Origin: Oscillospiraceae bacterium
GTDB lineage: Bacteria; Bacillota; Clostridia; Oscillospirales; Ruminococcaceae
Length of the DNA: 64,000 nt
Assembly: GCA_021199355.1 (NCBI GenBank)
Contig: JAJQIF010000009.1
Span: 549,792 to 613,791 of the forward strand
Direction: 5' to 3'
Shown here one piece after another: positions 1 to 64,000 of this stretch (the first letter of the stretch is position 1; each line of letters opens with the position of its first letter). The notes below the pieces were generated by a model. It had not been told where the DNA came from and made no database searches. It saw nothing but the letters and a program-made list of their open reading frames with translations. The translations under genes and the position numbers were made by a program.

Positions 1-1325
1 GAAACCGCTTTTGACAGTGATTGCTCGTTTATGTATGTATATATATTTTCGGTTTTATCTGTATCCAAAGGCTCATCGGCTTTTGACTCAGCGACAAATT
101 CGGGAGTTTTATCTTCACTATCGTTAGTTTTGTACGGAGCCTTATAGTCTTTCATAAATGTATTTATGAAGTCACTTGCAGGCACTGTTGTCTTTCGCCA
201 AGCGGTTTGCGTTGAACCGAAAGACATCTGCTCACCGCTGTCGGAAACTGTCGTGGCTCCCGTATACAGCTGTCTGTGGGTCATGGAGCTGTTAGCCGAT
301 ATCCTTGAGCCGTCCGCATTAATCTCCTCGGGAGAATCGGATTTCAGAAGTGCATCCTTCACGGCGTAGTAAACTGCACTGTAAACGGTGTTGTTATCCT
401 GAAATCTCACTTCAAGCTTGGTAGGATGAGCGTTTACGTCGACTGTATCAGCCGGCATTGAAATATTGAGAACACATCCTGGGTGCTTGCCGACCATCAT
501 CTTGTCGGTATAGGCTTCTTCGAGCGCCAGCGCTATCGTTGTACTCTTGATATATCTTGAATTGACAAAGAAATTCTGAAATGCTCTCGTTGTTCTTGCC
601 GCAAGAGGCTTTGTGACGTAGCCTTTGACAGTCACATACATGTATTTGTAATCAACCGGTATACAGCCGTCGTAAAACTCTTTGCCAAGTATTGTGTAAA
701 TAGCAGACAAAGGCTTACCGTCGCCTGAGGTGACAAATTCAACCTTATTGTCTCTTATGAACTTGATTGATATTTCCGTGTGAGAAAGAGCTATCTTCTG
801 GACTATTGTGGCAACCGAATTGCCCTCGGGAGTATCCTTTTTCAGGAACTTCTGCCTTGCGGGAACATTATAAAACAAGTCTCTTACGATTATGGTTGTA
901 CCGTCGGGACACCCGGCAGGCTCGGATGAAATCTCGATGCCGCCTTCTATTTCGTACTTGAGTCCGAGTTCGTCTTCACGCCTTTTGGTCAGAAGCTGAA
1001 CTTTCGAGACGGCGCAAACGGACGCAAGAGCTTCACCTCTGAATCCGAGAGTTCCTATTGAATCGAGGTCTTCTTTGACGGAAATCTTGCTTGTGGCGTG
1101 TCTTACAAATGCAAGAGGCACATCCTCACCTGACATTCCGCAACCGTTGTCGGTAACTCGCAAATAGGTCTTTCCGCCGTTTTTAATCTCGACAACTATA
1201 TTGTCGGCACCCGCATCTATCGAGTTTTCGACAAGCTCCTTCACTGTTGAAGCAGGTCTGTCAACCACTTCTCCGGCGGCTATAAGCTCATATACCGATT
1301 TATCCAAAAGATGAATTCTGTTCAC
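1..1325 (-). CDS. mutL: DNA mismatch repair protein MutL, N-terminal 441 residues (cut by window edge)
   Basis: MutL is the ATP-dependent mediator of mismatch repair that couples MutS recognition to strand incision. The start is GTG at 1323-1325, preceded by GGAGG at about 1333-1337, and the protein opens MNRIHLLDKSVYELIAAGEV. The GHKL ATPase motifs are plain: ELVENSIDAGADN near residue 30, DNGCGM near 60 and GFRGEAL near 95, followed by the transducer domain to about residue 330 and the start of a polar linker. The C-terminal dimerisation/endonuclease domain lies beyond the left edge. It sits 22 bases downstream of mutS in one leftward operon, the usual Firmicutes order. Assignment is firm. 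Confidence 0.95.
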   Translation of the reverse strand, partial: MNRIHLLDKSVYELIAAGEVVDRPASTVKELVENSIDAGADNIVVEIKNGGKTYLRVTDNGCGMSGEDVPLAFVRHATSKISVKEDLDSIGTLGFRGEALASVCAVSKVQLLTKRREDELGLKYEIEGGIEISSEPAGCPDGTTIIVRDLFYNVPARQKFLKKDTPEGNSVATIVQKIALSHTEISIKFIRDNKVEFVTSGDGKPLSAIYTILGKEFYDGCIPVDYKYMYVTVKGYVTKPLAARTTRAFQNFFVNSRYIKSTTIALALEEAYTDKMMVGKHPGCVLNISMPADTVDVNAHPTKLEVRFQDNNTVYSAVYYAVKDALLKSDSPEEINADGSRISANSSMTHRQLYTGATTVSDSGEQMSFGSTQTAWRKTTVPASDFINTFMKDYKAPYKTNDSEDKTPEFVAESKADEPLDTDKTENIYTYINEQSLSKAV

Positions 1326-1347
1326 TTTGCCGCCTCCTTAGACAGTT

Positions 1348-3957
1348 TTAAATATAACGCACAATATCCGAGATTAGCTCTCTGAGCTCCTTATCCGACA
1401 ATTCGTCGATATTGGTCTTTCTGAGCATGTTTATAACTGCTTTTTCGTTAATGCCCTCAAATGACATCTGGTCGCTCTCAGGTTCAGCCTGCACAGCCGG
1501 CTTGACCTCAAGCTCTTTAAGGATTTCTCTCGAACGTCTTAAGATAGATTCGGGAAGCCCCGCAAGCTTCGCAACTTCTATTCCATAGGATTCATCAACA
1601 CCGCCACGGACAATCTTTCTTAAGAACCTGATACCGTCGGAGCCCTTCTTCACGGCTACACTATAGTTCTTGATTCCGGGCTTTTCATTTTCTAGAGAAA
1701 TAAGCTCATGATAATGCGTTGCAAAGAGCGTTTTGCAACCGACCTTTCTCGGGTTGGATATATACTCCGCGACGCTCTTGGCGATGCTCAAGCCGTCATA
1801 GGTTGAAGTACCTCTGCCGACTTCATCGAGTATAACAAGGCTGTCACGGGTGGCGTTCTTGACGATATCCGCAACCTCGCTCATCTCAACCATGAAGGTT
1901 GACTGACCTGCTGTCAGGTCGTCGGAAGCTCCGACACGGGTGAATATCTGATCACAGATTGAAATCTTTGCATAATCGGCAGGCACGAATGAGCCTATCT
2001 GAGCCATAAGGGTTATCAAAGCAACCTGTCTCATATATGTAGACTTGCCGGACATATTCGGACCGGTGATTATCGACATCCGATTATCGGTTAAATCAAG
2101 ATAAGTGTCGTTCGGGACAAATAGCTCATCTTTAAGCATAAGCTCGACAACAGGGTGTCTGCCGTTTCTTATGTCTATAATTCCGTCAATGGCGATTTCA
2201 GGCTTGGTGTAATTGTTCTTGATAGCAACCGAAGCAAACGAAGTCAGTACATCTATTGTGGCAACCGCAACTGCGGTTTTCTGAACATCGGAAAGCTTAT
2301 TTGCAACGTAATCCCTTACTTCGCCGAATATCTCATTTTCAAGTGCAAGAATGTGCTCGGATGCACCGGAAATCATATCCTCGGTGTTCTTGAGCTCTTC
2401 GGTTATGTAACGCTCGGCATTTACGAGAGTTTGCTTTCTGATGAAGTAATCGGGAACCTGTTCGATAAACGAACGTGTGACTTCCATATAGTAGCCGTAA
2501 ACGTGATTATAGCCGGATTTGAGATTCTTGATTCCTGTCTTTTCACGCTCTTTGGCGACTATTTCCTCAATAACGCCCTTGCCGTCAGACGCAATCTTTC
2601 TTAGATTATCGAGCTCATCGTTGAAGCCCTCTTTTATCATTCCGCCGTTTTTGAACGTCGCAGGAAGATCGTCGGGAATTGCATTGTCAATAAGAGTTGC
2701 AATATCTTCAAGTGTGGAAACATCATTATTCAGAGTTTTAATCAGGTCCGAGTTAAGCTCACCCAAAATTCTCTTGATTTCCGGAAGCCTTGACGAAGTG
2801 CTTGCAAGAGCCTTTAAATCCCTTGGCGTGGCGGTTTTATAGATAACCTTCGTCATGAGCCTTTCGAGGTCGTAAACGCCACTAAGCTCGTCCTCCAGAC
2901 TTGAAAGAAGTGCGGAATTGCGATAAAGCGCTTCAACTGCATCAAGCCTTTTAATGATACGCGTCGGATTGCAGAGAGGCTGCTCAATCCATGATTTCAG
3001 CATTCTCTTGCCCATCGAGGTCCTTGTCATATCGAGAACCCATAGAAGCGAGCCCTTTTTCTCGCCGCTACGAAGAGTCTTGGTAAGCTCCAGATTCGTT
3101 CTTGCGGTGTAGCCGAGCGCCATAATCTGCTCGTCGGAATGTCTCTCGATTGATGAGAATCTCGCAACGCTTCCTCGCTGAGTATCGGCTATATAGCAAA
3201 ACAGTGCGGAAACAGCTTTAGCCTCGGCATCTTTTTCTGTGAGCTCGAGCTTCAGGAACGAATCGTTTGAAAACTGGTCCAAAACCACCTGACGATTCCT
3301 GGAAAAATCAAATGAGCTCTCATCAAGCGTCTTAATTCCCGCCTTAAGCTTGTCCGAGATAAATTTCGCAACGTCGCTGTCTGTTGGGAATTTTGCCTGA
3401 CAAAGAATCTCAACCGGCGAATATCTTGAAAGCTTGTTGATAAGAAACGCCTGCAGATCCCCTTCGGAGGATTTGTAGAGATGTGCTTCGCCTGTCGACA
3501 TATCGGCAAAGCAAACCGCGACAGTACCGGCTTCGAGATAAATAGATGAAAGCCAGTTATTGTTGCCCTCGTCAAGCATACTGCTGTCGGTAAGCGTTCC
3601 GGGAGTGACTATTCTTATGACGTCACGCTTGACTATGCCCTTTGCAGTTGCAGGGTCCTCCATCTGCTCGCAGATGACGACACTGTAGCCCTTGTCTATC
3701 AGCCTCTTGATATAGCTGTCACAGGCATGATGCGGAACTCCGCACATCGGAGCGCGCTCCGAAAGCCCACAGTCCTTTGAGGTCAGTGCAAGTTCAAGTT
3801 CCTTTGATGCGACAATAGCATCATCAAAGAACATTTCATAAAAATCTCCAAGCCTGAAGAAAAGGATGCTGTCCATATGCTCGAGCTTTATCTCAACATA
3901 TTGCCTCATTCCCTTCGACAGAGAATTTATATCAACGTCCTTGAGTAAAAGCGGCAT
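1348..3957 (-). CDS. mutS: DNA mismatch recognition protein MutS
   Basis: MutS binds base mismatches and small loops and, with ATP, recruits MutL. At 869 residues it has the usual length. The N-terminal domain carries the mismatch-reading GDFYEMF motif near residue 36-42. The C-terminal ABC-type ATPase shows Walker A GPNMSGKST near residue 630 and the Walker B/signature stretch LDEVGRGTSTYDG near 707, then ATHYHEL. The acidic C-terminal tail is a helix-turn-helix tetramerisation region. It lies between a YlbF-family gene (43 bases upstream) and mutL, all on the minus strand and probably read from the promoter at 4491-4519. Confidence 0.98.
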   Translation of the reverse strand: MPLLLKDVDINSLSKGMRQYVEIKLEHMDSILFFRLGDFYEMFFDDAIVASKELELALTSKDCGLSERAPMCGVPHHACDSYIKRLIDKGYSVVICEQMEDPATAKGIVKRDVIRIVTPGTLTDSSMLDEGNNNWLSSIYLEAGTVAVCFADMSTGEAHLYKSSEGDLQAFLINKLSRYSPVEILCQAKFPTDSDVAKFISDKLKAGIKTLDESSFDFSRNRQVVLDQFSNDSFLKLELTEKDAEAKAVSALFCYIADTQRGSVARFSSIERHSDEQIMALGYTARTNLELTKTLRSGEKKGSLLWVLDMTRTSMGKRMLKSWIEQPLCNPTRIIKRLDAVEALYRNSALLSSLEDELSGVYDLERLMTKVIYKTATPRDLKALASTSSRLPEIKRILGELNSDLIKTLNNDVSTLEDIATLIDNAIPDDLPATFKNGGMIKEGFNDELDNLRKIASDGKGVIEEIVAKEREKTGIKNLKSGYNHVYGYYMEVTRSFIEQVPDYFIRKQTLVNAERYITEELKNTEDMISGASEHILALENEIFGEVRDYVANKLSDVQKTAVAVATIDVLTSFASVAIKNNYTKPEIAIDGIIDIRNGRHPVVELMLKDELFVPNDTYLDLTDNRMSIITGPNMSGKSTYMRQVALITLMAQIGSFVPADYAKISICDQIFTRVGASDDLTAGQSTFMVEMSEVADIVKNATRDSLVILDEVGRGTSTYDGLSIAKSVAEYISNPRKVGCKTLFATHYHELISLENEKPGIKNYSVAVKKGSDGIRFLRKIVRGGVDESYGIEVAKLAGLPESILRRSREILKELEVKPAVQAEPESDQMSFEGINEKAVINMLRKTNIDELSDKELRELISDIVRYI

Positions 3958-3999
3958 ATTTCTTCATCCTTTCTCATACTTGTTTTACTTAAAGTTCAA

Positions 4000-4407
4000 T
4001 CAGTGGCAACCGCCGCAGGAGGCACAGTTACCGGTGCAACCATAGTTCATGTCGCAGGTTTCGGGGTCTTCACCGTTTGCGGACATGCTGATAATGGTCG
4101 TTATCTGGCGAAGGAGCTCGTCCATTGCATTCTTTGCGTCGTTATAGGCGGACATATTTTCGTTCTTCATAATCTTTGAGTAGAGCTCGCCGACGCTTGT
4201 TTTAAGCTCCTCAACCTTATTTTCATCCCGCCCGGTAGTCTTGGAAACCTCGTTATTGAGGACGGTTCTTCCGCGATTGAACTCCTCTATCATTTTCTGA
4301 AGCTCGGTGTCGTTGTCGTTGGCAACACGGGCTCTTATATAGGTTGAATATCTCTCATCAGCTTGAATTGCCTTGCCGAGTTCTCTTGTCAGTTGAATAA
4401 CATCCAT
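4000..4407 (-). CDS. YlbF/YmcA (Com_YlbF) family protein with Cys-rich tail
   Basis: A 135-residue, mostly helical protein of the Com_YlbF family. In Bacillus subtilis, YlbF, YmcA and YaaT form the Y-complex, which carries Fe-S clusters and steers RNase Y-dependent mRNA processing, competence, biofilm formation and sporulation. Residues 1-115 form the helical domain; the last 20 residues hold five cysteines and end CASCGGCH, which could bind a metal or Fe-S cluster. It lies directly upstream of mutS; in B. subtilis ymcA is also close upstream of mutS, so ymcA orthology is likely, although the Cys tail could equally suit ylbF. ATG start with AAGGAG about 8 bases upstream. Confidence 0.85.
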   Translation of the reverse strand: MDVIQLTRELGKAIQADERYSTYIRARVANDNDTELQKMIEEFNRGRTVLNNEVSKTTGRDENKVEELKTSVGELYSKIMKNENMSAYNDAKNAMDELLRQITTIISMSANGEDPETCDMNYGCTGNCASCGGCH

Positions 4408-4455
4408 TTTAAGTTCTCCTTATATATCATTTTTACAGATTAAAATTCAGAAGCA

Positions 4456-4483
4456 TGCAATGCTATGCAACCCATAGATTGCA
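4456..4483 (-). other. Hairpin at the 5' end of the ylbF-mutS-mutL mRNA
   Basis: Arms 4456-4467 and 4473-4483 pair over 11 bp with one bulged base and a 5-nt loop. The transcription start predicted from the promoter at 4491-4519 falls near 4484, so the hairpin would begin at about the first base of the mRNA. Such 5'-terminal stems can protect transcripts from 5'-end-dependent decay (inference). Confidence 0.5.
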
Positions 4484-4490
4484 CCTTAGT

Positions 4491-4519
4491 ATTATACCAC
4501 AACCCCTTGTAAAATACAA
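4491..4519 (-). promoter_or_regulatory. Sigma-A promoter of ylbF-mutS-mutL
   Basis: On the minus strand, -35 TTGTAT (4519-4514), 17-nt spacer, -10 TATAAT (4496-4491) preceded by TGG (extended -10). It is followed by a leader of about 77 nt to the ylbF start. Confidence 0.75.
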
Positions 4520-4587
4520 GTCATCAGACTCAATTTGCGGTATGTATGCTTACAAAAAATTTTTCGTAAAACTACATGAAGACAAGA

Positions 4588-4615
4588 AAACGCCCCGAAA
4601 TTCGGGGCGTTTTCG
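4588..4615 (-). terminator. Rho-independent terminator of the NPTTG peptide gene
   Basis: Perfect stem AACGCCCCGAA/TTCGGGGCGTT followed on the minus strand by TTTTCTTGTCTT. It lies 22 bases beyond the stop codon of the gene ending at 4638. Confidence 0.85.
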
Positions 4616-4637
4616 TTACATACTTCTTTGATGAAGA

Positions 4638-4871
4638 TTAGTGCTTCTTGGAAGCAACAACACCGGCAGCAGCAACTACCATAGGAAGTACAGCAAGTGC
4701 AATACCTGTGGTGGGGTTGGAATCGGTGGGCTCTTCGGTCTCATCGGCATCATTGACATCGATGGTCTCGTCATTTTCGGTCTCAGAGTTGGTGTCCTCT
4801 GCGAAAGCAGCAACAGTCAACATGGAAAGAACCATGACGAGGGAGAGAAGAAGTGCAACAATTTTTTTCAT
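4638..4871 (-). CDS. Very small secreted peptide with NPTTG sortase-type cell-wall anchor
   Basis: A 77-residue protein made almost only of targeting signals. Residues 1-24 are a signal peptide (KK, hydrophobic core, cleavage after AFA). Residues 25-52 are strongly acidic (Glu/Asp/Asn/Thr). Then come NPTTG near residue 54, a hydrophobic stretch of about 18 residues and a KKH tail, the layout of a sortase substrate. After signal cleavage and sorting only about 30 acidic residues would remain on the wall. AGGAGG lies 8 bases before the ATG; a TATAAT box is at 4921-4916. It is monocistronic with its own terminator. No sortase gene is in the window. Function unknown. Confidence 0.75.
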   Translation of the reverse strand: MKKIVALLLSLVMVLSMLTVAAFAEDTNSETENDETIDVNDADETEEPTDSNPTTGIALAVLPMVVAAAGVVASKKH

Positions 4872-5093
4872 AATGAAAAACCTCCTTTTTGTTAAGCAAA
4901 CCGCTTAGTAGTTATATTATACATTATTTTCGCGGGATTTACTATTGCCAATTTATACAATCTTTTTTTCTTAAAAAGCTCCAAAATCGGCGTTATGCAA
5001 AAATCGCAAAAATATTGCATACCAAATGTAACGATTTCATGAATATATCGCAATAAAATCACCGAATATCTCACGAATGTCTATTATGCCCCA

Positions 5094-6122
5094 TCAACCG
5101 GCATTATAACCGTATGGGTTATTCTTCTGCCAGTTCCAGGAATCTCTGCACATGTCGTCGATTCCGTAAACTGCCTTCCAGTGAAGCTCCTTCTCGGCAA
5201 GTGTCGGGTCAGAATAGTTCTCGTCAAGGTCTCCAGCGCGTCTCGGACCGATGACATAAGGAATTTCCTTGCCGCACGCTTTCTCGTAAGCCTTGACGAC
5301 GTCAAGAACCGAATATCCGATTCCCGTTCCGAGATTGTATATATAAACTCCGCCGTTCTTGGACTCGTCTATCTTTTCAAGAGCTCTGACGTGACCGTCT
5401 GCCAAGTCGCAAACGTGGATATAATCGCGAACGCCGGTGCCGTCGTGGGTCTTATAATCGTTGCCCCAAACATTGAGGTGTTCTCTTCTTCCGACAGCAA
5501 CCTGTGCAATATACGGAACGAGATTATTAGGAATCCCCTGCGGGTCCTCACCTATCAGTCCCGAAGGATGCGCTCCTATAGGATTGAAATATCTGAGAAG
5601 AACCACATTCCACTCATTATCGGCTGTATGAACATCGGTAAGAATCTGCTCAATCATGCTCTTTGTCCAACCGTAGGGATTCGTGCAGGCTCCCTTTGGG
5701 CAATCCTCGGTTATCGGGACTCTTTCGGGAACGCCGTAAACCGTTGCGGAAGAGCTGAAAATTATATTTTTGACACCGTGAGCCTTCATCGACTCAAGAA
5801 GTGTAAGGGTTCCGCCGATATTGTTCTTATAGTATTCAAGCGGCTTCTCAACAGACTCTCCTACCGCCTTGAGTCCGGCAAAGTGAATAAGAGCCGTGAT
5901 ATCGGGATTCTCATCCAGGATTTTATCCATCGCTGTACGATCAAGCATATCCGCCTTATAGAATTTTACTGACTTACCGGTTATCTTTTCTACTCTTTTC
6001 AGGGATTCCTCGCTCGAATTTGCGAGATTATCAAATACAACAACGTCATAGCCCTTCTCCAAAAGGGTCAGAACGGTGTGCGAGCCTATATATCCGGCTC
6101 CTCCAGAAACCAAAATCGACAT
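5094..6122 (-). CDS. galE: UDP-glucose 4-epimerase
   Basis: Interconverts UDP-glucose and UDP-galactose in the Leloir pathway and supplies precursors for surface polysaccharides; cytosolic, NAD-bound. The 342-residue protein has the Rossmann GGAGYIGSH motif at residues 7-15, the catalytic Ser/Thr stretch SSSATVYG at 123-130 and YxxxK at Tyr150/Lys154 (PYGWTK). The ATG at 6122 is chosen over an in-frame upstream codon because the ACCTCC complement of a strong ribosome binding site lies 8 bases before it and the Rossmann fold starts at once. Neighbours are the xylanase genes upstream; no clear operon link. Confidence 0.96.
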
Positions 6123-6215
6123 AGAAAATTGACCTCCATACTCGTAATTGTGTTTTTGCACTACTGCTATAATAGCACATTCCGAGCCGAAGGTCAATCA
6201 TAAATCACGAAATTT

Positions 6216-7547
6216 TTAACTTTCCGAGATTACAAATGTCGTGATGCTGTAGGAATCGAGGACATATCCGAAGGTATTTTCGCTGTAGGAAATGTTGCCT
6301 GTTCTCGCGAGACTCTGGGTTTTGCTTGTCGTATAAGCTTCAATATAGCCAATATCAAAGCCCAGATTGCTTAGATTAAAATGCTGTTCATAGTCGTTCT
6401 CGGAATTATTGATTACTACTATGACAATCTCATCATCGGATTTAAAAGCAGATACACTTATGCCATCGGCAGGTTCTTCCGTTGCATCGATTCTTACATA
6501 TCCCAGGCGAACAAATTTAGAATACTGCGCCATGCAATAGCCACGCTTGGTGATATCTCCGTATTCGTCGATGGGACCGTAGAATCTTCGGATATACCAC
6601 CAGACATACGCCTGCATATTGCCGACCGTCAGGGCATCGGAGATATGCTCCGCGGTTTCCAGGGCTTCGGGCCACATGTCGGCGATTGACGTTGAATTCG
6701 GGTATATCATCTCGGTTACCCAAAGCTCCTTGCCTTCGCCTAGCTCTTCAAACAACGGATATTCAAAATCCGATACCTTAGTGCCATAAAGATGTGTTGC
6801 AAAGATATCTATCTTCTCAAGAGCTTCTTCGTCATTCAGAATCGCATCATAATACTCCTTGTCATAGTTATACGATTCCGGAGTCATCAACTTGCAATCA
6901 ATTACGTCTGAGTAATTAAGAATGAAGTCCATAATCTCTTCCGTAGTCCAGGAAACCCAGCCTGAATTTGATAAGTCCGGCTCGTTCTGGAATGATATCG
7001 CATAAATCTCTATGCCGTTTTCCTTCATATAGGTAACATAGTCGTTAAGATGCTCGGCGTACTCCGCATACTTGTCATGCTTTATGCGGATAGGATTGTC
7101 CTCTCCGGCTTTCTCGTAGCTTTCCATCATGTCATCGGGTGCTGTCCAAGGAGATGCAATGATGATAGCACCGTTATCCTGCGCCGCCTTGGCGGTGTCG
7201 AGATCTTCCGCCCATCTGTCACTGTCAGGGTCAATGTGAAGTCTCAGAATTGTGAATCCGAGCTCATCCTCTCCGTTGCCAAAAGCAAGCTGTCTCTCTT
7301 CCTCGGTCAAATCCCCTATCCAGACAGGGAAGCTCGTTCCGCCGAAGCCGATTATCGTCTGGTATTCTGTACTCGCAGAAACCTCAATAACTTCCGATTC
7401 GACCGTATCGGTGTAATCGGGTGTGAAAAGCTCGTCGTCACGAATCTTCGTCTCTTCTTCAACCTCTGTGCTCGCGCAGGCAACAAGCGGCAAAAGCATC
7501 AGAACGGCAAGAATCAAAGACAAAGCCTTTTTAAGTGTTTGCTTCAT
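6216..7547 (-). CDS. GH30 subfamily 8-type glucuronoxylanase lipoprotein (no linker)
   Basis: Endo-xylanase predicted to cut glucuronoxylan next to 4-O-methylglucuronic acid side chains. At 443 residues it starts with a lipobox (LVAC, lipidated Cys24) and has almost no linker before the catalytic (beta/alpha)8 barrel and side beta-domain. The acid/base Glu is in QNEPD near residue 187, the nucleophile Glu in LWVTEM near 279, and the WWYIRRFYGP stretch near 318 matches the region that in GH30_8 enzymes holds the glucuronate-binding Arg. It lies 19 bases downstream of a close paralogue (about 60% identical by eye), so the pair is a tandem duplication read together from 9269-9297. Specificity is inferred from family. 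Confidence 0.9.
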   Translation of the reverse strand: MKQTLKKALSLILAVLMLLPLVACASTEVEEETKIRDDELFTPDYTDTVESEVIEVSASTEYQTIIGFGGTSFPVWIGDLTEEERQLAFGNGEDELGFTILRLHIDPDSDRWAEDLDTAKAAQDNGAIIIASPWTAPDDMMESYEKAGEDNPIRIKHDKYAEYAEHLNDYVTYMKENGIEIYAISFQNEPDLSNSGWVSWTTEEIMDFILNYSDVIDCKLMTPESYNYDKEYYDAILNDEEALEKIDIFATHLYGTKVSDFEYPLFEELGEGKELWVTEMIYPNSTSIADMWPEALETAEHISDALTVGNMQAYVWWYIRRFYGPIDEYGDITKRGYCMAQYSKFVRLGYVRIDATEEPADGISVSAFKSDDEIVIVVINNSENDYEQHFNLSNLGFDIGYIEAYTTSKTQSLARTGNISYSENTFGYVLDSYSITTFVISES

Positions 7548-7566
7548 AGTAATCCTCCAAGATAAA

Positions 7567-9234
7567 TCAGTATTCCGAAATCACGAATGTTGTAACACTG
7601 TAAGCACCGAGAACATATCCAAAGCTGTCATCATCGTATGCAATGTTTCCTGTCCTCTCAAGGCTTACATTTTCATCGGTAGTATACGCCTCGATGTAGC
7701 CTATATCAAAGTCCAGACCGTTTATATCAAACGTCTGAGCGTACTTCTTGCCCGAATCGTTAATAGCTACAATAACCAGCTTCCCGTCACTCTTGTAGGC
7801 TGACACGCTCACTCCGGTAGCAGGCGTTTCGGTTGCCGATACTCTTACATATCCGGGGCGAACAAATTTGGAGTACTGTGCCATGCAGTAACCCCGTTTG
7901 GTAATTTCGCCATCTTCGCCGAGCGGTCCATAGAACCTTTTTATGTACCACCACAGATACGCCTGAAAATTCCCCTTCACAAGAGAATTATGCACGCTCT
8001 GAGCAACACCTATGGCATAATCCCAATCATTCGCATCATATTGATCACCGTTGGTTCCGGAGGGGTCAATAATTTCTGTCATCCATAGCTCCTTGCCGGT
8101 GCCCTTGCTCTCGAAGAGCGAATAGCTGTAATCTGATGTGGATGTACCGTACAGGTGTGTTGCAAATATATCAATTCGTTTCAGTGCATTTGAATTATTC
8201 AGAATCGCATTATAGAAATCTTTCTTATACTGGAACGATTCCGGAGTCATCAACTTACAGTCTATAGCATCGGAATAGTTGACGATAAAGTCGATAATCT
8301 CGTCAGTTGTCCACCAAACCCAATCATAAGCATAATCAGGCTCATTTTGGAACGAAACGGCATATATCTCTACGCCCTTGCCCGACATATATTCCACAAA
8401 ATCATTGATATACTCGGCATAATCGGCATAGCATGAATGCTTGACTCTCAAAGCATCGGAATCGCCGGACTTTGTGAAATTCTCAAGCATACTTGAAGGC
8501 GCACTCCACACGGAAGCAATGACAAGCGCCCCGCTTTCATAAGCCGCCTTTGCTGTTGCAACCTCTTTTGACCAGTTGCTCTTGACAGGATCTATGTGTA
8601 TCCTCAGAATCGTAAAGCCCAAATCGTCTTCATCGTTTCCAAAAACGGTTTCTCTTTCAGAGGCTGTAAGGTCTCCTGCCGCATTCCATGCGGGATAGTT
8701 CATTCCGCCAAAGCCGATAATTGTCTGGTATTCGGTGCCCGCAGATATTGTAACGGTTTTGGATGATGTAGTGCCGCTGTAATTCGGTGTGTAAAGCTCG
8801 TCGTTGCGTATATCATCACCGGATGTCGAAGCCGTAGTTGCCGCAGTTGTGGCGGCAGTGGTTGCGGCGGTTGTTGCTGATGTCGTGGTTGCCGCTGTAG
8901 TAGTTACTGTGGTGGTCGTAGCAACAGTTGTAGTAGCAGGCGTAGTTGTCGCTTCAGTTGTCGTTGTAACTACAGTGGTTGTAGCCTCGGTAGTTGTTGT
9001 AGCCTCCGTGGTTGTAGTCACAGTTGTTGTTACTTCGGAAGTCGTAACCTCTGAGGTTATAACTTCTTCGGTAGTGGTTGAAACTGTAATTTCTTCTGTT
9101 GTCGGGATATCTGAAGTAACGATTGATGGTTCCGGGGCTGTATCCTCACTTGCCGTACTTGCGCATCCGGCAAACATTGTAACAGTCATAACGAAAGCGG
9201 TGATCAAAGCCGCAAGGCGATTGTAAAATTTCAT
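7567..9234 (-). CDS. GH30 subfamily 8-type glucuronoxylanase lipoprotein with Thr-rich linker
   Basis: Second tandem xylanase, 555 residues. Signal peptide with lipobox FAGC (Cys24) is followed by about 100 residues dominated by Thr, Ala, Val and Glu (repeats such as TTTEATTT) that act as a spacer between membrane and enzyme. The catalytic domain starts near residue 135; acid/base Glu in QNEPD near 296, nucleophile Glu in LWMTEI near 385. The motif reads WWYIKRFYGP, Lys replacing the first Arg of the paralogue, which may alter side-chain recognition. ATG at 9234 is chosen because it opens the signal peptide and has GAAAGGA upstream; an earlier in-frame codon adds 40 residues unlike a leader. 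Its promoter carries a palindrome shared with the GH8 operon. Confidence 0.9.
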   Translation of the reverse strand: MKFYNRLAALITAFVMTVTMFAGCASTASEDTAPEPSIVTSDIPTTEEITVSTTTEEVITSEVTTSEVTTTVTTTTEATTTTEATTTVVTTTTEATTTPATTTVATTTTVTTTAATTTSATTAATTAATTAATTASTSGDDIRNDELYTPNYSGTTSSKTVTISAGTEYQTIIGFGGMNYPAWNAAGDLTASERETVFGNDEDDLGFTILRIHIDPVKSNWSKEVATAKAAYESGALVIASVWSAPSSMLENFTKSGDSDALRVKHSCYADYAEYINDFVEYMSGKGVEIYAVSFQNEPDYAYDWVWWTTDEIIDFIVNYSDAIDCKLMTPESFQYKKDFYNAILNNSNALKRIDIFATHLYGTSTSDYSYSLFESKGTGKELWMTEIIDPSGTNGDQYDANDWDYAIGVAQSVHNSLVKGNFQAYLWWYIKRFYGPLGEDGEITKRGYCMAQYSKFVRPGYVRVSATETPATGVSVSAYKSDGKLVIVAINDSGKKYAQTFDINGLDFDIGYIEAYTTDENVSLERTGNIAYDDDSFGYVLGAYSVTTFVISEY

Positions 9235-9268
9235 AATATGTGTTCGTCCTTTCAAGCGACTTATGTTT

Positions 9269-9297
9269 ATTTTAACATATACTTTCGTGAAAGTAAA
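9269..9297 (-). promoter_or_regulatory. Xylanase promoter with embedded palindromic operator
   Basis: Minus strand: -35 TTTACT (9297-9292), 17-nt spacer, -10 TAAAAT (9274-9269). The palindrome TACTTTC-GT-GAAAGTA (9280-9295) fills the spacer and overlaps the -35, where a bound repressor would block polymerase. The plus-strand stretch ATTTTAACATATACTTTCGT recurs almost exactly at 63733, upstream of the GH8 operon. Confidence 0.65.
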
Positions 9298-9375
9298 TTG
9301 TCGCGGTAACAGTACTATATTTTTGACTATAGAATGATAAAAACCAACGCTCAAGAAAATATACTCTTGTCGTGG

Positions 9376-9404
9376 TTGATTTCAAGTCGAAAGAGTGATA
9401 TAAT
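9376..9404 (+). promoter_or_regulatory. Sigma-A promoter of the dnaD-dnaI operon
   Basis: -35 TTGATT (9376-9381), 17-nt spacer, TGA plus -10 TATAAT (9399-9404), an extended -10 promoter; the coding start is 36 bases further on. Confidence 0.75.
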
Positions 9405-9439
9405 ATCACTATCAATCTTAAGTCGAATGAGGCGTAATT

Positions 9440-10420
9440 ATGGCGGAAAAGGTATCACTGAAACTTAATAATTCCAAGTGGAAAAGGTTCTTTTCCGTGC
9501 CGTGCGCGCTCATCGACGACTACATAAGGCTTGCAGACGAATCGGCAATAAAGCTTATTTTGTATCTTATGTGCGACGAGTCGGACGAGATTGATAAGTC
9601 GGAGGTTTGCAAGAAATTAGGTATTAAAGAGAGTGCGTTTGATGATGCGGTCATCTTCTGGAAAGAGATGGGCGTTATTGAATCCGGGAGTGTAACTGTT
9701 ACTCCGGTCATAACAAAAACCCCCACAGTAGCCTCCCCTGCTCCTGTTTCAAACGCAAAGGTTCGTTTGAATTACTCTCCCAAGAGCATTTCCGATATGA
9801 TTGATACCGACGAGTCCTTAAGAGAACTATTCTCAGAAGCCGAGAAAACCATCGGGCGGCTCTTGAAGCACACAGAGCAGGAGCTCTTGATCAATCTTCG
9901 CGATTACTACGGATTCGACACCCAGTCGATTATATTGATGCTCGAGTATTGCCGTGACTGCGGAAAGACTTCCGCCAAAAGTATTGAAAGCTTCGCGACA
10001 GAACTGTTCCAGAACGGCATTACAAGCTTTTTTGAGATTGACGCCGAAATCAAGCGAAAAACGGAATACAACTCCTTCGAAAACGAAGTCAGACGCGCAC
10101 TGTTTCTCGAAACTAAGCCGACGGCAAAGCAATCGCAATACATCTCATCGTGGCGTGAGATGGGATTCGGCATCGAGATGATAAGCGAAGCACGCGAAAG
10201 ATGCGTAAATCAGACTAACAAGCTTTCCTTCCCGTACATAAATAAAATATTGCAATCTTGGGCTGAAAAAAGAATCTTTACCCGTGAAATGCTGGAAGCG
10301 GATGAAGCCAACAGGACAAAGCCGGTAGCAGCGCAGATTGAAAGAAAATCCGGCAACAGCTCATTCGACTTAAACGAATTCGACAGCTTCACGCTTTCTC
10401 AGTCACATTCAAACAAATAG
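9440..10420 (+). CDS. DnaD-domain replication (primosome) protein
   Basis: DnaD-family proteins act with DnaA, DnaB and DnaI to remodel DNA at origins and load the replicative helicase in Firmicutes. The 326-residue protein has an N-terminal winged-helix-like region (1-75), a polar linker (85-115) and two DnaD-type helical segments, about 120-200 and 205-275; the second ends FPYINKILQSWAEKRI, close to the family's YxxxI...W signature. ATG follows GAGG by 7 bases. The helicase-loader gene starts 14 bases after the stop, a common clostridial pairing. Symbol left empty because several DnaD-like paralogues occur in such genomes. Confidence 0.85.
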   Translation: MAEKVSLKLNNSKWKRFFSVPCALIDDYIRLADESAIKLILYLMCDESDEIDKSEVCKKLGIKESAFDDAVIFWKEMGVIESGSVTVTPVITKTPTVASPAPVSNAKVRLNYSPKSISDMIDTDESLRELFSEAEKTIGRLLKHTEQELLINLRDYYGFDTQSIILMLEYCRDCGKTSAKSIESFATELFQNGITSFFEIDAEIKRKTEYNSFENEVRRALFLETKPTAKQSQYISSWREMGFGIEMISEARERCVNQTNKLSFPYINKILQSWAEKRIFTREMLEADEANRTKPVAAQIERKSGNSSFDLNEFDSFTLSQSHSNK

Positions 10421-10434
10421 CGGAGGTTACCATA

Positions 10435-11448
10435 ATGAAATACACTCAGGAAGCGGTAAACGCCGCCTATTCGGTCATCGAAGCAAGACGCCAGGATGCC
10501 TTGAATACATATGATGCTCATGTTCAGAGCATAAAAAAGAATCATCCCGAGATATACGAGATATTTCTTAATATTTCCAAGACTTCGTCAAAGCTTGCCA
10601 AGGTTATTTTTTCAAAAGATCAGAACGGCAAGCCTGCCGTCAACGTTTCCGAAGCAGTCGAAAAAATCAAAAACGAAAACTTAGAGGATCAGGAAAAACT
10701 AAAAAACGCTCTCACTGCTTTTGGCTATCCAGAGGATTATCTGACTGTAAACTATACCTGCCCCATCTGCGGAGATACGGGCATTCATCTCGGAAACAGG
10801 TGCAAGTGTGCCGAAGAACTCATGACATCTTCCACAATTTCAAAGCTCAATGAGCAGTGCAAAATCAAGCTTCACAGCTTTTCGGAGTTCGATCTTAGCT
10901 TCTATCCCGAAACATATCAGTATAACGGAACTGCTTACGATTGCAGAAACAGAATGGCTGAAATACTCAATTTCTGCATCGGCTATGCAAATGGATTCTC
11001 CGAGCAATCGCAAAGCCTTTTTATGCTTGGCAAAACCGGACTCGGAAAAACTTTCTTGTCCTCCTGCATTGCAAACGAGCTTGTACGAAAAGGCATAAGC
11101 GTTGCTTTCGACTCTATTCAGAATTATCTCAGATATATCGAAAACGAGCACTTCGGGCGTGCCGAAGGCGACACTCTGGAGCTTCTTCTGAATGCCGAGC
11201 TTCTGATTCTTGACGATTTAGGATGCGAATTCAAATCATCCTTCAATTCCGCCACTATCTATAATCTCATCAATTCAAGATGCAATATGGGCAAGCCTAC
11301 TATTGTGTCGTCTAACTTATCCATCAACGAGCTTTCCGAAAGATATGATGACAGAATCATATCTCGCCTCATAGGAAATTACCACACTCTCCGATTTATC
11401 GGCGAGGATATTCGTCAGATCAAGAGGCGTGAAGGCATCTTCAACTGA
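10435..11448 (+). CDS. DnaI/DnaC-type helicase loader ATPase
   Basis: AAA+ ATPase that loads the replicative DNA helicase onto single-stranded DNA. 337 residues: helical N-terminal region (1-95) that contacts helicase; a zinc-binding cluster CPIC...CKC at about 104-120; the AAA+ core with Walker A GKTGLGKT near 198-205, Walker B LLILDDLG near 256-263 and a sensor/Arg-finger stretch IISRLIG near 320. It is cotranscribed with the DnaD gene and followed by a terminator at 11482-11520. IstB transposition helpers share this fold, but the Zn cluster and the DnaD partner favour replication. Confidence 0.88.
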   Translation: MKYTQEAVNAAYSVIEARRQDALNTYDAHVQSIKKNHPEIYEIFLNISKTSSKLAKVIFSKDQNGKPAVNVSEAVEKIKNENLEDQEKLKNALTAFGYPEDYLTVNYTCPICGDTGIHLGNRCKCAEELMTSSTISKLNEQCKIKLHSFSEFDLSFYPETYQYNGTAYDCRNRMAEILNFCIGYANGFSEQSQSLFMLGKTGLGKTFLSSCIANELVRKGISVAFDSIQNYLRYIENEHFGRAEGDTLELLLNAELLILDDLGCEFKSSFNSATIYNLINSRCNMGKPTIVSSNLSINELSERYDDRIISRLIGNYHTLRFIGEDIRQIKRREGIFN

Positions 11449-11481
11449 TATATTCCCACACTTTTCCTGAAGTGTTCACCA

Positions 11482-11520
11482 AGCATTAGACAAGCTTTCC
11501 GGTTTGTCTAATGCTTTTTT
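11482..11520 (+). terminator. Terminator of the dnaD-dnaI operon
   Basis: Stem GCATTAGACAA / TTGTCTAATGC with a 9-nt loop, followed by TTTTTT. Confidence 0.9.
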
Positions 11521-11589
11521 GACATCAAGGTGCTATAATATAAACAACAAATTCAAGGACAAACGTATTCACATAACGGAGATGATATC

Positions 11590-12567
11590 ATGAACAAGAA
11601 TACGAAAAAGAAAATAATAGTAGGTACATCGGTAGTAGCCGCTTGTGCTTTGACAGCAGCATCCGCCTATCTCATTCTTCAGAAAATTACAGACACAGCT
11701 CTGAAACGTGCTAAACCCAAGCCAAGTAAAATCACAAAGCGAAAAGCAGATAAAAACGTTGAGCCGTCGATATTTGACAGATTTGAAGAAGAGAAGAAGC
11801 TTGCCGCCGAAAAGCTGAACGCGCAAAATCTCGAAGAAGTCAGCATAACAAGCCAGGATGATTTGAAGCTCATCGGACACTGGTGGCAGTGTGAAAATGC
11901 AAAAAGAACGGTTATCTGTTTTCACGGTTGGCACGTTACATGGGATTCGGATTTCGGTCTTTCGGCAGATTTTTTACACGACAATGACTGCAATATCCTT
12001 TTCGTAGAACAAAGAGCGCACGGAAACAGTGAGGGCGAATATACTGCTTTCGGACTTCTCGAAAGATATGACTGCCTCGACTGGATTTCCTGGGTAAATG
12101 AGAGATGCGGAAGCGAGCTCCCCGTCTATCTTTATGGTCTTTCAATGGGAGCGGCAACCGTGCTGATGACTACAGGCTTGAGCCTTCCTGAGAATGTCAA
12201 GGGAGTTATCGCTGACAGTGGCTACTCATCCGCAAGAGAGGAATGGAAGCACGTTTTTGAAAACAACTCCAAAATCCCATATAACAGACTTGAAAATATC
12301 TTCAACTCGACTGCTGACCACAAACTTCACACCGACTCATCCTTCACTGTCACTGACGCTTTGAGAAGCTGCAACGTTCCGGTTCTGTTTATTCACGGAA
12401 CCGAGGATGATATAGTTCCAATCGAAATGGCTTACGAGAACTATAACTCCTGCCCCGCTCCGAAAAGGCTATATGCCGTCGACGATGCAGGACACTGCAT
12501 GAACTACTTCATGGATAAGACCGGCTATGAAGTAGAAATAAAGTCGTTCTGGGAACGCTGTGAATGA
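11590..12567 (+). CDS. Membrane-anchored alpha/beta hydrolase
   Basis: 325 residues: an N-terminal membrane anchor (residues 9-30), a short basic linker, then an alpha/beta-hydrolase fold. The nucleophile elbow GLSMG lies near residue 184-188 (Ser186), the acid in HGTEDDIVP near 271 and the catalytic His in DAGHCMN near 303; HGW near 116 gives the oxyanion region. The substrate cannot be read from sequence; relatives are annotated as YqkD-like hydrolases or esterases. A -10 box TGCTATAAT (11531-11539) precedes it and GGAGATG lies before the ATG. It is monocistronic and ends at a bidirectional terminator shared with tyrS. Confidence 0.85.
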   Translation: MNKNTKKKIIVGTSVVAACALTAASAYLILQKITDTALKRAKPKPSKITKRKADKNVEPSIFDRFEEEKKLAAEKLNAQNLEEVSITSQDDLKLIGHWWQCENAKRTVICFHGWHVTWDSDFGLSADFLHDNDCNILFVEQRAHGNSEGEYTAFGLLERYDCLDWISWVNERCGSELPVYLYGLSMGAATVLMTTGLSLPENVKGVIADSGYSSAREEWKHVFENNSKIPYNRLENIFNSTADHKLHTDSSFTVTDALRSCNVPVLFIHGTEDDIVPIEMAYENYNSCPAPKRLYAVDDAGHCMNYFMDKTGYEVEIKSFWERCE

Positions 12568-12579
12568 CACTACACTAAA

Positions 12580-12607
12580 AAGCCGCCTCCGATTTACGGA
12601 GACGGCT
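12580..12607. terminator. Bidirectional terminator between the hydrolase and tyrS
   Basis: Stem GCCGCCTCCG / CGGAGACGGC around ATTTA, with A-rich sequence on the left and a short T/A-rich flank on the right, between convergent genes. Confidence 0.75.
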
Positions 12608-12621
12608 ATTATTGTGCCTGA

Positions 12622-13821
12622 TTATTTCTTAACAAGCCTTACAACCTGCTTTTTGCCTCTCTTGAGAATTACTTCAGAAAAAAGGTCAACGTCAAGTGAA
12701 ACATCAGTGACCTTCTCGTCATTGAGAGTAACTCCGCCTTGCTGGATGAGCCTTCTTGCCTCTCCTTTACTCGGCGCAAGCTTTGTCGCCACCATGGCAT
12801 CGAGAATACCAATAAAATCAGTTTCAAACTCAAAAGTGGGCATGTTCTCATTGGAGCCAGAGCCACCAAACACCGCTCTCGCCGCGGCAAGAGCCTTGTC
12901 GGCTTCTTCCTCACCGTGAACAAGCTTTGTGAGCTCATATGCGAGAATCTCTTTTGCTTTGTTAAGCTCGCTTCCCTCCCACGAATCCATTACGTCGATT
13001 TGCTCAAGAGGCAGGAACGTAAGCATCCTTATGCACTTCATAACATCGGCATCGCCGACATTTCTCCAATACTGGAAGAAGTCATAAGGAGAGGTCTTGT
13101 TCGGGTCGAGCCATACTGCACCGCTCTGGGTCTTGCCCATCTTCTTGCCCTCTGAGTTAAGAAGAAGAGTTATGGTCATGGCATAGGCATCCTTGCCAAG
13201 CTTCTTTCTTATAAGCTCTGTACCGCCGAGCATATTCGACCACTGGTCGTCTCCGCCGAACTGCATATTGCAACTGTAATGCTGATACAGATAGTAGAAG
13301 TCATAAGACTGCATAATCATGTAGTTGAATTCAAGGAAGGAAAGCCCTTTTTCCATTCTCTGCTTGTAGCACTCAGCACGAAGCATATTGTTTACAGAAA
13401 AGCAAGGTCCGACTTCTCTTAAGAGCTCGATATAATTGAGATTCAAAAGCCAGTCGGCATTATTGACCATTATGGCCTTGTCGTCGCCGAACTCGATGAA
13501 ACGCTCCATCTGCTTCTTAAAGCAATCGCAGTTGTGCTGAATAGTTTCAGCAGTCATCATCGAGCGCATATCGGTTCTGCCGGAAGGGTCGCCGATATAA
13601 CCGGTACCTCCGCCGATAAGTACGACAGGGCGATTTCCTGCCATCTGGAGTCTCTTCATAAGGCAAAGAGCCATAAAGTGTCCTACATGCAAGGAATCTG
13701 CTGTCGGATCAAAACCGATATAGAACGTTGCCTTGCCGTTGTTGATAAGCTCTCTGATTTCTTCCTCATCGGTGACCTGAGCTATAAGCCCTCTTGCCTT
13801 GAGTTCTTCGTAAATCTGCAT
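12622..13821 (-). CDS. tyrS: Tyrosyl-tRNA synthetase
   Basis: Class I synthetase that charges tRNA-Tyr. 399 residues, close to the usual length. HIGH-type motif HVGH near residue 45, KMSKS-type motif KMGKTQSG near 228-235, the QFGGDDQW tyrosine-pocket stretch near 190 and an S4 RNA-binding domain in the last 65 residues. It has its own promoter at 13861-13889 with a leader of about 35 nt, too short for a T-box, unlike many Firmicutes tyrS genes. It lies just downstream of sigG on the same strand. Confidence 0.97.
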
Positions 13822-13860
13822 TTAAATTTCCTCGTTTCATCTCTTTGTGGTAGATAAACC

Positions 13861-13889
13861 ATCTTAACACGGGAAATTAAATTTGTCAA
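13861..13889 (-). promoter_or_regulatory. Sigma-A promoter of tyrS
   Basis: Minus strand: -35 TTGACA (13889-13884), 17-nt spacer, -10 TAAGAT (13866-13861). It starts directly behind the sigG stop codon. Confidence 0.75.
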
Positions 13890-13892
13890 GAG

Positions 13893-14663
13893 CTAAACCT
13901 TTGATTTTATCCTTGACAGAGCACTTTTTTCGACTCTTGAAACCTGCGCCTGAGAAATGCCGATTTCGTTTGCTACCTCGACCTGAGTTTTGCCCTGATA
14001 GAATCTGAGATACAGAATATTTTTCTCTCTGTCCGAGAGCATTTTTATCGCTTCACGGAGCAATAGCTCATCTATCCAACCCTCATCGCTTGAGCTGTCG
14101 CCGAGCTGGTCAAGAACATAGAGGGTGTCGCCGGTACTCGAATAGACGGGCTCATATATCGAAACCGGGTCGCTGATTGATTCGAGAGCAAAGACGACCT
14201 CCGACTCTTTCACATCCAGTTCTTTTGCTATATCTCTTGCAGTAGGCTCGGTATCGCTTGATGCGGTCAGCCTTTCTTTAGCCTGCATTGCCCGATATGC
14301 CAAATCCCTCGTTGAACGTGACACTCTTATTGCATTGTCATCGCGAAGATATCTTCTCAGCTCGCCTGTTATCATCGGCACGGCGTATGTTGAAAACTTC
14401 ACATCGAGATTAATGTTGAAGTTGTCTATCGCCTTGATAAGACCTACAACGCCGACCTGAAACAAATCGTCGGGAGGCGTTCCTCTCGACATAAACTTCT
14501 GAATCACGCTTAGAACAAGTCGAAGGTTTCCCTGAATCAGCTCGTCCCTCGCCTTTTTGTCACCCTGTTTTACTTTTACCAATAGCTCCATCTTTTTGTC
14601 TTCACTCAGGACTTTCAAGTCTCTTGTGTTGACGCCGCTTATCTCAACCTTACTGTATTGCAT
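13893..14663 (-). CDS. sigG: RNA polymerase sporulation sigma factor SigG
   Basis: Forespore-specific late sigma factor. 256 residues from the ATG at 14663. Family hallmarks: N-terminal KVEISGVNT (B. subtilis KVEICGV-type), region 2 with GNLRLVLSVIQKF and DLFQVGVVGLIKAIDNF, KFSTYAVPMITGELRRYLRD, and a region 4 helix-turn-helix TQVEVANEIGISQAQVSRVEK. An in-frame GTG at 14675 is rejected because the GGAG ribosome binding site (14678-14675) overlaps it. That GGAG is held inside a long hairpin (14669-14737), so translation of read-through mRNA from sigE should be low. It follows sigE by 118 bases and precedes tyrS. Confidence 0.97.
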   Translation of the reverse strand: MQYSKVEISGVNTRDLKVLSEDKKMELLVKVKQGDKKARDELIQGNLRLVLSVIQKFMSRGTPPDDLFQVGVVGLIKAIDNFNINLDVKFSTYAVPMITGELRRYLRDDNAIRVSRSTRDLAYRAMQAKERLTASSDTEPTARDIAKELDVKESEVVFALESISDPVSIYEPVYSSTGDTLYVLDQLGDSSSDEGWIDELLLREAIKMLSDREKNILYLRFYQGKTQVEVANEIGISQAQVSRVEKSALSRIKSKV

Positions 14664-14668
14664 ATAAG

Positions 14669-14737
14669 TATACACTCCGGATAATGATTGATTCTTTCCA
14701 AACGGAAAATCTTATATCATTATTGCCGGAGTGTATA
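14669..14737 (-). promoter_or_regulatory. Long hairpin sequestering the sigG ribosome binding site
   Basis: Arms 14669-14688 and 14716-14737 pair as 12 bp perfect, a 2-nt bulge (14724-14725), then 8 bp; loop 27 nt. The GGAG of the sigG ribosome binding site (14678-14675) is inside the 12-bp block and the ATG lies 5 bases outside. No T-run follows, so it is not a terminator. mRNA coming from the spoIIG promoter would contain both arms. Confidence 0.85.
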
Positions 14738-14747
14738 TTTACTATTC
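14719..14747 (-). promoter_or_regulatory. Sigma-F-type promoter of sigG
   Basis: Minus strand: GAATA (14747-14743), 15-nt spacer, GGCAATAAT (14727-14719), matching the sigma-F pattern GnATA...GGnnAnnnT. The start would fall near 14712, beyond the 5' arm of the hairpin, so this transcript cannot form it. sigG is sigma-F-dependent in B. subtilis. Confidence 0.65.
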
Positions 14748-14781
14748 AAGAAAAGTCCTCGGCATTATCTGGAAATCATGC

Positions 14782-15495
14782 TCAGCATATAGCCTCTAAC
14801 TCTTTTTTCAGTTCTTTTAAAATTCTCTTTTCGAGTCTCGAAATATAGGACTGAGATATTCCCACAACATCCGCAACTTCCTTCTGGGTCATCTCTCTGC
14901 CGCCGTTCAATCCAAAGCGCATCTGCATTATGAGCTTTTCCCTGCCGCTAAGGGAATCAACGGCTTTTATGAGAAGCTGTACTTCTGTCTCGCCTTCAAG
15001 CTTCTGGTAAACCTCATCCGGCTCGGTACCGATTACATCCGACAGAAGAAGCTCGTTTCCGTCCCAGTCGATATTGAGGGGTTCATCTATAGAAACTTCA
15101 TTCTTCTGTTGGTTGGTTTTTCTCAGGTACATCAGTATCTCGTTTTCGATGCACCTTGAGGCATATGTTGCAAGCTTAATGTTCTTTTCCGGATTGAAAG
15201 TATTGACTGCTTTTATAAGCCCTATCGTACCGATTGAGATTAAGTCTTCAATCCCTATTCCTGTAGATTCGAATTTTTTGGATATGTAAACGACAAGCCG
15301 AAGATTATGAGTTATCAGAATCTCTCTTGCCTTTTTGGGATTAGTTGTGAGCATTTCAAACACTCGCTTCTCTTCTTCGCCTTTTAATGGTGGCGGAAGA
15401 GTGTCAGAGCCATTGATATAGTCGACTGGCGAAGCTATTCCTAAAAGCTTAAGAATTCTTATCCTGATTTCTCTCAAAAATTTCGGCTTTTCCAT
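14782..15495 (-). CDS. sigE: RNA polymerase sporulation sigma factor SigE (pro-sigma-E)
   Basis: Mother-cell early sigma factor, made as an inactive pro-protein. 237 residues (B. subtilis 239). The N-terminus carries a hydrophobic/basic pro-sequence, then PPPLKGEEE, the region 2 core [54 protein letters not shown], and region 4 [23 protein letters not shown] at 15495 is chosen: AAAGGAC lies about 8 bases upstream; an upstream in-frame ATG at 15516 has no ribosome binding site and would overlap spoIIGA. It starts 13 bases after spoIIGA, its processing peptidase. Confidence 0.97.
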
Positions 15496-15508
15496 TGCTA
15501 AAGTCCTT

Positions 15509-16297
15509 TCATTCATGTAAAATTGCGGGGTTAAATACCGCTCTTCGTTCTCCGCTTTCCGTAAACGCCAGCAGGGCATTTACGTTTTTCTTTTTTCCTG
15601 TTTCATCTTCTATGTATAATTCATCGGGAGAAAAGGCATAGAGAAGCCCTTCGCCATCTATTGTTGAGTACGGCACAGCCGAGAAGCGTTCCAAATTCGG
15701 TTTATCACCAGAACCTGTACAGATTATAACCGGCTTTCCGCTGAATAAATCGGTAACGGTATTCCCGGTATCGGCAACGCCGTCAAAGCTGTAACTGCTT
15801 CCACCATAGTCAAACATCACCCGGTAAGCATGATTCCGGTCGGCTTTTCTTGAAAGAAAGCCGGAGATAATCACTGTCAGGACGTAAATAACAGCCGTGA
15901 AGAATATCAGCGTTCCGAGCGATATGTCGAAATAGAAAGAAGCGTTGTTTATGTAGATAATATCCGTTCCAATCAAAGATTGAAGAAGATAAACAGCCCC
16001 GCCGAAGACTATATTCACTCCGAAAAACTCGGCACTAAGAATCAGAAATCTCTGCTTGCCCATGCCCCTTCGCAGAAAAGTCACAGTTATTATTACTGCA
16101 AAAGAAAGTATTTTCAGAAATATGACGCCTATACTCTCAGGGATTATGATTATAAGAGCCGAAAAGCCGCCGATAAAGGCTCCTGCCGCCATTCTCACAG
16201 GCTTGGAATATTGATGCGAAAGCTTTGATGTGAGACTTAAAGTAAGCCATGTTATGTATGCGTTTACTATTACGAGAGTGTCAAGATAAATGCTCAT
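15509..16297 (-). CDS. spoIIGA: Sigma-E processing peptidase SpoIIGA
   Basis: Membrane-bound aspartic peptidase that removes the pro-sequence of sigma-E when triggered from the forespore. 262 residues: five hydrophobic segments in the first 150, then a cytosolic aspartyl-protease-like domain with the catalytic DTGNT motif near residue 175. The start is placed at the ATG at 16297 ([14 protein letters not shown], like other SpoIIGA N-termini), with GGTGA 5 bases before; a GTG nine bases earlier overlaps that site. First gene of the spoIIG operon. Confidence 0.93.
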
Positions 16298-16313
16298 GTC
16301 TGTCACCGTTTTT

Positions 16314-16347
16314 ATTCTATCCCAGCCTGATAGCGTAATTTGTCAAA
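16314..16347 (-). promoter_or_regulatory. spoIIG promoter: -35/-10 with 21-nt spacer and 0A-like box
   Basis: Minus strand: TTGACA (16346-16341) and TAGAAT (16319-16314) separated by 21 nt. The plus-strand TGTCAAA (16341-16347) differs by one base from the 0A box TGTCGAA and overlaps the -35. A 22-bp spacer and Spo0A sites overlapping the -35 are known from the B. subtilis spoIIG promoter. The leader would be only about 10 nt, which is unusually short. Confidence 0.55.
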
Positions 16348-16369
16348 TACGGTACAAGCAGACATAAAA

Positions 16370-16401
16370 ATAAAGGCTCCACCGGTCAGGCGAAGCCTTT
16401 A
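16370..16401 (-). terminator. Terminator of the coaE-apeB operon end
   Basis: Stem AAAGGCT / AGCCTTT around a GC-rich inner part, followed on the minus strand by TATTTTTATG, just past the apeB stop. Confidence 0.75.
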
Positions 16402-16415
16402 TGAGGTTTAAGTAA

Positions 16416-17834
16416 TCAGTTCTTGAAGAATACTGCGAATCCCTTGTAAGCCATGTAAACGTCAAGCTTTGCGGTGACTTCATAAGGAGAGTGCATCGAA
16501 AGAACAGGAACTCCGACATCGACAACATCTATGCCGAGGTTTGCAACATATGCCGCAACGGTTCCGCCACCGCCGAGGTCAACTCTTCCGAGCTCACAGG
16601 TCTGCCAGATAACATCGTTTGAATCGAAGATATTTCTGACGTAAGAAACAAATTCAGCATGCGCATCGTTGCATCCGCTCTTTCCACGGGATCCGGTGAA
16701 CTTGCACATCGCAACGCCATAGTTGCAATAAGAAGCGTTTCTCGGCTCGTTTACCTCAGGGAATGTCGGGTCAAACGCCGCGGAAACATCCGCAGAGAGG
16801 CAGGAGGAATGAGATAAAACTGTAGGAGCATCGGTGCCGGCATTCTTTCCAATGTGGAAGATGAAGTCTTCAAGGTAGTGACTCTGAAGTCCTGTGTTGC
16901 CCATGCTGCCGATTTCTTCCTTATCGGTAAGGACAGTGACGCAGGTTGTCTTCGGATTCTCGCAATCAAGGATTGCCTCGAGAGCTGTATAGGCGCAGGA
17001 TCTGTCGTCCTGTCCGTATGCGGCGATAAGTCCTCTGTCGAGACCGACATCCCTCGCCTTAAATGTGGGAACGATTTCGAGCTCAGCGGAAATGAAGTCA
17101 TCCTCTACTATTCCGTACTTTTCGAAGAGAATCGAAAGAACATTGAGCTTGACTTTCTCAGAAACCTCATCATCGTTGAAGGGACGAGAGCCGATTAAGA
17201 CATTGAGCTCTTCGCCTCTGATTCCGTCGCCGAGGGTTCTCTTGGACTGCTCCTGAGCAAGGTGCGGAAGAAGGTCGGTGATTATGAAGATAGGATCATT
17301 CTCGTCCTCGCCGATTGTTACGGTTACCTTTTCGCCGTTTGCCTTGCAGATAACGCCGTGAAGTGCAAGCGGGATGGTGGGCCACTGATACTTTCTTATG
17401 CCGCCATAGTAGTGAGTCTTGAGCAAGCAAAGCTCGTTCGACTCATAAACGGGATGCTGTTTGAGGTCGAGTCTCGGGGAGTCAATGTGAGCGGCAGCAA
17501 TCTTTACGCCATCCTCAAGAGACTCGGTTCCGAACACACAGAGAACAATGCTCTTGCCACGGTTGTTCCAGTAGACCTTTTCGCCGGCGGAATATGCTTT
17601 CTTGGGGTCATACTCCTTGAAGCCCTTTTCTGCTGCAAGCTGGATAGCGGTATCAACAGCCTCACGCTCGGTCTTGGAGCTGTCAAGAAAGCTCTTGTAG
17701 CCTTCACAGAAGCTGTCAACAGCTTCCTTTTCCTGATCGCTTATTTTAAGCAATCCGTTCTTCTTCTGGGTAAAGAGCTTCTCCTGAAGCGCCTTACCGG
17801 CAGATTTTTCTTTTTCGTTTTTTACGTCTGACAT
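16416..17834 (-). CDS. apeB: M18 family zinc aminopeptidase
   Basis: Cytosolic metallo-aminopeptidase of the aspartyl/vacuolar aminopeptidase family, trimming N-terminal (often acidic or neutral) residues. 472 residues. Metal ligands are seen in AAAHIDSPRLD (His/Asp near residue 114), in the DKEEIGSMGNTG motif near 308 with the catalytic and ligand Glu pair, and in SMHSPYEV near the C-terminus. A GGGGTVA loop near 425 is typical. It is the last gene of the run prfA-tsaC-coaE-transglycosylase-apeB, followed by a terminator. Clear family member; exact substrate unknown. Confidence 0.93.
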   Translation of the reverse strand: MSDVKNEKEKSAGKALQEKLFTQKKNGLLKISDQEKEAVDSFCEGYKSFLDSSKTEREAVDTAIQLAAEKGFKEYDPKKAYSAGEKVYWNNRGKSIVLCVFGTESLEDGVKIAAAHIDSPRLDLKQHPVYESNELCLLKTHYYGGIRKYQWPTIPLALHGVICKANGEKVTVTIGEDENDPIFIITDLLPHLAQEQSKRTLGDGIRGEELNVLIGSRPFNDDEVSEKVKLNVLSILFEKYGIVEDDFISAELEIVPTFKARDVGLDRGLIAAYGQDDRSCAYTALEAILDCENPKTTCVTVLTDKEEIGSMGNTGLQSHYLEDFIFHIGKNAGTDAPTVLSHSSCLSADVSAAFDPTFPEVNEPRNASYCNYGVAMCKFTGSRGKSGCNDAHAEFVSYVRNIFDSNDVIWQTCELGRVDLGGGGTVAAYVANLGIDVVDVGVPVLSMHSPYEVTAKLDVYMAYKGFAVFFKN

Positions 17835-17850
17835 GATAAAATCATCCTTT

Positions 17851-18414
17851 CTATAAAATCTCAGAATATCTTGTGTATGCTTTCATTATCTTTCTGACAT
17901 AGTGTCTGGTGTTGCTTCCTTCAAAGTCAGCTATGTCGGGATTTTCTAAAGACACTATTCCGTCTTCAATCCAACCGTCTACTTCGCCTATTCCCGAGTG
18001 GTATGCCGCCGCGGCAAGTTCATAGCTTCCGTATCTGTCATACAGAAAAGCGAGCATATACGAACCGTACATGATACTGTATTCGGGCGTGAACATGTCC
18101 TCATACGTCAAATCACTTTCGCCGAGCTTTGAGCTTACCCAGTCGAATGAATCCTCGATAATCTGCATAAGTCCGATGGCTCCGGCGTCCGAAACAGCGC
18201 TTGGGTCAAAGTTCGATTCGGTTTTGATAACGGCAAAAACAAAAGCTTCGTCGATTCCGAACTCTTCGCTGTATTTCTCAACTATTTCCCGATAATCAGT
18301 CCGGTAGCTCTCGCTTCCGAACCAATACGGCATATAGCCGAACAGAAAAGCGCCCAGACCACAGACGAACAGTATCAACAGAATAAAAGCGCCTATTCTC
18401 TTAATTACATTCAT
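17851..18414 (-). CDS. Membrane-anchored SLT-type lytic transglycosylase
   Basis: Cleaves peptidoglycan glycan strands with formation of 1,6-anhydro-muramic acid. 187 residues: one N-terminal membrane helix (8-28), then an SLT domain. The catalytic Glu is in VIKTESNFDPSAVS near residue 67, followed by GAIGLMQI and the AAAAYHSGIGEVDGWI stretch typical of the fold, ending near TRHYVRKIM. It overlaps the 3' end of coaE by 14 bases, so the two are translationally coupled. Similar coaE-SLT pairs are common in Clostridia. Confidence 0.9.
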   Translation of the reverse strand: MNVIKRIGAFILLILFVCGLGAFLFGYMPYWFGSESYRTDYREIVEKYSEEFGIDEAFVFAVIKTESNFDPSAVSDAGAIGLMQIIEDSFDWVSSKLGESDLTYEDMFTPEYSIMYGSYMLAFLYDRYGSYELAAAAYHSGIGEVDGWIEDGIVSLENPDIADFEGSNTRHYVRKIMKAYTRYSEIL

Positions 18415-19030
18415 CTGTATATAACCGCCTTAATTCTTCTATAACCGAGAGAGTTTTTTCTCTGAGACTGTCAATATCCGAATTATTCACTATTGTAAAC
18501 TGTGATTTGCTTATGAACATGTCGTCCGATTTCTGGGAGCCGAGCCGGGATTTCACCATTTCAACAGGTATTCCGTCTCTCTCAAGAACTCTCTGTATTT
18601 TGAGCTCCATCGGAGCAATCACGCTGACAACCGAAGAACAGATATCGTCAAGTCCGCTTTCAAAAAGCGTGGGAGCATCAAGAAGTACAAGTCTCTCATC
18701 TCTTGCTTTACAGGCTTCAACACGCCTGAAAATCTCCCTTGTTATGTATGGGAAAATGATATCGGTATAAGTCTTAAGCTTCTCGCTGTCACAGAACACT
18801 ATTCCTGCAAGCTTTCTTCGGTCAAGTCCCGTTTCTGTCACGCAATCCGGAAACAGCTCACACACTTCATCCAAAAAAGTTGGATCAGAAGCAACATCAT
18901 GCGAAATCTCGTCGGCGTTTATCGTCGGGAAGCCACAGCTTGCAAAAATACCGCTGACGGTAGACTTCCCCGCACCGCTCTGCCCGGTGAGTCCTATAAC
19001 TCTTATATTGTCAGATTCAAAAAGTCCCAT
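18401..19030 (-). CDS. coaE: Dephospho-CoA kinase
   Basis: Last step of coenzyme A synthesis: phosphorylates the ribose 3'-hydroxyl of dephospho-CoA. P-loop GLTGQSGAGKST near residue 14-25, then the DADEISH-type NADEISHDV and the lid region. About 209 residues counted from the ATG at 19030; an in-frame GTG at 19042 would add four residues but the AAGGAT site (19048-19043) would abut it, so the ATG is preferred. Operon member between tsaC and the transglycosylase gene. Confidence 0.92.
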   Translation of the reverse strand: MGLFESDNIRVIGLTGQSGAGKSTVSGIFASCGFPTINADEISHDVASDPTFLDEVCELFPDCVTETGLDRRKLAGIVFCDSEKLKTYTDIIFPYITREIFRRVEACKARDERLVLLDAPTLFESGLDDICSSVVSVIAPMELKIQRVLERDGIPVEMVKSRLGSQKSDDMFISKSQFTIVNNSDIDSLREKTLSVIEELRRLYTDECN

Positions 19031-19046
19031 CGGTCTTTTCACATCC

Positions 19047-20060
19047 TTAAAGCTTAATCAGATTGAACCCTGCCGAGCGAAGAATCCTGTTGTATACGGC
19101 AAGCCCGACACCGGTTCGTTCGGGACACCTTGCATAAACACGCTTGGCACCCATTTCATCAAACTGCCGGAGTCTCTCAAAGAGGTTGTGTGCCTGTTCA
19201 ACAGAATCGTCACCATATGTGAGATAGGGCACTCCTTCAACAGCCTCATTTTCATCAAACAGAAGACAATAAGTATTTTTGGTCTTGTTCTCAACTACAT
19301 ACTTCCTGAAGCTGTCGATATCGCTGTCGATAAGTATAACGTCAGCTTTCGGCGAATAGTGCTTATACTTCATTCCCGGCGAGCGCACAACAGTACCGCT
19401 CGAAAGCTTTGCCGACACTCCCTCGTCGATTATTACATTATCGCAAACTCTAAGTAAATCCTCGCGGGATATTCCACCCGGACGAAGTATTCTGATGCCA
19501 TCGCCCTCAAAAGTAATTACGGTGGATTCAACACCGACATCCGATTCCCCGCCGTCAACAACAGCCGAAATCCTGCCGGACATGTCTTCCATAACTCTTG
19601 TTGCATTCGTTGGACTCGGGCTTCCCGAAAGATTTGCGGAAGGTGCCGCAAGCGGAAGACCGCACTTTTCAATTATCTTCTGAGCTATCGGATTTGACGG
19701 AAACCTGATGCCGACAGTGTCAAGTCCTCCGCTCGTTACAAGAGGGATTGTATCCTTCTTCGGCATAATCATGGTAAGAGGTCCAGGCCAGAATAGCTCT
19801 GCACACTTATATGCAAGCTCCGGCACACTTTCTGCTATATCATAAACCATGTCGAATTTACTTATATGGACGATAAGTGGGTTGTCGCAAGGACGATTTT
19901 TAGCCGCAAAGATTTTCTTGACTGCGTTTTCGTCAAAAGCATTCGCCGCAAGACCATAAACAGTCTCGGTCGGAATAGCAACGACCTCGCCGTTCTTTAT
20001 AAACTCCGCCGCTTTTGATATATCACTATCTGATGTTCTTAGTAAAAGCGTTTCCATCAT
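19047..20060 (-). CDS. L-threonylcarbamoyladenylate synthase (Sua5-type)
   Basis: Makes threonylcarbamoyl-AMP from threonine, bicarbonate and ATP for the t6A37 modification of ANN-decoding tRNAs. 337 residues: a YrdC/Sua5 domain (1-205) with [14 protein letters not shown] and the [13 protein letters not shown] signature (KxR...SxxxN-like), then an extra Sua5 C-terminal domain (about 230-337), the long form also found as YwlC in B. subtilis. Its start overlaps the prfA stop as ATGA, so it is translationally coupled to prfA, an order widely conserved in Firmicutes. Confidence 0.94.
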
Positions 20061-21133
20061 ATTTCACCCGCTTGCTTGGCAAGCTTCGCCGCCTGATCGG
20101 CGGTTGCAAGTGAGTCAATCACCTCGTCCAAATCACCATTCAATATAGAATCAAGCTTATACAGTGTCAAGCCGATTCTGTGGTCGCTGACTCTGCCTTC
20201 GGGAAAGTTATAGGTTCTGATTCTCTCGGAGCGGTCACCTGTTCCTATCTGTGAACGACGCTCGCCGGCGATTGCCTTGTCCTGTTCCTCCTGCTTCATC
20301 TCAAGGAGCCTTGAACAAAGGACCTTCATAGCCCTGTCTTTATTTTTTTGCTGACTGCGCTCATCCTGACATTCAACGACCATACCGGTCGGAAGATGTG
20401 TGATTCTGACCGCTGATTCGGTCTTATTTATATGCTGACCGCCTGCGCCGGAAGCTCTGAACACGTCTATCTTCAAATCTTTATCGTCAATATTAAGCTC
20501 GACATTCTCAGCTTCCGGAAGAACGGCAACCGTAGCCGTAGAAGTCTGGATTCTGCCCTGCGACTCGGTTTCCGGAACCCTCTGGACTCTGTGAACTCCG
20601 CTTTCATACTTGAATCTCGAATATGCTCCCGCACCTTCGACAGAGAAAGAAACCTCCTTGAAGCCTCCGAGCTCCGTCCTGTTTGCTCCCAAGACCTCTG
20701 TCTTCCATCTCTTGGTGTCGGAATACATTGTATACATTCTGAAAAGCGAGCCCGCAAAGAGTGCGGCTTCCTCACCACCCGCACCGGCACGGATTTCTAT
20801 TATAACATTTCTTGAGTCGTTGGGATCTTTCGGCAAAAGAAGAAGCTTAAGCTGTTCTGTAGTGCTCGCAATTTCTTCTTTCGCCTCTCTTAACTGCTCT
20901 TCTGCCATGAGCTTAAAGTCCGGGTCCGTTTCGTTTTTTATAAGCTCCTCAGCCTCGGATTTTGCATCTTCCGCCCGAAGATACGCCTTGTACACGTCTA
21001 TTATCGGAGTAAGCTGATTGTATTCCTTCATCAGACTTCTGTAAAGCTCGCCGCTTCCCGCTGTTTCGGGTTGCATCAATCGCTCGTTTATTTCATTGTA
21101 TCTGTCAAGCAAAGCGGCTAATTTTTCAAGCAT
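20057..21133 (-). CDS. prfA: Peptide chain release factor 1
   Basis: Terminates translation at UAA and UAG. 358 residues, normal length. The catalytic GGQ is in [18 protein letters not shown] near residue 225-242; the stop-codon-reading PxT-type loop is in the domain 2 stretch before it ([19 protein letters not shown] near 190). [21 protein letters not shown]-type C-terminal sequence is present near 300. It follows the DUF951 gene by 13 bases and overlaps tsaC by four. Confidence 0.97.
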
Positions 21134-21146
21134 TCATATCCATCCT

Positions 21147-21350
21147 TTATTGTTTTTCGGGTTCTTCCCTTTCATCTGTGTTAATGCTCTTGACGTTCTT
21201 TTCAGCTTTGGATCTTAATATCATGAACTCGTGTCCACAGCCCTCACACTTGAGCTTAAAGTCCATTCCGGAACGCAATACCCGCATTCTGTTGGAGCCG
21301 CATGGATGCGGTTTCTTCATTATAAGAACATCGCCTTTTCTGATATCCAT
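21147..21350 (-). CDS. DUF951 family protein
   Basis: 67-residue protein of a small, widely conserved Firmicutes family without assigned function. Typical layout: GDVLIMKKPHPCGSNRMRVL, then KCEGCGHEFMILR, giving two Cys of a possible zinc site plus one in PHPCG; basic overall, suggesting nucleic-acid binding (inference). It leads the prfA operon from the promoter at 21394-21422. Confidence 0.88.
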   Translation of the reverse strand: MDIRKGDVLIMKKPHPCGSNRMRVLRSGMDFKLKCEGCGHEFMILRSKAEKNVKSINTDEREEPEKQ

Positions 21351-21393
21351 GTTTCATTCCCACTCCCACTCACTTAATTTCAATCAACATGTT

Positions 21394-21422
21394 ATTATAG
21401 CACAGTATTCCCGACTTCGCAA
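21394..21422 (-). promoter_or_regulatory. Promoter of the DUF951-prfA-tsaC-coaE operon
   Basis: Minus strand: -35 TTGCGA (21422-21417), 17-nt spacer, TGC plus -10 TATAAT (21399-21394). Confidence 0.7.
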
Positions 21423-21511
21423 CATTGACTTTCTCTCATAGGTCTATAAAAATCTCAGGCAACATATTATTTTAACAGTCGAAACACCGATAGGGAAAGG
21501 AAGGCTCACTA

Positions 21512-22429
21512 ATGATAAAATTTCCGCCGGAGGGCTATCTGATAAAAAAATCAGAAAATTCAGGATACATCGGTTCACCCGAAAGTTTAAAAAAAGCGAT
21601 GGACAATGAAATAATCCTCGAAGCAAAAGCAGACATGTGCACCGCTTCGCATGATTTGCTCATCAATCTCCCATGTATGAACGCTTATATGCCAAGAGAA
21701 GAATGCGCAATAGGCATCAGCGAAGGAAAAACAAAGGACATCGCAATAATATCAAGAGTCGGAAGACCGGTTATGTTCAACGTAATCGGATTAACGGAAA
21801 ATGAAGGAACGATATCCGCTGTTCTATCAAGAAGAAAAGCTCAGGAAAAGTGCATATCCGAGTATCTTTCACAGCTTTCGAGCGGTGAAATTATAGACGC
21901 AAGAGTCACGCATATTGAACAGTTCGGCTGTTTTGTCGACATAGGCTGTGGCATTCCGTCGATGATACCCATAGATGAGATTTCAGTCTCAAGGATATCC
22001 TCCCCTGCTGACAGATTTACAATCGGAGAAAGAATAAAAGTAGTATATAAGGGTACAGACGGCGACAAGTTCTACATATCCCACAAAGAGCTCTTAGGCA
22101 GTTGGGAAGAGAATGCCGGAATGTTCTCCGCCGGCGAGACAGTCCGTGGAATCGTGAGAAGTGTTGAAAGCTATGGAATTTTCGTTGAGCTTGCGCCGAA
22201 CCTTGCGGGACTCGCGGAGCCCAAAGACGGAGTCGAAGTCGGTCAGACTGCAAGCGTCTACATTAAATCCATAAATCCGGAAAAGATGAAGATAAAGCTC
22301 ATAATCGTTGATGTTTCGGATGCTCAGATTCGGTTTGAAAACCGATACTTTATTACCGACGGTATAATAGACCGTTGGCAGTATTCGCCCAACAGTTCGC
22401 AAAGACTCATAGAAACGGTATTTCAGTAA
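21512..22429 (+). CDS. S1 RNA-binding domain protein
   Basis: 305 residues with an N-terminal region unlike known domains by eye (1-115, including a possible degenerate S1 around residues 35-105) and two clear S1 domains: about 125-195 (EIIDARVTHIEQFGCFVDIGCGIPSMIP) and 208-275 (ETVRGIVRSVESYGIFVELAPNLAGLAEP). Such short multi-S1 proteins are often annotated as ribosomal protein S1-like in Clostridia; a role in RNA binding or translation is likely, but a true S1 function is not proven. GAAAGGAAGG precedes the ATG. It is convergent with rarA, only 5 bases between stops. Confidence 0.85.
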   Translation: MIKFPPEGYLIKKSENSGYIGSPESLKKAMDNEIILEAKADMCTASHDLLINLPCMNAYMPREECAIGISEGKTKDIAIISRVGRPVMFNVIGLTENEGTISAVLSRRKAQEKCISEYLSQLSSGEIIDARVTHIEQFGCFVDIGCGIPSMIPIDEISVSRISSPADRFTIGERIKVVYKGTDGDKFYISHKELLGSWEENAGMFSAGETVRGIVRSVESYGIFVELAPNLAGLAEPKDGVEVGQTASVYIKSINPEKMKIKLIIVDVSDAQIRFENRYFITDGIIDRWQYSPNSSQRLIETVFQ

Positions 22430-22434
22430 GGCTT

Positions 22435-23703
22435 TTATTTTTTGCCCTTTATCTTATCCCAATATTCTTTTGCGGCTTGCTCGGTTTTGTTATCGCCGTA
22501 GTTATAGTATTTCCTGTCTTTAAGATTATCCGGAAGATACTGCTGTTCAACCCACGAATTCGGATAGGAATGAGGGTACTTATAGCCTTGAGCCTTTCCG
22601 AGTTCCTTTGAGCCCGCATAGTGACCGTCCTGTAGATAAGCGGGGATATCTCCGGCATCACCGGCTCTTATGTCGGCGATAGCTTCATCTATGGCACAGA
22701 TTCCGCTGTTTGATTTGGGAGCGGTTGCAAGAAGTATGACAGCCTCGGCAAGCGGAAGTCTCGCCTCGGGAAGCCCCAACTGCATTGCACTGTCAACACA
22801 AGCCTTTACAATGGAAATAGCCTGAGGATAAGCAAGACCGACATCCTCACAAGCGATGACAAGAAGTCTTCTTGAAAGCGAGATTATATCCCCCGCTTCC
22901 ATAAGCCGTGCGGCATAGTGAAGAGCGGCATTTTCATCGGAGCCCCTGATAGATTTCTGTAATGCCGACAGAATATTATAGTGCTCATCGCCGTCACGAT
23001 CATAGCGCATATTGCTCCTCTGTGTGAGAAGCTTGGCGTTTTCAAGCGTTACGGTGATGCAATCGTCGCTTGAATCAGCCGACAAAACACACAGTTCGAC
23101 TGTATTTATCGACTTCCTGACATCTCCGCCGCAACCATGGGCAATATGCTCGATAACTCCGCCTTCAAGCCTGAGCTTCTTTCCCATTTCATCCGCTGAT
23201 ATCTGGAATGCTCGCTTGATTGCGGGAGCTATCTCGTCCGGAGGAACAGGCAGGAACTCAAATACAGTCGAACGGCTTATAATGGCATTATAGACCGAGA
23301 AATACGGATTCTCGGTTGTCGAGGATATGAGAGTTATCTTTCCGTTTTCTATGTACTCAAGAAGAGATTGTTGCTGTTTCTTATTCAGATACTGAATCTC
23401 ATCAAGATACAAAAGTATCCCATTATATCCAAAAAGCGAATCGGCATCAGTGATTATATCCTTGATGTCCTGTACCGAAGCGGATGTGCCGTTAAGCTTG
23501 TACATCCGCATATTTGTATTGTCGGCAATGATTCTTGCAACAGTCGTTTTTCCGATTCCGGAAGGACCATAGAAAATCATATTGGGGATATGTCCGCTTT
23601 CGATAATGCGTCTCAGCGGCTTGTTCTTACCGAGCAAATGTGACTGCCCAACCACATCATCAAGAGTCTTGGGTCTTATTTTGTCTGCTAAAGGTGATGC
23701 CAT
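22435..23703 (-). CDS. rarA: Replication-associated recombination protein A (RarA/MgsA AAA+ ATPase)
   Basis: Clamp-loader-like ATPase acting at stalled replication forks. 422 residues from the ATG at 23703, chosen because GAGGGGAT lies just upstream and MASPLADKIRPKTLDDVVGQ is the family N-terminus; an upstream in-frame codon adds 14 unlikely residues. Walker A GPSGIGKTT near residue 46-54, Walker B LYLDEIQ near 103, Arg-finger region SRSTVFEF near 143, and the C-terminal MgsA tetramerisation domain with DGHYAGSKELGKAQGYKYPHSY near 370. Lies downstream of clpX past a terminator-like stem. Confidence 0.95.
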   Translation of the reverse strand: MASPLADKIRPKTLDDVVGQSHLLGKNKPLRRIIESGHIPNMIFYGPSGIGKTTVARIIADNTNMRMYKLNGTSASVQDIKDIITDADSLFGYNGILLYLDEIQYLNKKQQQSLLEYIENGKITLISSTTENPYFSVYNAIISRSTVFEFLPVPPDEIAPAIKRAFQISADEMGKKLRLEGGVIEHIAHGCGGDVRKSINTVELCVLSADSSDDCITVTLENAKLLTQRSNMRYDRDGDEHYNILSALQKSIRGSDENAALHYAARLMEAGDIISLSRRLLVIACEDVGLAYPQAISIVKACVDSAMQLGLPEARLPLAEAVILLATAPKSNSGICAIDEAIADIRAGDAGDIPAYLQDGHYAGSKELGKAQGYKYPHSYPNSWVEQQYLPDNLKDRKYYNYGDNKTEQAAKEYWDKIKGKK

Positions 23704-23730
23704 CTCATATCCCCTCTCTTTGGAATTTAT

Positions 23731-23778
23731 AAAACAAGGGCACATTTTCTCCGAAAGCCGTGAAAGTGCGCCCTTTAT
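23731..23778 (-). terminator. Terminator of the tig-clpP-clpX region
   Basis: Stem AAGGGCGCA / TGTGCCCTT (one bulge) with a long inner loop, followed on the minus strand by GTTTTAT; 4 bases beyond the clpX stop. Confidence 0.6.
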
Positions 23779-23781
23779 AAT

Positions 23782-25038
23782 TTACTTCTTTTTGTCTGAC
23801 GTAGACTTTCTCACTATTTCAGGCTCTGCCCCTTCGGTTACGCACTCAGGGTTAATTACGATGCTCACAATGCTTGGGTCTGACGGAGCCTCAAACATTG
23901 ACTTCATGAGAATTCCCTCAACTATGGAGCGAAGTCCTCTTGCACCGGTTTTTTGCTCGAGAGCCTTCTTTGCGATTTCAACCTTCGCTTCATCGGTAAT
24001 CTCAAGGTCTATGTTATCATAGTCAAAGAGCTTTTTATACTGCTTCTCAAGAGAATTCTTCGGCTCGGAAAGAATTGTCACAAGCGCTTCCTCATCCAAG
24101 GGTGAAAGAACGGTCACAACCGGAAGTCTTCCGACAAGCTCGGGAATCATACCGAATCTTACAAGGTCCTGAGGGATTACCTTCTTCAGAACCTCCTTTG
24201 ACTCGAGCTTCTGACTTTCATTAATCGTTCCGCCGAAGCCCAGCTTGGATGTATCTGTTCTTCTGCGAATGATATTTTCAAGCCCATCGAATGCGCCGCC
24301 GCAGATGAATAAGATATTCTTGGTATCAACCTGAATAAATTCCTGCGTCGGATGCTTCCTTCCTCCCTGTGGAGGAACATTGGAAACTGTACCCTCGACT
24401 ATCTTTAATAGTGCCTGCTGAACGCCTTCGCCGCTTACGTCTCTCGTTATTGAAGTGTTCTCGGATTTTCTCGCTATCTTGTCTATTTCATCAATATAGA
24501 TAATTCCGTGCTCGGCGGCACTTACGTCATAGTCAGCCGCCTGAAGAAGCCTCAGAAGAACATTTTCAACGTCGTCTCCGACATATCCTGCCTCGGTAAG
24601 CGTTGTGGCATCTGCTATTGCAAACGGAACATTGAGAGTTTTTGCGAGTGTCTGTGCCAGAAGGGTCTTTCCGACACCGGTCGGTCCCAAAAGCAGGACG
24701 TTCGACTTCTGAATTTCGACATCATCGGCGTTATCGCTCGAAATTACTCTCTTATAGTGGTTGTACACGGCAACAGAGAGAGCAAGCTTTGCCTCATCCT
24801 GACCGATAACATATTTATCAAGCTCTTTCTTTATATCAACCGGCTTTGTCAACGTAATTTCCGAAGAATTACGCGCATTCGTGTCGACTAAATTTCTTTC
24901 TTCAAGTATGTCGTAGCAGAACATGACGCAATCGTCGCAGATATGAACATCACCGGCAGAAAACAGGCTCTTGACCTGACTTTCCGGCTTTCCGCAGAAA
25001 TTGCATCTCTTCATGCCGCCGCCATCGGATCCCGGCAT
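23782..25038 (-). CDS. clpX: ClpX, ATPase subunit of the ClpXP protease
   Basis: AAA+ unfoldase that feeds substrates to ClpP. 418 residues: N-terminal zinc-binding domain with CNFCG...CDDC (residues 11-38), Walker A GPTGVGKT near 122-129, Walker [11 protein letters not shown] near 186-195, RKHPTQEF and the C-terminal sensor-2 GARGLR near 370. The IGF-type ClpP-docking loop is replaced by LGFGG near 270, as is normal for Gram-positive ClpX. GAGGAAT precedes the ATG at 25038. Order tig-clpP-clpX is the conserved one. Confidence 0.97.
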
Positions 25039-25125
25039 CCAGGATTCCTCCTTCTCAAAAGTATCCTGCCGAGCCGCTCAACAGTTATCTTTGTAACACC
25101 GAACGGTTCGGCAGTCTGACATCTT

Positions 25126-25716
25126 TTACTGTCTTACCATTATCTTGTCGATAAGACCATACTCCAAAGCTTCCTCGGGAGTCATATAGTTGTCCCTTTC
25201 AGTGTCTCTGGTTATGTCTTCAATCGGCTTGCCGGTGCACTCAGCGAGAATACGGTTGAGCTTCTCACGAGTCTTGACCATATGGTCAGATTGAATTTTT
25301 ATATCTGTACACTGACCGGAAAGTCCACCGCCACCGATAAGAGGCTGGTGGATAAGAATCTCGCTATTTGGAAGTGCAATTCTCTTTCCCTTTGCGCCGC
25401 CTGCAAGAAGCACCGCTCCCATAGAAGCCGCCATACCGACACAGATGGTGGAAACGTCACACTTGACATACTGCATTGTGTCGTAAATAGCCATTCCTGC
25501 GGTGATGGAGCCTCCGGGACTGTTGATGTAGAGATAGATATCCTTCTCAGCATCCTGTCCTTCAAGGAACAAAAGCTGTGCTACTACTATGCTTGCGGTA
25601 GCGTCATCGACCTGGTCGGAAAGGACTATAATTCTGTCATTCAAAAGACGTGAAAAGATATCGTAAAATCTTTCGCCGTGACTTGTCTGTTCAATTACGT
25701 TTGGTACAAGAGCCAT
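25126..25716 (-). CDS. clpP: ClpP, proteolytic subunit
   Basis: Serine protease forming the double heptameric chamber used by ClpX/ClpC. 196 residues. Catalytic Ser in [10 protein letters not shown] near residue 98, His in LIHQPLIGG near 123, Asp in the DTERDNYM stretch near 172; YINSPGGSI oxyanion strand near 64-72. AAGGAGG precedes the ATG. Located 61 bases after tig and 87 before clpX on the same strand. Confidence 0.98.
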
Positions 25717-25777
25717 TATATAACCTCCTTACTTATTCAATGGTTCAATACAATTTGCTGTTCTCAACGAGAATCTC

Positions 25778-27112
25778 TCAATGAGAGAGATGATTATGGA
25801 TGTGCTCGTCGTCCTCGTCGGGCTCGGCAGTTACGGTTTCAATAACCGCATTGTCCTTGACAAGCTCTGCAGCCTTGCCTACGCTTGCATCAGCCTTGAT
25901 ATCGGCAACAGGGATATACTGCTTGACAGTGTCAACAGGCATCTCGTAGTAAGAAGCAATGTCTGCATACTCCTTCTCAATGTCCTCGTCGGTGACTTCG
26001 ATATTCTCGAGCTCGACAATCTTCTCAAGAGCAAGTCTCAACTTAACCTGCTTCTCAGCTGGCTCCTTGTAGGTCTCTCTCAAAGACTCGTTGGTCATAC
26101 CGGTGTACTGGAGATAGACATCGAGCGGAATACCCTGCTGCTGAAGTCTTGCGGAGAGTTGGTCAACCATGTCGTTGATCTTGTTCTCATACATAACTTC
26201 GGGAATCTCACCCTCAACCTTCTCAATAAGAGCGTCCATAACGGCATCCTCGGCTTCTGCCTGAGCATGCTCTTCCATGTGCTCCTCAATCTGCTTCTTG
26301 ACATCTGCACGAAGCTCTTCAGCGGTATCAAAATCGGAAGTGTCCTTTGCAAAATCGTCGTCAAACTCGGGAAGCTCCTTCTTCTGAATCTCATGAAGCT
26401 TAATCTTGAAGACAGCATCTGCTCCTGCAAGCTCGGCGGAATGATATTCCTCGGGGAACTTGACGTTGATATCGAATTCTTCGTCAACACTGTGACCAAC
26501 AACCTGCTCCTCGAAGCCGGGAATAAACTGACCGCTTCCAAGAGAAAGTGTAAAGTTTTCATCCTTGCCGCCCTCGAACGGAACGCCGTCCTTGAAGCCT
26601 TCGTAGTCGATAACTACGTCGTCGCCCATTTCGCAGGGTCTTGAGTCGATGCTGATGGTTTTCTCGTTCTTCTCGAGCAGATGACCTATCTCATGCTCAA
26701 CCTCGTGCTCGGTAACGGGATGAAGAGTCTTTGTAGCCTTTATGCCGAGATAGTCCTTAATCTCAATGGTAGGTCTGACGGTGCAGGTAGCCTTCATCTT
26801 GATACCGACTTCCTTGGAGATTTCGGTAATCTCGACGTCAGGTGTAGCAACCAGATCAAGCTCTGCTTCCTTTACAGCTTCTTCAACTGCGGGACCGTAA
26901 AGCTCGTTTGCAGCATCCTCGAAGAAGCAAGCCTCGCCGTACTCCTTCTCGATAACCTTTCTGGGAGCCTTGCCCGGACGGAAGCCGGCAACGGTGATTT
27001 TCGATTTATTCTTCAGATAAGCCCTCTGGAGCGCGTCTTCGAACGCCTCAGGCGAAATCTCTATCTCCAATTCATACTTGTTAGTCTCAACTTGATTCTT
27101 TGTTTTTAACAT
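25778..27112 (-). CDS. tig: Trigger factor (ribosome-associated chaperone)
   Basis: Ribosome-bound folding helper with peptidyl-prolyl isomerase activity. 444 residues: ribosome-binding N-domain with the signature AGFRPGKAPRKVIEKEYG near residue 43-57, FKBP-type PPIase domain (about 160-245: GDDVVIDYEGFKDGVPFEGG), then a helical C-domain and a strongly acidic tail ending in a His-rich DEHIHNHLSH that might bind metal (inference). It heads the tig-clpP-clpX cluster. Confidence 0.97.
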   Translation of the reverse strand: MLKTKNQVETNKYELEIEISPEAFEDALQRAYLKNKSKITVAGFRPGKAPRKVIEKEYGEACFFEDAANELYGPAVEEAVKEAELDLVATPDVEITEISKEVGIKMKATCTVRPTIEIKDYLGIKATKTLHPVTEHEVEHEIGHLLEKNEKTISIDSRPCEMGDDVVIDYEGFKDGVPFEGGKDENFTLSLGSGQFIPGFEEQVVGHSVDEEFDINVKFPEEYHSAELAGADAVFKIKLHEIQKKELPEFDDDFAKDTSDFDTAEELRADVKKQIEEHMEEHAQAEAEDAVMDALIEKVEGEIPEVMYENKINDMVDQLSARLQQQGIPLDVYLQYTGMTNESLRETYKEPAEKQVKLRLALEKIVELENIEVTDEDIEKEYADIASYYEMPVDTVKQYIPVADIKADASVGKAAELVKDNAVIETVTAEPDEDDEHIHNHLSH

Positions 27113-27195
27113 ACTGAACCTCCGATTTTTTTATTGTTTATGTAAAACTGCAGGCACAATATACTTTGATTCCTGCGTTTTTCATACGTCTTTTT

Positions 27196-27224
27196 ATTAT
27201 AGCACATATTGATTCCCTTTGCAC
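27196..27224 (-). promoter_or_regulatory. Putative promoter of tig
   Basis: Minus strand: weak -35 GTGCAA (27224-27219), 17-nt spacer, TGC plus -10 TATAAT (27201-27196), an extended -10 promoter. Confidence 0.55.
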
Positions 27225-27244
27225 CATATAATAAAACGGCAAAA

Positions 27245-27955
27245 TTATTTTTTGCAATTATGCACAATTTCTGTGATATTAAGAGGCATAAATTGTAAAT
27301 AATCACTTGATATCAATCTGAAATTAATACCATATTTCTCACCGTTTATTGCCAATCCGTGCGACCTTCCGTGAAGGTGTCCATAGAAACAAAGCTTGAT
27401 GTCATACTTCTTTAAGACCTCAAGTATATCAGGATTTTCGGCTTCGCCGTACACAGGCGGATAGTGCAGGAACACTATCGGTATCAAACCCTCATCAACA
27501 GCGCCTTGGATGGACAAAGAAAGCCTCTGTGCTTCTCTTGCTATTACCTTGGCATCGGCAGGCTCGCTACCATCATTAATCCAGCCCCTCGAACCGCAGA
27601 TTCCGAAATTCTCATAGCGATAATGATTATTATGCAGAAAGCTTATATTGTTGATCCCGTTCTCTGTCAAGAATTTATCAGCCTTGGTTTTGGTCGACCA
27701 CCAGTAATCGTGATTGCCCTTGAGAATTATTTTCTGACCGTTCAGATTGCTTATAAACTTGAAGTCTTCGAGTGCACTTTCCAGATCCATTGCCCAAGAA
27801 ATATCTCCCGGTATGATAACCGTATCCTCCGGCTTCACGACATTCTGCCAGTTCCTTTGGAGCCTGTCGACATAGTTGTTCCAACCGCTGAATATATCCA
27901 TCGGCTTATCCGATGACAAAGAAAGATGTAAATCCGCAATAACAAACAAAGACAT
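27245..27955 (-). CDS. Metallophosphoesterase
   Basis: 236-residue calcineurin-like phosphoesterase with all metal-binding blocks: ADLHLS (residues 7-12), GDISWA near 52, GNHDYWW near 79, FLHYPP near 166 and FYGHLHG near 194. Start at ATG 27955 is chosen with AAGGAT 11 bases upstream; an earlier in-frame TTG overlaps that site. Substrate unknown; related proteins are annotated as serine/threonine phosphatases or nucleotidases. No operon partner is evident. Confidence 0.9.
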   Translation of the reverse strand: MSLFVIADLHLSLSSDKPMDIFSGWNNYVDRLQRNWQNVVKPEDTVIIPGDISWAMDLESALEDFKFISNLNGQKIILKGNHDYWWSTKTKADKFLTENGINNISFLHNNHYRYENFGICGSRGWINDGSEPADAKVIAREAQRLSLSIQGAVDEGLIPIVFLHYPPVYGEAENPDILEVLKKYDIKLCFYGHLHGRSHGLAINGEKYGINFRLISSDYLQFMPLNITEIVHNCKK

Positions 27956-28075
27956 CTTGGCGACCAATCCTTAAAAAATAGCAGACATTCAGGCAGAATA
28001 TAATCCAGACAAAGAGGAATAATACACTTAGTCCGTCTTTGTATGGATTAATACTGTCCGAAAGGAATAATACAG

Positions 28076-28246
28076 ATGGAAAACGATAAAATTTACGGTA
28101 TCAAGTGTGACGTGTCCGAATGCGTCTACAACAGAGAAGCCAAGGAGTGCGTTGCAGGAAAGATTGACGTTTGCTCCTGCGGATGCTCGCATCCCAACTG
28201 CTCCGCTCAGACAGAGTGCAAAACCTTCAAGCCGAGAAGCTTTTAG
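28076..28246 (+). CDS. DUF1540 small Cys-rich protein
   Basis: 56 residues, MENDKIYGIKCDVSEC..., with eight Cys in the DUF1540 spacing (C-x4-C, C-x7-C-x-C-x3-C and more), so a likely zinc or metal protein. AAAGGA lies 8 bases before the ATG; a strong terminator follows 6 bases after the stop. DUF1540 proteins are frequent in spore-forming Clostridia and are often abundant in spores or late cells (recollection); the function is not known. Confidence 0.88.
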   Translation: MENDKIYGIKCDVSECVYNREAKECVAGKIDVCSCGCSHPNCSAQTECKTFKPRSF

Positions 28247-28252
28247 GGTTAT

Positions 28253-28289
28253 TCAGCATCAGACTAAATCAGTCTGATGCTGATTTTTT
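28253..28289. terminator. Bidirectional terminator between DUF1540 gene and thrC
   Basis: Perfect stem TCAGCATCAGACT / AGTCTGATGCTGA with loop AAATC-type, followed by TTTTTTG; genes on both sides converge on it. Confidence 0.92.
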
Positions 28290-28292
28290 GTT

Positions 28293-29783
28293 TCAGAACA
28301 AGAATTCAAGAACAGCATCGCTCATCTTGTCAGGAGCAACGGTATTTGTGAATCTTATGGTCTTATTCTTGATGGATGCTAATGACTCAGGTGCAGGAAC
28401 TCCGCACTTTTTCTCAAGAAGCTTTACCATCTCAAACTCATCGGCACTGTCGGCATCACAGCCGAGCGCACCAAGCACGGATGCAGAAAACTTATAAGGG
28501 CTTGCGGTAGAAGCAATGACAGTCTTTGTGGTATCACCTGTAGCCTTGACATAGCTCTCGTAAACCTTCGAAGCTACAGCTGTGTGAGTATCCATAGTAT
28601 AGGAATACTTCTCAAAAACGCTGTTAATCTGTGCTTTGGTTTCCTCATCGGTGCAATAATCGGCATAGAATATCTCACTGAGCTTAGCTTTGATTTCATC
28701 AGAAACTTCAAACCTTCCGGTTTCGGACAAATCTTTATAGAGGCTTCTGATATACTCATCATCTCCACCTGAAAGCAGGAAGAGAAGTCTCTCGATGTTC
28801 GAAGAGATAAGAATATCCATAGAAGGAGAAATAGTCGTGTAGAACTTTCTGTTTCTGTCATAAACACCGGTACGGATAAAATCGGTGAGAACGTTATTCG
28901 AGTTGGAAGCACAGATAAGTTTGCCAACCGGGATTCCCATCATCTTGGCATAATATGCCGCCAGGATATTGCCGAAGTTACCGGTAGGAACACAGAAGTT
29001 AAGCTTGTCGCCCATCTTGATTTCTCCGTTCTTGACAAGCTCTACATACGAAGATACATAGTAAACAATCTGAGGGACAAGTCTGCCCCAGTTTATGGAG
29101 TTTGCGCTTGAGAACATCATATCGCCGTCATCAAGCTTCTTGAGAACCTCGCTGTCGGTGAATATCTTCTTGACACCTGTCTGAGCGTCGTCGAAGTTGC
29201 CGTCGATAGCGCAAACTGAAACATTGCTTCCCTCCTGAGTGGTCATCTGGAGCTTCTGCATTGCGCTGACACCATGAGCCGGATAGAAGACCATTATACT
29301 TGTGCCTTCTACATCCTTGAAACCTTCAAGTGCCGCCTTTCCGGTATCGCCGGAGGTTGCAACGAGTATTACAACCTTCTTGTCGATTCCGAGCTTCTTG
29401 ACAGAGACAGTCAGAAGATACGGCAGAATCTGAAGCGCCATATCCTTGAAGGCACATGTTGGACCGTGCCAGAGCTCGAGCATATACCTGCCGTCGAAGA
29501 GATGAGCAAGCTCCATGATGCTCTCGCTGTCAAAATTCTTGGTGTTATAGGCGCCCTCGGTGCAATATCTCAGTTCGGCTTCGGTGAAATCGGTGAGGTA
29601 TTTCGACAGAACGAAGGAAGCCTTCTCGGGATAACTCATGCCCTGAAGAGCAATCAGATCGGATTCCGTTAGAGTCGGAACCTCTGACGGAATGAAAAGT
29701 CCTCCGTCGGGCGAAATGCCCTGCGATATAGCCTCGGCAGAGCTGAGGTGAAGATTCTTGTTTCTTGTACTTTGGTAGAACAT
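28293..29783 (-). CDS. thrC: Threonine synthase
   Basis: PLP enzyme converting O-phosphohomoserine to threonine. 496 residues, the long (E. coli/yeast-like) form. N-terminal YQSTRNKNLHLSSAEAISQGISPDGGLFIP is typical; the PLP lysine is in GPTCAFKDMALQ near residue 111; VATSGDTGKAALEG near 145 binds the PLP phosphate; NSINWGRLVPQIVYY near 235. It lies 21 bases after yraN, at the end of the lepB-rbgA-rnhB-yraN-thrC run. Confidence 0.96.
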   Translation of the reverse strand: MFYQSTRNKNLHLSSAEAISQGISPDGGLFIPSEVPTLTESDLIALQGMSYPEKASFVLSKYLTDFTEAELRYCTEGAYNTKNFDSESIMELAHLFDGRYMLELWHGPTCAFKDMALQILPYLLTVSVKKLGIDKKVVILVATSGDTGKAALEGFKDVEGTSIMVFYPAHGVSAMQKLQMTTQEGSNVSVCAIDGNFDDAQTGVKKIFTDSEVLKKLDDGDMMFSSANSINWGRLVPQIVYYVSSYVELVKNGEIKMGDKLNFCVPTGNFGNILAAYYAKMMGIPVGKLICASNSNNVLTDFIRTGVYDRNRKFYTTISPSMDILISSNIERLLFLLSGGDDEYIRSLYKDLSETGRFEVSDEIKAKLSEIFYADYCTDEETKAQINSVFEKYSYTMDTHTAVASKVYESYVKATGDTTKTVIASTASPYKFSASVLGALGCDADSADEFEMVKLLEKKCGVPAPESLASIKNKTIRFTNTVAPDKMSDAVLEFLF

Positions 29784-29804
29784 ATTTTCTCCTTTCGTGT
29801 CTTC

Positions 29805-30161
29805 TTAAGCTGTGAAGGCACGTTGAATGTATTTGAAGCCCGTGACCTTGGTTCCCGTCAATTCAACGACGGCAACATCAAACACGCACGAGCAGTCAAT
29901 TCTGTAACGACGGATGTAAAACTTTGCGGTTTTCAATATATGAGCGATTTTGTCGGAACCGATTGCCTCCTCGCCACGCTGAACAGGGTTGGGCTTACGG
30001 GTCTTTACCTCAACAAAATGGACAACATCGCCTTTCTTTGCGACAATGTCAATCTCGCCGCCTCTGATTGTGAAGTTTCTTGAGAGAATTACACAACCGT
30101 TTTTCTCAAGAAATTTTGCGGTGTAATCCTCGCCGATGTTTCCGATTTCTCTTGTGGTCAT
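29805..30161 (-). CDS. YraN family (UPF0102) nuclease-fold protein
   Basis: 118 residues with the restriction-endonuclease-like signature GEIDIVAKKGDVVHFVEVKTRK: Asp and E-x-K residues near 34-52, so probably a nuclease or Holliday-junction-type DNA enzyme. The N-terminus GNIGEDYTAKFLEKNGCVILSRNF is standard for the family. Its start codon overlaps the rnhB stop by one base; the rnhB-yraN pair is common in bacteria. Confidence 0.92.
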   Translation of the reverse strand: MTTREIGNIGEDYTAKFLEKNGCVILSRNFTIRGGEIDIVAKKGDVVHFVEVKTRKPNPVQRGEEAIGSDKIAHILKTAKFYIRRYRIDCSCVFDVAVVELTGTKVTGFKYIQRAFTA

Positions 30162-30766
30162 TACTTCTCACTCAGATTCTTCAAAAAGCTCTTTCTGTGA
30201 ACCGGACTTATGCCGTACTTTTTTATCATTTCGTAATGAAGCTTGGTGCCATAGCCCTTGTGCTTTTCAAACCGGTACTCGGGATACTTTTCGGCAAGCT
30301 CAACCATGTATCTGTCTCTTTGCACTTTTGCCAAAATAGATGCCGCAGCTATTGACTGTGAAAGAGCATCTCCGTGAATCACTGTTGTGCATCTGCAAGG
30401 CAAATCCGGAGAACGGTTGCCGTCAACCAAGGCAAGCACATTACCGGAATCTATCCCAAGACCTTCATATGCTCTTCTCATTGCGAGCATTGCAGCCTCT
30501 AAGATATTCAGCTCTTCGATTTCTTCTACAGATGCTGTAGCGATTGAATAGCTTAGGGCTTTATCTTTTATGACATCAAACAGCGCTCCCCGCTTTTTAG
30601 CTGAAAGCTTCTTTGAGTCGTTGATGCCTTCTATAACAGTGTTTTTATCGAAAACCACTGCGGCGGCGTAAACATCTCCCGCAAGCGGTCCCCTGCCGGC
30701 TTCGTCTATTCCGACGATAACAGGCGCTTCTGTATCAAACTGTCGGTCAAATTCGAATAGTGTCAT
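30161..30766 (-). CDS. rnhB: Ribonuclease HII
   Basis: Cuts RNA in RNA:DNA hybrids and removes single ribonucleotides from DNA. 201 residues; catalytic carboxylates in VGIDEAGRGPLAGDVYAAAV (Asp/Glu near residues 20-21), in LALVDGNR near 113 and in AAASILAKVQRDR near 138. Starts one base after rbgA, a conserved pairing (rbgA-rnhB as in B. subtilis). Confidence 0.97.
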   Translation of the reverse strand: MTLFEFDRQFDTEAPVIVGIDEAGRGPLAGDVYAAAVVFDKNTVIEGINDSKKLSAKKRGALFDVIKDKALSYSIATASVEEIEELNILEAAMLAMRRAYEGLGIDSGNVLALVDGNRSPDLPCRCTTVIHGDALSQSIAAASILAKVQRDRYMVELAEKYPEYRFEKHKGYGTKLHYEMIKKYGISPVHRKSFLKNLSEK

Positions 30767-31627
30767 TTATGGCTCCTCAAGAGAGATTCTTCCGAGCTTT
30801 CCTGAGCGGAATTCATCAAGAAGCATAATTGCCGCTCTCTCGGTGTCGATTTCGCCACCTGAGACCAAAAAGCCACGTTTTTTGCCGATAAGCTCTAAAA
30901 TCTCGTAATCGGTCAATTCCTCCGAAGCCGAAATTTTATATCTCATCTCGATGGGTGCCATACTGACGGCTCTGAGAGTTCCTATGAAATGCACGGCAAG
31001 TGATTCCATATCCATTATATCGTCTTTTACAGCGCCTGTAAACGCAAGCGCAAGCCCGACGTTCTGGTCTTCAAACTTAGGCCAGAGAACTCCGGGCATA
31101 TCTAAAAGCTCGAAATCCTTAGAGAGCGTCACCCACTGCTTTCCCTTCGTAACACCCGGTCTGTCTTCAACCTTGGTGCTCTTTGTCCCCGAAAGGCGAT
31201 TTATGAGCGAGGACTTTCCGACATTCGGGATTCCGACTATCATGAGTCTTACCGCCCTGCCGGTCATGCCTTTAGCATTCCAACGTTCTATCGTATCCTT
31301 TAGCGTTTCACGGACAAGAGGAAGAACCTTCGAGACATTCTTGCCGCTCTTGCAATCAGTCGCAAGGGCAGGTATTCCGGATTCCCTATACTTCTGAATC
31401 CATTGGCTTGTTATAGTTTCATCGGCGGTGTCGCACTTGTTGAGTAATACTATTCTCGGCTTTCTTCCGACAAGCTCGTCCATCTCGGGGTTTCTGCTTG
31501 ACATAGGAATTCTTGCATCGGTAACCTCAACAACGGCATCAACCAGCTTCAGGCTGTCGGTCATCAACCGACGGGTTTTCGCCATATGTCCCGGAAACCA
31601 CTGTATCGTTATATCTTTTTCTGCCAC
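30767..31627 (-). CDS. rbgA: Ribosome biogenesis GTPase YlqF/RbgA
   Basis: Circularly permuted GTPase needed for late 50S subunit assembly. 286 residues: family start QWFPGHMAKTRR, then G4 NKCD near residue 58, G1 GIPNVGKSSLIN near 127-138, G2/G3 GVTKG and DMPGVLWPKFE near 173-183, then a helical C-terminal domain. The HWFPGHM-type N-terminus is QWFPGHM here. Located 11 bases downstream of lepB. Confidence 0.96.
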   Translation of the reverse strand: MAEKDITIQWFPGHMAKTRRLMTDSLKLVDAVVEVTDARIPMSSRNPEMDELVGRKPRIVLLNKCDTADETITSQWIQKYRESGIPALATDCKSGKNVSKVLPLVRETLKDTIERWNAKGMTGRAVRLMIVGIPNVGKSSLINRLSGTKSTKVEDRPGVTKGKQWVTLSKDFELLDMPGVLWPKFEDQNVGLALAFTGAVKDDIMDMESLAVHFIGTLRAVSMAPIEMRYKISASEELTDYEILELIGKKRGFLVSGGEIDTERAAIMLLDEFRSGKLGRISLEEP

Positions 31628-31638
31628 TTAAACCTCCG

Positions 31639-32184
31639 TTATGAGAAAACCGTTATTTCGGAAAACGGATAGAGTCTCAAAACTACTTTTCCCAAAATAT
31701 CTTCGCGGTCAACCAAGCCTACAGAAGCATCTCTTGAGTCGCAAGAACCCTGACGGTTATCACCCATTACAAAGTATTGTCCTTCACCGACTGTAACCGG
31801 ATAGGTGAATCCGCCCTCGTCGTTGAGCGTAAGATTCCTGATATAAGGCTCGTCCAGAAGCTCTCCGTCAACATAAACATTTCCGGTCTCAAAGTCGATA
31901 TCAACCGTTTGCCCCTCAACAGCAATAATTCTCTTGACGATAACTTCATCAAGTCCCGGACAGTTTGCAGAAATTATATCTCCCTGTTGAGGAGTGTAAA
32001 ACAGGCTCCAGAGAATCAGAAAATCGCCATCCTGAAGAGTATTAGTCATAGAACTGCCGTTGACAACGGCTGTTCTCACAACAAACGTGAAGAGCAGAAC
32101 TACAACGGCAAATGTTATGCAAAGCGACTTGAGCCAGTCAAGCGCGCTGTCTATACCACTACTTTTTTTCTTTGTATCTTCCAT
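31639..32184 (-). CDS. lepB: Signal peptidase I
   Basis: Membrane serine/lysine protease that removes signal peptides. About 181 residues from ATG 32184, picked because GGGAG (32197-32193) is 8 bases upstream; two more ATG codons and a TTG lie just before it. One N-terminal membrane helix (about 17-40), catalytic Ser in VNGSSMTNTLQ near residue 45, catalytic Lys in VIVKRIIAVEG near 85, and the GDNRQGSCDSRDASVG box near 146. Leads the rbgA-rnhB-yraN-thrC run. Confidence 0.95.
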   Translation of the reverse strand: MEDTKKKSSGIDSALDWLKSLCITFAVVVLLFTFVVRTAVVNGSSMTNTLQDGDFLILWSLFYTPQQGDIISANCPGLDEVIVKRIIAVEGQTVDIDFETGNVYVDGELLDEPYIRNLTLNDEGGFTYPVTVGEGQYFVMGDNRQGSCDSRDASVGLVDREDILGKVVLRLYPFSEITVFS

Positions 32185-32213
32185 CATCATGTCTCCCAAA
32201 AATAAGTACTTCT

Positions 32214-32242
32214 ATTGTAGCAAGTTTTTCTTAAAAAAGCAA
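32214..32242 (-). promoter_or_regulatory. Promoter of lepB-rbgA-rnhB-yraN-thrC
   Basis: Minus strand: -35 TTGCTT (32242-32237), 17-nt spacer, -10 TACAAT (32219-32214). Confidence 0.65.
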
Positions 32243-32296
32243 GAGCTCAGAAGCGATTATTTGAAATTTGCGTGTCACAGGAAGATTCGCGCAAAA

Positions 32297-32330
32297 CTAA
32301 AGCCCGAGAAACAACCTCGGGCTTTGGATT
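32297..32330 (-). terminator. Terminator of the exported-protein pair
   Basis: Stem AAAGCCCGAGG / CTCGGGCTTT followed on the minus strand by AGTTTTGCG; directly after the stop codon of the Ser/Thr-rich lipoprotein gene. Confidence 0.8.
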
Positions 32331-33137
32331 CTATCCAAACGGGTCAATCGGAAGCGGAATACGTCCCTCATCATCAGAAACACTTATGTAAGGCTTTGTA
32401 GTGACAACCGGCTCCGTTGTTGTAGCTTTTGTGGTGGTAGCCTCCGTCGCTGTTGTTGCCGTCGTTGTCGATTCGGTTGAGGGCGCCTCCGTAACAGTTG
32501 TAGTAACCGTTGTAGTTGTAGTTGATGTCGGAGCCTCGGTAACGGACGCTTCGGTTGCAGTTGTGGTCGTTGCTGACGTCTCAGATGTAGAGCTTTCGGT
32601 CACGGATGTTACAAAAGCGTCAGTGTCAAAATCTATAGTAGCAGTGACCATAGGCGAATAACTCGGATAGTAGAAGTAGTGGGATGTCTCTTGGTCAGCA
32701 TCACCTATGTCTACAACTTCGTCCCACTCATCAAGAACGACAGAATCATCCGACTCGTCAAGAATAATCTCATCATAACTATCACCGGAAGTCGAATCAG
32801 GCGTTACTGTTGAAGCAGACTTTTCCGTAGCACTTACAGTGGTTGTTGGTACTGACGCCGAAGTTTCCGGAGTTGTTGTTACAGCAGGCTCAGTTTCGGA
32901 AACCGACGGAGACGGCGAAGATGATGACGTCTCAGGCGATGTTGTGACTGTTGCCGGCACTGTTTCTTCCGTAGGCGCAGTGGTTGTAGCAGAAGTTGTC
33001 TGTTGTACATAGGTAATAATCGTAACAGACTTAGATTCAGAAGCGGTTTCGGAGACAGATATACTTACACAGCCTGTGAGCATAACAAAAGCCGCAAGTA
33101 CCACTGTACCGACAAACATACACTTTTTATGCTTCAT
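32331..33137 (-). CDS. Ser/Thr-rich low-complexity lipoprotein
   Basis: 268 residues: lipobox LTGC (Cys23), then almost only Ser, Thr, Ala, Val, Glu and Pro. Two Thr-rich arms (about 25-120 and 185-255) flank an acidic centre (about 125-160, many Asp/Glu) and a short aromatic patch HYFYYPSYSP. The Thr-rich arms resemble the linker of the GH30 xylanase at 7567. No enzyme domain is visible; a surface spacer or glycosylated stalk is possible (inference). Start at ATG 33137 with GGGGAGAC upstream. It starts 19 bases after the stop of the exported protein upstream, so they are likely cotranscribed. Confidence 0.75.
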   Translation of the reverse strand: MKHKKCMFVGTVVLAAFVMLTGCVSISVSETASESKSVTIITYVQQTTSATTTAPTEETVPATVTTSPETSSSSPSPSVSETEPAVTTTPETSASVPTTTVSATEKSASTVTPDSTSGDSYDEIILDESDDSVVLDEWDEVVDIGDADQETSHYFYYPSYSPMVTATIDFDTDAFVTSVTESSTSETSATTTTATEASVTEAPTSTTTTTVTTTVTEAPSTESTTTATTATEATTTKATTTEPVVTTKPYISVSDDEGRIPLPIDPFG

Positions 33138-33156
33138 ACTGTCTCCCCTTCTTTCA

Positions 33157-34791
33157 TTATTGCCAACCGGTGTAGTCGTCAGCCGCAACGCTGTAATAGT
33201 AAATGGCTTTACAGAGATTTGAGAGCGCTGTATCTGACGAATCGGCACTGATAACATTGTTTACATACGACAACACACTGTATGACGTGAACTCCTCTCC
33301 GTTTTTCATAACAGTAAAGGTTTTGCTCATATTCTTTGCGGAAACCTTGAATTCGACGTAATAGGCATAGCTTTCATTTTCCAAGGCTTGTTTCTCAAGA
33401 ACCGTTCCGCCGACGGTAAATACATCGCTTTCGCTTGCAACATCGGATGTCATATAAGCCCTGATGACAACAGAATCTCCGAGAAGAAGCGCTTTTGCAG
33501 TGCCCTCAGTTTCTGTTCCGGAATATTTGCTCAAATCGGCAGTCCATTCCCCGGCTACTGGATCTATCCACCCGTCAACACCATCAAGACTGCAAGTGCT
33601 GATTCCGGAATAGTATGCGGTCGCATAATCCCCGTAATTGAGAAGAGCTTTACAGAGATCACTCTCATCCCAGTCACGTTCAATCGCCTTTTTGCAATAG
33701 GTTGCCACAGAATAATCATAAGTTGCGGTGCTGTTCGTGCCATCCGTCAAATAGGCTGAAATCGTCGAGCTGAATTGCGTGGGATTCACATACACAGTAT
33801 AACGATAGTAAACCGCATCGTCAACAGCCATTGAGCCGGAAGCCGAAACCGTCTGCGTTTCATCTGTTCCATCTATGCTTGCAACAAGAGCATAAGCGTC
33901 AGGATCAGTCTGGTCTGTCATATTGAAATAGTATGTAACTCCGACAGAGCCGTCAAGAGTCAAGGTTTCCCCATAAAGCGCAGGCAACTCAACATCCGCC
34001 GTGACAACATAAGGATAATCAGCATCATCCGTCTCATTGCAAGTATAACCTTCATGGACGTAATTTGTAACAGTAGTACTGTAGTGACCGGCAATTATAG
34101 TAGCTTTGGAAGATGATGATGCTTTTACGGCAAGGTTAGACGAATAGGCACCAACATATGCATTGGAATTCGTGATTGATAAAGTTGTACTGGAATTACA
34201 ATAGATGCCATATAAGCTATTACTCGTGCCTTTCGATACTATTTCCACTCTGTCCGTCCCACTTATAGTAAGGGAGCCCGAGGCATTTTTGTAGAAAATC
34301 GCACTATTCTTTGTCCCCTCAACTGTTCCGCCAGTAATACTTATTATACATTCGCCACTATAGGCATATATGCCATAGGCACTACTAACAGTCCCGCCTT
34401 GCATATTCAAAGTACCGCCATTCATCCGTATAGCATTCGCAGTGGAACTAGTTGAAGTATCTACAATACTACCAGAGCCATCAGCACTACTATCAATCAA
34501 GTTTAAAGTTCCGGAAATATAAACTGTATAGGAGTATGAGTCTGACCTGCTTAACTTATGTCCATTTAGGTCTAAAGTAACTTCAACACCGGATTCAATT
34601 TGCAAGTATTTACTTAGTGTCACATCGGAGGTCAACTTATATGTCCCAGCCGTAAGAACATAGCTTGAAGAAGTGATTTCCGAATATGTCTCCTCATCAT
34701 CTGCAAAAACGGTCAGCCCTGCAAAATTGCCGAGCGACAGGCAGAAAATCATCGCAATAGCGGTTAAAATACATACAAATCTTCTTAGCAT
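33157..34791 (-). CDS. Secreted protein with beta-helix-like repeats and a duplicated C-terminal module
   Basis: 544 residues. Signal peptide 1-31 (cleavage near VFA). Residues 45-245 are repeats rich in Gly, Ser, Thr and Ile (LDLNGH, SGTLNLIDSSADGSG, NGGTLNMQGGTV, TGGTVEG) that look like a right-handed beta-helix of the carbohydrate-active or adhesin type. Residues about 270-400 and 425-540 look like two copies of one module, each ending LCKA(L/I)xxY...DY. No catalytic motif is recognised and there is no dockerin or anchor. Function unknown; probably extracellular. Its own promoter is at 34875-34903. Confidence 0.8.
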   Translation of the reverse strand: MLRRFVCILTAIAMIFCLSLGNFAGLTVFADDEETYSEITSSSYVLTAGTYKLTSDVTLSKYLQIESGVEVTLDLNGHKLSRSDSYSYTVYISGTLNLIDSSADGSGSIVDTSTSSTANAIRMNGGTLNMQGGTVSSAYGIYAYSGECIISITGGTVEGTKNSAIFYKNASGSLTISGTDRVEIVSKGTSNSLYGIYCNSSTTLSITNSNAYVGAYSSNLAVKASSSSKATIIAGHYSTTVTNYVHEGYTCNETDDADYPYVVTADVELPALYGETLTLDGSVGVTYYFNMTDQTDPDAYALVASIDGTDETQTVSASGSMAVDDAVYYRYTVYVNPTQFSSTISAYLTDGTNSTATYDYSVATYCKKAIERDWDESDLCKALLNYGDYATAYYSGISTCSLDGVDGWIDPVAGEWTADLSKYSGTETEGTAKALLLGDSVVIRAYMTSDVASESDVFTVGGTVLEKQALENESYAYYVEFKVSAKNMSKTFTVMKNGEEFTSYSVLSYVNNVISADSSDTALSNLCKAIYYYSVAADDYTGWQ

Positions 34792-34874
34792 AAGCCCTCA
34801 CATGCCTTTCATGCCGATTTTGAATCGGCTTATATAGTTTTAAAGCGCAACTCATTGAAGAGAGTCGTGACTTT

Positions 34875-34903
34875 ATTCTACCACACCTTAACTTCAATGT
34901 CAA
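34875..34903 (-). promoter_or_regulatory. Promoter of the secreted beta-helix protein
   Basis: Minus strand: -35 TTGACA (34903-34898), 17-nt spacer, -10 TAGAAT (34880-34875). The leader of about 75 nt holds a 7-bp stem GCCGATT/AATCGGC (34813-34829). Confidence 0.7.
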
Positions 34904-34991
34904 GAACTATTTTGATAATTTTCAACAAATTTCGATTAAACTTTGTGCTATTTCTGCTCGTGTTGACTGTACCATACGAAATGAATATTTT

Positions 34992-35026
34992 TGCAAAAGA
35001 AAGGCTCCCTATGCTTTGGGAGCCTA
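34992..35026 (-). terminator. Terminator of the sensorless kinase gene
   Basis: Stem AGGCTCCC / GGGAGCCT with 8-nt loop, followed on the minus strand by TTCTTTTGC. Confidence 0.8.
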
Positions 35027-35056
35027 TCAATTCTTCTGCAATCAGAATTCAAATTA

Positions 35057-35812
35057 TCAGGTTGTTTCGAAACTGCTTGGATTATCTTCAACCTTAGCCA
35101 TGTATACCAAAATGGGCGAAAAATAATTATCCGGAATGTAGGACTTTCGGGATTTCAGAGTTATTTCACCACTCGATGCGAGTGGAAGACGGAAGGAGAA
35201 AACAAGACCACCGTCAGCATTATCGTCAACGATGATGTTGGTGTGGGCTTCGCGACAAAACTTGCCGACGACCGCCAAGCCGGTGTTACTATCCTTGTCG
35301 CAGAGACGTTTTTCAATTTCCTCAAGGTTCGCGCCATAGCCGTTATCCGAAACAATAACGGAAGCACTCCCTTTTAGCTTCGATATTTTAATCCTGATTT
35401 TACCGTTGTCGTTATCTACATTCCTGATAGCGTTTACTATAAGGTTCATCAGGCAGGAAGTAAGCCTGTCGGGGTCAGCTTCGACATAGATGCCATCCTC
35501 GATTTCGGCGATAAACTCAACAGAAGAACGCCTTAGCCTTGAACGGCAAACGTTAATCATATCATCAACCAGATCGGACAGGCAGAAAGAAACCGGCTTG
35601 TACTCGTCAAGCTTAGCCATTTCTTCGGTGTTGATGACAGCGGAAAGAACCTTGTAGCAAGATGACACAATCCTTGAGACAGTGTCTATTTCTTCATACA
35701 CATCGGCATCTTCGAGAGAGAGCTCCAGACGCTCGGCACAGGAGACTATCTCCATAAGATTGCTTCTTATGACAGTACATTCATGCTTGTTGAGCTCCAG
35801 CAATTCGTCCAC
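35057..35812 (-). CDS. Sensorless histidine-kinase-like protein (HATPase)
   Basis: 251 residues, no membrane segment and no sensor domain. Residues 1-80 are a helical dimerisation-like region with one His followed by Glu (NKHECTVIRSNL, His10) that could be the phospho-acceptor. Residues 90-215 are a GHKL ATPase: N box LMNLIVNAIRN near 125-135, G1 VSDNGYGAN near 155-163, then GLAVVGKFCREAH and GGLVFSFRLP. The G2 glycine loop is weak. GTG start with GGGAGGTG 8 bases upstream. Its promoter is preceded by two tandem 0A boxes, so Spo0A control is likely; no response regulator lies beside it. Candidate Spo0A kinase or phosphatase (inference). Confidence 0.75.
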   Translation of the reverse strand: MDELLELNKHECTVIRSNLMEIVSCAERLELSLEDADVYEEIDTVSRIVSSCYKVLSAVINTEEMAKLDEYKPVSFCLSDLVDDMINVCRSRLRRSSVEFIAEIEDGIYVEADPDRLTSCLMNLIVNAIRNVDNDNGKIRIKISKLKGSASVIVSDNGYGANLEEIEKRLCDKDSNTGLAVVGKFCREAHTNIIVDDNADGGLVFSFRLPLASSGEITLKSRKSYIPDNYFSPILVYMAKVEDNPSSFETT

Positions 35813-35864
35813 TGTGACACCTCCCGAAAATCACAATTTTTTGATATCAACCCTATTTGAAGAT

Positions 35865-35893
35865 ATCATATCACATTCTTGGAGAAAAGTAAA
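35865..35893 (-). promoter_or_regulatory. Promoter of the sensorless kinase gene
   Basis: Minus strand: -35 TTTACT (35893-35888), 17-nt spacer, -10 TATGAT (35870-35865). Confidence 0.6.
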
Positions 35894-35900
35894 GTTATAT

Positions 35901-35917
35901 TTCGACTTATTTCGACA
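35901..35917 (-). promoter_or_regulatory. Tandem 0A boxes (Spo0A binding site)
   Basis: Minus strand TGTCGAA-ATA-AGTCGAA: an exact 0A box and a 6/7 box, 10 bp apart, same orientation, 7 bases upstream of the -35. The same geometry (box, 3 bases, box) is bound by a Spo0A dimer at the B. subtilis abrB promoter. Confidence 0.7.
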
Positions 35918-35995
35918 GTACCCGACATCTCAGTCTTCCTTATCTGTCACCACTTTTATTATTCTATGTTTTCAAGAATATATTCGTACTTATAG

Positions 35996-36031
35996 AAAAT
36001 GCCGTCCCCAATGTGAGAACGGCATTTTTAA
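35996..36031 (-). terminator. Terminator of the GH130 gene
   Basis: Stem AAATGCCGTTCTCACA / GGGGACGGCATTT (GCCGTtCtc paired with gGgGACGGC) followed on the minus strand by TCTATAAG; 17 bases after the stop codon. Confidence 0.7.
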
Positions 36032-36047
36032 CTTATTCGGATAGATA

Positions 36048-37073
36048 TTATCTTCTTCCGATTTCGAGCTCAGCAGGACCCGCATTGTCATGGTCAATAA
36101 TATACTTGACGAGGTCGTCAACCTGAGTGAAAGCAAGACCAACATAGCTGTCGGCACAACCATAGTAGATTGCCATCTTGCCGGTTTCGGCATCCTGAAG
36201 TGTAGCACACGGGAAAGCAACGTTCGGAACGAAGCCTCTCTCCTCGTACCACTCCTCGGGAGTGAGAAGATAAGTGGAGCAACGGTGAATAACCTTGGAA
36301 GGCTCATCAATATCGAGGATCGCTCCGCCGATGGAATAAACGAAGCCGTTGCAGGTGTTGGCAACACCGTGATAAATGAGGAGCCAGCCCTCGGAGGTCT
36401 CAATCGGAACTGCGCCTGCACCAATCTTGGTTCCTTCCCACCAGTTGTTGTAGGAGATGCCCATTACATGGCGGTGATGTCCCCAGTATTCCATATCATA
36501 GCTCTCGGAGAGGAAGATATCGCCGAAGGGAGTATGACCGGAGTCGCTCGGACGAGAAAGAAGCATATACTTGCCGTTGATCTTTCTCGGGAAGAGAACG
36601 CCGTTTCTGTTGAACGGAAGGAAGGGATTTTCGATTCTTGTGAAGGTCTTGAAGTCGGTGGTCTTGGCGATACCAAGGGTTGCACCGTAGCCGTCCTGGC
36701 ACCAGATCATGTAGAAGGTGTCTTCAATCTTGAGGAGTCTCGGATCATACATATAGGCGGGCATGAAGGGCTTGCCTTCCTCGTCTACGAAGTTGATTCT
36801 GTCATTCTCAAATTCCCAGTGAATAGCGTCATCGCTATAGCCGAGATAGAGGAACGGTACACCGTTGATTGATTCAGCTCTGAATACTCCGACAAAACGT
36901 CCACCGTAGGTAACTACGGAGCTGTTGAATATTCTTGCAATTCCCTCAATCGGGTTTCTGCCGATGATTGGGTTTTCTGTGTATCTCCATACGGGGAGAT
37001 TGTAATTTTCCGGCTTATCCTGCCAAGGAATATTGGGGAGATTTTCGCCGTTTATAATCTTTACCTTGTCCAT
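36048..37073 (-). CDS. GH130 beta-mannoside phosphorylase
   Basis: Phosphorolytic enzyme that cleaves beta-1,4-linked mannosides to mannose-1-phosphate. 341 residues of five-bladed propeller sequence: NPIIGRNP near 36, ARIFNSSVVTYGGRFVGVFR near 47-66, YDPRLLKIEDTFYMIWC near 108 with the catalytic-type Asp, R-K-xGKYMLLSRPSDSGHTPFGDIFLSES near 165-190, and HGVANTC near 235. Length and lack of a long N-terminal extension fit GH130_2 (mannooligosaccharide phosphorylase) better than GH130_1, but subfamily is inferred. Cytosolic. Monocistronic, promoter at 37137-37165. Confidence 0.88.
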   Translation of the reverse strand: MDKVKIINGENLPNIPWQDKPENYNLPVWRYTENPIIGRNPIEGIARIFNSSVVTYGGRFVGVFRAESINGVPFLYLGYSDDAIHWEFENDRINFVDEEGKPFMPAYMYDPRLLKIEDTFYMIWCQDGYGATLGIAKTTDFKTFTRIENPFLPFNRNGVLFPRKINGKYMLLSRPSDSGHTPFGDIFLSESYDMEYWGHHRHVMGISYNNWWEGTKIGAGAVPIETSEGWLLIYHGVANTCNGFVYSIGGAILDIDEPSKVIHRCSTYLLTPEEWYEERGFVPNVAFPCATLQDAETGKMAIYYGCADSYVGLAFTQVDDLVKYIIDHDNAGPAELEIGRR

Positions 37074-37136
37074 TTTTTGCTCTGTCCTTTCGGTCTGATT
37101 TCAGAATTTATATCCCCTTCGGGCTTCTGCAAAATT

Positions 37137-37165
37137 ATTATATCACAGGCTCTCTGACATTTCAA
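37137..37165 (-). promoter_or_regulatory. Promoter of the GH130 gene
   Basis: Minus strand: -35 TTGAAA (37165-37160), 17-nt spacer, -10 TATAAT (37142-37137) preceded by TGA (extended -10). Confidence 0.7.
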
Positions 37166-37292
37166 GGGGTGATTATCATTTTCTTTTGAATTGTCAGATA
37201 GCACACTGTGAGACTTGACTTTGAGGTCAATGTATGTTAAATTTGATGATAAGGCACATTTCCCGGAACAAAATGAATGGAGTACTTTTAAA

Positions 37293-38315
37293 ATGAGTAA
37301 CAGGAAGAAGTTTATCGAAAGCTGTGAGATGCTTGAACACAAGATCTATATGCTCGGCGGATATGAGCAAAAGGTTCTGATAGAAGGAAAGAAAGCGGAC
37401 AATCCGCTCGTTATATATCTCCACGGCGGTCCCGGCAACCCGATTCCGTTCGGCGAAGGCTGTAGTGGTCTCTTCCCAGACCTCGAAGAAAAATGCACGA
37501 TGGTCTATTGGGATCAGCTCGGTTGCGGCATCAACGACGCAGAGCTTGACGATTCCATTTGCATAGAAAGCTATGTCAATATGGCATCAGACTTGATAAA
37601 AGCATTGCATAAAGACTATCCCGACAACAAGATTTGTCTTTTCGGTGTTTCATGGGGTTCGGTACTGGCGGCGAGATGCGCTATCGAAGTTCCTGAACTT
37701 CTGGATAAAGTGATGGTATACGGTCAGATCACTAAGGAACTTTTCTTCAACGATGAGGTTTTCTCGGCTCTTGAGAAGAACGTTTCAAATATGAACAAGA
37801 ACGAGCTCGAAACTTACGAAAGAGTGAAGAAGAGCACCGTTCCGAGAACCGATTCCGACATTGCCGACATGGGAAATCTGATCAAGAAGTGCACCGACGG
37901 CTATCACAACCCGAACGGCGGAAAAACTCCCGTCGGGAAGTTTGTTGTCGGAATGCTCACAAGCCCGGACTATCATCTTAAAGACTTCAAGGCTGTTTTC
38001 GACAACGGCACCCACCGCAAGCCGATTATAATCCGTCAGCTCATGGACGTTGATATGAGAGACACTCTTGCAAAAATCAGGCTCCCCTACCTCATTGTGC
38101 AGGGAAGCTCAGATCTTGTTACGTCGACAAATACGATAAGAGACTATCTCAACGAATGTCCGAATGAGCATATCAGATTCAAAGTTATTCCGAATTCGGG
38201 ACATATGCCGAGCGGAGAAGCGATGCAGTATCTGATGGACGAGGGCATGAATTTCCTGTCGGAGGAAATTGCCGTCAACTGTCAGACTTATCCGGCTTCT
38301 TCCGAAGCTTCATAA
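37293..38315 (+). CDS. Proline iminopeptidase-like alpha/beta hydrolase
   Basis: 340 residues. The HGGPGNP motif near residue 45 is the oxyanion signature of S33 proline iminopeptidases; nucleophile Ser in FGVSWGS near 118, acid Asp in QGSSDLVTS near 275, His in NSGHMPSGE near 306. Released substrate not readable; peptidase or ester hydrolase. The ATG at 37293 is chosen with GGAG 10 bases upstream; an earlier in-frame TTG adds 26 residues with no support. Its last 41 bases overlap the end of the convergent MFS gene. Confidence 0.85.
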   Translation: MSNRKKFIESCEMLEHKIYMLGGYEQKVLIEGKKADNPLVIYLHGGPGNPIPFGEGCSGLFPDLEEKCTMVYWDQLGCGINDAELDDSICIESYVNMASDLIKALHKDYPDNKICLFGVSWGSVLAARCAIEVPELLDKVMVYGQITKELFFNDEVFSALEKNVSNMNKNELETYERVKKSTVPRTDSDIADMGNLIKKCTDGYHNPNGGKTPVGKFVVGMLTSPDYHLKDFKAVFDNGTHRKPIIIRQLMDVDMRDTLAKIRLPYLIVQGSSDLVTSTNTIRDYLNECPNEHIRFKVIPNSGHMPSGEAMQYLMDEGMNFLSEEIAVNCQTYPASSEAS

Positions 38316-39471
38316 GCGCAAGACAGCAAACTATAAGCACTATCGGGAAGACCATTGCGGCGGAAAGCCCGGTTTTCAGACTGTCGCCATTGAGTCCGGA
38401 AACAAATCCAACAAGAGTTGGACCGCTTGTACATCCGACATCTCCGGCGAATGCAAGAAGTGCAAAAAGCGCAGTCCCGCCCTTCGGAAATTCAGCGGAA
38501 GCCAAACTGTAAACTCCGGGCCACATCACTCCGACGGAAAGCCCACAAAGCGCACAGCCCAGAAGCGACAGAAGCGGCAATGGCGAAAGCACCGTGAGAA
38601 GATACGAAATCACGCAAAGGGTTGCGCTTCCTATCATAACCGGAAGTATATCGACTTTGTGAGAAATCTTTGAGTTTGCAACTCTCGCTATTCCCATAAG
38701 AACCGCGAAGAGGCACGGTCCGGCTAAATCTCCCATTGCCTTTGAAACCCCGAGACCGCTTTCGGCAAACGCAGACGACCACTGGCTCATCGCAAGCTCA
38801 CTCGCCCCAGCACATAGAATCATCACTATGAACAGTATGAATATCTTTGATGAGAACAGGTCACGGATTTTCATTGAGCTTCCGTCTTCGGTAAGGGTTT
38901 CAATCGGCACCTGAGTGAACAGGAAAGCGTTCACAGCGGGAAGAACCGCCCAGATACAGCACATTATCCTCCAGTTTTCGATTCCGAAAACGCTGAAAAA
39001 TATCGTTGAGACAAGGATGACCAGAACAGCTCCCCAACAGTAGAACGAGTGAAGAAGGCTCATTGCGGATGCCTTATCATCAGTCGGGCAGGCTTCAACA
39101 ATCGGGCTTATCAGAACTTCTATGAGTCCCCCACCGACAGCGTAGATTATGACTGAGATTAGAAGTCCTATGTAGGCATTCGGAAGAATTGTCGGGAGAA
39201 AAGCAAGCATCAGAAGCCCCACCGCCGAGAAGACATGTGCGGCAACGATGCAAGTCCTATAACCAAGCTTGTCAATAATCTTGGTGCTGAGTAAATCGAC
39301 TATCAGCTGTGTGAGAAAGTTAAGCGTTGTGATAAGTGTTATCTGACTTACTGATATTCCGAATTCACTGCTGAAGGTCACAAAAAGAAGCGGAGCAAAC
39401 AGGTTTACCACCGCTTGGGTTATGTATCCGACGTACGAACAACGAATTGTGCTTTTATAGCTGAGTTTCAT
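38275..39471 (-). CDS. Major facilitator superfamily transporter
   Basis: About 398 residues with 12 predicted membrane segments. Start at ATG 39471 (MKLSYKSTIRCSYVGYITQAV), with GGGAG upstream. The first half carries DKLGYRT (loop 2-3 MFS motif, near 62) and MSLLHSFYCWGAVLVIL near 136, a pattern seen in sugar-type MFS carriers; substrate not determinable. Convergent with the hydrolase gene and overlapping it by 41 bases. It lies 56 bases past the DtxR-family gene, which points the same way, so metal-linked expression is possible but unproven. Confidence 0.88.
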   Translation of the reverse strand: MKLSYKSTIRCSYVGYITQAVVNLFAPLLFVTFSSEFGISVSQITLITTLNFLTQLIVDLLSTKIIDKLGYRTCIVAAHVFSAVGLLMLAFLPTILPNAYIGLLISVIIYAVGGGLIEVLISPIVEACPTDDKASAMSLLHSFYCWGAVLVILVSTIFFSVFGIENWRIMCCIWAVLPAVNAFLFTQVPIETLTEDGSSMKIRDLFSSKIFILFIVMILCAGASELAMSQWSSAFAESGLGVSKAMGDLAGPCLFAVLMGIARVANSKISHKVDILPVMIGSATLCVISYLLTVLSPLPLLSLLGCALCGLSVGVMWPGVYSLASAEFPKGGTALFALLAFAGDVGCTSGPTLVGFVSGLNGDSLKTGLSAAMVFPIVLIVCCLALMKLRKKPDKSDS

Positions 39472-39550
39472 AAAAATCTCCCTGTTTTTTTGCAAAGTTA
39501 TGTCCCGTTTTTGAAGCGGGACATTTTTTTATAAATTTTGAATTATAGCT

Positions 39551-39937
39551 TTACCACTCAATTCCGGTAATGCCATACCCGGCAGCAAATTCCTTGATTG
39601 CCGCAAAAGAAGTGTCACTGATATCGTGCTCCATTTTGCAAGCATCGTTCTGTGCGGTTTCCTCGTCAACGCCAAGCTTGACAAGAATCTTCGTAAGTAC
39701 GGTACGGCGCTCGTAAATTTTCTCAGCAACCTCGAGCCCGGCATCGGTAAGAGAAAGATAGCCGTCTTTATCCACAGTGATATACATTCCGTTTTTGAGA
39801 AGCCCGACAGCACGACTTACACTCGGCTTTGAAAATCCCATATACTCGGCAACGTCCAGTGAACGGACATATCCCTTCTGATGCGAGAGTATATATATAG
39901 TCTCAAGATACATTTCACCTGACTCTGCAAGATGCAT
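39551..39937 (-). CDS. DtxR/MntR family metal-dependent repressor (short form)
   Basis: 128 residues: winged helix with recognition helix DVAEYMGFSKPSVSRAVGLLKNG (about 28-50), wing YLSLTDAG, then the metal-binding dimerisation helices with the Glu/Asp/Cys/His ligands in EETAQNDACKMEHDISD near 91-107. There is no SH3-like third domain, as in MntR. Adjacent feo genes and DtxR-like palindromes argue for Fe(II) sensing. AAGGAGG precedes the ATG; promoter TTGCAT-17-TATTAT at 40012-39984. Confidence 0.9.
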   Translation of the reverse strand: MHLAESGEMYLETIYILSHQKGYVRSLDVAEYMGFSKPSVSRAVGLLKNGMYITVDKDGYLSLTDAGLEVAEKIYERRTVLTKILVKLGVDEETAQNDACKMEHDISDTSFAAIKEFAAGYGITGIEW

Positions 39938-39983
39938 TCCGACTCCTCCTTATGAATCGTAATATTTTGCTTTTCACACATCT

Positions 39984-40012
39984 ATAATAACATCACAGAG
40001 CAAAAAATGCAA
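39984..40012 (-). promoter_or_regulatory. Promoter of the DtxR-family gene
   Basis: Minus strand: -35 TTGCAT (40012-40007), 17-nt spacer, -10 TATTAT (39989-39984). No palindrome overlaps it; the nearest is 47 bases upstream. Confidence 0.6.
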
Positions 40013-40058
40013 GGGGAAGATGAATTTTTGAGCCTTAAAAATTATGCACAATTTTGCT

Positions 40059-40074
40059 GTTAGCTTAGGCTAAC
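40059..40074. promoter_or_regulatory. DtxR-type operator, copy 1
   Basis: GTTAGC-TTAG-GCTAAC, followed by CT, resembling the DtxR/IdeR operator with its TTAGG...CCTAA half sites. Lies between the divergent dtxR-like and feoA genes. Confidence 0.65.
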
Positions 40075-40118
40075 CTCTTGTGAATCCTGCCGAATGTGAA
40101 AAAATCGGGAAAAAGATA

Positions 40119-40147
40119 TTGACAAAAACTCGAAAATGAGCTATCCT
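40119..40147 (+). promoter_or_regulatory. Promoter of the feo operon
   Basis: -35 TTGACA (40119-40124), 17-nt spacer, -10 TATCCT (40142-40147). The start would fall near 40154, just before operator copy 2. Confidence 0.7.
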
Positions 40148-40157
40148 ATATAAGGGC

Positions 40158-40175
40158 GGTTAGCTCGAGCTAACC
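40158..40175. promoter_or_regulatory. DtxR-type operator, copy 2 (perfect 18-bp palindrome)
   Basis: GGTTAGCTCGAGCTAACC, perfectly symmetric, placed at about +4 to +21 of the feo transcript, where a bound repressor would stop initiation or clearance. Confidence 0.75.
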
Positions 40176-40220
40176 TCAAAATATCGTTTTATGTGGATAT
40201 TACAACAAGAGGTGACATAT

Positions 40221-40433
40221 ATGATTCCTTTGCCGATGGCAGATGTCGGGGAAGAATGTGTGATAAAAAAAGTAAACGGTGTGCCGGACGTAAAATCCCA
40301 TCTTGAGGATCTGGGATTTGTTCCGGGAGCGGTAATAACAATCGTAACCGTCATGGGCGGTAACGTAATAGTCAACGTCAAGGATTCCAGAATCGCAATA
40401 AGCGAAGAGCTGGCAAGAAAAATCATGGTTTGA
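40221..40433 (+). CDS. feoA: FeoA domain protein, first copy
   Basis: 70-residue SH3-like FeoA, thought to regulate or assemble the FeoB ferrous iron transporter. MIPLPMADVGEECVIKKVNG, then LEDLGFVPGAVITIVTVMGGNVIVNVKDSRIAISEELARKI, the usual fold. ATG at 40221 follows GAGGTGA by 8 bases; an earlier in-frame codon adds 10 residues and is not supported. First gene of the feo operon; a second FeoA follows 35 bases on. Confidence 0.92.
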   Translation: MIPLPMADVGEECVIKKVNGVPDVKSHLEDLGFVPGAVITIVTVMGGNVIVNVKDSRIAISEELARKIMV

Positions 40434-40468
40434 AATTATAATTCAAATATTACAAGGAGGTATGTCAG

Positions 40469-40690
40469 GTGAAAACGCTCAGAGATGTAAAAATCGGCGA
40501 AACCTGCACGGTTGTAAAGCTTCATGGCGAGGGTGCCGTGAAACGTCGCATCATGGACATGGGCATTACAAAAGGTGTTGAAGTTTACGTTCGAAAGGTT
40601 GCCCCTCTCGGTGATCCGGTCGAGATAACTGTCAGAGGCTACGAGCTTTCCATAAGAAAAGCCGACGCTGAAACCATCGAAGTTCAGTAA
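40469..40690 (+). CDS. feoA: FeoA domain protein, second copy
   Basis: 73 residues: TLRDVKIGETCTVVKLHGEGAVKRRIMDMGITKGVEVYVRKVAPLGDPVEITVRGYELSIRKADAETIEV, a standard FeoA. GTG start 8 bases after AAGGAGG; an out-of-frame ATG in between is ignored. Two FeoA copies before FeoB are common in Clostridia. Confidence 0.93.
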   Translation: MKTLRDVKIGETCTVVKLHGEGAVKRRIMDMGITKGVEVYVRKVAPLGDPVEITVRGYELSIRKADAETIEVQ

Positions 40691-40728
40691 ACATTTGGGG
40701 AGTAATTCCCCATTATTTAAATCATTCG

Positions 40729-40774
40729 ATTAGCCTACGCTAATAAGCCTGAGCTAACTCTCAGAAAAGGCTAA
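40729..40774. promoter_or_regulatory. DtxR-type operator cluster before feoB
   Basis: ATTAGC-CTAC-GCTAAT (40729-40744) is a full palindrome; degenerate half sites GCTAAC (40753-40758) and GGCTAAT (40769-40775) follow. A small stem GGGGAGTAATTCCCC (40697-40711) lies just upstream. Confidence 0.6.
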
Positions 40775-40795
40775 TCAGAGGAGAGGAATTATCAC

Positions 40796-43306
40796 ATGGA
40801 TAAGGAAATAAGAATTGCCCTTGCGGGTAATCCGAACTGCGGTAAAACTACGCTGTTCAACGCCCTGACCGGTTCCAACCAATTTGTCGGAAACTGGCCC
40901 GGCGTAACTGTTGAAAAGAAGGAAGGAAAGCTCAAAAAGCACGATGGCGTTATCATCACCGACCTTCCGGGTATCTATTCGCTTTCTCCCTATACCCTCG
41001 AAGAGGTTGTAGCGAGAAACTATCTCATCAATGAGCGTCCGGATGCCATCCTGAATCTGGTTGACGGAACAAACCTTGAAAGAAACCTTTACCTGACAAC
41101 CCAGCTCACCGAGCTCGGAATCCCTGTTGTCGTTGCCGTCAACATGATGGACATTGTCAGAAAGAACGGCGACAAGATTAATCTTAACGAGCTTTCCAAG
41201 CAGTTAGGTTGCAAGGTTCTTGAAATGTCAGCTCTCAAGGGCGACGGTGTTATGGAAGCCGCTGAAGCGGCTCTGGATGCCGCAAAGAATGCGAAGACCG
41301 TTCCGATGCACACATTCTCAGGTCCTGTTGAGCATGCTATCGCTCACATCGAGGAAGCGGCTGTACATAATCTTCCCGAAGAGCAACAGCGTTGGTATGC
41401 AATCAAGATTTTCGAAAGAGACGAAAAGGTTCTTGAGCAGTTGAAGCTTGATTCTGGAGTTCTCTCACATATCGAAGCGGACATCGTTGCCGCCGAGAAA
41501 GAGCTTGACGATGACGCTGAATCCATTATCACAAATGAAAGATACGTCTATATCGGCTCCATAATCAAGTCCTGCCATGTCAAAAAGAATGCAGGAAGCC
41601 TTACCGTTTCGGATAAGATTGACAAGGTTGTCACCAACCGCTGGCTTGGTCTTCCGATATTTGCGGTTATCATGTTCCTGGTTTACTACATTTCTATGGT
41701 CACCGTCGGTGCGGCGGCTACCGACTGGGCTAACGACGGGCTCTTTGGTGACGGCTGGCATCTCTTCGGAATCGGAAGCTCAGCATACAATGAAGATGCC
41801 GAAGAATACGGAAATTCGCCCGACATCGTTCTTGCATTTGCAGACGAAGACAGCGGTCTCGAAGATATTCTCGATACTGAGAGCGAAGACTTCAATGCCG
41901 CTGTAGCAAAAGCTGAAGTAAATGCACTCGTTGCATCTGTTGACTCTTCCGCTACCGCAGAGTACGAAGTGGAAGACGAAGAGACACTTGCGGTTGAAAC
42001 CGAAGTCGCCACATATGAAGATTTGGTTGCGGCGGCTGAGATACTTGAAAAGTATGAATATGCAGAACCTGACCCTGCTGATTATGGCGTCTGGGTTCCG
42101 GGTATTCCGGTTCTGATTGAAAGCGGACTCGACGCTATCAACTGCGCTGACTGGCTAAAGGGACTTATCCTTGACGGTATCGTCGCCGGTGTCGGAGCAG
42201 TCCTCGGATTCGTTCCTCAGATGCTTGTTCTGTTCCTCTTGCTTGCTTTCCTTGAGGCTTGCGGATACATGGCAAGAATTGCATTCGTCCTCGACAGAAT
42301 CTTCCGCAGATTCGGTCTTTCCGGTAAGTCGTTCATCCCGATTCTTATCGGTACAGGTTGCGGAATTCCGGGAATCATGGCTTCTCGAACGATTGAAAAC
42401 GAGCGCGACAGACGTATGACTATCATGACCACAACCTTCATCCCCTGCGGTGCCAAAATGCCGTTCATCTCGATGATGGCGGGTGCTATCTTCGGTGGCT
42501 CTCCGGTAATCGCAGTCGGTGCATACTTCCTTGGTATGGCGGCAATAATCGTTTCAGGTATCATGCTCAAGAAGACAAAGATGTTTGATGGAGACCCGGC
42601 GCCGTTCGTTATGGAGCTCCCCGCTTACCATATGCCGACACTCGGAAATGTCCTGAGATCCATGTGGGAGCGTGGCTGGTCCTTCATCAAGAAGGCAGGC
42701 ACAATCATCCTCCTCTCGACAATCGTTATCTGGTTCACATCCTTCTTCGGATGGGCGCCCGACGGCTTCAGAATGCTTGCTGAGGAAGAAATGGAATACA
42801 GCATCCTGGCTAAGATAGGTTCTCTCGTTGCCTGGATATTCGCTCCTCTTGGCTGGGGCAACTGGCAGGCGGCTGTTGCGGCTGTCACAGGTCTTGTCGC
42901 AAAGGAAAATATCGTCGCTACTATGGGTATTCTCTATGCAGGAGAGAGCTCCGCATATGCTTCTATTGCGGCGGCGTTCACAACCGTTTCCGGACTTTCG
43001 TTCCTCATCTTCAACCTACTCTGCGCTCCCTGCTTCGCGGCTATGGGTGCCATCAAGCGCGAGATGAACAACACAAAGTGGTTCTGGTTTGCAATCGGAT
43101 ATGAATGCGGATTCGCTTATGCAATCGCTCTCATCGTAAATCAGCTCGGAAACCTCTTCACCGGCGCTTTGTTCGCAAGCGGAACCGTAATGGGAGTTGT
43201 AAACGTTATATCCCTCATCGTAGCGGTTGCTCTTATAGTACTTATGGTCTACATGCTTGCCAAGCCATATAAGCCGGCTGAAAAGCTCACTGTCAGTGCA
43301 AAATAA
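40796..43306 (+). CDS. feoB: Ferrous iron transporter FeoB
   Basis: Membrane Fe(II) importer with an N-terminal GTPase. 836 residues. G1 GNPNCGKTTLFN (10-21), G2 region around TVEKKEG, G3 DLPGIYSLS near 60, G4 VNMMD near 118, helical GDI domain to about 275. The first membrane helix is near 285-305, and the Gate motifs follow (GFVPQMLVLFLLLAFLEACGYMARIAF near 465; PCGAKMPF near 555). Between them, residues 311-431 form an unusually long acidic outer loop. AGGAGAGG precedes the ATG. Preceded by DtxR-type operators. Confidence 0.96.
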   Translation: MDKEIRIALAGNPNCGKTTLFNALTGSNQFVGNWPGVTVEKKEGKLKKHDGVIITDLPGIYSLSPYTLEEVVARNYLINERPDAILNLVDGTNLERNLYLTTQLTELGIPVVVAVNMMDIVRKNGDKINLNELSKQLGCKVLEMSALKGDGVMEAAEAALDAAKNAKTVPMHTFSGPVEHAIAHIEEAAVHNLPEEQQRWYAIKIFERDEKVLEQLKLDSGVLSHIEADIVAAEKELDDDAESIITNERYVYIGSIIKSCHVKKNAGSLTVSDKIDKVVTNRWLGLPIFAVIMFLVYYISMVTVGAAATDWANDGLFGDGWHLFGIGSSAYNEDAEEYGNSPDIVLAFADEDSGLEDILDTESEDFNAAVAKAEVNALVASVDSSATAEYEVEDEETLAVETEVATYEDLVAAAEILEKYEYAEPDPADYGVWVPGIPVLIESGLDAINCADWLKGLILDGIVAGVGAVLGFVPQMLVLFLLLAFLEACGYMARIAFVLDRIFRRFGLSGKSFIPILIGTGCGIPGIMASRTIENERDRRMTIMTTTFIPCGAKMPFISMMAGAIFGGSPVIAVGAYFLGMAAIIVSGIMLKKTKMFDGDPAPFVMELPAYHMPTLGNVLRSMWERGWSFIKKAGTIILLSTIVIWFTSFFGWAPDGFRMLAEEEMEYSILAKIGSLVAWIFAPLGWGNWQAAVAAVTGLVAKENIVATMGILYAGESSAYASIAAAFTTVSGLSFLIFNLLCAPCFAAMGAIKREMNNTKWFWFAIGYECGFAYAIALIVNQLGNLFTGALFASGTVMGVVNVISLIVAVALIVLMVYMLAKPYKPAEKLTVSAK

Positions 43307-43327
43307 TAAACTAATGAGGTGTTTATA

Positions 43328-43519
43328 ATGGTCACATGGCTCGCCGAAAATATCGGAACAATAATTGTGCTGATAGTTCTTGTTGCGATTGTCGCAGGAA
43401 TAGTTCTGGCTATGCGCAAGGACAAGAAAAGCGGAAAGCTCAGCTGTGGCGGAAACTGCGGCAGTTGTGGAGCATGTGCTCATGCGGCATCCTGTGCGGC
43501 AGGAAAAAAGAAGAGATAA
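43328..43519 (+). CDS. FeoB-associated Cys-rich membrane protein
   Basis: 63 residues from the ATG at 43328 (GAGGTG 8 bases upstream): one membrane helix (8-29), a basic stretch, then CGGNCGSCGACAHAASC, five Cys in C-x3-C-x2-C-x2-C spacing, and a basic tail. Matches the small Cys-rich protein family found after feoB in Clostridia, with a presumed role in iron handling at the membrane (FeoC-like). Confidence 0.88.
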   Translation: MVTWLAENIGTIIVLIVLVAIVAGIVLAMRKDKKSGKLSCGGNCGSCGACAHAASCAAGKKKR

Positions 43520-43551
43520 ACTCTTCCCTGCTACTGTAACAGTACACACTT

Positions 43552-43587
43552 ATCAGGCGGGAGAATCGACAGGTTTTCCCGCCTGAA
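43552..43587 (+). other. Strong stem without T-run between feo and HMA genes
   Basis: TCAGGCGGGA / TCCCGCCTGA with a loop of about 13 nt. No U-tract follows, only ACTAATAAAGGAGG, the HMA ribosome binding site; an mRNA end-protecting or attenuating stem is possible. Confidence 0.5.
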
Positions 43588-43610
43588 CTAATAAAGGAGG
43601 AAAATGCAGA

Positions 43611-43859
43611 ATGACTGAAACTGTTCTTAAGATAGACGGTATGATGTGCTCGATGTGTGAATCACATGTAAATGACGTAGTGAGAAGCAAATTCAAAATT
43701 AAAAAGGTTACTTCTTCTCACAAGAAAGGCGAAACTATAATAATCTCAGAATCCACTTTACCGATTGATGAACTTTCAGATGCCATAGGTGCTACCGGTT
43801 ATAGGGTCTTGTCTGTTGACAGTCACCCATACATCAAAAAGGGGCTTTTTTCAAAATAA
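43611..43859 (+). CDS. Heavy-metal-associated (HMA) domain protein
   Basis: 82 residues with the ferredoxin-like HMA fold and metal-binding motif GMMCSMCESHV (M-x-C-x2-C near residues 11-15), as in copper chaperones CopZ. The C-terminus VLSVDSHPYIKKGLFSK departs from the family. AAAGGAGG lies 11 bases before the ATG. It is downstream of the feo genes on the same strand, so it may be cotranscribed; metal may be Cu(I) or Zn(II). Confidence 0.85.
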   Translation: MTETVLKIDGMMCSMCESHVNDVVRSKFKIKKVTSSHKKGETIIISESTLPIDELSDAIGATGYRVLSVDSHPYIKKGLFSK

Positions 43860-43867
43860 TTTTGAAA

Positions 43868-43884
43868 TTCGACAAAATTCGAGT
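43868..43884 (+). promoter_or_regulatory. Tandem 0A boxes before the receiverless Spo0A gene
   Basis: TTCGACA-AAA-TTCGAGT: exact complement of the 0A box TGTCGAA, then a 5/7 copy 10 bp on, same orientation, touching the -35. Confidence 0.55.
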
Positions 43885-43911
43885 TGATGTTTTCGAAATA
43901 TGTGGTATAAT
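43884..43911 (+). promoter_or_regulatory. Promoter of the receiverless Spo0A gene
   Basis: -35 TTGATG (43884-43889), 16-nt spacer, TGG plus -10 TATAAT (43906-43911), extended -10. Start codon 54 bases downstream. Confidence 0.65.
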
Positions 43912-43964
43912 ATAGGGAGAAGGCGAATAAAGCCGATAACAAATAACTATAGAGAGGGTTTAAC

Positions 43965-44453
43965 ATGGAAAATGCGATGTATAGTCTCACTAAGATTACT
44001 GAAGATGCCGGGGCAAGAGTTTGCTGTACCGGCGACATATCGGAAATCATGAAATTCGTTGCAAAAGAAAACACGCCGGCGGAAATCCACAATGCCTCAC
44101 CTGAATTCGAACCGTATCTGTCTGACTTACTGGCAAAGTTGGGCATGCCCGCAAGTCTCCGCGGTTATGAGTATCTCAAAGCCGCAATAAAACTTACTTT
44201 GGACTCCCCTACATGTCTCCATCGTCGTGTTACATCGTGCCTTTACCCCGAGATTGCAACTCTGTCTGACACAAACGCGGCGTGTGTTGAACGAGCTATT
44301 CGTCACGCAATCACTGTGCTTTGGGACAGAGGAGATTTAGAACAACTGAACAATATTTTCGGCAGTAGCATTTCAGCAAAGACCGGGAAAGCTACCAATT
44401 CCGAGTTTATCGCGAGAATCTCGGAAATGGTCAGGAACAACGTAACGCTCTGA
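43965..44453 (+). CDS. Receiverless Spo0A-type DNA-binding protein
   Basis: 162 residues. Residues 50-160 align by eye along the full Spo0A C-terminal DNA-binding domain: LLAKLGMPASLRGYEYLKAAI, CLYPEIATLSDTNAACVERAIRHAITVLWDRGD (the recognition helix VERAIRHAI is intact), NNIFG and ATNSEFIARISE. The receiver domain with the phospho-Asp is absent; residues 1-48 are a short unknown segment (with VCCTGD near 19-24). In Spo0A the receiver blocks DNA binding until phosphorylated, so this form may bind 0A boxes constitutively (inference). GAGAGGG precedes the ATG; own terminator at 44479-44511. Neighbouring spoIIID. Confidence 0.88.
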   Translation: MENAMYSLTKITEDAGARVCCTGDISEIMKFVAKENTPAEIHNASPEFEPYLSDLLAKLGMPASLRGYEYLKAAIKLTLDSPTCLHRRVTSCLYPEIATLSDTNAACVERAIRHAITVLWDRGDLEQLNNIFGSSISAKTGKATNSEFIARISEMVRNNVTL

Positions 44454-44478
44454 TATTCTGAAAACAACAGCGCAAAAA

Positions 44479-44511
44479 TAAAGCCTCTTCGTAAAAGCGA
44501 AGAGGCTTTAT
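44479..44511. terminator. Terminator of the receiverless Spo0A gene
   Basis: Stem AAAGCCTCTTCG / CGAAGAGGCTTT with a short loop, A-rich before and TATGATT after; also positioned past the stop of the convergent peptide gene. Confidence 0.85.
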
Positions 44512-44527
44512 GATTGTGCACTAATTT

Positions 44528-44641
44528 TCAATCATTGAGGTCAATCATCTTCAGAGAATTTTCATTAGCTGAAGTCACAATCCACTCATTTTCTTCATAG
44601 TTGATGATTTCCATCTCTTGCTTTTCGTATTCTTTGTCCAT
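44528..44641 (-). CDS. 37-residue acidic peptide
   Basis: Opens MDKEYEKQEMEIINYEENEW and ends SLKMIDLND: about a third acidic, no signal peptide, no Cys. GGAGGG lies 8 bases before the ATG and a textbook promoter (44707-44735) with a 0A box in its spacer drives it. It converges on the receiverless Spo0A gene and shares its terminator. Not recognised; could be an anti-sigma-like or kinase-inhibiting micro-protein or a peptide-modification precursor. Judged real from promoter, ribosome binding site and terminator, not from similarity. Confidence 0.6.
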   Translation of the reverse strand: MDKEYEKQEMEIINYEENEWIVTSANENSLKMIDLND

Positions 44642-44706
44642 ATAATTGCCCTCCTGTGTACAGTTTTGTTTGCCCAGATAGTATCTGATTTTTGTGAAGT
44701 ACGTTC

Positions 44707-44735
44707 ATGATACCACGTTTCGACACGCTTGTCAA
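44707..44735 (-). promoter_or_regulatory. Promoter of the 37-residue peptide with 0A box in the spacer
   Basis: Minus strand: -35 TTGACA (44735-44730), 17-nt spacer, -10 TATCAT (44712-44707). The spacer holds an exact 0A box TGTCGAA (44725-44719); a bound Spo0A there would be expected to repress. Confidence 0.65.
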
Positions 44736-44800
44736 GCACTTTTTACAATAATTTTTGTGTAAGTATCAATTTTTCTTGTCTATCTTGACTTATTCGCACA

Positions 44801-44835
44801 AAAGAAAAGCCGCACCGTAAAATTTGGTGCGGCTT
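44801..44835 (-). terminator. Terminator of spoIIID
   Basis: Stem AAGCCGCACC / GGTGCGGCTT with loop of 9, followed on the minus strand by TTCTTTTGTG. Confidence 0.85.
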
Positions 44836-44845
44836 GATATTTACT

Positions 44846-45115
44846 TCAGCGGTTGTGCATTGCCGCCATCTCATATTTCCTCTTGGTGGCTTCCCCACCA
44901 CGGATATGCCTTTCCTTCTTGTTGATATCAAGAATGACCTTGACCTCTTCGTAGAGCGACGGTTCTACTTTTTGCAGTCTTTTACTGACGTCCTGGTGAA
45001 CCGTGGATTTACTGATTCCGAACTCTTTTGCCGCCTGTCGGACGGTCGCCCTGTTTTCAACTATGTATTCGCCTAAAATCACTGGGCGTTCTCTGTCCCT
45101 CGGTATTTCCGTCAT
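44846..45115 (-). CDS. spoIIID: Sporulation transcription regulator SpoIIID
   Basis: Mother-cell DNA-binding protein that switches sigma-E to sigma-K gene expression. 89 residues (B. subtilis 93): ERPVILGEYIVENRATVRQAAKEFGISKSTVHQDVSKRL is the helix-turn-helix, and HIRGGEATKRKY near residue 70-81 is the family's basic C-terminal signature. AGGAGTGAG lies upstream of the ATG. Monocistronic with a terminator. Companion sporulation genes are 29 kb away and the receiverless Spo0A next door. Confidence 0.95.
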   Translation of the reverse strand: MTEIPRDRERPVILGEYIVENRATVRQAAKEFGISKSTVHQDVSKRLQKVEPSLYEEVKVILDINKKERHIRGGEATKRKYEMAAMHNR

Positions 45116-45302
45116 AAGCTCGCTCTCACTCCTAATACTTTTTACTAATTTATATTACGAGCCTGACAAAAATAGAAGTATCGAGTCTGCCAAACGGCGA
45201 ATCTTTAGGAAGCAGTTCGACCTAAACGGACATTTATCTTGTCTTATGAAGCCCTTAACGAAAAATTTTCCTGCAAACATGCGCATTTTTCGGACAAAGG
45301 TC

Positions 45303-45331
45303 TTGCAAACTGCGACAAAATGGTGTAGAAT
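45303..45331 (+). promoter_or_regulatory. Promoter of gap
   Basis: -35 TTGCAA (45303-45308), 17-nt spacer, -10 TAGAAT (45326-45331); GGAGG follows before the ATG. Confidence 0.65.
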
Positions 45332-45369
45332 ATAAGAGCATAAAAAATACTATTGGAGGTTTTTATATT

Positions 45370-46446
45370 ATGTCTAAGTCTGTAAAAGTAGCGATTAACG
45401 GATTCGGCAGAATCGGACGTCTTGCTTTCCGCCAGATGTTCGGTGCTGAAGGATACGAAATCGTAGCAATCAACGATCTCACAAAGCCTGAGATGCTCGC
45501 TCACCTTCTCAAGTATGATACCGCTCAGGGCGGCTACTGCGGAAGAATCGGCGAGAACGCTCACACCGTTGATGTTAAGCCCGCTGTTTATGCTGAGGAC
45601 GGCAAGACCGTTACAGTTCCCGGTGCTATCATCGTCGACGGTAAGGAAATCACCATTTATGCAAAGCCCAGCGCTTCCGAGCTTCCTTGGGGCGAGCTTG
45701 GAGTTGATGTAGTTCTCGAGTGCACTGGCTTCTACTGCTCAAAGGCAAAGAGCCAGGCTCACATCGACGCCGGCGCAAAGAAGGTTGTTATCTCTGCTCC
45801 TGCAGGCAACGATCTTCCCACCGTTGTTTACAGCGTCAACGAGAAGGCCCTCACTGCTGAGGACACCATCATCTCCGCAGCTTCCTGCACCACCAACTGC
45901 TTGGCTCCTATGGCTAAGGCGCTCAATGATTACGCTCCTATCCAGAGCGGTATCATGTCAACCATCCATGCTTACACCGGCGACCAGATGATCCTCGACG
46001 GTCCTCACCGCAAGGGCGACCTTCGTCGTGCAAGAGCAGGTGCTGCTAACATCGTTCCTAACTCCACCGGTGCGGCTAAGGCTATCGGATTGGTAATCCC
46101 TGAACTCAACGGCAAGCTCATCGGCTCCGCTCAGAGAGTTCCTGTTACCACCGGTTCCACCACCATCCTCACCGCTGTTGTCAAGGGCGAGAACATCACC
46201 AAGGAAGGCATCAACGCCGCTATGAAGGCTGCTTCTTCTGAGTCCTTCGGTTACAACGAAGATCCCATCGTTTCTTCCGACGTTGTCGGCATGAGATACG
46301 GTTCTCTCTTCGATGCAACTCAGACCATGGTTGCTAAGCTCACCGATGACCTCTATCAGGTACAGGTAGTTTCTTGGTATGATAACGAGAACTCCTACAC
46401 CAGCCAGATGGTCAGAACCATCAAGTACTTCGCAGAGCTCGCTTAA
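45370..46446 (+). CDS. gap: Glyceraldehyde-3-phosphate dehydrogenase
   Basis: Glycolytic enzyme oxidising G3P to 1,3-bisphosphoglycerate with NAD. 358 residues. NAD-binding [14 protein letters not shown] (8-21), catalytic Cys in [16 protein letters not shown] near residue 176, His in [23 protein letters not shown] near 203. The N-terminal part is slightly longer than usual (about 335-340). Codon choice is strongly biased (CTC, ACC, GGT, AAG), unlike most neighbours, as expected for a very highly expressed gene. Terminator at 46472-46508. Confidence 0.97.
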
Positions 46447-46471
46447 TCGAGGCTATAACTTAGTACAAAAT

Positions 46472-46508
46472 AATCCCGTTTCTCTTTTCCTGAGAAATGG
46501 GATTTTGT
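46472..46508. terminator. Bidirectional terminator between gap and the sensor kinase gene
   Basis: Stem AATCCCGTTTCTC / GAGAAATGGGATT (one mismatch pair) with a 7-nt loop, followed by TTGTTATTTC. Confidence 0.8.
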
Positions 46509-48895
46509 TATTTCTCGACTACAACCGCCGGAAGAGTCTCTTCGTTCGACGGCTCCGGCTCGGGTTGAAGCTCATCCATTGTGAGCTCAGCCTTGTACAG
46601 GTCTCCGTCAATTACGATATTAAAATCGACGTTATTGAGAGCACAGAGGCTCTTTGCAATCGAAAGCCCCAAGCCGCTACCTTCGGTTGAACGGGAGGAA
46701 TCTCCCCTGACGAAGCGCTCCATAAGCTCATCGCTTGAGATATTGAGCTCGTATTTCGAGATGTTTTTAAAGATAATCTGTATTTTGCCGTCAAGCTCTT
46801 CCGCCGAGACGTAGACCCGAGTGTTCGGCTGAGCATACTTAAGGATATTCCCCATAAGATTATCGAACACCCGCCACATAAGCCTTCCGTCGACAAGAGC
46901 CATCATAGGCTTTTCAGGAGTTGTTACTACAAGCTTAAGGGAATTCGCTTCAAGTCTGTCCTCATATTCCGCTGTTGCCTGCGTTAAGAGAATCGACATA
47001 TCTGTCTTTTCCAAAGCTACGGGGATCGCTCCCGCCTGAGCCTTTGAAGCTTCGACCAAATCGTCAATAAGCTTCTTCATTCTTTGGGATTGGCGGACAA
47101 GCACATCTACATACTCTTTTGCGGAATCGGGTTGGATGTTCTCTTTTGAAAGGATATCTACATAATTTACGATTGAAGTGAGAGGCGTTTTCAGGTCGTG
47201 GGAGACGTTCGTAATAAGCTCGGTTTTCAGCCTTTCGGAGCGAAGGCTTTCGTCGACAGCCGCTTGAATGCCGTCGTTAATGTTGTTCAGGTGTCCGGCA
47301 AATTTACCGAGACCGAAATAAAGCCCTTCATTATCGACAACCGTCTCGGTCTTGCCTTCGGATATGGCCTGAGCGGCTTCTTCAAGCTTTCTGACGCCTA
47401 TGGCATAGACGAGAGCCGCAATCAGGACTGCGAGGTTTCCTACAGTGAACATGAGAAGCCCCATGAAAGCATCCACGAGAAGTAACAAAAAGCACAAAAA
47501 ATCATATATCAGAACACCTATAAAGATAAATTTAAGCTTTGTTGCATATTTGCGGTTTTTGATGAGCTTCCTGAAGAAGTTAAACAGCCATATCAGTGAG
47601 CCGAAGATGATTGTGTTCTTAAAGAACCGCCTTGCCTTGACTCTTGCAGAGCAGGTCATCAGGACAAGCATAACCACGCCCGCCGAAATTCCGGCACAAA
47701 GTGCAAAAATCAGATATTGAAGCAACCTTGCTTCAAGGTCAATATAGATAATTTCAGAGACGATGTACAAAGAGCCGAAGAGCACCACGCCAACAGGGAT
47801 CAGGTATAGTTCGAGCGGAATCTTGTCGGCAAAAGTGAGGTGAATGCCTTCATATTCCGGGAAATGCCCAGCAGTCGTCATCAGGACGACAAAGCAAACA
47901 AGTGCCACTACTACAGTCACTATCATCATAGCTATGAAGTTATTTTTATTGCTTAGAAGTGTGTTAATTCTCGTAAGCTTGATATAGACATCGTCATGAA
48001 CTGTAAAATCGGTGAGATTGGCAGGAAGACTCACAGTTACAGTCAGAGTTTCAGACAGAACCTGAGAGAGCACTATATGAGTGCAGTAGATTATCTCGCC
48101 GTCCTCCTGATCAATGGAAATCTCAAAGCCCAAAACTTCAACCAAGTCGTCGAGCTCTGAAAACATGCTGAGACAGCTTACGGCTTCTTCATAACTGTAG
48201 GTGATAACCTCGACAACCATCGGCTCACCCATTACGGTGACGATATAATCCTCCGATTCGGATGTCAATTTTGTGTCGCTATCATCTATGGACGCGTGAT
48301 TTGAGTAGAGCGTTTCTCCGGCGACGTTAATGACATCAATCCTGAAGTTGCTTCTGCCTTCGGGATAGTAAATCTCGATATAATTGCCGAAGCTATTGAG
48401 GTCTTCTTCGGTAACCAAAGTCTCGGTTTCTGAATAGGAAACGTTGAAAATTTCTCTCAGCCACTCTATGGGCGTCTCGTCCTCGTAATAGTAGAAGCCG
48501 AACAGCGGAGAAATATCTTCGTAATCGTCGTAGTTGATGGCATAGTATTCGATAAATTCATCATCAAAGAGATAGCTATAGCCGGTGGTAGCATCATAGG
48601 TTGATGTCTCATAGTCATACGAATCGTAGAAAACCGCATCATCCAAGGCTTCAGCGGGGTATCCAAACGGCTCGTACCACGAAAGATATACCTCCGTGAG
48701 ATTCTTCTTGAGCTCGGTTTCATTGGAAATATAATCATCCATAATGGTGTAATTATCAAGATAGTAGGCGTCGTTATAGTAAAGGATAATTGCGGCGAGC
48801 GCACTGCCTGCAAATATCATCACAGCCAAAACAAGACAGACAAACGCTGTCACTTTTCCCCAGAGTCTTCCCCGCTTTCTTGTGCCACTTATCAT
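46508..48895 (-). CDS. Membrane sensor histidine kinase
   Basis: 795 residues. One N-terminal membrane helix (16-38), a large acidic, Tyr/Asp/Glu-rich outer domain (about 40-305), a block of about six membrane helices (310-500), a short linker, then HisKA with the phospho-His in ELITNVSHDLKTPLTSIVNYVD near residue 575 and the HATPase with N box VFDNLMGNILKYA near 690 and STEGSGLGLSIAKSL near 745. Partner response regulator lies 31 bases upstream. The signal is unknown; the acidic outer domain could sense cations (inference). The polytopic core differs from standard two-helix kinases. Confidence 0.92.
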   Translation of the reverse strand: MISGTRKRGRLWGKVTAFVCLVLAVMIFAGSALAAIILYYNDAYYLDNYTIMDDYISNETELKKNLTEVYLSWYEPFGYPAEALDDAVFYDSYDYETSTYDATTGYSYLFDDEFIEYYAINYDDYEDISPLFGFYYYEDETPIEWLREIFNVSYSETETLVTEEDLNSFGNYIEIYYPEGRSNFRIDVINVAGETLYSNHASIDDSDTKLTSESEDYIVTVMGEPMVVEVITYSYEEAVSCLSMFSELDDLVEVLGFEISIDQEDGEIIYCTHIVLSQVLSETLTVTVSLPANLTDFTVHDDVYIKLTRINTLLSNKNNFIAMMIVTVVVALVCFVVLMTTAGHFPEYEGIHLTFADKIPLELYLIPVGVVLFGSLYIVSEIIYIDLEARLLQYLIFALCAGISAGVVMLVLMTCSARVKARRFFKNTIIFGSLIWLFNFFRKLIKNRKYATKLKFIFIGVLIYDFLCFLLLLVDAFMGLLMFTVGNLAVLIAALVYAIGVRKLEEAAQAISEGKTETVVDNEGLYFGLGKFAGHLNNINDGIQAAVDESLRSERLKTELITNVSHDLKTPLTSIVNYVDILSKENIQPDSAKEYVDVLVRQSQRMKKLIDDLVEASKAQAGAIPVALEKTDMSILLTQATAEYEDRLEANSLKLVVTTPEKPMMALVDGRLMWRVFDNLMGNILKYAQPNTRVYVSAEELDGKIQIIFKNISKYELNISSDELMERFVRGDSSRSTEGSGLGLSIAKSLCALNNVDFNIVIDGDLYKAELTMDELQPEPEPSNEETLPAVVVEK

Positions 48896-48926
48896 AACTC
48901 AAGCCTCCTGTTCCCCAGTACTACAA

Positions 48927-49628
48927 TTAATTCTTTGGTCTTTCAAATTTATAACCCTTTCCCCATACAACTTTCAAGTATCTCGGAGCCGCAGAGTCAA
49001 TCTCTATCTTCTCTCGCAGATGCCGCATATGTACAGCCACTGCGTTGTTGACGCCTATCGGGACATCGCCCCATACAGCTCGGTATATCTCGGGCGGCGA
49101 GAAGCACTCACCCGGGTGCTCCATGAGAAACCTTAAGATACTGTATTCCTTCGGAGTGAGCGAGACGATCTCACCGTCGACGGTCACTTGCTTGTCCTCA
49201 TATCTTATCTGGATTCCGCCGATTTTGAGCGTGTCGGGACTTGCGGGAGCACTTCCCAACATGGTGTATCTTCTGATTTGCGAACGGATCCTTGCTGTCA
49301 GTTCAACTGCATTGAAAGGCTTCGTAACATAGTCGTCGGCGCCGAGGTTCAGCCCAAGAACTTTGTCGGTGTCCTCAGACTTCGCCGTCAGGAATATAAC
49401 GGGGACATTTGAAAAGCTTCTCAGCTCACTCAAAGTTGCGATTCCATCCATCTCCGGCATCATGATGTCCATGACACATACATCTATTTTCTCGTCATGA
49501 AGGATTCTCAAAGCATCCCGACCGTTATAAGCGGTAAAGAAATCATATCCCTCGTTTTTAAGATAAATCTTCAGAGCATTCACAATATCCGGCTCGTCGT
49601 CGCAGATAAGTACGCTATAATTTCCCAT
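48927..49628 (-). CDS. OmpR/PhoB family response regulator
   Basis: 233 residues. Receiver domain with acidic pocket CDDEPDI (Asp10-11), phospho-Asp in VCVMDIMMPEMDG near residue 53, Thr in FLTAKSE near 81 and Lys in VTKPFNA near 103; then a winged-helix DNA-binding domain ending VVWGKGYKFERPKN. VanR/YycF-like. First gene of the two-component pair; upstream direct repeats (49689-49718) may be its own binding sites. Confidence 0.95.
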   Translation of the reverse strand: MGNYSVLICDDEPDIVNALKIYLKNEGYDFFTAYNGRDALRILHDEKIDVCVMDIMMPEMDGIATLSELRSFSNVPVIFLTAKSEDTDKVLGLNLGADDYVTKPFNAVELTARIRSQIRRYTMLGSAPASPDTLKIGGIQIRYEDKQVTVDGEIVSLTPKEYSILRFLMEHPGECFSPPEIYRAVWGDVPIGVNNAVAVHMRHLREKIEIDSAAPRYLKVVWGKGYKFERPKN

Positions 49629-49688
49629 GAATTTCTTCCTCTTTTCTTCTCCATCTTATGATGATATAGATATTGTACCACAAAAGAG

Positions 49689-49737
49689 ATTAAGATGCCA
49701 TACAAAAAGATATTAAGATTTCGCCCGATTTCTTAAT
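49689..49737. promoter_or_regulatory. ATTAAGA repeats before the response regulator gene
   Basis: ATTAAGA at 49689-49695 and 49712-49718 (23 bases apart, direct) and the inverse TCTTAAT at 49731-49737. Spacing near two helical turns fits an OmpR-type regulator site. The likely -10 TACAAT (49676-49671 area) lies just downstream. Confidence 0.45.
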
Positions 49738-49775
49738 AATTGTTCGCCCACATTCCGCTTTTTGGGACAAAAGGC

Positions 49776-49804
49776 TTGAAAACGGATGAAATATCGGTTA
49801 TACT
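49776..49804 (+). promoter_or_regulatory. Promoter of plsY
   Basis: -35 TTGAAA (49776-49781), 17-nt spacer, -10 TATACT (49799-49804). Confidence 0.7.
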
Positions 49805-49844
49805 TAGTGTAAGGGTAAAATATACTGAGCAAGGACGTGATCTG

Positions 49845-50486
49845 ATGTTTCCGTTGACAATACTGCCATTCGTTATTTTGGGATATCTTTCTGGCAGTGT
49901 TTTGTTTGCACCAATCTGGGCAAAGGCTTTTCATAAGGGAGACATAATCGAAAAGGCAAAAGACCGCAATCCCGGAGCATCGAATGCTTTTACATACGGA
50001 GGACTCTGGTGCGGAATACTCACGCTTATATGCGATGTTCTCAAGGGCATGATCCCGATAAGACTTTTCCTTACCTTCGGTACATATTCGGATGTAACGC
50101 CTTGCACCGATGTTGCATTCGCATTCGTTCTCGCGGCTCCTGTTATCGGACACGCATTTTCAATCTTCAACAGCTTCAACGGTGGAAAAGGAATTGCCAC
50201 GACATTTGGCTGTCTTATCGGGCTGGTTCCGATTTTTCAGCCTCTGTTTTTCATGGCAATTTCGTTCATCTTCTTCTCTCTTATCCTGAAAATATCACCA
50301 CATTTATACAGAACGGCAATATCATATTTAACCACGCTGATTGCATTATGTATTTTCGGTCTGAAAACAAATATGGTAGCCCTGCCGATTGGGTTTATTT
50401 TCATCACTGTAGCGGTGATGTACAGACTCCACAGGAGTCCTGAAGAAAGGGAAGAAATTGAGGTGAATCTGGCGTGGAAGCATTGA
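49845..50486 (+). CDS. plsY: Glycerol-3-phosphate acyltransferase PlsY
   Basis: Membrane enzyme using acyl-phosphate to make lysophosphatidic acid, first step of phospholipid synthesis. 213 residues with about five membrane helices. Motif 1 LGYLSGSVLFAP near residue 13, motif 2 RNPGASNAFTYGG near 40, motif 3 GHAFSIFNSFNGGKGIATTFG near 103, all in family order. ATG at 49845 with AAGGACGTG upstream; the long in-frame extension before it is unlikely. Its stop overlaps the GTG of the glycosyltransferase gene, so the two are coupled. Confidence 0.9.
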   Translation: MFPLTILPFVILGYLSGSVLFAPIWAKAFHKGDIIEKAKDRNPGASNAFTYGGLWCGILTLICDVLKGMIPIRLFLTFGTYSDVTPCTDVAFAFVLAAPVIGHAFSIFNSFNGGKGIATTFGCLIGLVPIFQPLFFMAISFIFFSLILKISPHLYRTAISYLTTLIALCIFGLKTNMVALPIGFIFITVAVMYRLHRSPEEREEIEVNLAWKH

Positions 50487-51613
50487 TACTTTCGATGGGC
50501 ACCGGTGGCGGTCACAACGCCGCGGCTCAGGCTGTCCAGGAAGAGCTTGAAAGGCGAGGACACACCGCCGTACTGATGAACCCATACAATCTCAAAAGCG
50601 GTAAAATGGCAAAGTTTGTTGACTCAGCTTATATCGCAACTGTCAGATATGTCCCGGGGTTATTCGGACTCGTTTATAAAATAGGCGGTGCGGTTTCAAA
50701 GCTTCCGGTTCGACGCTCCATCATATATATGATAAACCGCAAGCCGGCAAAGGCACTCGGAAAATATCTGAAAGAAAACCACTATGATGCCATCATCACA
50801 ACTCACCTGTTCTCGGGAGAAATGCTGACATACCTCAGGGACGAAAAATTCGACCTGCCGAAAACAATATTTATCGCCACGGACTATGCCTGCATTCCTT
50901 TTGAAGGTGAAGTCGAAACCGACGCCTGCATTGTGCCCTCAAACGACTATATAGAAGAGTTTGCCCGATGTGGAATTGCCTTGAGCAGATGCTATGGATA
51001 CGGAATTCCGACAAAGAGTGCATTCGGGACAAAAGCTTCAAAAGAGGACTTGAAGAAAGAGCTTGGACTCGACCCCGCCTGCAAGTATATTCTCATATGC
51101 GGCGGAAGCATGGGTGCGGGTAGCATTGTAAAGACAGTAAGACATGTTGTTGAGAGGACATCAAAGCTCGAGCGCACAAAGGTTATCGTCGTATGCGGAA
51201 GCAACAACAAGCTCTTTGAAAAGCTTTATGCCGAGCACGGCGACGAGGTTATCCTGTATCGCTTCACCGATAAGATGCCCGAGCTCTTCAAGCTTTGCGA
51301 AATGTGCTTCACAAAGCCGGGAGGACTGACCACAACGGAAGCCGCTGTGAGCGGCACGCCTCTCGTCCATATGCCCCCTATCCCCGGCTGTGAAACGAGA
51401 AACGTGAACTACTATGTATCAAATAAGATGAGCGTCAGAGTGAACACTTCAAAAAAGAGTATCAATCGTGCTATAGACTATCTTTCCGACAGGCAAAATT
51501 GCCTTGACATGATAAAGAAACAGCACGAATTAATAATTCCAAATGCAGCTTCCGACATATGCAATCTCGCCGAAAAGCTGATTGCAGAAGTAACTGCCGA
51601 AGTCGAAAATTAA
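50474..51613 (+). CDS. Glycolipid glycosyltransferase (MGDG synthase/UgtP family, GT28)
   Basis: 379 residues. N-terminal acceptor domain MEALILSMGTGGGHNAAAQAV, typical of diacylglycerol glucosyl/galactosyltransferases, and C-terminal donor domain with GGSMGAGSI near residue 208 and KPGGLTTTEA near 278, the UDP-sugar site. Predicted to build glycolipid (glucosyl- or galactosyl-diacylglycerol) for the membrane or lipoteichoic acid anchor. GTG start preceded by GAGGTGA; overlaps plsY by 13 bases, which links it to lipid synthesis. Confidence 0.88.
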   Translation: MEALILSMGTGGGHNAAAQAVQEELERRGHTAVLMNPYNLKSGKMAKFVDSAYIATVRYVPGLFGLVYKIGGAVSKLPVRRSIIYMINRKPAKALGKYLKENHYDAIITTHLFSGEMLTYLRDEKFDLPKTIFIATDYACIPFEGEVETDACIVPSNDYIEEFARCGIALSRCYGYGIPTKSAFGTKASKEDLKKELGLDPACKYILICGGSMGAGSIVKTVRHVVERTSKLERTKVIVVCGSNNKLFEKLYAEHGDEVILYRFTDKMPELFKLCEMCFTKPGGLTTTEAAVSGTPLVHMPPIPGCETRNVNYYVSNKMSVRVNTSKKSINRAIDYLSDRQNCLDMIKKQHELIIPNAASDICNLAEKLIAEVTAEVEN

Positions 51614-51629
51614 TAAGGAGATGTTTGAT

Positions 51630-52676
51630 ATGCCTGAGATGGACATAAAATACCGCGATTTTGCGAGAAAGAAGGCCTGTGAGCTTTTAGCTATAGACAG
51701 CCCATCGGGTTACACCGAAAGAGCCGCGGCTTGGGTGAAGGATGAATTTGAAGGCTTGGGCTTTAAGGCTACCATCACCGAAAAAGGCGGAGTTATCGTC
51801 GATTTGGGCGGAATTGCCAAGGATGATGCCCTGCTTCTTGAAGCTCACACTGATACTTTGGGCGGTATGGTCTGCGAAATTACCGGTTCAGGAAGGCTTA
51901 AAATCACTAATTTGGGTGGAATGGAAGCAAACAATGCCGAAGCAGAAAACGTGAGAATTTATACCCGTGAGCAATTTGTTTATGAAGGAACCCTACAGCT
52001 CTGCAACGCAAGCGTCCATGTCAACGGAGAATATCATTCCACAAAGAGAAGCTTTGACACAATGGAAGTCGTGATTGACGAGAATGTAAAGTCTGCCGAT
52101 GATGTCAGGAAGCTTGGAATTGCAGTCGGAGACATAGTCTGCTTCGAACCGAGGACCAGACTTACCCAGTCGGGATATATCAAATCGAGGTTCCTTGACG
52201 ACAAGCTTTCCGTCGGAATACTCTTAGGCTTTGCGAACTATATCGCCGACAACAACATCAAGCTCCCGAGAAAGACTTATGTACACGTTACGGTTTATGA
52301 GGAAGTCGGTCACGGTGGTTCCGGCTCTGTTCCCGAAGGCGTTACCGAAGCAATCAGCGTAGATATGGGATGCGTCGGGAACGGGCTTACCTGCAACGAA
52401 AGACAGGTTTCTATCTGCGCAAAGGACTCCGGCGGACCATATAACTATCAAGTGGTTTCAAAGCTCATTGCCGCCGCCAAAAAAGAAGGTGCGGACTATG
52501 CTGTTGATGTCTATCCGCACTACGGTTCCGATGTTGAGGCTACCTTGAGAGCGGGATATGACATCCGTCACGGGCTTATCGGAGCGGGTGTTTATGCAAG
52601 CCATGGCTATGAAAGAAGCCACGTTGACGGAATTATGAACACCCTGAAGGTATTGAAGGGCTATCTGAATGTCTGA
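51630..52676 (+). CDS. M42 family metallo-aminopeptidase
   Basis: About 348 residues, di-metal aminopeptidase/tetrahedral peptidase of the M42 family (also annotated FrvX/YsdC). Metal ligands: His in EAHTDTLGGMV near 65-71, Asp in RFLDDKLSVG near 190, Glu pair in VYEEVGHGGSG near 227, Asp in SVDMGCVG near 245, His in YASHGYERSH near 325. ATG at 51630 is chosen because AAGGAG is 10 bases upstream; the ATG at 51621 is only one base from that site. Third gene of the plsY operon. Confidence 0.92.
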   Translation: MPEMDIKYRDFARKKACELLAIDSPSGYTERAAAWVKDEFEGLGFKATITEKGGVIVDLGGIAKDDALLLEAHTDTLGGMVCEITGSGRLKITNLGGMEANNAEAENVRIYTREQFVYEGTLQLCNASVHVNGEYHSTKRSFDTMEVVIDENVKSADDVRKLGIAVGDIVCFEPRTRLTQSGYIKSRFLDDKLSVGILLGFANYIADNNIKLPRKTYVHVTVYEEVGHGGSGSVPEGVTEAISVDMGCVGNGLTCNERQVSICAKDSGGPYNYQVVSKLIAAAKKEGADYAVDVYPHYGSDVEATLRAGYDIRHGLIGAGVYASHGYERSHVDGIMNTLKVLKGYLNV

Positions 52677-52691
52677 AAACCGATAAACACG

Positions 52692-52723
52692 AAAAAAGCC
52701 GAAGGATTAAACCTTCGGCTTTT
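52692..52723. terminator. Terminator of the plsY-GT28-M42 operon
   Basis: Stem AAAAGCCGAAGG / CCTTCGGCTTTT with loop ATTAAA; also usable by rpsR reading leftwards. Confidence 0.9.
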
Positions 52724-52744
52724 GATATTACTTGAACTGTTCTA

Positions 52745-52990
52745 TCAGTCGGAAGAATAAGGCAGGAGTGCAACATATCTTGCTCTCTTGACAGCCTTGG
52801 TGAGTTCGCGCTGATGATATGCACAGGTTCCGGTTACACGTCTGGGCAATATCTTGGAACGCTCGGTAAGGCACTTGCGAAGCTTTGCAGTGTCTTTGTA
52901 ATCAATGGTCTCTGCTCTGTCAGCACAGAACATGCAAACCTTTTTTCTGGGTCTCTTTGTCGGTCTTGCACCGACAGTATTTCTTTCCAT
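52745..52990 (-). CDS. rpsR: 30S ribosomal protein S18
   Basis: 81 residues. [64 protein letters not shown] is standard S18, here the zinc-type version with C-x2-C (residues 19-22) and further Cys. Third gene of rpsF-ssb-rpsR. Confidence 0.98.
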
Positions 52991-53031
52991 GGTGAAATTC
53001 TCCTTTCAAAGATTATCGCGTTCTGACTGAA

Positions 53032-53511
53032 TCAGAACGGGACGCCGTCGTCGCTCAGAATCTCTTCGAAATCGTCCATATTTCCGATAGCGATAGGATT
53101 CGAAGACGGCTCATTATAAGCGGGTTGTTGCTGTGTAGGCTGGCGATAGTTGGACTTATACTGGGACTGACTTGATGAATCACGGTCAGATGCTCTTTCG
53201 CCGGTAAATGAGACGTTATCAATATTCACATCGAATGTTGTTCTCTTGTTACCGTTCTGATCCTGATACGAACCAGTACGAATAGATCCCTCAATAGCAA
53301 TCATACTGCCTTTTCTGAAGTATTTGCTGATAAATTCGGCACGCTGATTAAAAGCAACACAGTTGATAAAATCAGTTTGACGTTCTTCACCTTGCTTCGC
53401 ATAACTTCTGTCGACAGCCACTCCAAATCTCAAAACCGATGTACCGTTTTGAGACTGTCTGATTTCAAGGTCATTCGTTATTCTGCCCATCAATATTACT
53501 CTGTTAAGCAT
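53032..53511 (-). CDS. ssb: Single-stranded DNA-binding protein
   Basis: 159 residues: OB-fold 1-110 (LNRVILMGRITNDLEIRQSQNGTSVLRFGVAV), a Gln/Ser/Pro-rich linker with QPTQQQPAYNEP, and the acidic protein-interaction tip DDGVPF. In the conserved rpsF-ssb-rpsR operon. Confidence 0.97.
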   Translation of the reverse strand: MLNRVILMGRITNDLEIRQSQNGTSVLRFGVAVDRSYAKQGEERQTDFINCVAFNQRAEFISKYFRKGSMIAIEGSIRTGSYQDQNGNKRTTFDVNIDNVSFTGERASDRDSSSQSQYKSNYRQPTQQQPAYNEPSSNPIAIGNMDDFEEILSDDGVPF

Positions 53512-53525
53512 TACTATTCCTCCAA

Positions 53526-53822
53526 TCAGCTGTTCTTAGCAATGACTAAGGAACGAAGTACGCCGTCGGTAATGTTGAGGACACGGTCAAACTCAGCCGG
53601 GAAATCAGGCTTGGACTCGAAAGTGTAGACAACGTAGTAGCCCTCAGTCTCGTAGTTGATGGCATAGGCAAGCTTGCGCTTTCCCCATTCGTCAACTTCG
53701 GCAAGAGTTCCGTTTGCTTCAATCATGTCCTTGAATTTAGCGACAAGCTCAGCTACTGCCTCGTCGCCCGCTTTGGTTGAGAAAACCACCATAGCTTCGT
53801 AGTTCTCAGATAATTTTGCCAT
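53526..53822 (-). CDS. rpsF: 30S ribosomal protein S6
   Basis: 98 residues from the ATG at 53822 (AAGGAGG 8 bases upstream), MAKLSENYEAMVVFSTKAGDE...; an in-frame extension upstream has no support. Standard S6, which pairs with S18 on 16S rRNA. First gene of the operon; the leader may hold an S6:S18 feedback element. Confidence 0.97.
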   Translation of the reverse strand: MAKLSENYEAMVVFSTKAGDEAVAELVAKFKDMIEANGTLAEVDEWGKRKLAYAINYETEGYYVVYTFESKPDFPAEFDRVLNITDGVLRSLVIAKNS

Positions 53823-53844
53823 AATTGCACCTCCTTCTGGATTT

Positions 53845-53866
53845 CGCCCGCCACTCACGACGGACA
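53845..53866 (-). promoter_or_regulatory. Possible S6:S18-responsive leader stem of rpsF
   Basis: Minus-strand leader contains CCG...CGG in GTCCGTCGTGAGTGGCGGGC just upstream of the ribosome binding site, like the CCG-loop motif described for S6:S18 autoregulation. Pairing is imperfect; candidate only. Confidence 0.3.
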
Positions 53867-53880
53867 AGGATAACTAAGAT

Positions 53881-53909
53881 AGTATATCAAAATAAATCGG
53901 ATTTGTCAA
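53881..53909 (-). promoter_or_regulatory. Promoter of rpsF-ssb-rpsR
   Basis: Minus strand: -35 TTGACA (53909-53904), 17-nt spacer, -10 TATACT (53886-53881). Confidence 0.8.
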
Positions 53910-53945
53910 GCAAAACTTTGAGCAAATCCGAAGTATTTTTTCACG

Positions 53946-55001
53946 CTATGAAGATGTTCCTGTGCCCATTCCCATAACTATCATCATAACAGCCAAGAAT
54001 ATAACCGTAAGTGCAACTACCGAGCCTATCGCATAAGCCATAGAAGTTCCGCCTTTTGTCAGGAGAGCCTGACGCTGAGAGTTATACTCAACGATGTCAT
54101 TCTTGATTGTGTCAAGGTCGTTCTTTGCTTTTCTGTAGTAGATATAATTAGCGAAAAGTCCGACGCCGAGGCTCAAAACATAAGAAAGTATCGAACAAGC
54201 GTTATAAATCACTGCAAATGATGATGTGCTTACAATCTCTTCTCCGATAATTCCATAAGCATAAAGGTAGTAGATAAGAGTCGGGATTGAAAGCAAAGCT
54301 GTCAGAAGAAGGACAACTATTCCCTCGCGAATCATCTTACGATAGAACAGATAGATATGCGGGAAGAAGAACGCCGAGAAGTTGAATGACCACTTCCTGC
54401 CGCTTTCGAATCTTACAAACTTTGGAATGAAGTAAGGACTGTTGGAGCCGACATAGTCGGAATACTCAGCAACAGTGTGGTCTCCTATGAGATAATCAGC
54501 GCTGTATGCACCGTTTCCGAAGAATGAAAATCCCCTGCCCATGCCACCCATATATGGGTTTCCGTATGGACGACCGTAGCCGTTTTGGTTCTGGTTCTGA
54601 TTCTGATAGTTGCCGTTCTGATTTTGATTCTGATAATTTCCGTTCCGGTAGCCGCTGTTACCATACGGATTCTGATTGTATCCGGTATTAGTTCTCTGAT
54701 AGCCGCCCGAAGCCTTCTCCATGTTTACAGGAGAGCCGCAGTTACAGCAAAAAGCCGCATCCGGCGAGTTCTCGGCACCGCAGTTGGGGCAGATGAGCTT
54801 TTCGGGCTTCTTTTCTTCCTGCTTTATTGTCGGCTGCCAACTCTCACCTGTTTCGTGAAGCTTTTGGTTGGTGCACTTTCCTTCATTTATATAACAATCT
54901 CTATGATACGGAGAACCGCATTCCGGACATACGACGATATCGTCGGTTTTGGTTAATATCCTGCCGCATGACGAGCAGGGCTGACCTACATAAATTGGCA
55001 T
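53946..55001 (-). CDS. RING-finger/zinc-ribbon membrane protein with Asn/Gln/Tyr-rich linker
   Basis: 351 residues. Residues 1-45: prokaryotic RING-like finger with Cys/His pairs (CSSCG, CPECGSPYHRDC). 60-90: zinc ribbon CPNCG...CCNCG. 95-155: low-complexity NGNYQNQNQ repeats rich in Asn, Gln, Tyr and Gly. 170-351: DUF2628-like block with about four membrane segments. No signal peptide; the zinc part is cytosolic. ATG preceded by GAAAGGAGAG. Domain order is seen in a few Clostridia; role unknown (membrane-associated protein quality control or localisation are guesses). Confidence 0.8.
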   Translation of the reverse strand: MPIYVGQPCSSCGRILTKTDDIVVCPECGSPYHRDCYINEGKCTNQKLHETGESWQPTIKQEEKKPEKLICPNCGAENSPDAAFCCNCGSPVNMEKASGGYQRTNTGYNQNPYGNSGYRNGNYQNQNQNGNYQNQNQNQNGYGRPYGNPYMGGMGRGFSFFGNGAYSADYLIGDHTVAEYSDYVGSNSPYFIPKFVRFESGRKWSFNFSAFFFPHIYLFYRKMIREGIVVLLLTALLSIPTLIYYLYAYGIIGEEIVSTSSFAVIYNACSILSYVLSLGVGLFANYIYYRKAKNDLDTIKNDIVEYNSQRQALLTKGGTSMAYAIGSVVALTVIFLAVMMIVMGMGTGTSS

Positions 55002-55174
55002 TGGCTCTCTCCTTTCTACATTCGTACTAATTTAAGTATAACACGTTTTTTTGAGAATGCAAACGAATTGATAAACTTTCATTTCGATTTCACCGAATAT
55101 GCAAAATGAAACCGGCATTTGTGTTCAGGCTTTCATCAATTCCCGCTACTGTGAAAAATTTAGCGATTCCAAGG

Positions 55175-55203
55175 TTTACATGAAGGGCAAAATATGCTAT
55201 AAT
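55175..55203 (+). promoter_or_regulatory. Promoter of lepA
   Basis: -35 TTTACA (55175-55180), 17-nt spacer, TGC plus -10 TATAAT (55198-55203), extended -10. Confidence 0.75.
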
Positions 55204-55248
55204 AGATGTCTATGAATAATGATTACAGAAAGAAAGGTGTGGGCGGCA

Positions 55249-57063
55249 ATGGACAGCATTGAACAAGAAAACATAAGAAATTTTTGCATTATCGCACACA
55301 TAGACCACGGTAAGTCTACACTCGCCGACAGAATTCTTGAATTAACGGAAACTGTCGCATTAAGAGATATGTCAGACCAGCTTCTTGACAATATGGATAT
55401 AGAGCGCGAAAGAGGCATCACAATAAAAGCTCGGGCGGTCCGGCTGAACTATAAAGCTGACAACGGCAAGACTTATGTGTTCAATCTTATAGATACACCC
55501 GGTCACGTCGACTTTAACTATGAGGTTTCACGCTCGCTTGCGGCTTGCGAAGGCGCAATTCTCGTTGTTGACGCTTCTCAGGGAATTGAGGCGCAGACGC
55601 TTGCGAATACCTATCTGGCGCTTGAGCACGACCTCGAAATTCTGCCGGTCATAAACAAGATTGATCTGCCGAGTGCAAACCCCGAGGGAGCTATTGCTGA
55701 GATAGAAAACGTGATAGGGCTTCCCGCAGAGGATGCACCAAGGATTTCCGCAAAATTGGGCATCAATATCCGTGAGGTTCTCGAAAGAGCCATCACCGAC
55801 TTCCCTGCCCCTAAGGGCGACCCTGATGCCCCGCTTCAATGCCTTATATTCGATAGTTATTACGATTCATACAAAGGCGTTATTATTTATGTTCGCGTCA
55901 AAGAAGGCACAGTCAAGGTCGGCGACACAATCCGTCTGATGGCAACAGGTTCCGAATTCCAGACTGTTGAAATCGGATATATGGGTGCAACCGAGCTCAT
56001 TCCTTCCGGATGCCTCAAGGCCGGAGAAGTTGGCTATATTGCGGCATCTATAAAAAGCATCAGAGATACTAAGGTCGGCGATACTGTCACTAACGCCGCT
56101 GACCCTTGCGATAAACCTCTTCCGGGATATAGAAACGTTCAGTCGATGGTATTCTCCGGAATATATCCCGCAGACGGTTCAAAATACGGAGATCTGAGAG
56201 ACGCTCTTGAAAAGCTCCAGCTTAACGACGCTTCGCTCACGTTTGAGCCTGAAACTTCCGTAGCCTTGGGCTTCGGTTTCAGATGCGGCTTCCTGGGACT
56301 TCTTCACATGGACATAATTCAGGAGAGGCTTGAAAGAGAATATAATCTCGACCTCATCACAACCGCTCCGTCGGTTATTTATAGAGTCACCATGATGAAC
56401 GGTGAAGTCAGATATATTGCCAACCCTACAGACTATCCTGACCCGTCGCTAATCAAGCTTGCCGAGGAGCCGATTATCAGCGCTCATATATTCTCGCCGA
56501 GCGATTATGTAGGAAACATCATGGAGCTTTGTCAGGAGCGCAGGGGCACCTTCAAGGATATGAAGTATATCGACGACACAAGAGTCGATATTCACTATGT
56601 GTTGCCGCTGAACGAAGTAATATACGACTTCTTCGACACGCTTAAATCGAGAACCAGAGGCTATGCTTCTTATGACTATGAGCCGATTGGATATCAGGAG
56701 AGCAAGCTTGTTAAGCTCGATTTGCTTCTGAACGGCGACATTGTCGATGCTCTTTCGTTTATTGTCCATCAGGACAGAGCTTACCCGAGAGCAAGAAGAC
56801 TTTGCGAAAAGCTTCGGGACAACATCCCCCGCCAGCTCTTCGAGATTCCGATTCAGGCGGCTATCGGCGGAAAGATTATCGCCCGTGAAACCGTAAAGGC
56901 TTATCGCAAGGACGTTCTGGCGAAATGCTACGGTGGCGATATTACCCGTAAAAAGAAGCTCCTTGAAAAGCAGAAGGAAGGCAAGAAGCGGATGAGACAG
57001 GTTGGCTCCGTTGAAATTCCGCAGGAGGCGTTCATGAGTGTTCTTAAGCTTGACTCAGATTAA
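55249..57063 (+). CDS. lepA: Elongation factor 4 (LepA)
   Basis: Ribosome-associated translational GTPase that aids initiation/back-translocation under stress. 604 residues from the ATG at 55249 (AAAGGTG upstream), the canonical length; an in-frame extension is rejected. G1 AHIDHGKST near 18, G3 DTPGHVDF near 83, G4 NKID near 135; the LepA-specific C-terminal domain from about 490. Monocistronic. Confidence 0.97.
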
Positions 57064-57104
57064 TCCCCACAGATTACAATTCAAATACAAATATCACCGC
57101 AGAC

Positions 57105-57133
57105 TTGCTTTTTTGCACGCTGTCAGGTATAAT
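57105..57133 (+). promoter_or_regulatory. Promoter of the membrane protein gene
   Basis: -35 TTGCTT (57105-57110), 17-nt spacer, -10 TATAAT (57128-57133). Confidence 0.7.
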
Positions 57134-57164
57134 CTATTTAAGTTCTGAAAGGAGCGATGACAGC

Positions 57165-58025
57165 TTGGACAAACTCACCATCTCAAATAAATATGTTCGG
57201 TTCGGCATTTCCTGCTTTAACCTTCTGTATCTTTTTCTCATAAGTGTATTGGCAATGTGGACGTTTCTCTACACAATAGAGCTCAAAAACGAAACGTCGT
57301 TCTATATCGTCTATATAGCCTTGAACGTCATCTTCTTTATACTCATGATGATGACGAGAAATCAGTTCTTCACGAGGATTGTTTCCCTGCTACTGCTGAT
57401 TCCGGTCTTTGTATTGGTTCTGTTCAGCTCTGCGCCGGCACTGTTTATCCCACCGTTTGTTGTGGGAGTGCTGATGTTCTTCATCTGCGGTGCGGGAGAC
57501 ATGCCAAAAATCATCTGGGGCTCTTTCTATCTGATTCTGTTTATAGTCGGCATTATCGTATTCTATATCATCAGCACCTTGTTCGGCGGCTCCGCGGTTG
57601 AGACGATTCTCGACTCAAGCGTCACCGACACAGCCGTCACCGAAGAATACGACATGGACAAAATCGCCGAGCTCAACGCGAACAGCGTCTCCCCCGACGG
57701 CAAATACCGCTACTACATCATCGACGTTCAGGACAACGACCGAGGCAAAGTCATCATCGTCGTAGAGCCGAACGACATGGACATCAATTACCGCTTCTTC
57801 ACCCTCGTTGAGGAAGGCTATTCCATAAGAATTGCGAAATACTCCACCCGAGGCGTCACTCCCGATATCGAATGGGTCGTGAACGAAGACTATGACGAAT
57901 CCGGCGAAACGACAGCCGCTTCCTATAAGCTACGCTACCGATTCGGAGAAAACGCTGAATGGAAAACCTCGACCATCAACATCCCGACCAGTAAGAATTA
58001 TCTCACATTCCTGAATGTGGATTAA
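57165..58025 (+). CDS. Membrane protein of unknown function
   Basis: 286 residues from the TTG at 57165, chosen because AAAGGAG lies 10 bases upstream; no in-frame ATG fits. Residues 8-130 are four to five membrane helices; 140-286 is a polar domain with NGKYRYYIIDVQDNDRGKVIIVVEPNDMDINYRF, no motif recognised. A bias to CTC/ATC/TCC codons is visible in the tail. Not recognised. Terminator at 58039-58071. Confidence 0.7.
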   Translation: MDKLTISNKYVRFGISCFNLLYLFLISVLAMWTFLYTIELKNETSFYIVYIALNVIFFILMMMTRNQFFTRIVSLLLLIPVFVLVLFSSAPALFIPPFVVGVLMFFICGAGDMPKIIWGSFYLILFIVGIIVFYIISTLFGGSAVETILDSSVTDTAVTEEYDMDKIAELNANSVSPDGKYRYYIIDVQDNDRGKVIIVVEPNDMDINYRFFTLVEEGYSIRIAKYSTRGVTPDIEWVVNEDYDESGETTAASYKLRYRFGENAEWKTSTINIPTSKNYLTFLNVD

Positions 58026-58038
58026 AACAGATAAAGAT

Positions 58039-58071
58039 TCCCCGAGGCATAAAGCTTCGGAGAGATTTTTG
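58039..58071 (+). terminator. Terminator after the membrane protein
   Basis: CCGAGGC / GCTTCGG stem (one G:T pair) then AGAGATTTTTGT. Confidence 0.65.
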
Positions 58072-58075
58072 TCTA

Positions 58076-58142
58076 TTGACAGTAAAAAATTTCTCGATAT
58101 ATTAAAATAGTCCTTGCAATTACTTGCAAAATGTGGTATTAT
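58076..58142 (+). promoter_or_regulatory. Two tandem promoters of the permease gene
   Basis: P1: TTGACA (58076-58081), 16 nt, TATATT (58098-58103). P2: TTGCAA (58114-58119), 17 nt, TATTAT (58137-58142). Confidence 0.6.
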
Positions 58143-58179
58143 GATAATTGAAAAGAAAAATAACGGCGAGGTAAAAATT

Positions 58180-60882
58180 ATGATTAAAAACATCTTTTCA
58201 CTTGCAATTCAAGGAATGCGACGAAGAAAAAGACAGTCTCTGTTGATTTTCTTCGTTCTACTGATCTCCTTCGCGTTTGCTATCATGCTTCTGAGCTATT
58301 CGAGCAGTATTTCTTCGACCAACTCACAGCTATATTCCGACACCTTCGGAACATGGTATGCTTCGTTTATTTCAGAAGATGAAGCCGCAGACAGAGAATA
58401 TCTCGAATCGAACGACTGGCTTGACGATATCGGCATGAGCGTAAACTACGGTACAGTTTCAGAATACAACACAAACTACGAGTACTATGGAATTAAAAGC
58501 AGCTCTCTTAGTATCGGCACCGTTGACGATTCACTTATCGATATGGGTATACAGATGCAAAGCGGACGTATGCCGAATAAAAGCGGCGAAATTGCGGTTG
58601 AATCCTCTATGCTTTCAACCCTTGGATTAGGCTCAAGTCTCGGTCAGAAGGTACAGCTTGTAGTCACATTTACCGCTGATGAGCGTGAGTTTGAAGCTGT
58701 CAAGGAGTTCACTCTTGTCGGAGTTATCAGCTCTTATACGAGCATATGGAGCGTGAACGGTACTCTCAACAACGTTATTGTTACCGAAGACTGCATTGCG
58801 GAGCTCTGGGAAGATGCAATTTCAAGCGTATACGAAGGATACCGGGATACTCTCGAATATACGACAGACGTTACAATGTTCTTCTCCGTCAAGGAAGGAA
58901 TGGAGAAAAACGTTACGAGCAAAGTCGGCTCTTACCTTTCATCCAATCACTCAACAGCATCTACCCGCAAGCTTTCAGTCAACTCAAAAGTTGAACTTGA
59001 CGAAGAAAACACCGAGGTCAACACATTCTATGTCTGGCTCATATTGGCTGTAACTCTTTTGGCGGTTGTCATCATCTATGTTCTGCAGATGCAGACTGAG
59101 GTCAAACGGATTGTCAGGATGCGAAGCCTTGGAGGCTCAAAAGGACAACTGAGGCTACTTATATTCGTTGAAACGATGATTTTGTGCATACCTGCAATGA
59201 TTCTGGGAGCCGCGCTCGGAAGCCTTGGGTTGTGGGGACTCCTTAGAATCAGCACCTATACCGGCTCGACTTCGATAATTATAAATATCCCATGGAACTA
59301 TCTTCTTATTTCGGCGTGCCTGTGGATTGCAGGCGTTCTCATAATAAGAATGATAACCTTCCAGATAGCTCTTGCCACTCCCCTCACAGGAAGAATGGTC
59401 ATGCAGAGGCGCAAATCGAAATTCTATATGAAATTCAGACACGCTCTTGTCATGCTCATGTCGATAGTACTCTGCGTTTCGGTAGTGTTCACAACGTTTA
59501 GCCTTGCCAAGCCGCTTTATAGCTACAACGACTGGGCTTCCAAGTGGTCGTACTACATCTGGAGCAATGGCTGGCTTTCTTCAGATGGACAGATAACCGA
59601 TGAGCTGATGTCAACAGTAGCTTCGGTTGAAGGCATCAACGATGTAGATGGATTAGCAAACTTCTATGCACAGATAACCTCAGACAGCGGAGAGTCGGAG
59701 TACATGTCTGTATTTGTCATTGATTCGGACGAGCTCGCCGATTATGCCGACCTTTCAAAAATAGATACCGAGGCATACGACAACGGCGAAACAATCATCA
59801 TTCAGTATATGGATGATGAAGAAGCATCGCAGTATTACCGGTCAAATTACAACCACGGTGCAGATTATCCTGAAATATCATTTATGGGCTACAATGCGGA
59901 TGAACGCTTTGAAGCCGGCGAGACTGTAACCGTTTCCATAGATTATCGAGATAGCTTCTATAGTAGTCTTCCCGATAGCGTCGACCCCGAAAGCTGGAGT
60001 GCTATTAATATAAGTACAGTAATTGGCAATATTGAAAAAATTGAACCAGGTCAAAAGATTTACAGTCTTCCCGATACACTCGGATCGAGAAATTATACAT
60101 ACTCTACCACGGCAGATGGAGCTTCTATGTACACTTACAGTGGCAATGATTACTCGTTTATCGTCTATGAGACTCCACTTGTTATCTGCTCAAAGGCATT
60201 ACTTCAAAGGTTTGTAGACGAGCTTCCGGATGACACAAGTTGGGAGCTATCAAGAGTGCAAGCAAATGTTGAATTGGAAAATGACTCAGATGTTGAATAC
60301 ACATTTGCATATGTATTTGCAGATGCCAACGCAAATTTCTATGCCACCGATGCGGCTATCACCAACATCGTGAAAGACAACGAAAACATTTCATTGGTCA
60401 ACCGTCGGGAATATATTTCGTCGAACACGCAGGTTTATCTCCAATCGGTTATAACGCTTCTTGTGAGCGGAATCTGCATTGCGGCAGTAGTACTGTTGAT
60501 ACTGCTGACTACTCTTAGGCTTGAAGCCGAGAGTGAGAGACGGCATTATGGAATCTTGCAGGCGTTGGGAATGTCGAAAAGGCAGAGAAACCTGGAGATT
60601 ATGCGGAAATCGGCTGTGAGAGGGATTGTGTCGGTTGCGGCGTCGGTTGTTTGCTACATAGTGTACTACCTGATAATCAACGCTTCTTTGTTAGCCGAGG
60701 GCACGAGCCCTATAACGGTTATCGGAACGCTGTTCGATACGCTTGCGGTTTACGGACTGACTGCTCCGGTGATTGCGCTTGTCCTGCTTGCGCTGTTCCT
60801 GGTGATATTCCTGATTTGCATCATATCAAAGCTCGGACTCAACAAGCTCCATATTATGGACATGCTGAATACCGAAAGCTAA
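58180..60882 (+). CDS. Large FtsX-like ABC transporter permease
   Basis: 900 residues from ATG 58180 (GCGAGGT upstream). Two FtsX/MacB-type halves: membrane helix near 20-42, an outer domain (about 45-290), three helices (about 297-420), a helix near 430, a second large outer domain with many Asp/Ser/Tyr (about 455-760), then a final three-helix block (765-900). Layout matches MacB/BceB-type permeases used in lipid or peptide export/resistance. No ATPase gene is adjacent, which is unusual. Confidence 0.85.
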   Translation: MIKNIFSLAIQGMRRRKRQSLLIFFVLLISFAFAIMLLSYSSSISSTNSQLYSDTFGTWYASFISEDEAADREYLESNDWLDDIGMSVNYGTVSEYNTNYEYYGIKSSSLSIGTVDDSLIDMGIQMQSGRMPNKSGEIAVESSMLSTLGLGSSLGQKVQLVVTFTADEREFEAVKEFTLVGVISSYTSIWSVNGTLNNVIVTEDCIAELWEDAISSVYEGYRDTLEYTTDVTMFFSVKEGMEKNVTSKVGSYLSSNHSTASTRKLSVNSKVELDEENTEVNTFYVWLILAVTLLAVVIIYVLQMQTEVKRIVRMRSLGGSKGQLRLLIFVETMILCIPAMILGAALGSLGLWGLLRISTYTGSTSIIINIPWNYLLISACLWIAGVLIIRMITFQIALATPLTGRMVMQRRKSKFYMKFRHALVMLMSIVLCVSVVFTTFSLAKPLYSYNDWASKWSYYIWSNGWLSSDGQITDELMSTVASVEGINDVDGLANFYAQITSDSGESEYMSVFVIDSDELADYADLSKIDTEAYDNGETIIIQYMDDEEASQYYRSNYNHGADYPEISFMGYNADERFEAGETVTVSIDYRDSFYSSLPDSVDPESWSAINISTVIGNIEKIEPGQKIYSLPDTLGSRNYTYSTTADGASMYTYSGNDYSFIVYETPLVICSKALLQRFVDELPDDTSWELSRVQANVELENDSDVEYTFAYVFADANANFYATDAAITNIVKDNENISLVNRREYISSNTQVYLQSVITLLVSGICIAAVVLLILLTTLRLEAESERRHYGILQALGMSKRQRNLEIMRKSAVRGIVSVAASVVCYIVYYLIINASLLAEGTSPITVIGTLFDTLAVYGLTAPVIALVLLALFLVIFLICIISKLGLNKLHIMDMLNTES

Positions 60883-60889
60883 GTACATA

Positions 60890-60925
60890 AAAATAACCGG
60901 CGAAGCAATCTTCGCCGGCTTTGTT
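60890..60925. terminator. Bidirectional terminator between permease and alcohol dehydrogenase
   Basis: Perfect stem CCGGCGAAG / CTTCGCCGG with CAAT loop and T-rich flanks. Confidence 0.9.
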
Positions 60926-60938
60926 ATTCTCGAATGGA

Positions 60939-62087
60939 TTACATGAGGCTCTTGTAGAGCTCAGTGATTTCCTCGACACTGGTGTCTCTCGGGTTACCGG
61001 GACGGCAAGCGTCTGCATAGGCAGACTCTGCGAGGAACTTAACGTCCTCTTCCTTGAGGATGCCCTTAAGGTTCTCGGGGATTCCGACGTCATGAGAGAG
61101 CTTCTTGACCTCTGCGATGGTTGCAAGAGCGGCTTCGTCGTCGTCCATAGCGTCGATGCCGGCAACACACATAGCCTTGCCGATGGCACGATATCTCTTT
61201 CCGGCAACGGGAAGATTGTATTCAAGACCGGTCGGAAGGATGATAGCACAGGCAACACCGTGCGGTGTGTCATAAAGTGCGGAAAGACCGTGAGCCATGC
61301 TGTGGACAACTCCCAAGCCTACGTTTGAGAAGCCCATGCCGGCGATGTACTGACCGAGGGCCATGCCTTCCCTGCCCTCGGGAGTGTTCTCGACAGCGCC
61401 TCTTAAGTTTGCAGAGATGAGCCTGATAGCTTCGAGGTGGAACATGTCGCTGATGGTGCAATGACCCTTGGTGATGTAGCCTTCGATAGCGTGAGTGAGG
61501 GCATCCATGCCGGTAGCGGCAGTGAGGCTCTTGGGCATAGTGGACATCATATCGGGATCGACAACGGCAACCTCGGGGATATCGTTGGTGTCGACGCAGA
61601 CGAATTTGCGCTTCTTCTCAACATCGGTGATAACATAGTTGATGGTGACCTCTGCGGCGGTTCCGGCTGTTGTGGGAACTGCGATGGTGAATACAGCGTG
61701 ATTCTTGGTGGGAGCAACGCCCTCGAGGCTTCTTACATCGGCAAATTCAGGGTTCCGAGCGATGATGCCGATAGCCTTGGAGGTGTCCATTGCGGAGCCA
61801 CCGCCGATGGCGATAATGCTGTCTGCACCGGAGGCGTTGAAGACACTTACACCGTGCTGAACGTTCTCGATGGTCGGGTTAGCTTTGATGTCGCTGTAGA
61901 CTTCATAAGGGAAGCCATCGGCATCAAGAAGAGCGGTTACCTTTCCGGTAACGCCGAACTTGATAAGGTCGGGGTCGGTGCAAACCAGAGCCTTGGTGCA
62001 ACCGTGAGACTTGAGCTCACCCAAAATGTTTTCGATTGCTCCGTGTCCGTGGTAGGAAACGGAATTCAGTACAATACGATCTGCCAT
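60939..62087 (-). CDS. Iron-containing alcohol dehydrogenase (lactaldehyde reductase/FucO-like)
   Basis: NAD(P)H-dependent alcohol/aldehyde oxidoreductase of the group III Fe-ADH family. About 382 residues from ATG 62087 (AAGGAG upstream). Nucleotide-binding GGGSAMDTSKAIG near residue 99; Fe ligands in TGMDALTHAIEGYI near 195 and in VHSMAHGLSALYDTPHGVACAI near 262-276. Close to FucO-type lactaldehyde/propanediol or butanol dehydrogenases; could serve fermentation redox balance or fucose/rhamnose products. Specificity not determinable. Confidence 0.9.
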   Translation of the reverse strand: MADRIVLNSVSYHGHGAIENILGELKSHGCTKALVCTDPDLIKFGVTGKVTALLDADGFPYEVYSDIKANPTIENVQHGVSVFNASGADSIIAIGGGSAMDTSKAIGIIARNPEFADVRSLEGVAPTKNHAVFTIAVPTTAGTAAEVTINYVITDVEKKRKFVCVDTNDIPEVAVVDPDMMSTMPKSLTAATGMDALTHAIEGYITKGHCTISDMFHLEAIRLISANLRGAVENTPEGREGMALGQYIAGMGFSNVGLGVVHSMAHGLSALYDTPHGVACAIILPTGLEYNLPVAGKRYRAIGKAMCVAGIDAMDDDEAALATIAEVKKLSHDVGIPENLKGILKEEDVKFLAESAYADACRPGNPRDTSVEEITELYKSLM

Positions 62088-62147
62088 AATTATAAACACT
62101 CCTTAGAATCTTTTTCGATGAGGCGCACTGCCCCATCACATAAGATA

Positions 62148-62176
62148 ATTATACACTCTTTTTGCCGCATAATCAA
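62148..62176 (-). promoter_or_regulatory. Promoter of the alcohol dehydrogenase gene
   Basis: Minus strand: -35 TTGATT (62176-62171), 17-nt spacer, -10 TATAAT (62153-62148). Confidence 0.75.
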
Positions 62177-62199
62177 CAGCATTTCGCTGAAAATAGCAT

Positions 62200-62236
62200 A
62201 AAAATTCGGTGGAAATTCAAATTCCCACCGATTGAT
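62200..62236 (-). terminator. Terminator of the DUF1292-rex operon
   Basis: Stem CGGTGGGAATTTG / AATTTCCACCG followed on the minus strand by AATTTTTATG; directly past the rex stop. Confidence 0.8.
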
Positions 62237-62237
62237 T

Positions 62238-63398
62238 TTACCATTGGCGGTAACGTCCGCTGAGCATGAGAAGTGCGAAGAAGTAGAGGCAGTTATCGTA
62301 GTAGCGGCGTTTACCTGTACGAAGTGGCGTATTCCAGAACTTCAGTACAAATCTCTTTGCACGTTCTATAACCTCTTCGGAAGCACCTTCCTGCCATGAA
62401 GCAAGGGATGCGGCGGCGTTAGAGGCAATGATTGCGACAGGGTGCATAGCTGTCTCATCAAGTAGTGTGCCGTCTCTGAGCGGAACCTTGTCCCAGTTGT
62501 CGCCCAAACTTTCAAAATAAGCCTGCACCTTTGCGGCGTTTTCGCACTGCCACAGGTCGACAGCGTTCCACGATGTGTCAAGAGCCATATTCATCACGGT
62601 TCTGTAAGAATCGGAATAGTAGCGATGGAACGCCTGCGGATTCCAGAATGGTTTGTCCTCCGGAAAAATTACCGGCTCTCCTGAATATGAAGAATAATCG
62701 GCGCAAAGACCGGTTACGGGATGGCAGGCGTAGTGAAGATACTCTCTTGAAGCATCAGCCGCCTTTTTCCAGAAATCACGGTCGTGCTCGTCGCAGTTCT
62801 CTGCGAAAAGCTCATAGAAATGCGGCAGATGATAGGACGGGTCTGTAAAATCAACCTCAACAATAAACTTGATAAGGTGGTTTTCCAAGTCCCACATGGT
62901 CTGCCCCTGCTTGTCACCATCTCCGTTACGGTGGATGCAGTCACGAAGAATCTGACGAGCCCATTCGGAGTAGTTGTATATCCCCTCTCCGTCTCCCCAA
63001 CGATGGGAAGCAAATATCAAAGCCATCGCAAAATATTCTTCGCCGTCGGGTGCGGGACCATAGGCATTCTTGGTGCCATCTGGAGCACACGACCACGCGA
63101 AATAGCCGGCGCATCTGCCTTCGTAAAGATACATGTTTGTCATCGACCACTTCCAGATACGGTCGAAGACGTCTTTTCTGTCCATCTGAACTGCCATCAT
63201 CATGCCATAGGACATGCCTTCGGTTCTGGCGTCGACGTTACCGGTGTCTTCCATATAGCCCATGTCTCCGGGCACTTCACGATAGATGCTGACGTCATGA
63301 GGGGCGAAAAACATGGTCTCGAACGTATCATTGATTCTTTTGTCGATTTCAGCCTCGGAGATTCCAACCTCCGATAAAATGTTGCGGTATTCCTTCAT
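62238..63398 (-). CDS. GH8 reducing-end xylose-releasing exo-oligoxylanase (Rex)
   Basis: Cleaves xylose from the reducing end of xylo-oligosaccharides. 386 residues, no signal peptide, so cytosolic. GH8 (alpha/alpha)6 signatures: DTGNVDARTEGMSYGMMMAVQMDRKDVFDRIWKWS near 46-80 with the proton donor Glu in RTEGMSYG (near residue 60), CAPDGTKNAYGPAPDGEEYFAMAL near 100-124 with the second acid, and MNMALDTSWNAVD near 270. Start at ATG 63398 with AAAGGAAC upstream. Follows DUF1292 gene by 21 bases. Complements the surface GH30 xylanases. Confidence 0.88.
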   Translation of the reverse strand: MKEYRNILSEVGISEAEIDKRINDTFETMFFAPHDVSIYREVPGDMGYMEDTGNVDARTEGMSYGMMMAVQMDRKDVFDRIWKWSMTNMYLYEGRCAGYFAWSCAPDGTKNAYGPAPDGEEYFAMALIFASHRWGDGEGIYNYSEWARQILRDCIHRNGDGDKQGQTMWDLENHLIKFIVEVDFTDPSYHLPHFYELFAENCDEHDRDFWKKAADASREYLHYACHPVTGLCADYSSYSGEPVIFPEDKPFWNPQAFHRYYSDSYRTVMNMALDTSWNAVDLWQCENAAKVQAYFESLGDNWDKVPLRDGTLLDETAMHPVAIIASNAAASLASWQEGASEEVIERAKRFVLKFWNTPLRTGKRRYYDNCLYFFALLMLSGRYRQW

Positions 63399-63419
63399 AA
63401 TGTTCCTTTCAATGTGCAA

Positions 63420-63698
63420 TCAGGATTCCGATTGCTCCTTGCTTCTCTCATAATCCCGGAGCTTCGATTCGAGAAGCGCCCATTCCTCTTCCGTCTCAAT
63501 CGGGTGGAAGGTGAGAGTCTTGTCATCAGGGTCAAAGATTGAAGCGAAGACCTCGATATCTCCGTCTTCGTCGTATGTGTTCTCGGTATAAACGATATAA
63601 CAACGGTTGGTGGCGGTGTTCTTGAAAGTGAAAAGAACGTCACAATCAATGATTTCGTCGTTCTCACCGAGTGCGGTTATAATAGCTCTGTCAGCCAT
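63420..63698 (-). CDS. DUF1292 family protein
   Basis: 92 residues, acidic: ENDEIIDCDVLFTFKNTATNRCYIVYTENTYDEDGDIEVFASIF is the DUF1292 core; function unknown. AAAAGGAGG precedes the ATG. It heads the rex operon; in many Firmicutes DUF1292 proteins sit near yrrL/yrzL instead. Its promoter carries the sequence shared with the GH30 gene. Confidence 0.88.
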   Translation of the reverse strand: MADRAIITALGENDEIIDCDVLFTFKNTATNRCYIVYTENTYDEDGDIEVFASIFDPDDKTLTFHPIETEEEWALLESKLRDYERSKEQSES

Positions 63699-63732
63699 TT
63701 TTGAGCCTCCTTTTCAAATCGCATTAAAGTAC

Positions 63733-63760
63733 ATTTTAACATATATTTCGTGAATGTCAA
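63733..63760 (-). promoter_or_regulatory. Promoter of DUF1292-rex with the shared xylan element
   Basis: Minus strand: -35 TTGACA (63760-63755), 16-nt spacer, -10 TAAAAT (63738-63733). ATTTTAACATATATTTCGTG matches the GH30 promoter. A second TTGACA lies at 63775-63770. Confidence 0.65.
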
Positions 63761-63774
63761 GACAAAAAATGTCA

Positions 63775-63806
63775 AGACAAAAAGTCCGGGAATTGCTCCC
63801 GGACCT
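63775..63806 (-). terminator. Terminator of radC
   Basis: Stem GTCCGGGA / TCCCGGAC with 5-nt loop, followed on the minus strand by TTTTTGTCTTG. Confidence 0.85.
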
Positions 63807-63815
63807 TCGATTGGG

Positions 63816-64000
63816 TCACTGTTTTATTTCATCTTCAAGAACAATGACTTCATGATGAAACATAGAACGAGCTTCGGTTCTGGAAACCACTATATGGTCG
63901 ATGAGATCTATATTCACTCGTTCCAATGCGACTTTGATATTTTCCGTGAGACGGACGTCATCCTTGGAAGGATAACTGTCACCGAACGGATGATTATGAG
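63816..64000 (-). CDS. radC: RadC/JAB domain protein, C-terminal 60 residues (cut by window edge)
   Basis: Partial gene entering from the right edge and ending in TGA at 63816-63818. It begins HNHPFGDSYPSKDDVRLTEN, the RadC JAB1/MPN metal site (HxH...D, with family form HNHPSGDPTPS). C-terminal ends MFHHEVIVLEDEIKQ. RadC-family proteins are zinc-metal-fold proteins of unsettled role, often called DNA repair. The rest lies outside the window. Confidence 0.85.
   Translation of the reverse strand, partial: HNHPFGDSYPSKDDVRLTENIKVALERVNIDLIDHIVVSRTEARSMFHHEVIVLEDEIKQ

Follow-up and report, generated by a model that had tools for sequence, protein, structure and literature searches.

Action of Spo0A~P at spoIIG in Bacillus subtilis is established, and spoIIGA is a classical Spo0A-activated gene. 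Receiver-deleted forms of Spo0A, which are laboratory constructs, share their domain layout with the protein described here, which is encoded by a natural gene family. The action of Spo0A~P at spoIIG in B. subtilis is discussed in the available excerpt of PMC12090719. The isolated DNA-binding domain of Spo0A binds 0A boxes without phosphorylation, according to the accessible part of PMC3485338; these Spo0A-DBD constructs have the same domain layout and are likewise laboratory constructs. Another related system is the phage-carried Spo0A that retains only the DNA-binding effector domain (PMC10294663); the portion of that paper at hand cites Ireton 1993 for independence from host signals. Receiverless Spo0A as such is thus not new. 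No description of a chromosomal receiverless family was found in the open-access literature, most subscription papers lying outside that scope, and such a family with a shared promoter was found undescribed.

The gene analysed here lies in a stretch of 64,000 nucleotides from an Oscillospiraceae bacterium of the gut (the window) and belongs to a family of receiverless (RL) Spo0A paralogues that are found in chromosomes across the genus. Its product, P0001, shares with Spo0A (TIGR02875) the Spo0A_C domain, including the greater part of the recognition helix, and 0A boxes as the matching site. It differs in having no receiver, in its length (162 against 277 aa), in being an extra copy and in scoring below the equivalog cut-off. 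Like the truncated Spo0A in the available part of PMC10294663 it keeps the effector domain alone, but the RL genes are chromosomal, lie in housekeeping surroundings and carry a spoIIG-type tandem-box promoter. The features of the locus, and the spoIIGA promoter used for comparison, are as follows.

43611–43859, plus strand: HMA-type small protein at the end of the feo cluster (20.6 bits, below the Pfam cut-off)
43868–43874, minus strand: 0A box 1, TTCGACA on the plus strand and TGTCGAA on the minus strand, a perfect consensus
43878–43884, minus strand: 0A box 2, TTCGAGT on the plus strand, 5/7 matches, 3 bp past box 1
43906–43911, plus strand: -10 element TATAAT, exactly 21 bp past box 2, with TGTGG in front (TG extension)
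43965–44453, plus strand: RL Spo0A_C protein P0001, 162 aa, uninterrupted frame
43965–44120, plus strand: N-terminal ~50 residues of P0001, without family match
44121–44426, plus strand: Spo0A_C DNA-binding domain of P0001, residues 53–154 (Pfam; PDB 1fc3 and 1lq1 by sequence)
44480–44509, plus strand: palindrome AAAGCCTCTTCG-CGAAGAGGCTTT, a possible terminator seen by eye, without a long T run
44528–44641, minus strand: ORF of a 37-aa peptide between the RL gene and spoIIID, with a promoter TTGACA-17-TATCAT assigned by eye
44846–45115, minus strand: spoIIID (Pfam), a neighbour outside the device
16314–16347, minus strand: spoIIGA promoter, TTTGACA-N21-TAGAAT, in the same register as the RL promoter

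The domain content of P0001 was examined with Pfam. PF08769 (Spo0A_C) was matched by residues 53–154 with 111.5 bits (cut-off 25; E 2.3e-32) and no Response_reg match was seen at E values up to 1, in agreement with the sequence-only reading, which had described a 162-residue Spo0A_C protein without a phospho-receiver. The score against TIGR02875, the NCBIfam equivalog for Spo0A, was 112.6 bits, below the cut-off of 200. The only solved chains that matched P0001 by sequence were 1fc3 and 1lq1, both DNA-binding domains of Spo0A. Residues 1–50, searched alone, matched no Pfam family at E values up to 1. This N-terminal region of about 50 residues varies among RL proteins and is absent from group B of the family, and is therefore probably not central to it.

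The same reading took the recognition helix to be intact. The segment VERAIRHAI is indeed retained, but P0001 has C at position 211 (B. subtilis numbering), where R is found in 30/30 canonical Spo0A copies of the genus. E213, R214, R217, H218, F236, K246, T248 and N249 are kept, and the other substitutions are I at 240 and S at 257. We take some of these positions to contact bases, and F236 and position 240 to be part of the activation surface. Among the 16 rows of group A, to which P0001 belongs, position 211 is C in 8, S in 4, R in 3 and N in 1; E213, R217 and F236 are present in all 16, H218 in 15, and position 214 is R in 13 and K in 3. Since R211 is mostly replaced in group A, the affinity or specificity of the RL proteins may have shifted. 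Group B (32 rows, among them L052 and L053) has E213 and R217 throughout, mostly T, N or S at position 218, and F236 in 29 rows. V or I occupies position 240 in most RL rows. By analogy with the isolated-domain work in the available part of PMC3485338, P0001 could bind 0A boxes unphosphorylated.

The genome of origin (G000; 1.86 Mb, rated 100% complete) gave two Spo0A_C matches at E 0.001, namely P0001 and a full-length Spo0A of 277 aa on a different contig (G000:C14; receiver 54.0 bits, Spo0A_C 146.4 bits). As the latter carries both domains, the cell has both forms of Spo0A; the suggestion of a receiverless paralogue beside the full-length protein holds, and the contrary case, in which P0001 is the only Spo0A of the genome and works with a separate receiver gene, is ruled out by G000:C14. 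The pattern of a pseudogene is also absent. The RL gene is uninterrupted in four species and its dN/dS between them is 0.14–0.20 (6 pairs); feoB (0.03–0.06) and gap (0.01–0.05) both lie below the RL gene, and for the small HMA gene, which has few changes, the range is 0.07–0.40. Purifying selection acts on the RL gene.

A search of named genomes with P0001 returned three relatives at 91–95% identity, all in metagenome-assembled genomes, two labelled Oscillospiraceae bacterium and one Ruminococcus sp. Full-length Spo0A was present in 30 of 31 genus genomes, and none was seen in G028 (76% complete). RL genes above the cut-off were found in 25 of the 31 (G000 and G006 to G029, counted by hand), G027 being counted through its two-domain protein. 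The remaining six have no clear RL gene, G001 having one weaker match of 39.7 bits. In a sample of the bacterial family Spo0A_C was present in 92/98 genomes, and short-frame copies of the domain also occur in several other genera, among the matches listed. Counts of Spo0A_C domains miscount Spo0A, which would matter when sporulation potential is read from gut genomes.

The genomic position of the RL genes was compared with that of the window gene, for which the order feoB - HMA - RL - spoIIID - gap is common to the window, G007, G012 and G013. G006, G008 and G010 have no RL gene at this site, where 44–48 bp separate the HMA gene from spoIIID, and a conserved link of the RL gene to feo and spoIIID was rejected on these grounds. 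Among the genomes examined, a search for a receiverless Spo0A next to spoIIID or feo gave four species, plus one group B gene of G016 (L057 / L231, G016:C155) that also adjoins spoIIID, a placement that seems to have arisen separately from that of the window lineage. The claim that the gene sits beside spoIIID is true of the window, with the qualifications that the 37-aa ORF lies between them and that an RL gene of the window type is found there in only four species. The remaining RL genes that were fetched are at other loci. Some of these loci are shared among relatives (L035, L038, L039 and L040; L036, L042 and L044; L048, L049 and L054), and genes for an ABC transporter, an FtsX-type permease, a signal peptidase and an RNA methyltransferase are found near some of them. 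Since RL genes occur at several loci, the neighbourhood does not explain them; what recurs is the promoter.

The promoter of the window gene reads TTCGACA-AAA-TTCGAGT-21 bp-TATAAT, and box 2 has the same sequence in four species. The sequence-only reading had pointed to tandem 0A boxes with a 10-bp repeat touching the -35. The tandem boxes were confirmed; as for the -35, box 2 lies in the -35 zone, but no consensus -35 was seen in the window RL promoter. Scans of the own genome with the promoter pattern gave one site, that of the RL gene, against three for the reversed pattern at up to 3 mismatches, and one against one at up to 2. As the reversed pattern is at least as frequent as the forward one, the count in a single genome is no test against chance, and the weight of the tandem boxes comes from their recurrence in the family.

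This recurrence was assessed in 43 RL models, a set without L052 and L053 (each a second full-length Spo0A whose receiver scores weakly), without further copies in G016, G022 and G023 and without weak or partial ones in G001, G017 and G020. Tandem boxes with a 3-bp spacer, matching at 11/14 or better, were found in 37 of the 43, and 34 have a -10 that scores 4/6 or more at precisely 21 bp past box 2 (the best-scoring place in 33). Means of 200 mononucleotide shuffles were 0.5 and 0.01 models, respectively; start codons were made uncritical. The six models without the tandem are L036, L051, L068, the second gene of L069, and L070 twice, the L070 pair offering just ~70 bp of sequence to inspect. 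Related RL copies are not independent, and for that reason one model per 70%-identity cluster was counted as well; the promoter is retained in 23 of 28 clusters. Boxes and -10 are strongly conserved, the 21 bp between them are mostly variable, and TG often precedes the -10.

The spacing is specific. At a threshold of 12/14 within 150 bp, two boxes with the 3-bp spacer, oriented as at the window gene, precede 30 of 45 extra Spo0A_C genes, and no other spacer length in the range 0–14 bp is seen in more than 6/45 models. With the same settings, other ORFs of the RL loci gave 1/369 in the same orientation and 7/369 in the opposite one, and the upstream regions of canonical spo0A genes gave 3/30. 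RL genes from other genera of the family (20 loci) had no same-orientation tandem at 12/14, and L143 had one in the opposite orientation. When the 31 genus genomes were scanned with the promoter pattern at up to 2 mismatches, 36 sites were obtained, against 2 for the reversed pattern. Of these, 31 are directly upstream of RL genes, as assigned by hand from coordinates, and five are away from them (G003:C5, G006:C1, G006:C28, G010:C5 and G011:C6).

The register of the RL promoter was compared with that of spoIIGA at 30 loci (G002 excluded). In 16 of them a 0A box matching at 6/7 or more ends precisely 21 bp upstream of a -10 matching at 5/6 or more, with at most one locus at each other distance from 12 to 30 bp and none on the opposite strand. 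When the -10 was relaxed to 4/6 the register became less clean, as 21/30 loci had a box at distance 21, 11 had one at 24 and 8 had one at 26. RL promoters, at 6/7 for the box and 5/6 for the -10, peak at 21 (26/43) and 31 (23/43), which are the two tandem boxes, and other distances reach at most 3. Since the 21-bp distance is shared with spoIIGA, the RL promoters look like Spo0A-activated promoters of the spoIIG type, as the earlier suggestion of Spo0A control would have it. As at a spoIIG-type sigma-A promoter, the 0A box of RL promoters ends 21 bp before the -10; what differs is a second box 10 bp further upstream and an often TG-extended -10. To judge from its sequence, the RL promoter thus looks like a spoIIG-type promoter plus a second box.

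This arrangement suggests how the RL genes may act. With a 0A box 21 bp before the -10 and a second box 10 bp upstream, the RL gene should respond to Spo0A~P, and a spoIIG-type sigma-A promoter would switch it on as Spo0A~P rises. As the receiver, which normally blocks the DNA-binding domain, is missing, the RL protein should bind 0A boxes without phosphorylation and would occupy them, those of its own promoter included. The product would in this way feed back on the Spo0A circuit. Feedback on the sporulation switch is what the anatomy of RL genes argues for; whether it is positive or negative does not follow from that anatomy. The form that we favour, with about even confidence and ahead of the alternatives below, is that of a damper: the RL protein would be a weak or non-activating competitor, by which entry into sporulation and its own expression would be delayed or limited. 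The fusions of two Spo0A_C domains at L051 and L070 are in keeping with binding to tandem sites.

The conservation of F236 could equally mean that the RL protein still activates. In that case it might contact sigma-A RNA polymerase, activate itself and other 0A promoters unphosphorylated, and lock the cell into sporulation after Spo0A~P has started the process. Such a positive latch is a tentative possibility. The geometry of the RL promoter is that of an activated promoter, and the near-complete retention of F236 in both groups, with V or I at 240 in most rows, is in its favour. The behaviour of Spo0A in B. subtilis, where deletion of the receiver makes it a constitutive activator, counts for it as well. 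Against it, it can be argued that an autonomous self-activator would be hard to restrain during growth, and the turnover of RL genes and their absence between species are unlike an essential commitment step.

The decision of a cell to hold back from sporulation or to commit to it is as a rule traced to the kinases that act upstream of Spo0A. Most genomes of the genus add downstream genes that should answer to Spo0A, share its DNA sites and escape tuning by phosphorylation. The recurrence of similar gene and promoter units in related species, at several places in the chromosome, suggests a feedback device on the spore decision.

Within a genome, RL copies have little in common past the promoter and the gene, and the edges of similarity are abrupt. 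Between L044 and L045 there is 93% identity along a 591-bp stretch that opens 18 bp ahead of box 1 and closes 10 bp beyond the stop codon, the flanks being unrelated. L058 shares 86–88% with L059–L061 over 551–605 bp, L065 and L066 share 89% over 495 bp, and L041 and L043 share 78% over 621 bp; edges like those of L044/L045 are also seen in G028, G022 and G006. G023 has four copies (L047/L188–L190) at 89–94% to L047, over 599 bp or over 1.2 kb with the neighbouring gene, and two of the copies also share a neighbouring degenerate Spo0A_C gene. L036 (G009) and L044 (G011) occupy one locus; their flanks are 84–91% alike, but the RL genes give no blastn alignment and only L044 has the tandem boxes, a difference that may reflect replacement or very fast change.

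The abrupt copy edges, this L036/L044 locus and the feo-spoIIID site empty of an RL gene in G006, G008 and G010 would also be expected if the RL protein mainly regulated its own promoter, the ~600-bp unit of promoter and gene being a self-contained cassette that spreads with little role in the host. We consider this unlikely. Around the G016 copies (L192, L193) and L070 there are additional short repeats, and single, weaker 0A boxes, such as that of spoIIG, are possible RL targets that a tandem scan misses. Many short repeats are found around RL genes in G016 and G027 (L192, L193, L055 and L070). A broader proposal, which we regard as doubtful, joins spread to function: a self-propagating ~600-bp cassette, consisting of a Spo0A DNA-binding domain and a promoter seen by both RL protein and Spo0A, would have been copied around the chromosomes of the genus, up to several times per genome, each copy adding a phosphorylation-blind player to the sporulation decision; proteins with two covalently joined domains and the gene of a degenerate partner would be among these players.

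Variant architectures were seen in group B. Two Spo0A_C domains in one chain, with no receiver found, are encoded at L051 (6732–7436) and L070 (40–816 and 13705–14481). A degenerate Spo0A_C gene adjoins the RL gene at L047 (6215–6670, 21.5 bits) and L049 (7184–7603, 13.9 bits), and L054 (2737–3189) and L062 (7373–7798) have candidates for such a neighbour by position; a partner subunit is a possible role for its product. A second full-length Spo0A whose receiver falls below the Pfam cut-off of 30.2 is encoded at L052 (4713–5501, G004; 18.7 bits) and L053 (2288–3091, G002; 23.1 bits), and possibly represents a step toward receiver loss. The tree, which was built from few columns of chromosomal rows and has 18 of 96 inner branches starred, places L052 and L053 elsewhere. 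It joins group A with two long-branched group B rows at 96 and 28 of 32 group B rows at 95; groups A and B come together, with one row of another genus, at only 80, and canonical Spo0A stands apart at 98.

Viral sequences were searched for related genes. A scan of IMG/VR with alignment A2 gave 69 loci, and one with P0001 alone gave none. In 55 of the 69 the domain match is preceded by under 90 residues and the frame is not cut on its upstream side, some of these loci being fragments; tandem boxes at 11/14 or better are upstream of 2/69, where 8/69 have less than 50 bp of upstream sequence. Descent of the RL genes from a phage gene that manipulated host sporulation and is now fixed in the chromosome is highly unlikely, for the short viral frames and the receiverless Spo0A reported in phages in the available part of PMC10294663 are set against the rarity of tandem boxes at viral loci compared with 37/43 RL models, and against the window neighbours of the RL gene (the feo genes with feoB, HMA, spoIIID and gap), among which no phage genes were seen.

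Phage records were also rejected as a source. They gave 14 matches, of which 10 were examined; 9 look like bacterial contigs and one (L199) is receiverless. The nine are faecal records labelled 'Bacteriophage sp.' (MT837510.1, MT835504.1, MT835737.1, MT836771.1 and others; L194–L198 and L200–L203) with frames of 253–300 aa, in which a receiver-like first half precedes Spo0A_C, and these records may be bacterial contigs. Plasmid records gave 4 matches, 3 of them annotated Spo0A.

The 37-aa ORF beside the window gene has relatives at L038 (7516–7665), L039 (14386–14532), L040 (6447–6593) and L043 (7393–7536 and 2406–2555). These peptides are 37–51 aa long with a pattern near YEKHEMEII-FEDDCW, have sigma-A-like promoters by eye and often adjoin RL genes. 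The family had no NCBIfam match, apart from one chance match at E 0.037, and the two peptides tested had no Pfam match; they may be precursors or signalling peptides. The idea that the 37-aa ORF is repressed through the 0A box in its promoter spacer was rejected, as L033 no longer has the exact box and the 200 bp upstream at L038, L039, L040 and both L043 copies contain none. Strict pairing of peptide and RL gene was likewise not upheld: 8 of 10 matches above 50 bits adjoin an RL gene, and those at G011:C2 and G006:C23:35908 do not. Weaker peptide matches (18 to 42 bits) number 28 and are all elsewhere, as assigned by hand.

A wide 0A regulon based on tandem boxes alone was not supported in the own genome, where 23 matches at up to one mismatch were obtained against 8 for the reversed pattern, several of them in coding sequence. 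One cluster of matches is explained by L075 (1470–1570), a gene in which a coding repeat mimics a row of 0A boxes. In the window, a short histidine-kinase-like protein (35057–35812, minus strand; HATPase_c 45.2 bits, no sensor domain in Pfam) has a sigma-A-like promoter, seen by eye, and upstream of that promoter two 0A-like boxes, TGTCGAA-ATA-AGTCGAA (35901–35917). It is a candidate Spo0A kinase or phosphotransfer protein, encoded 8 kb from the RL gene.
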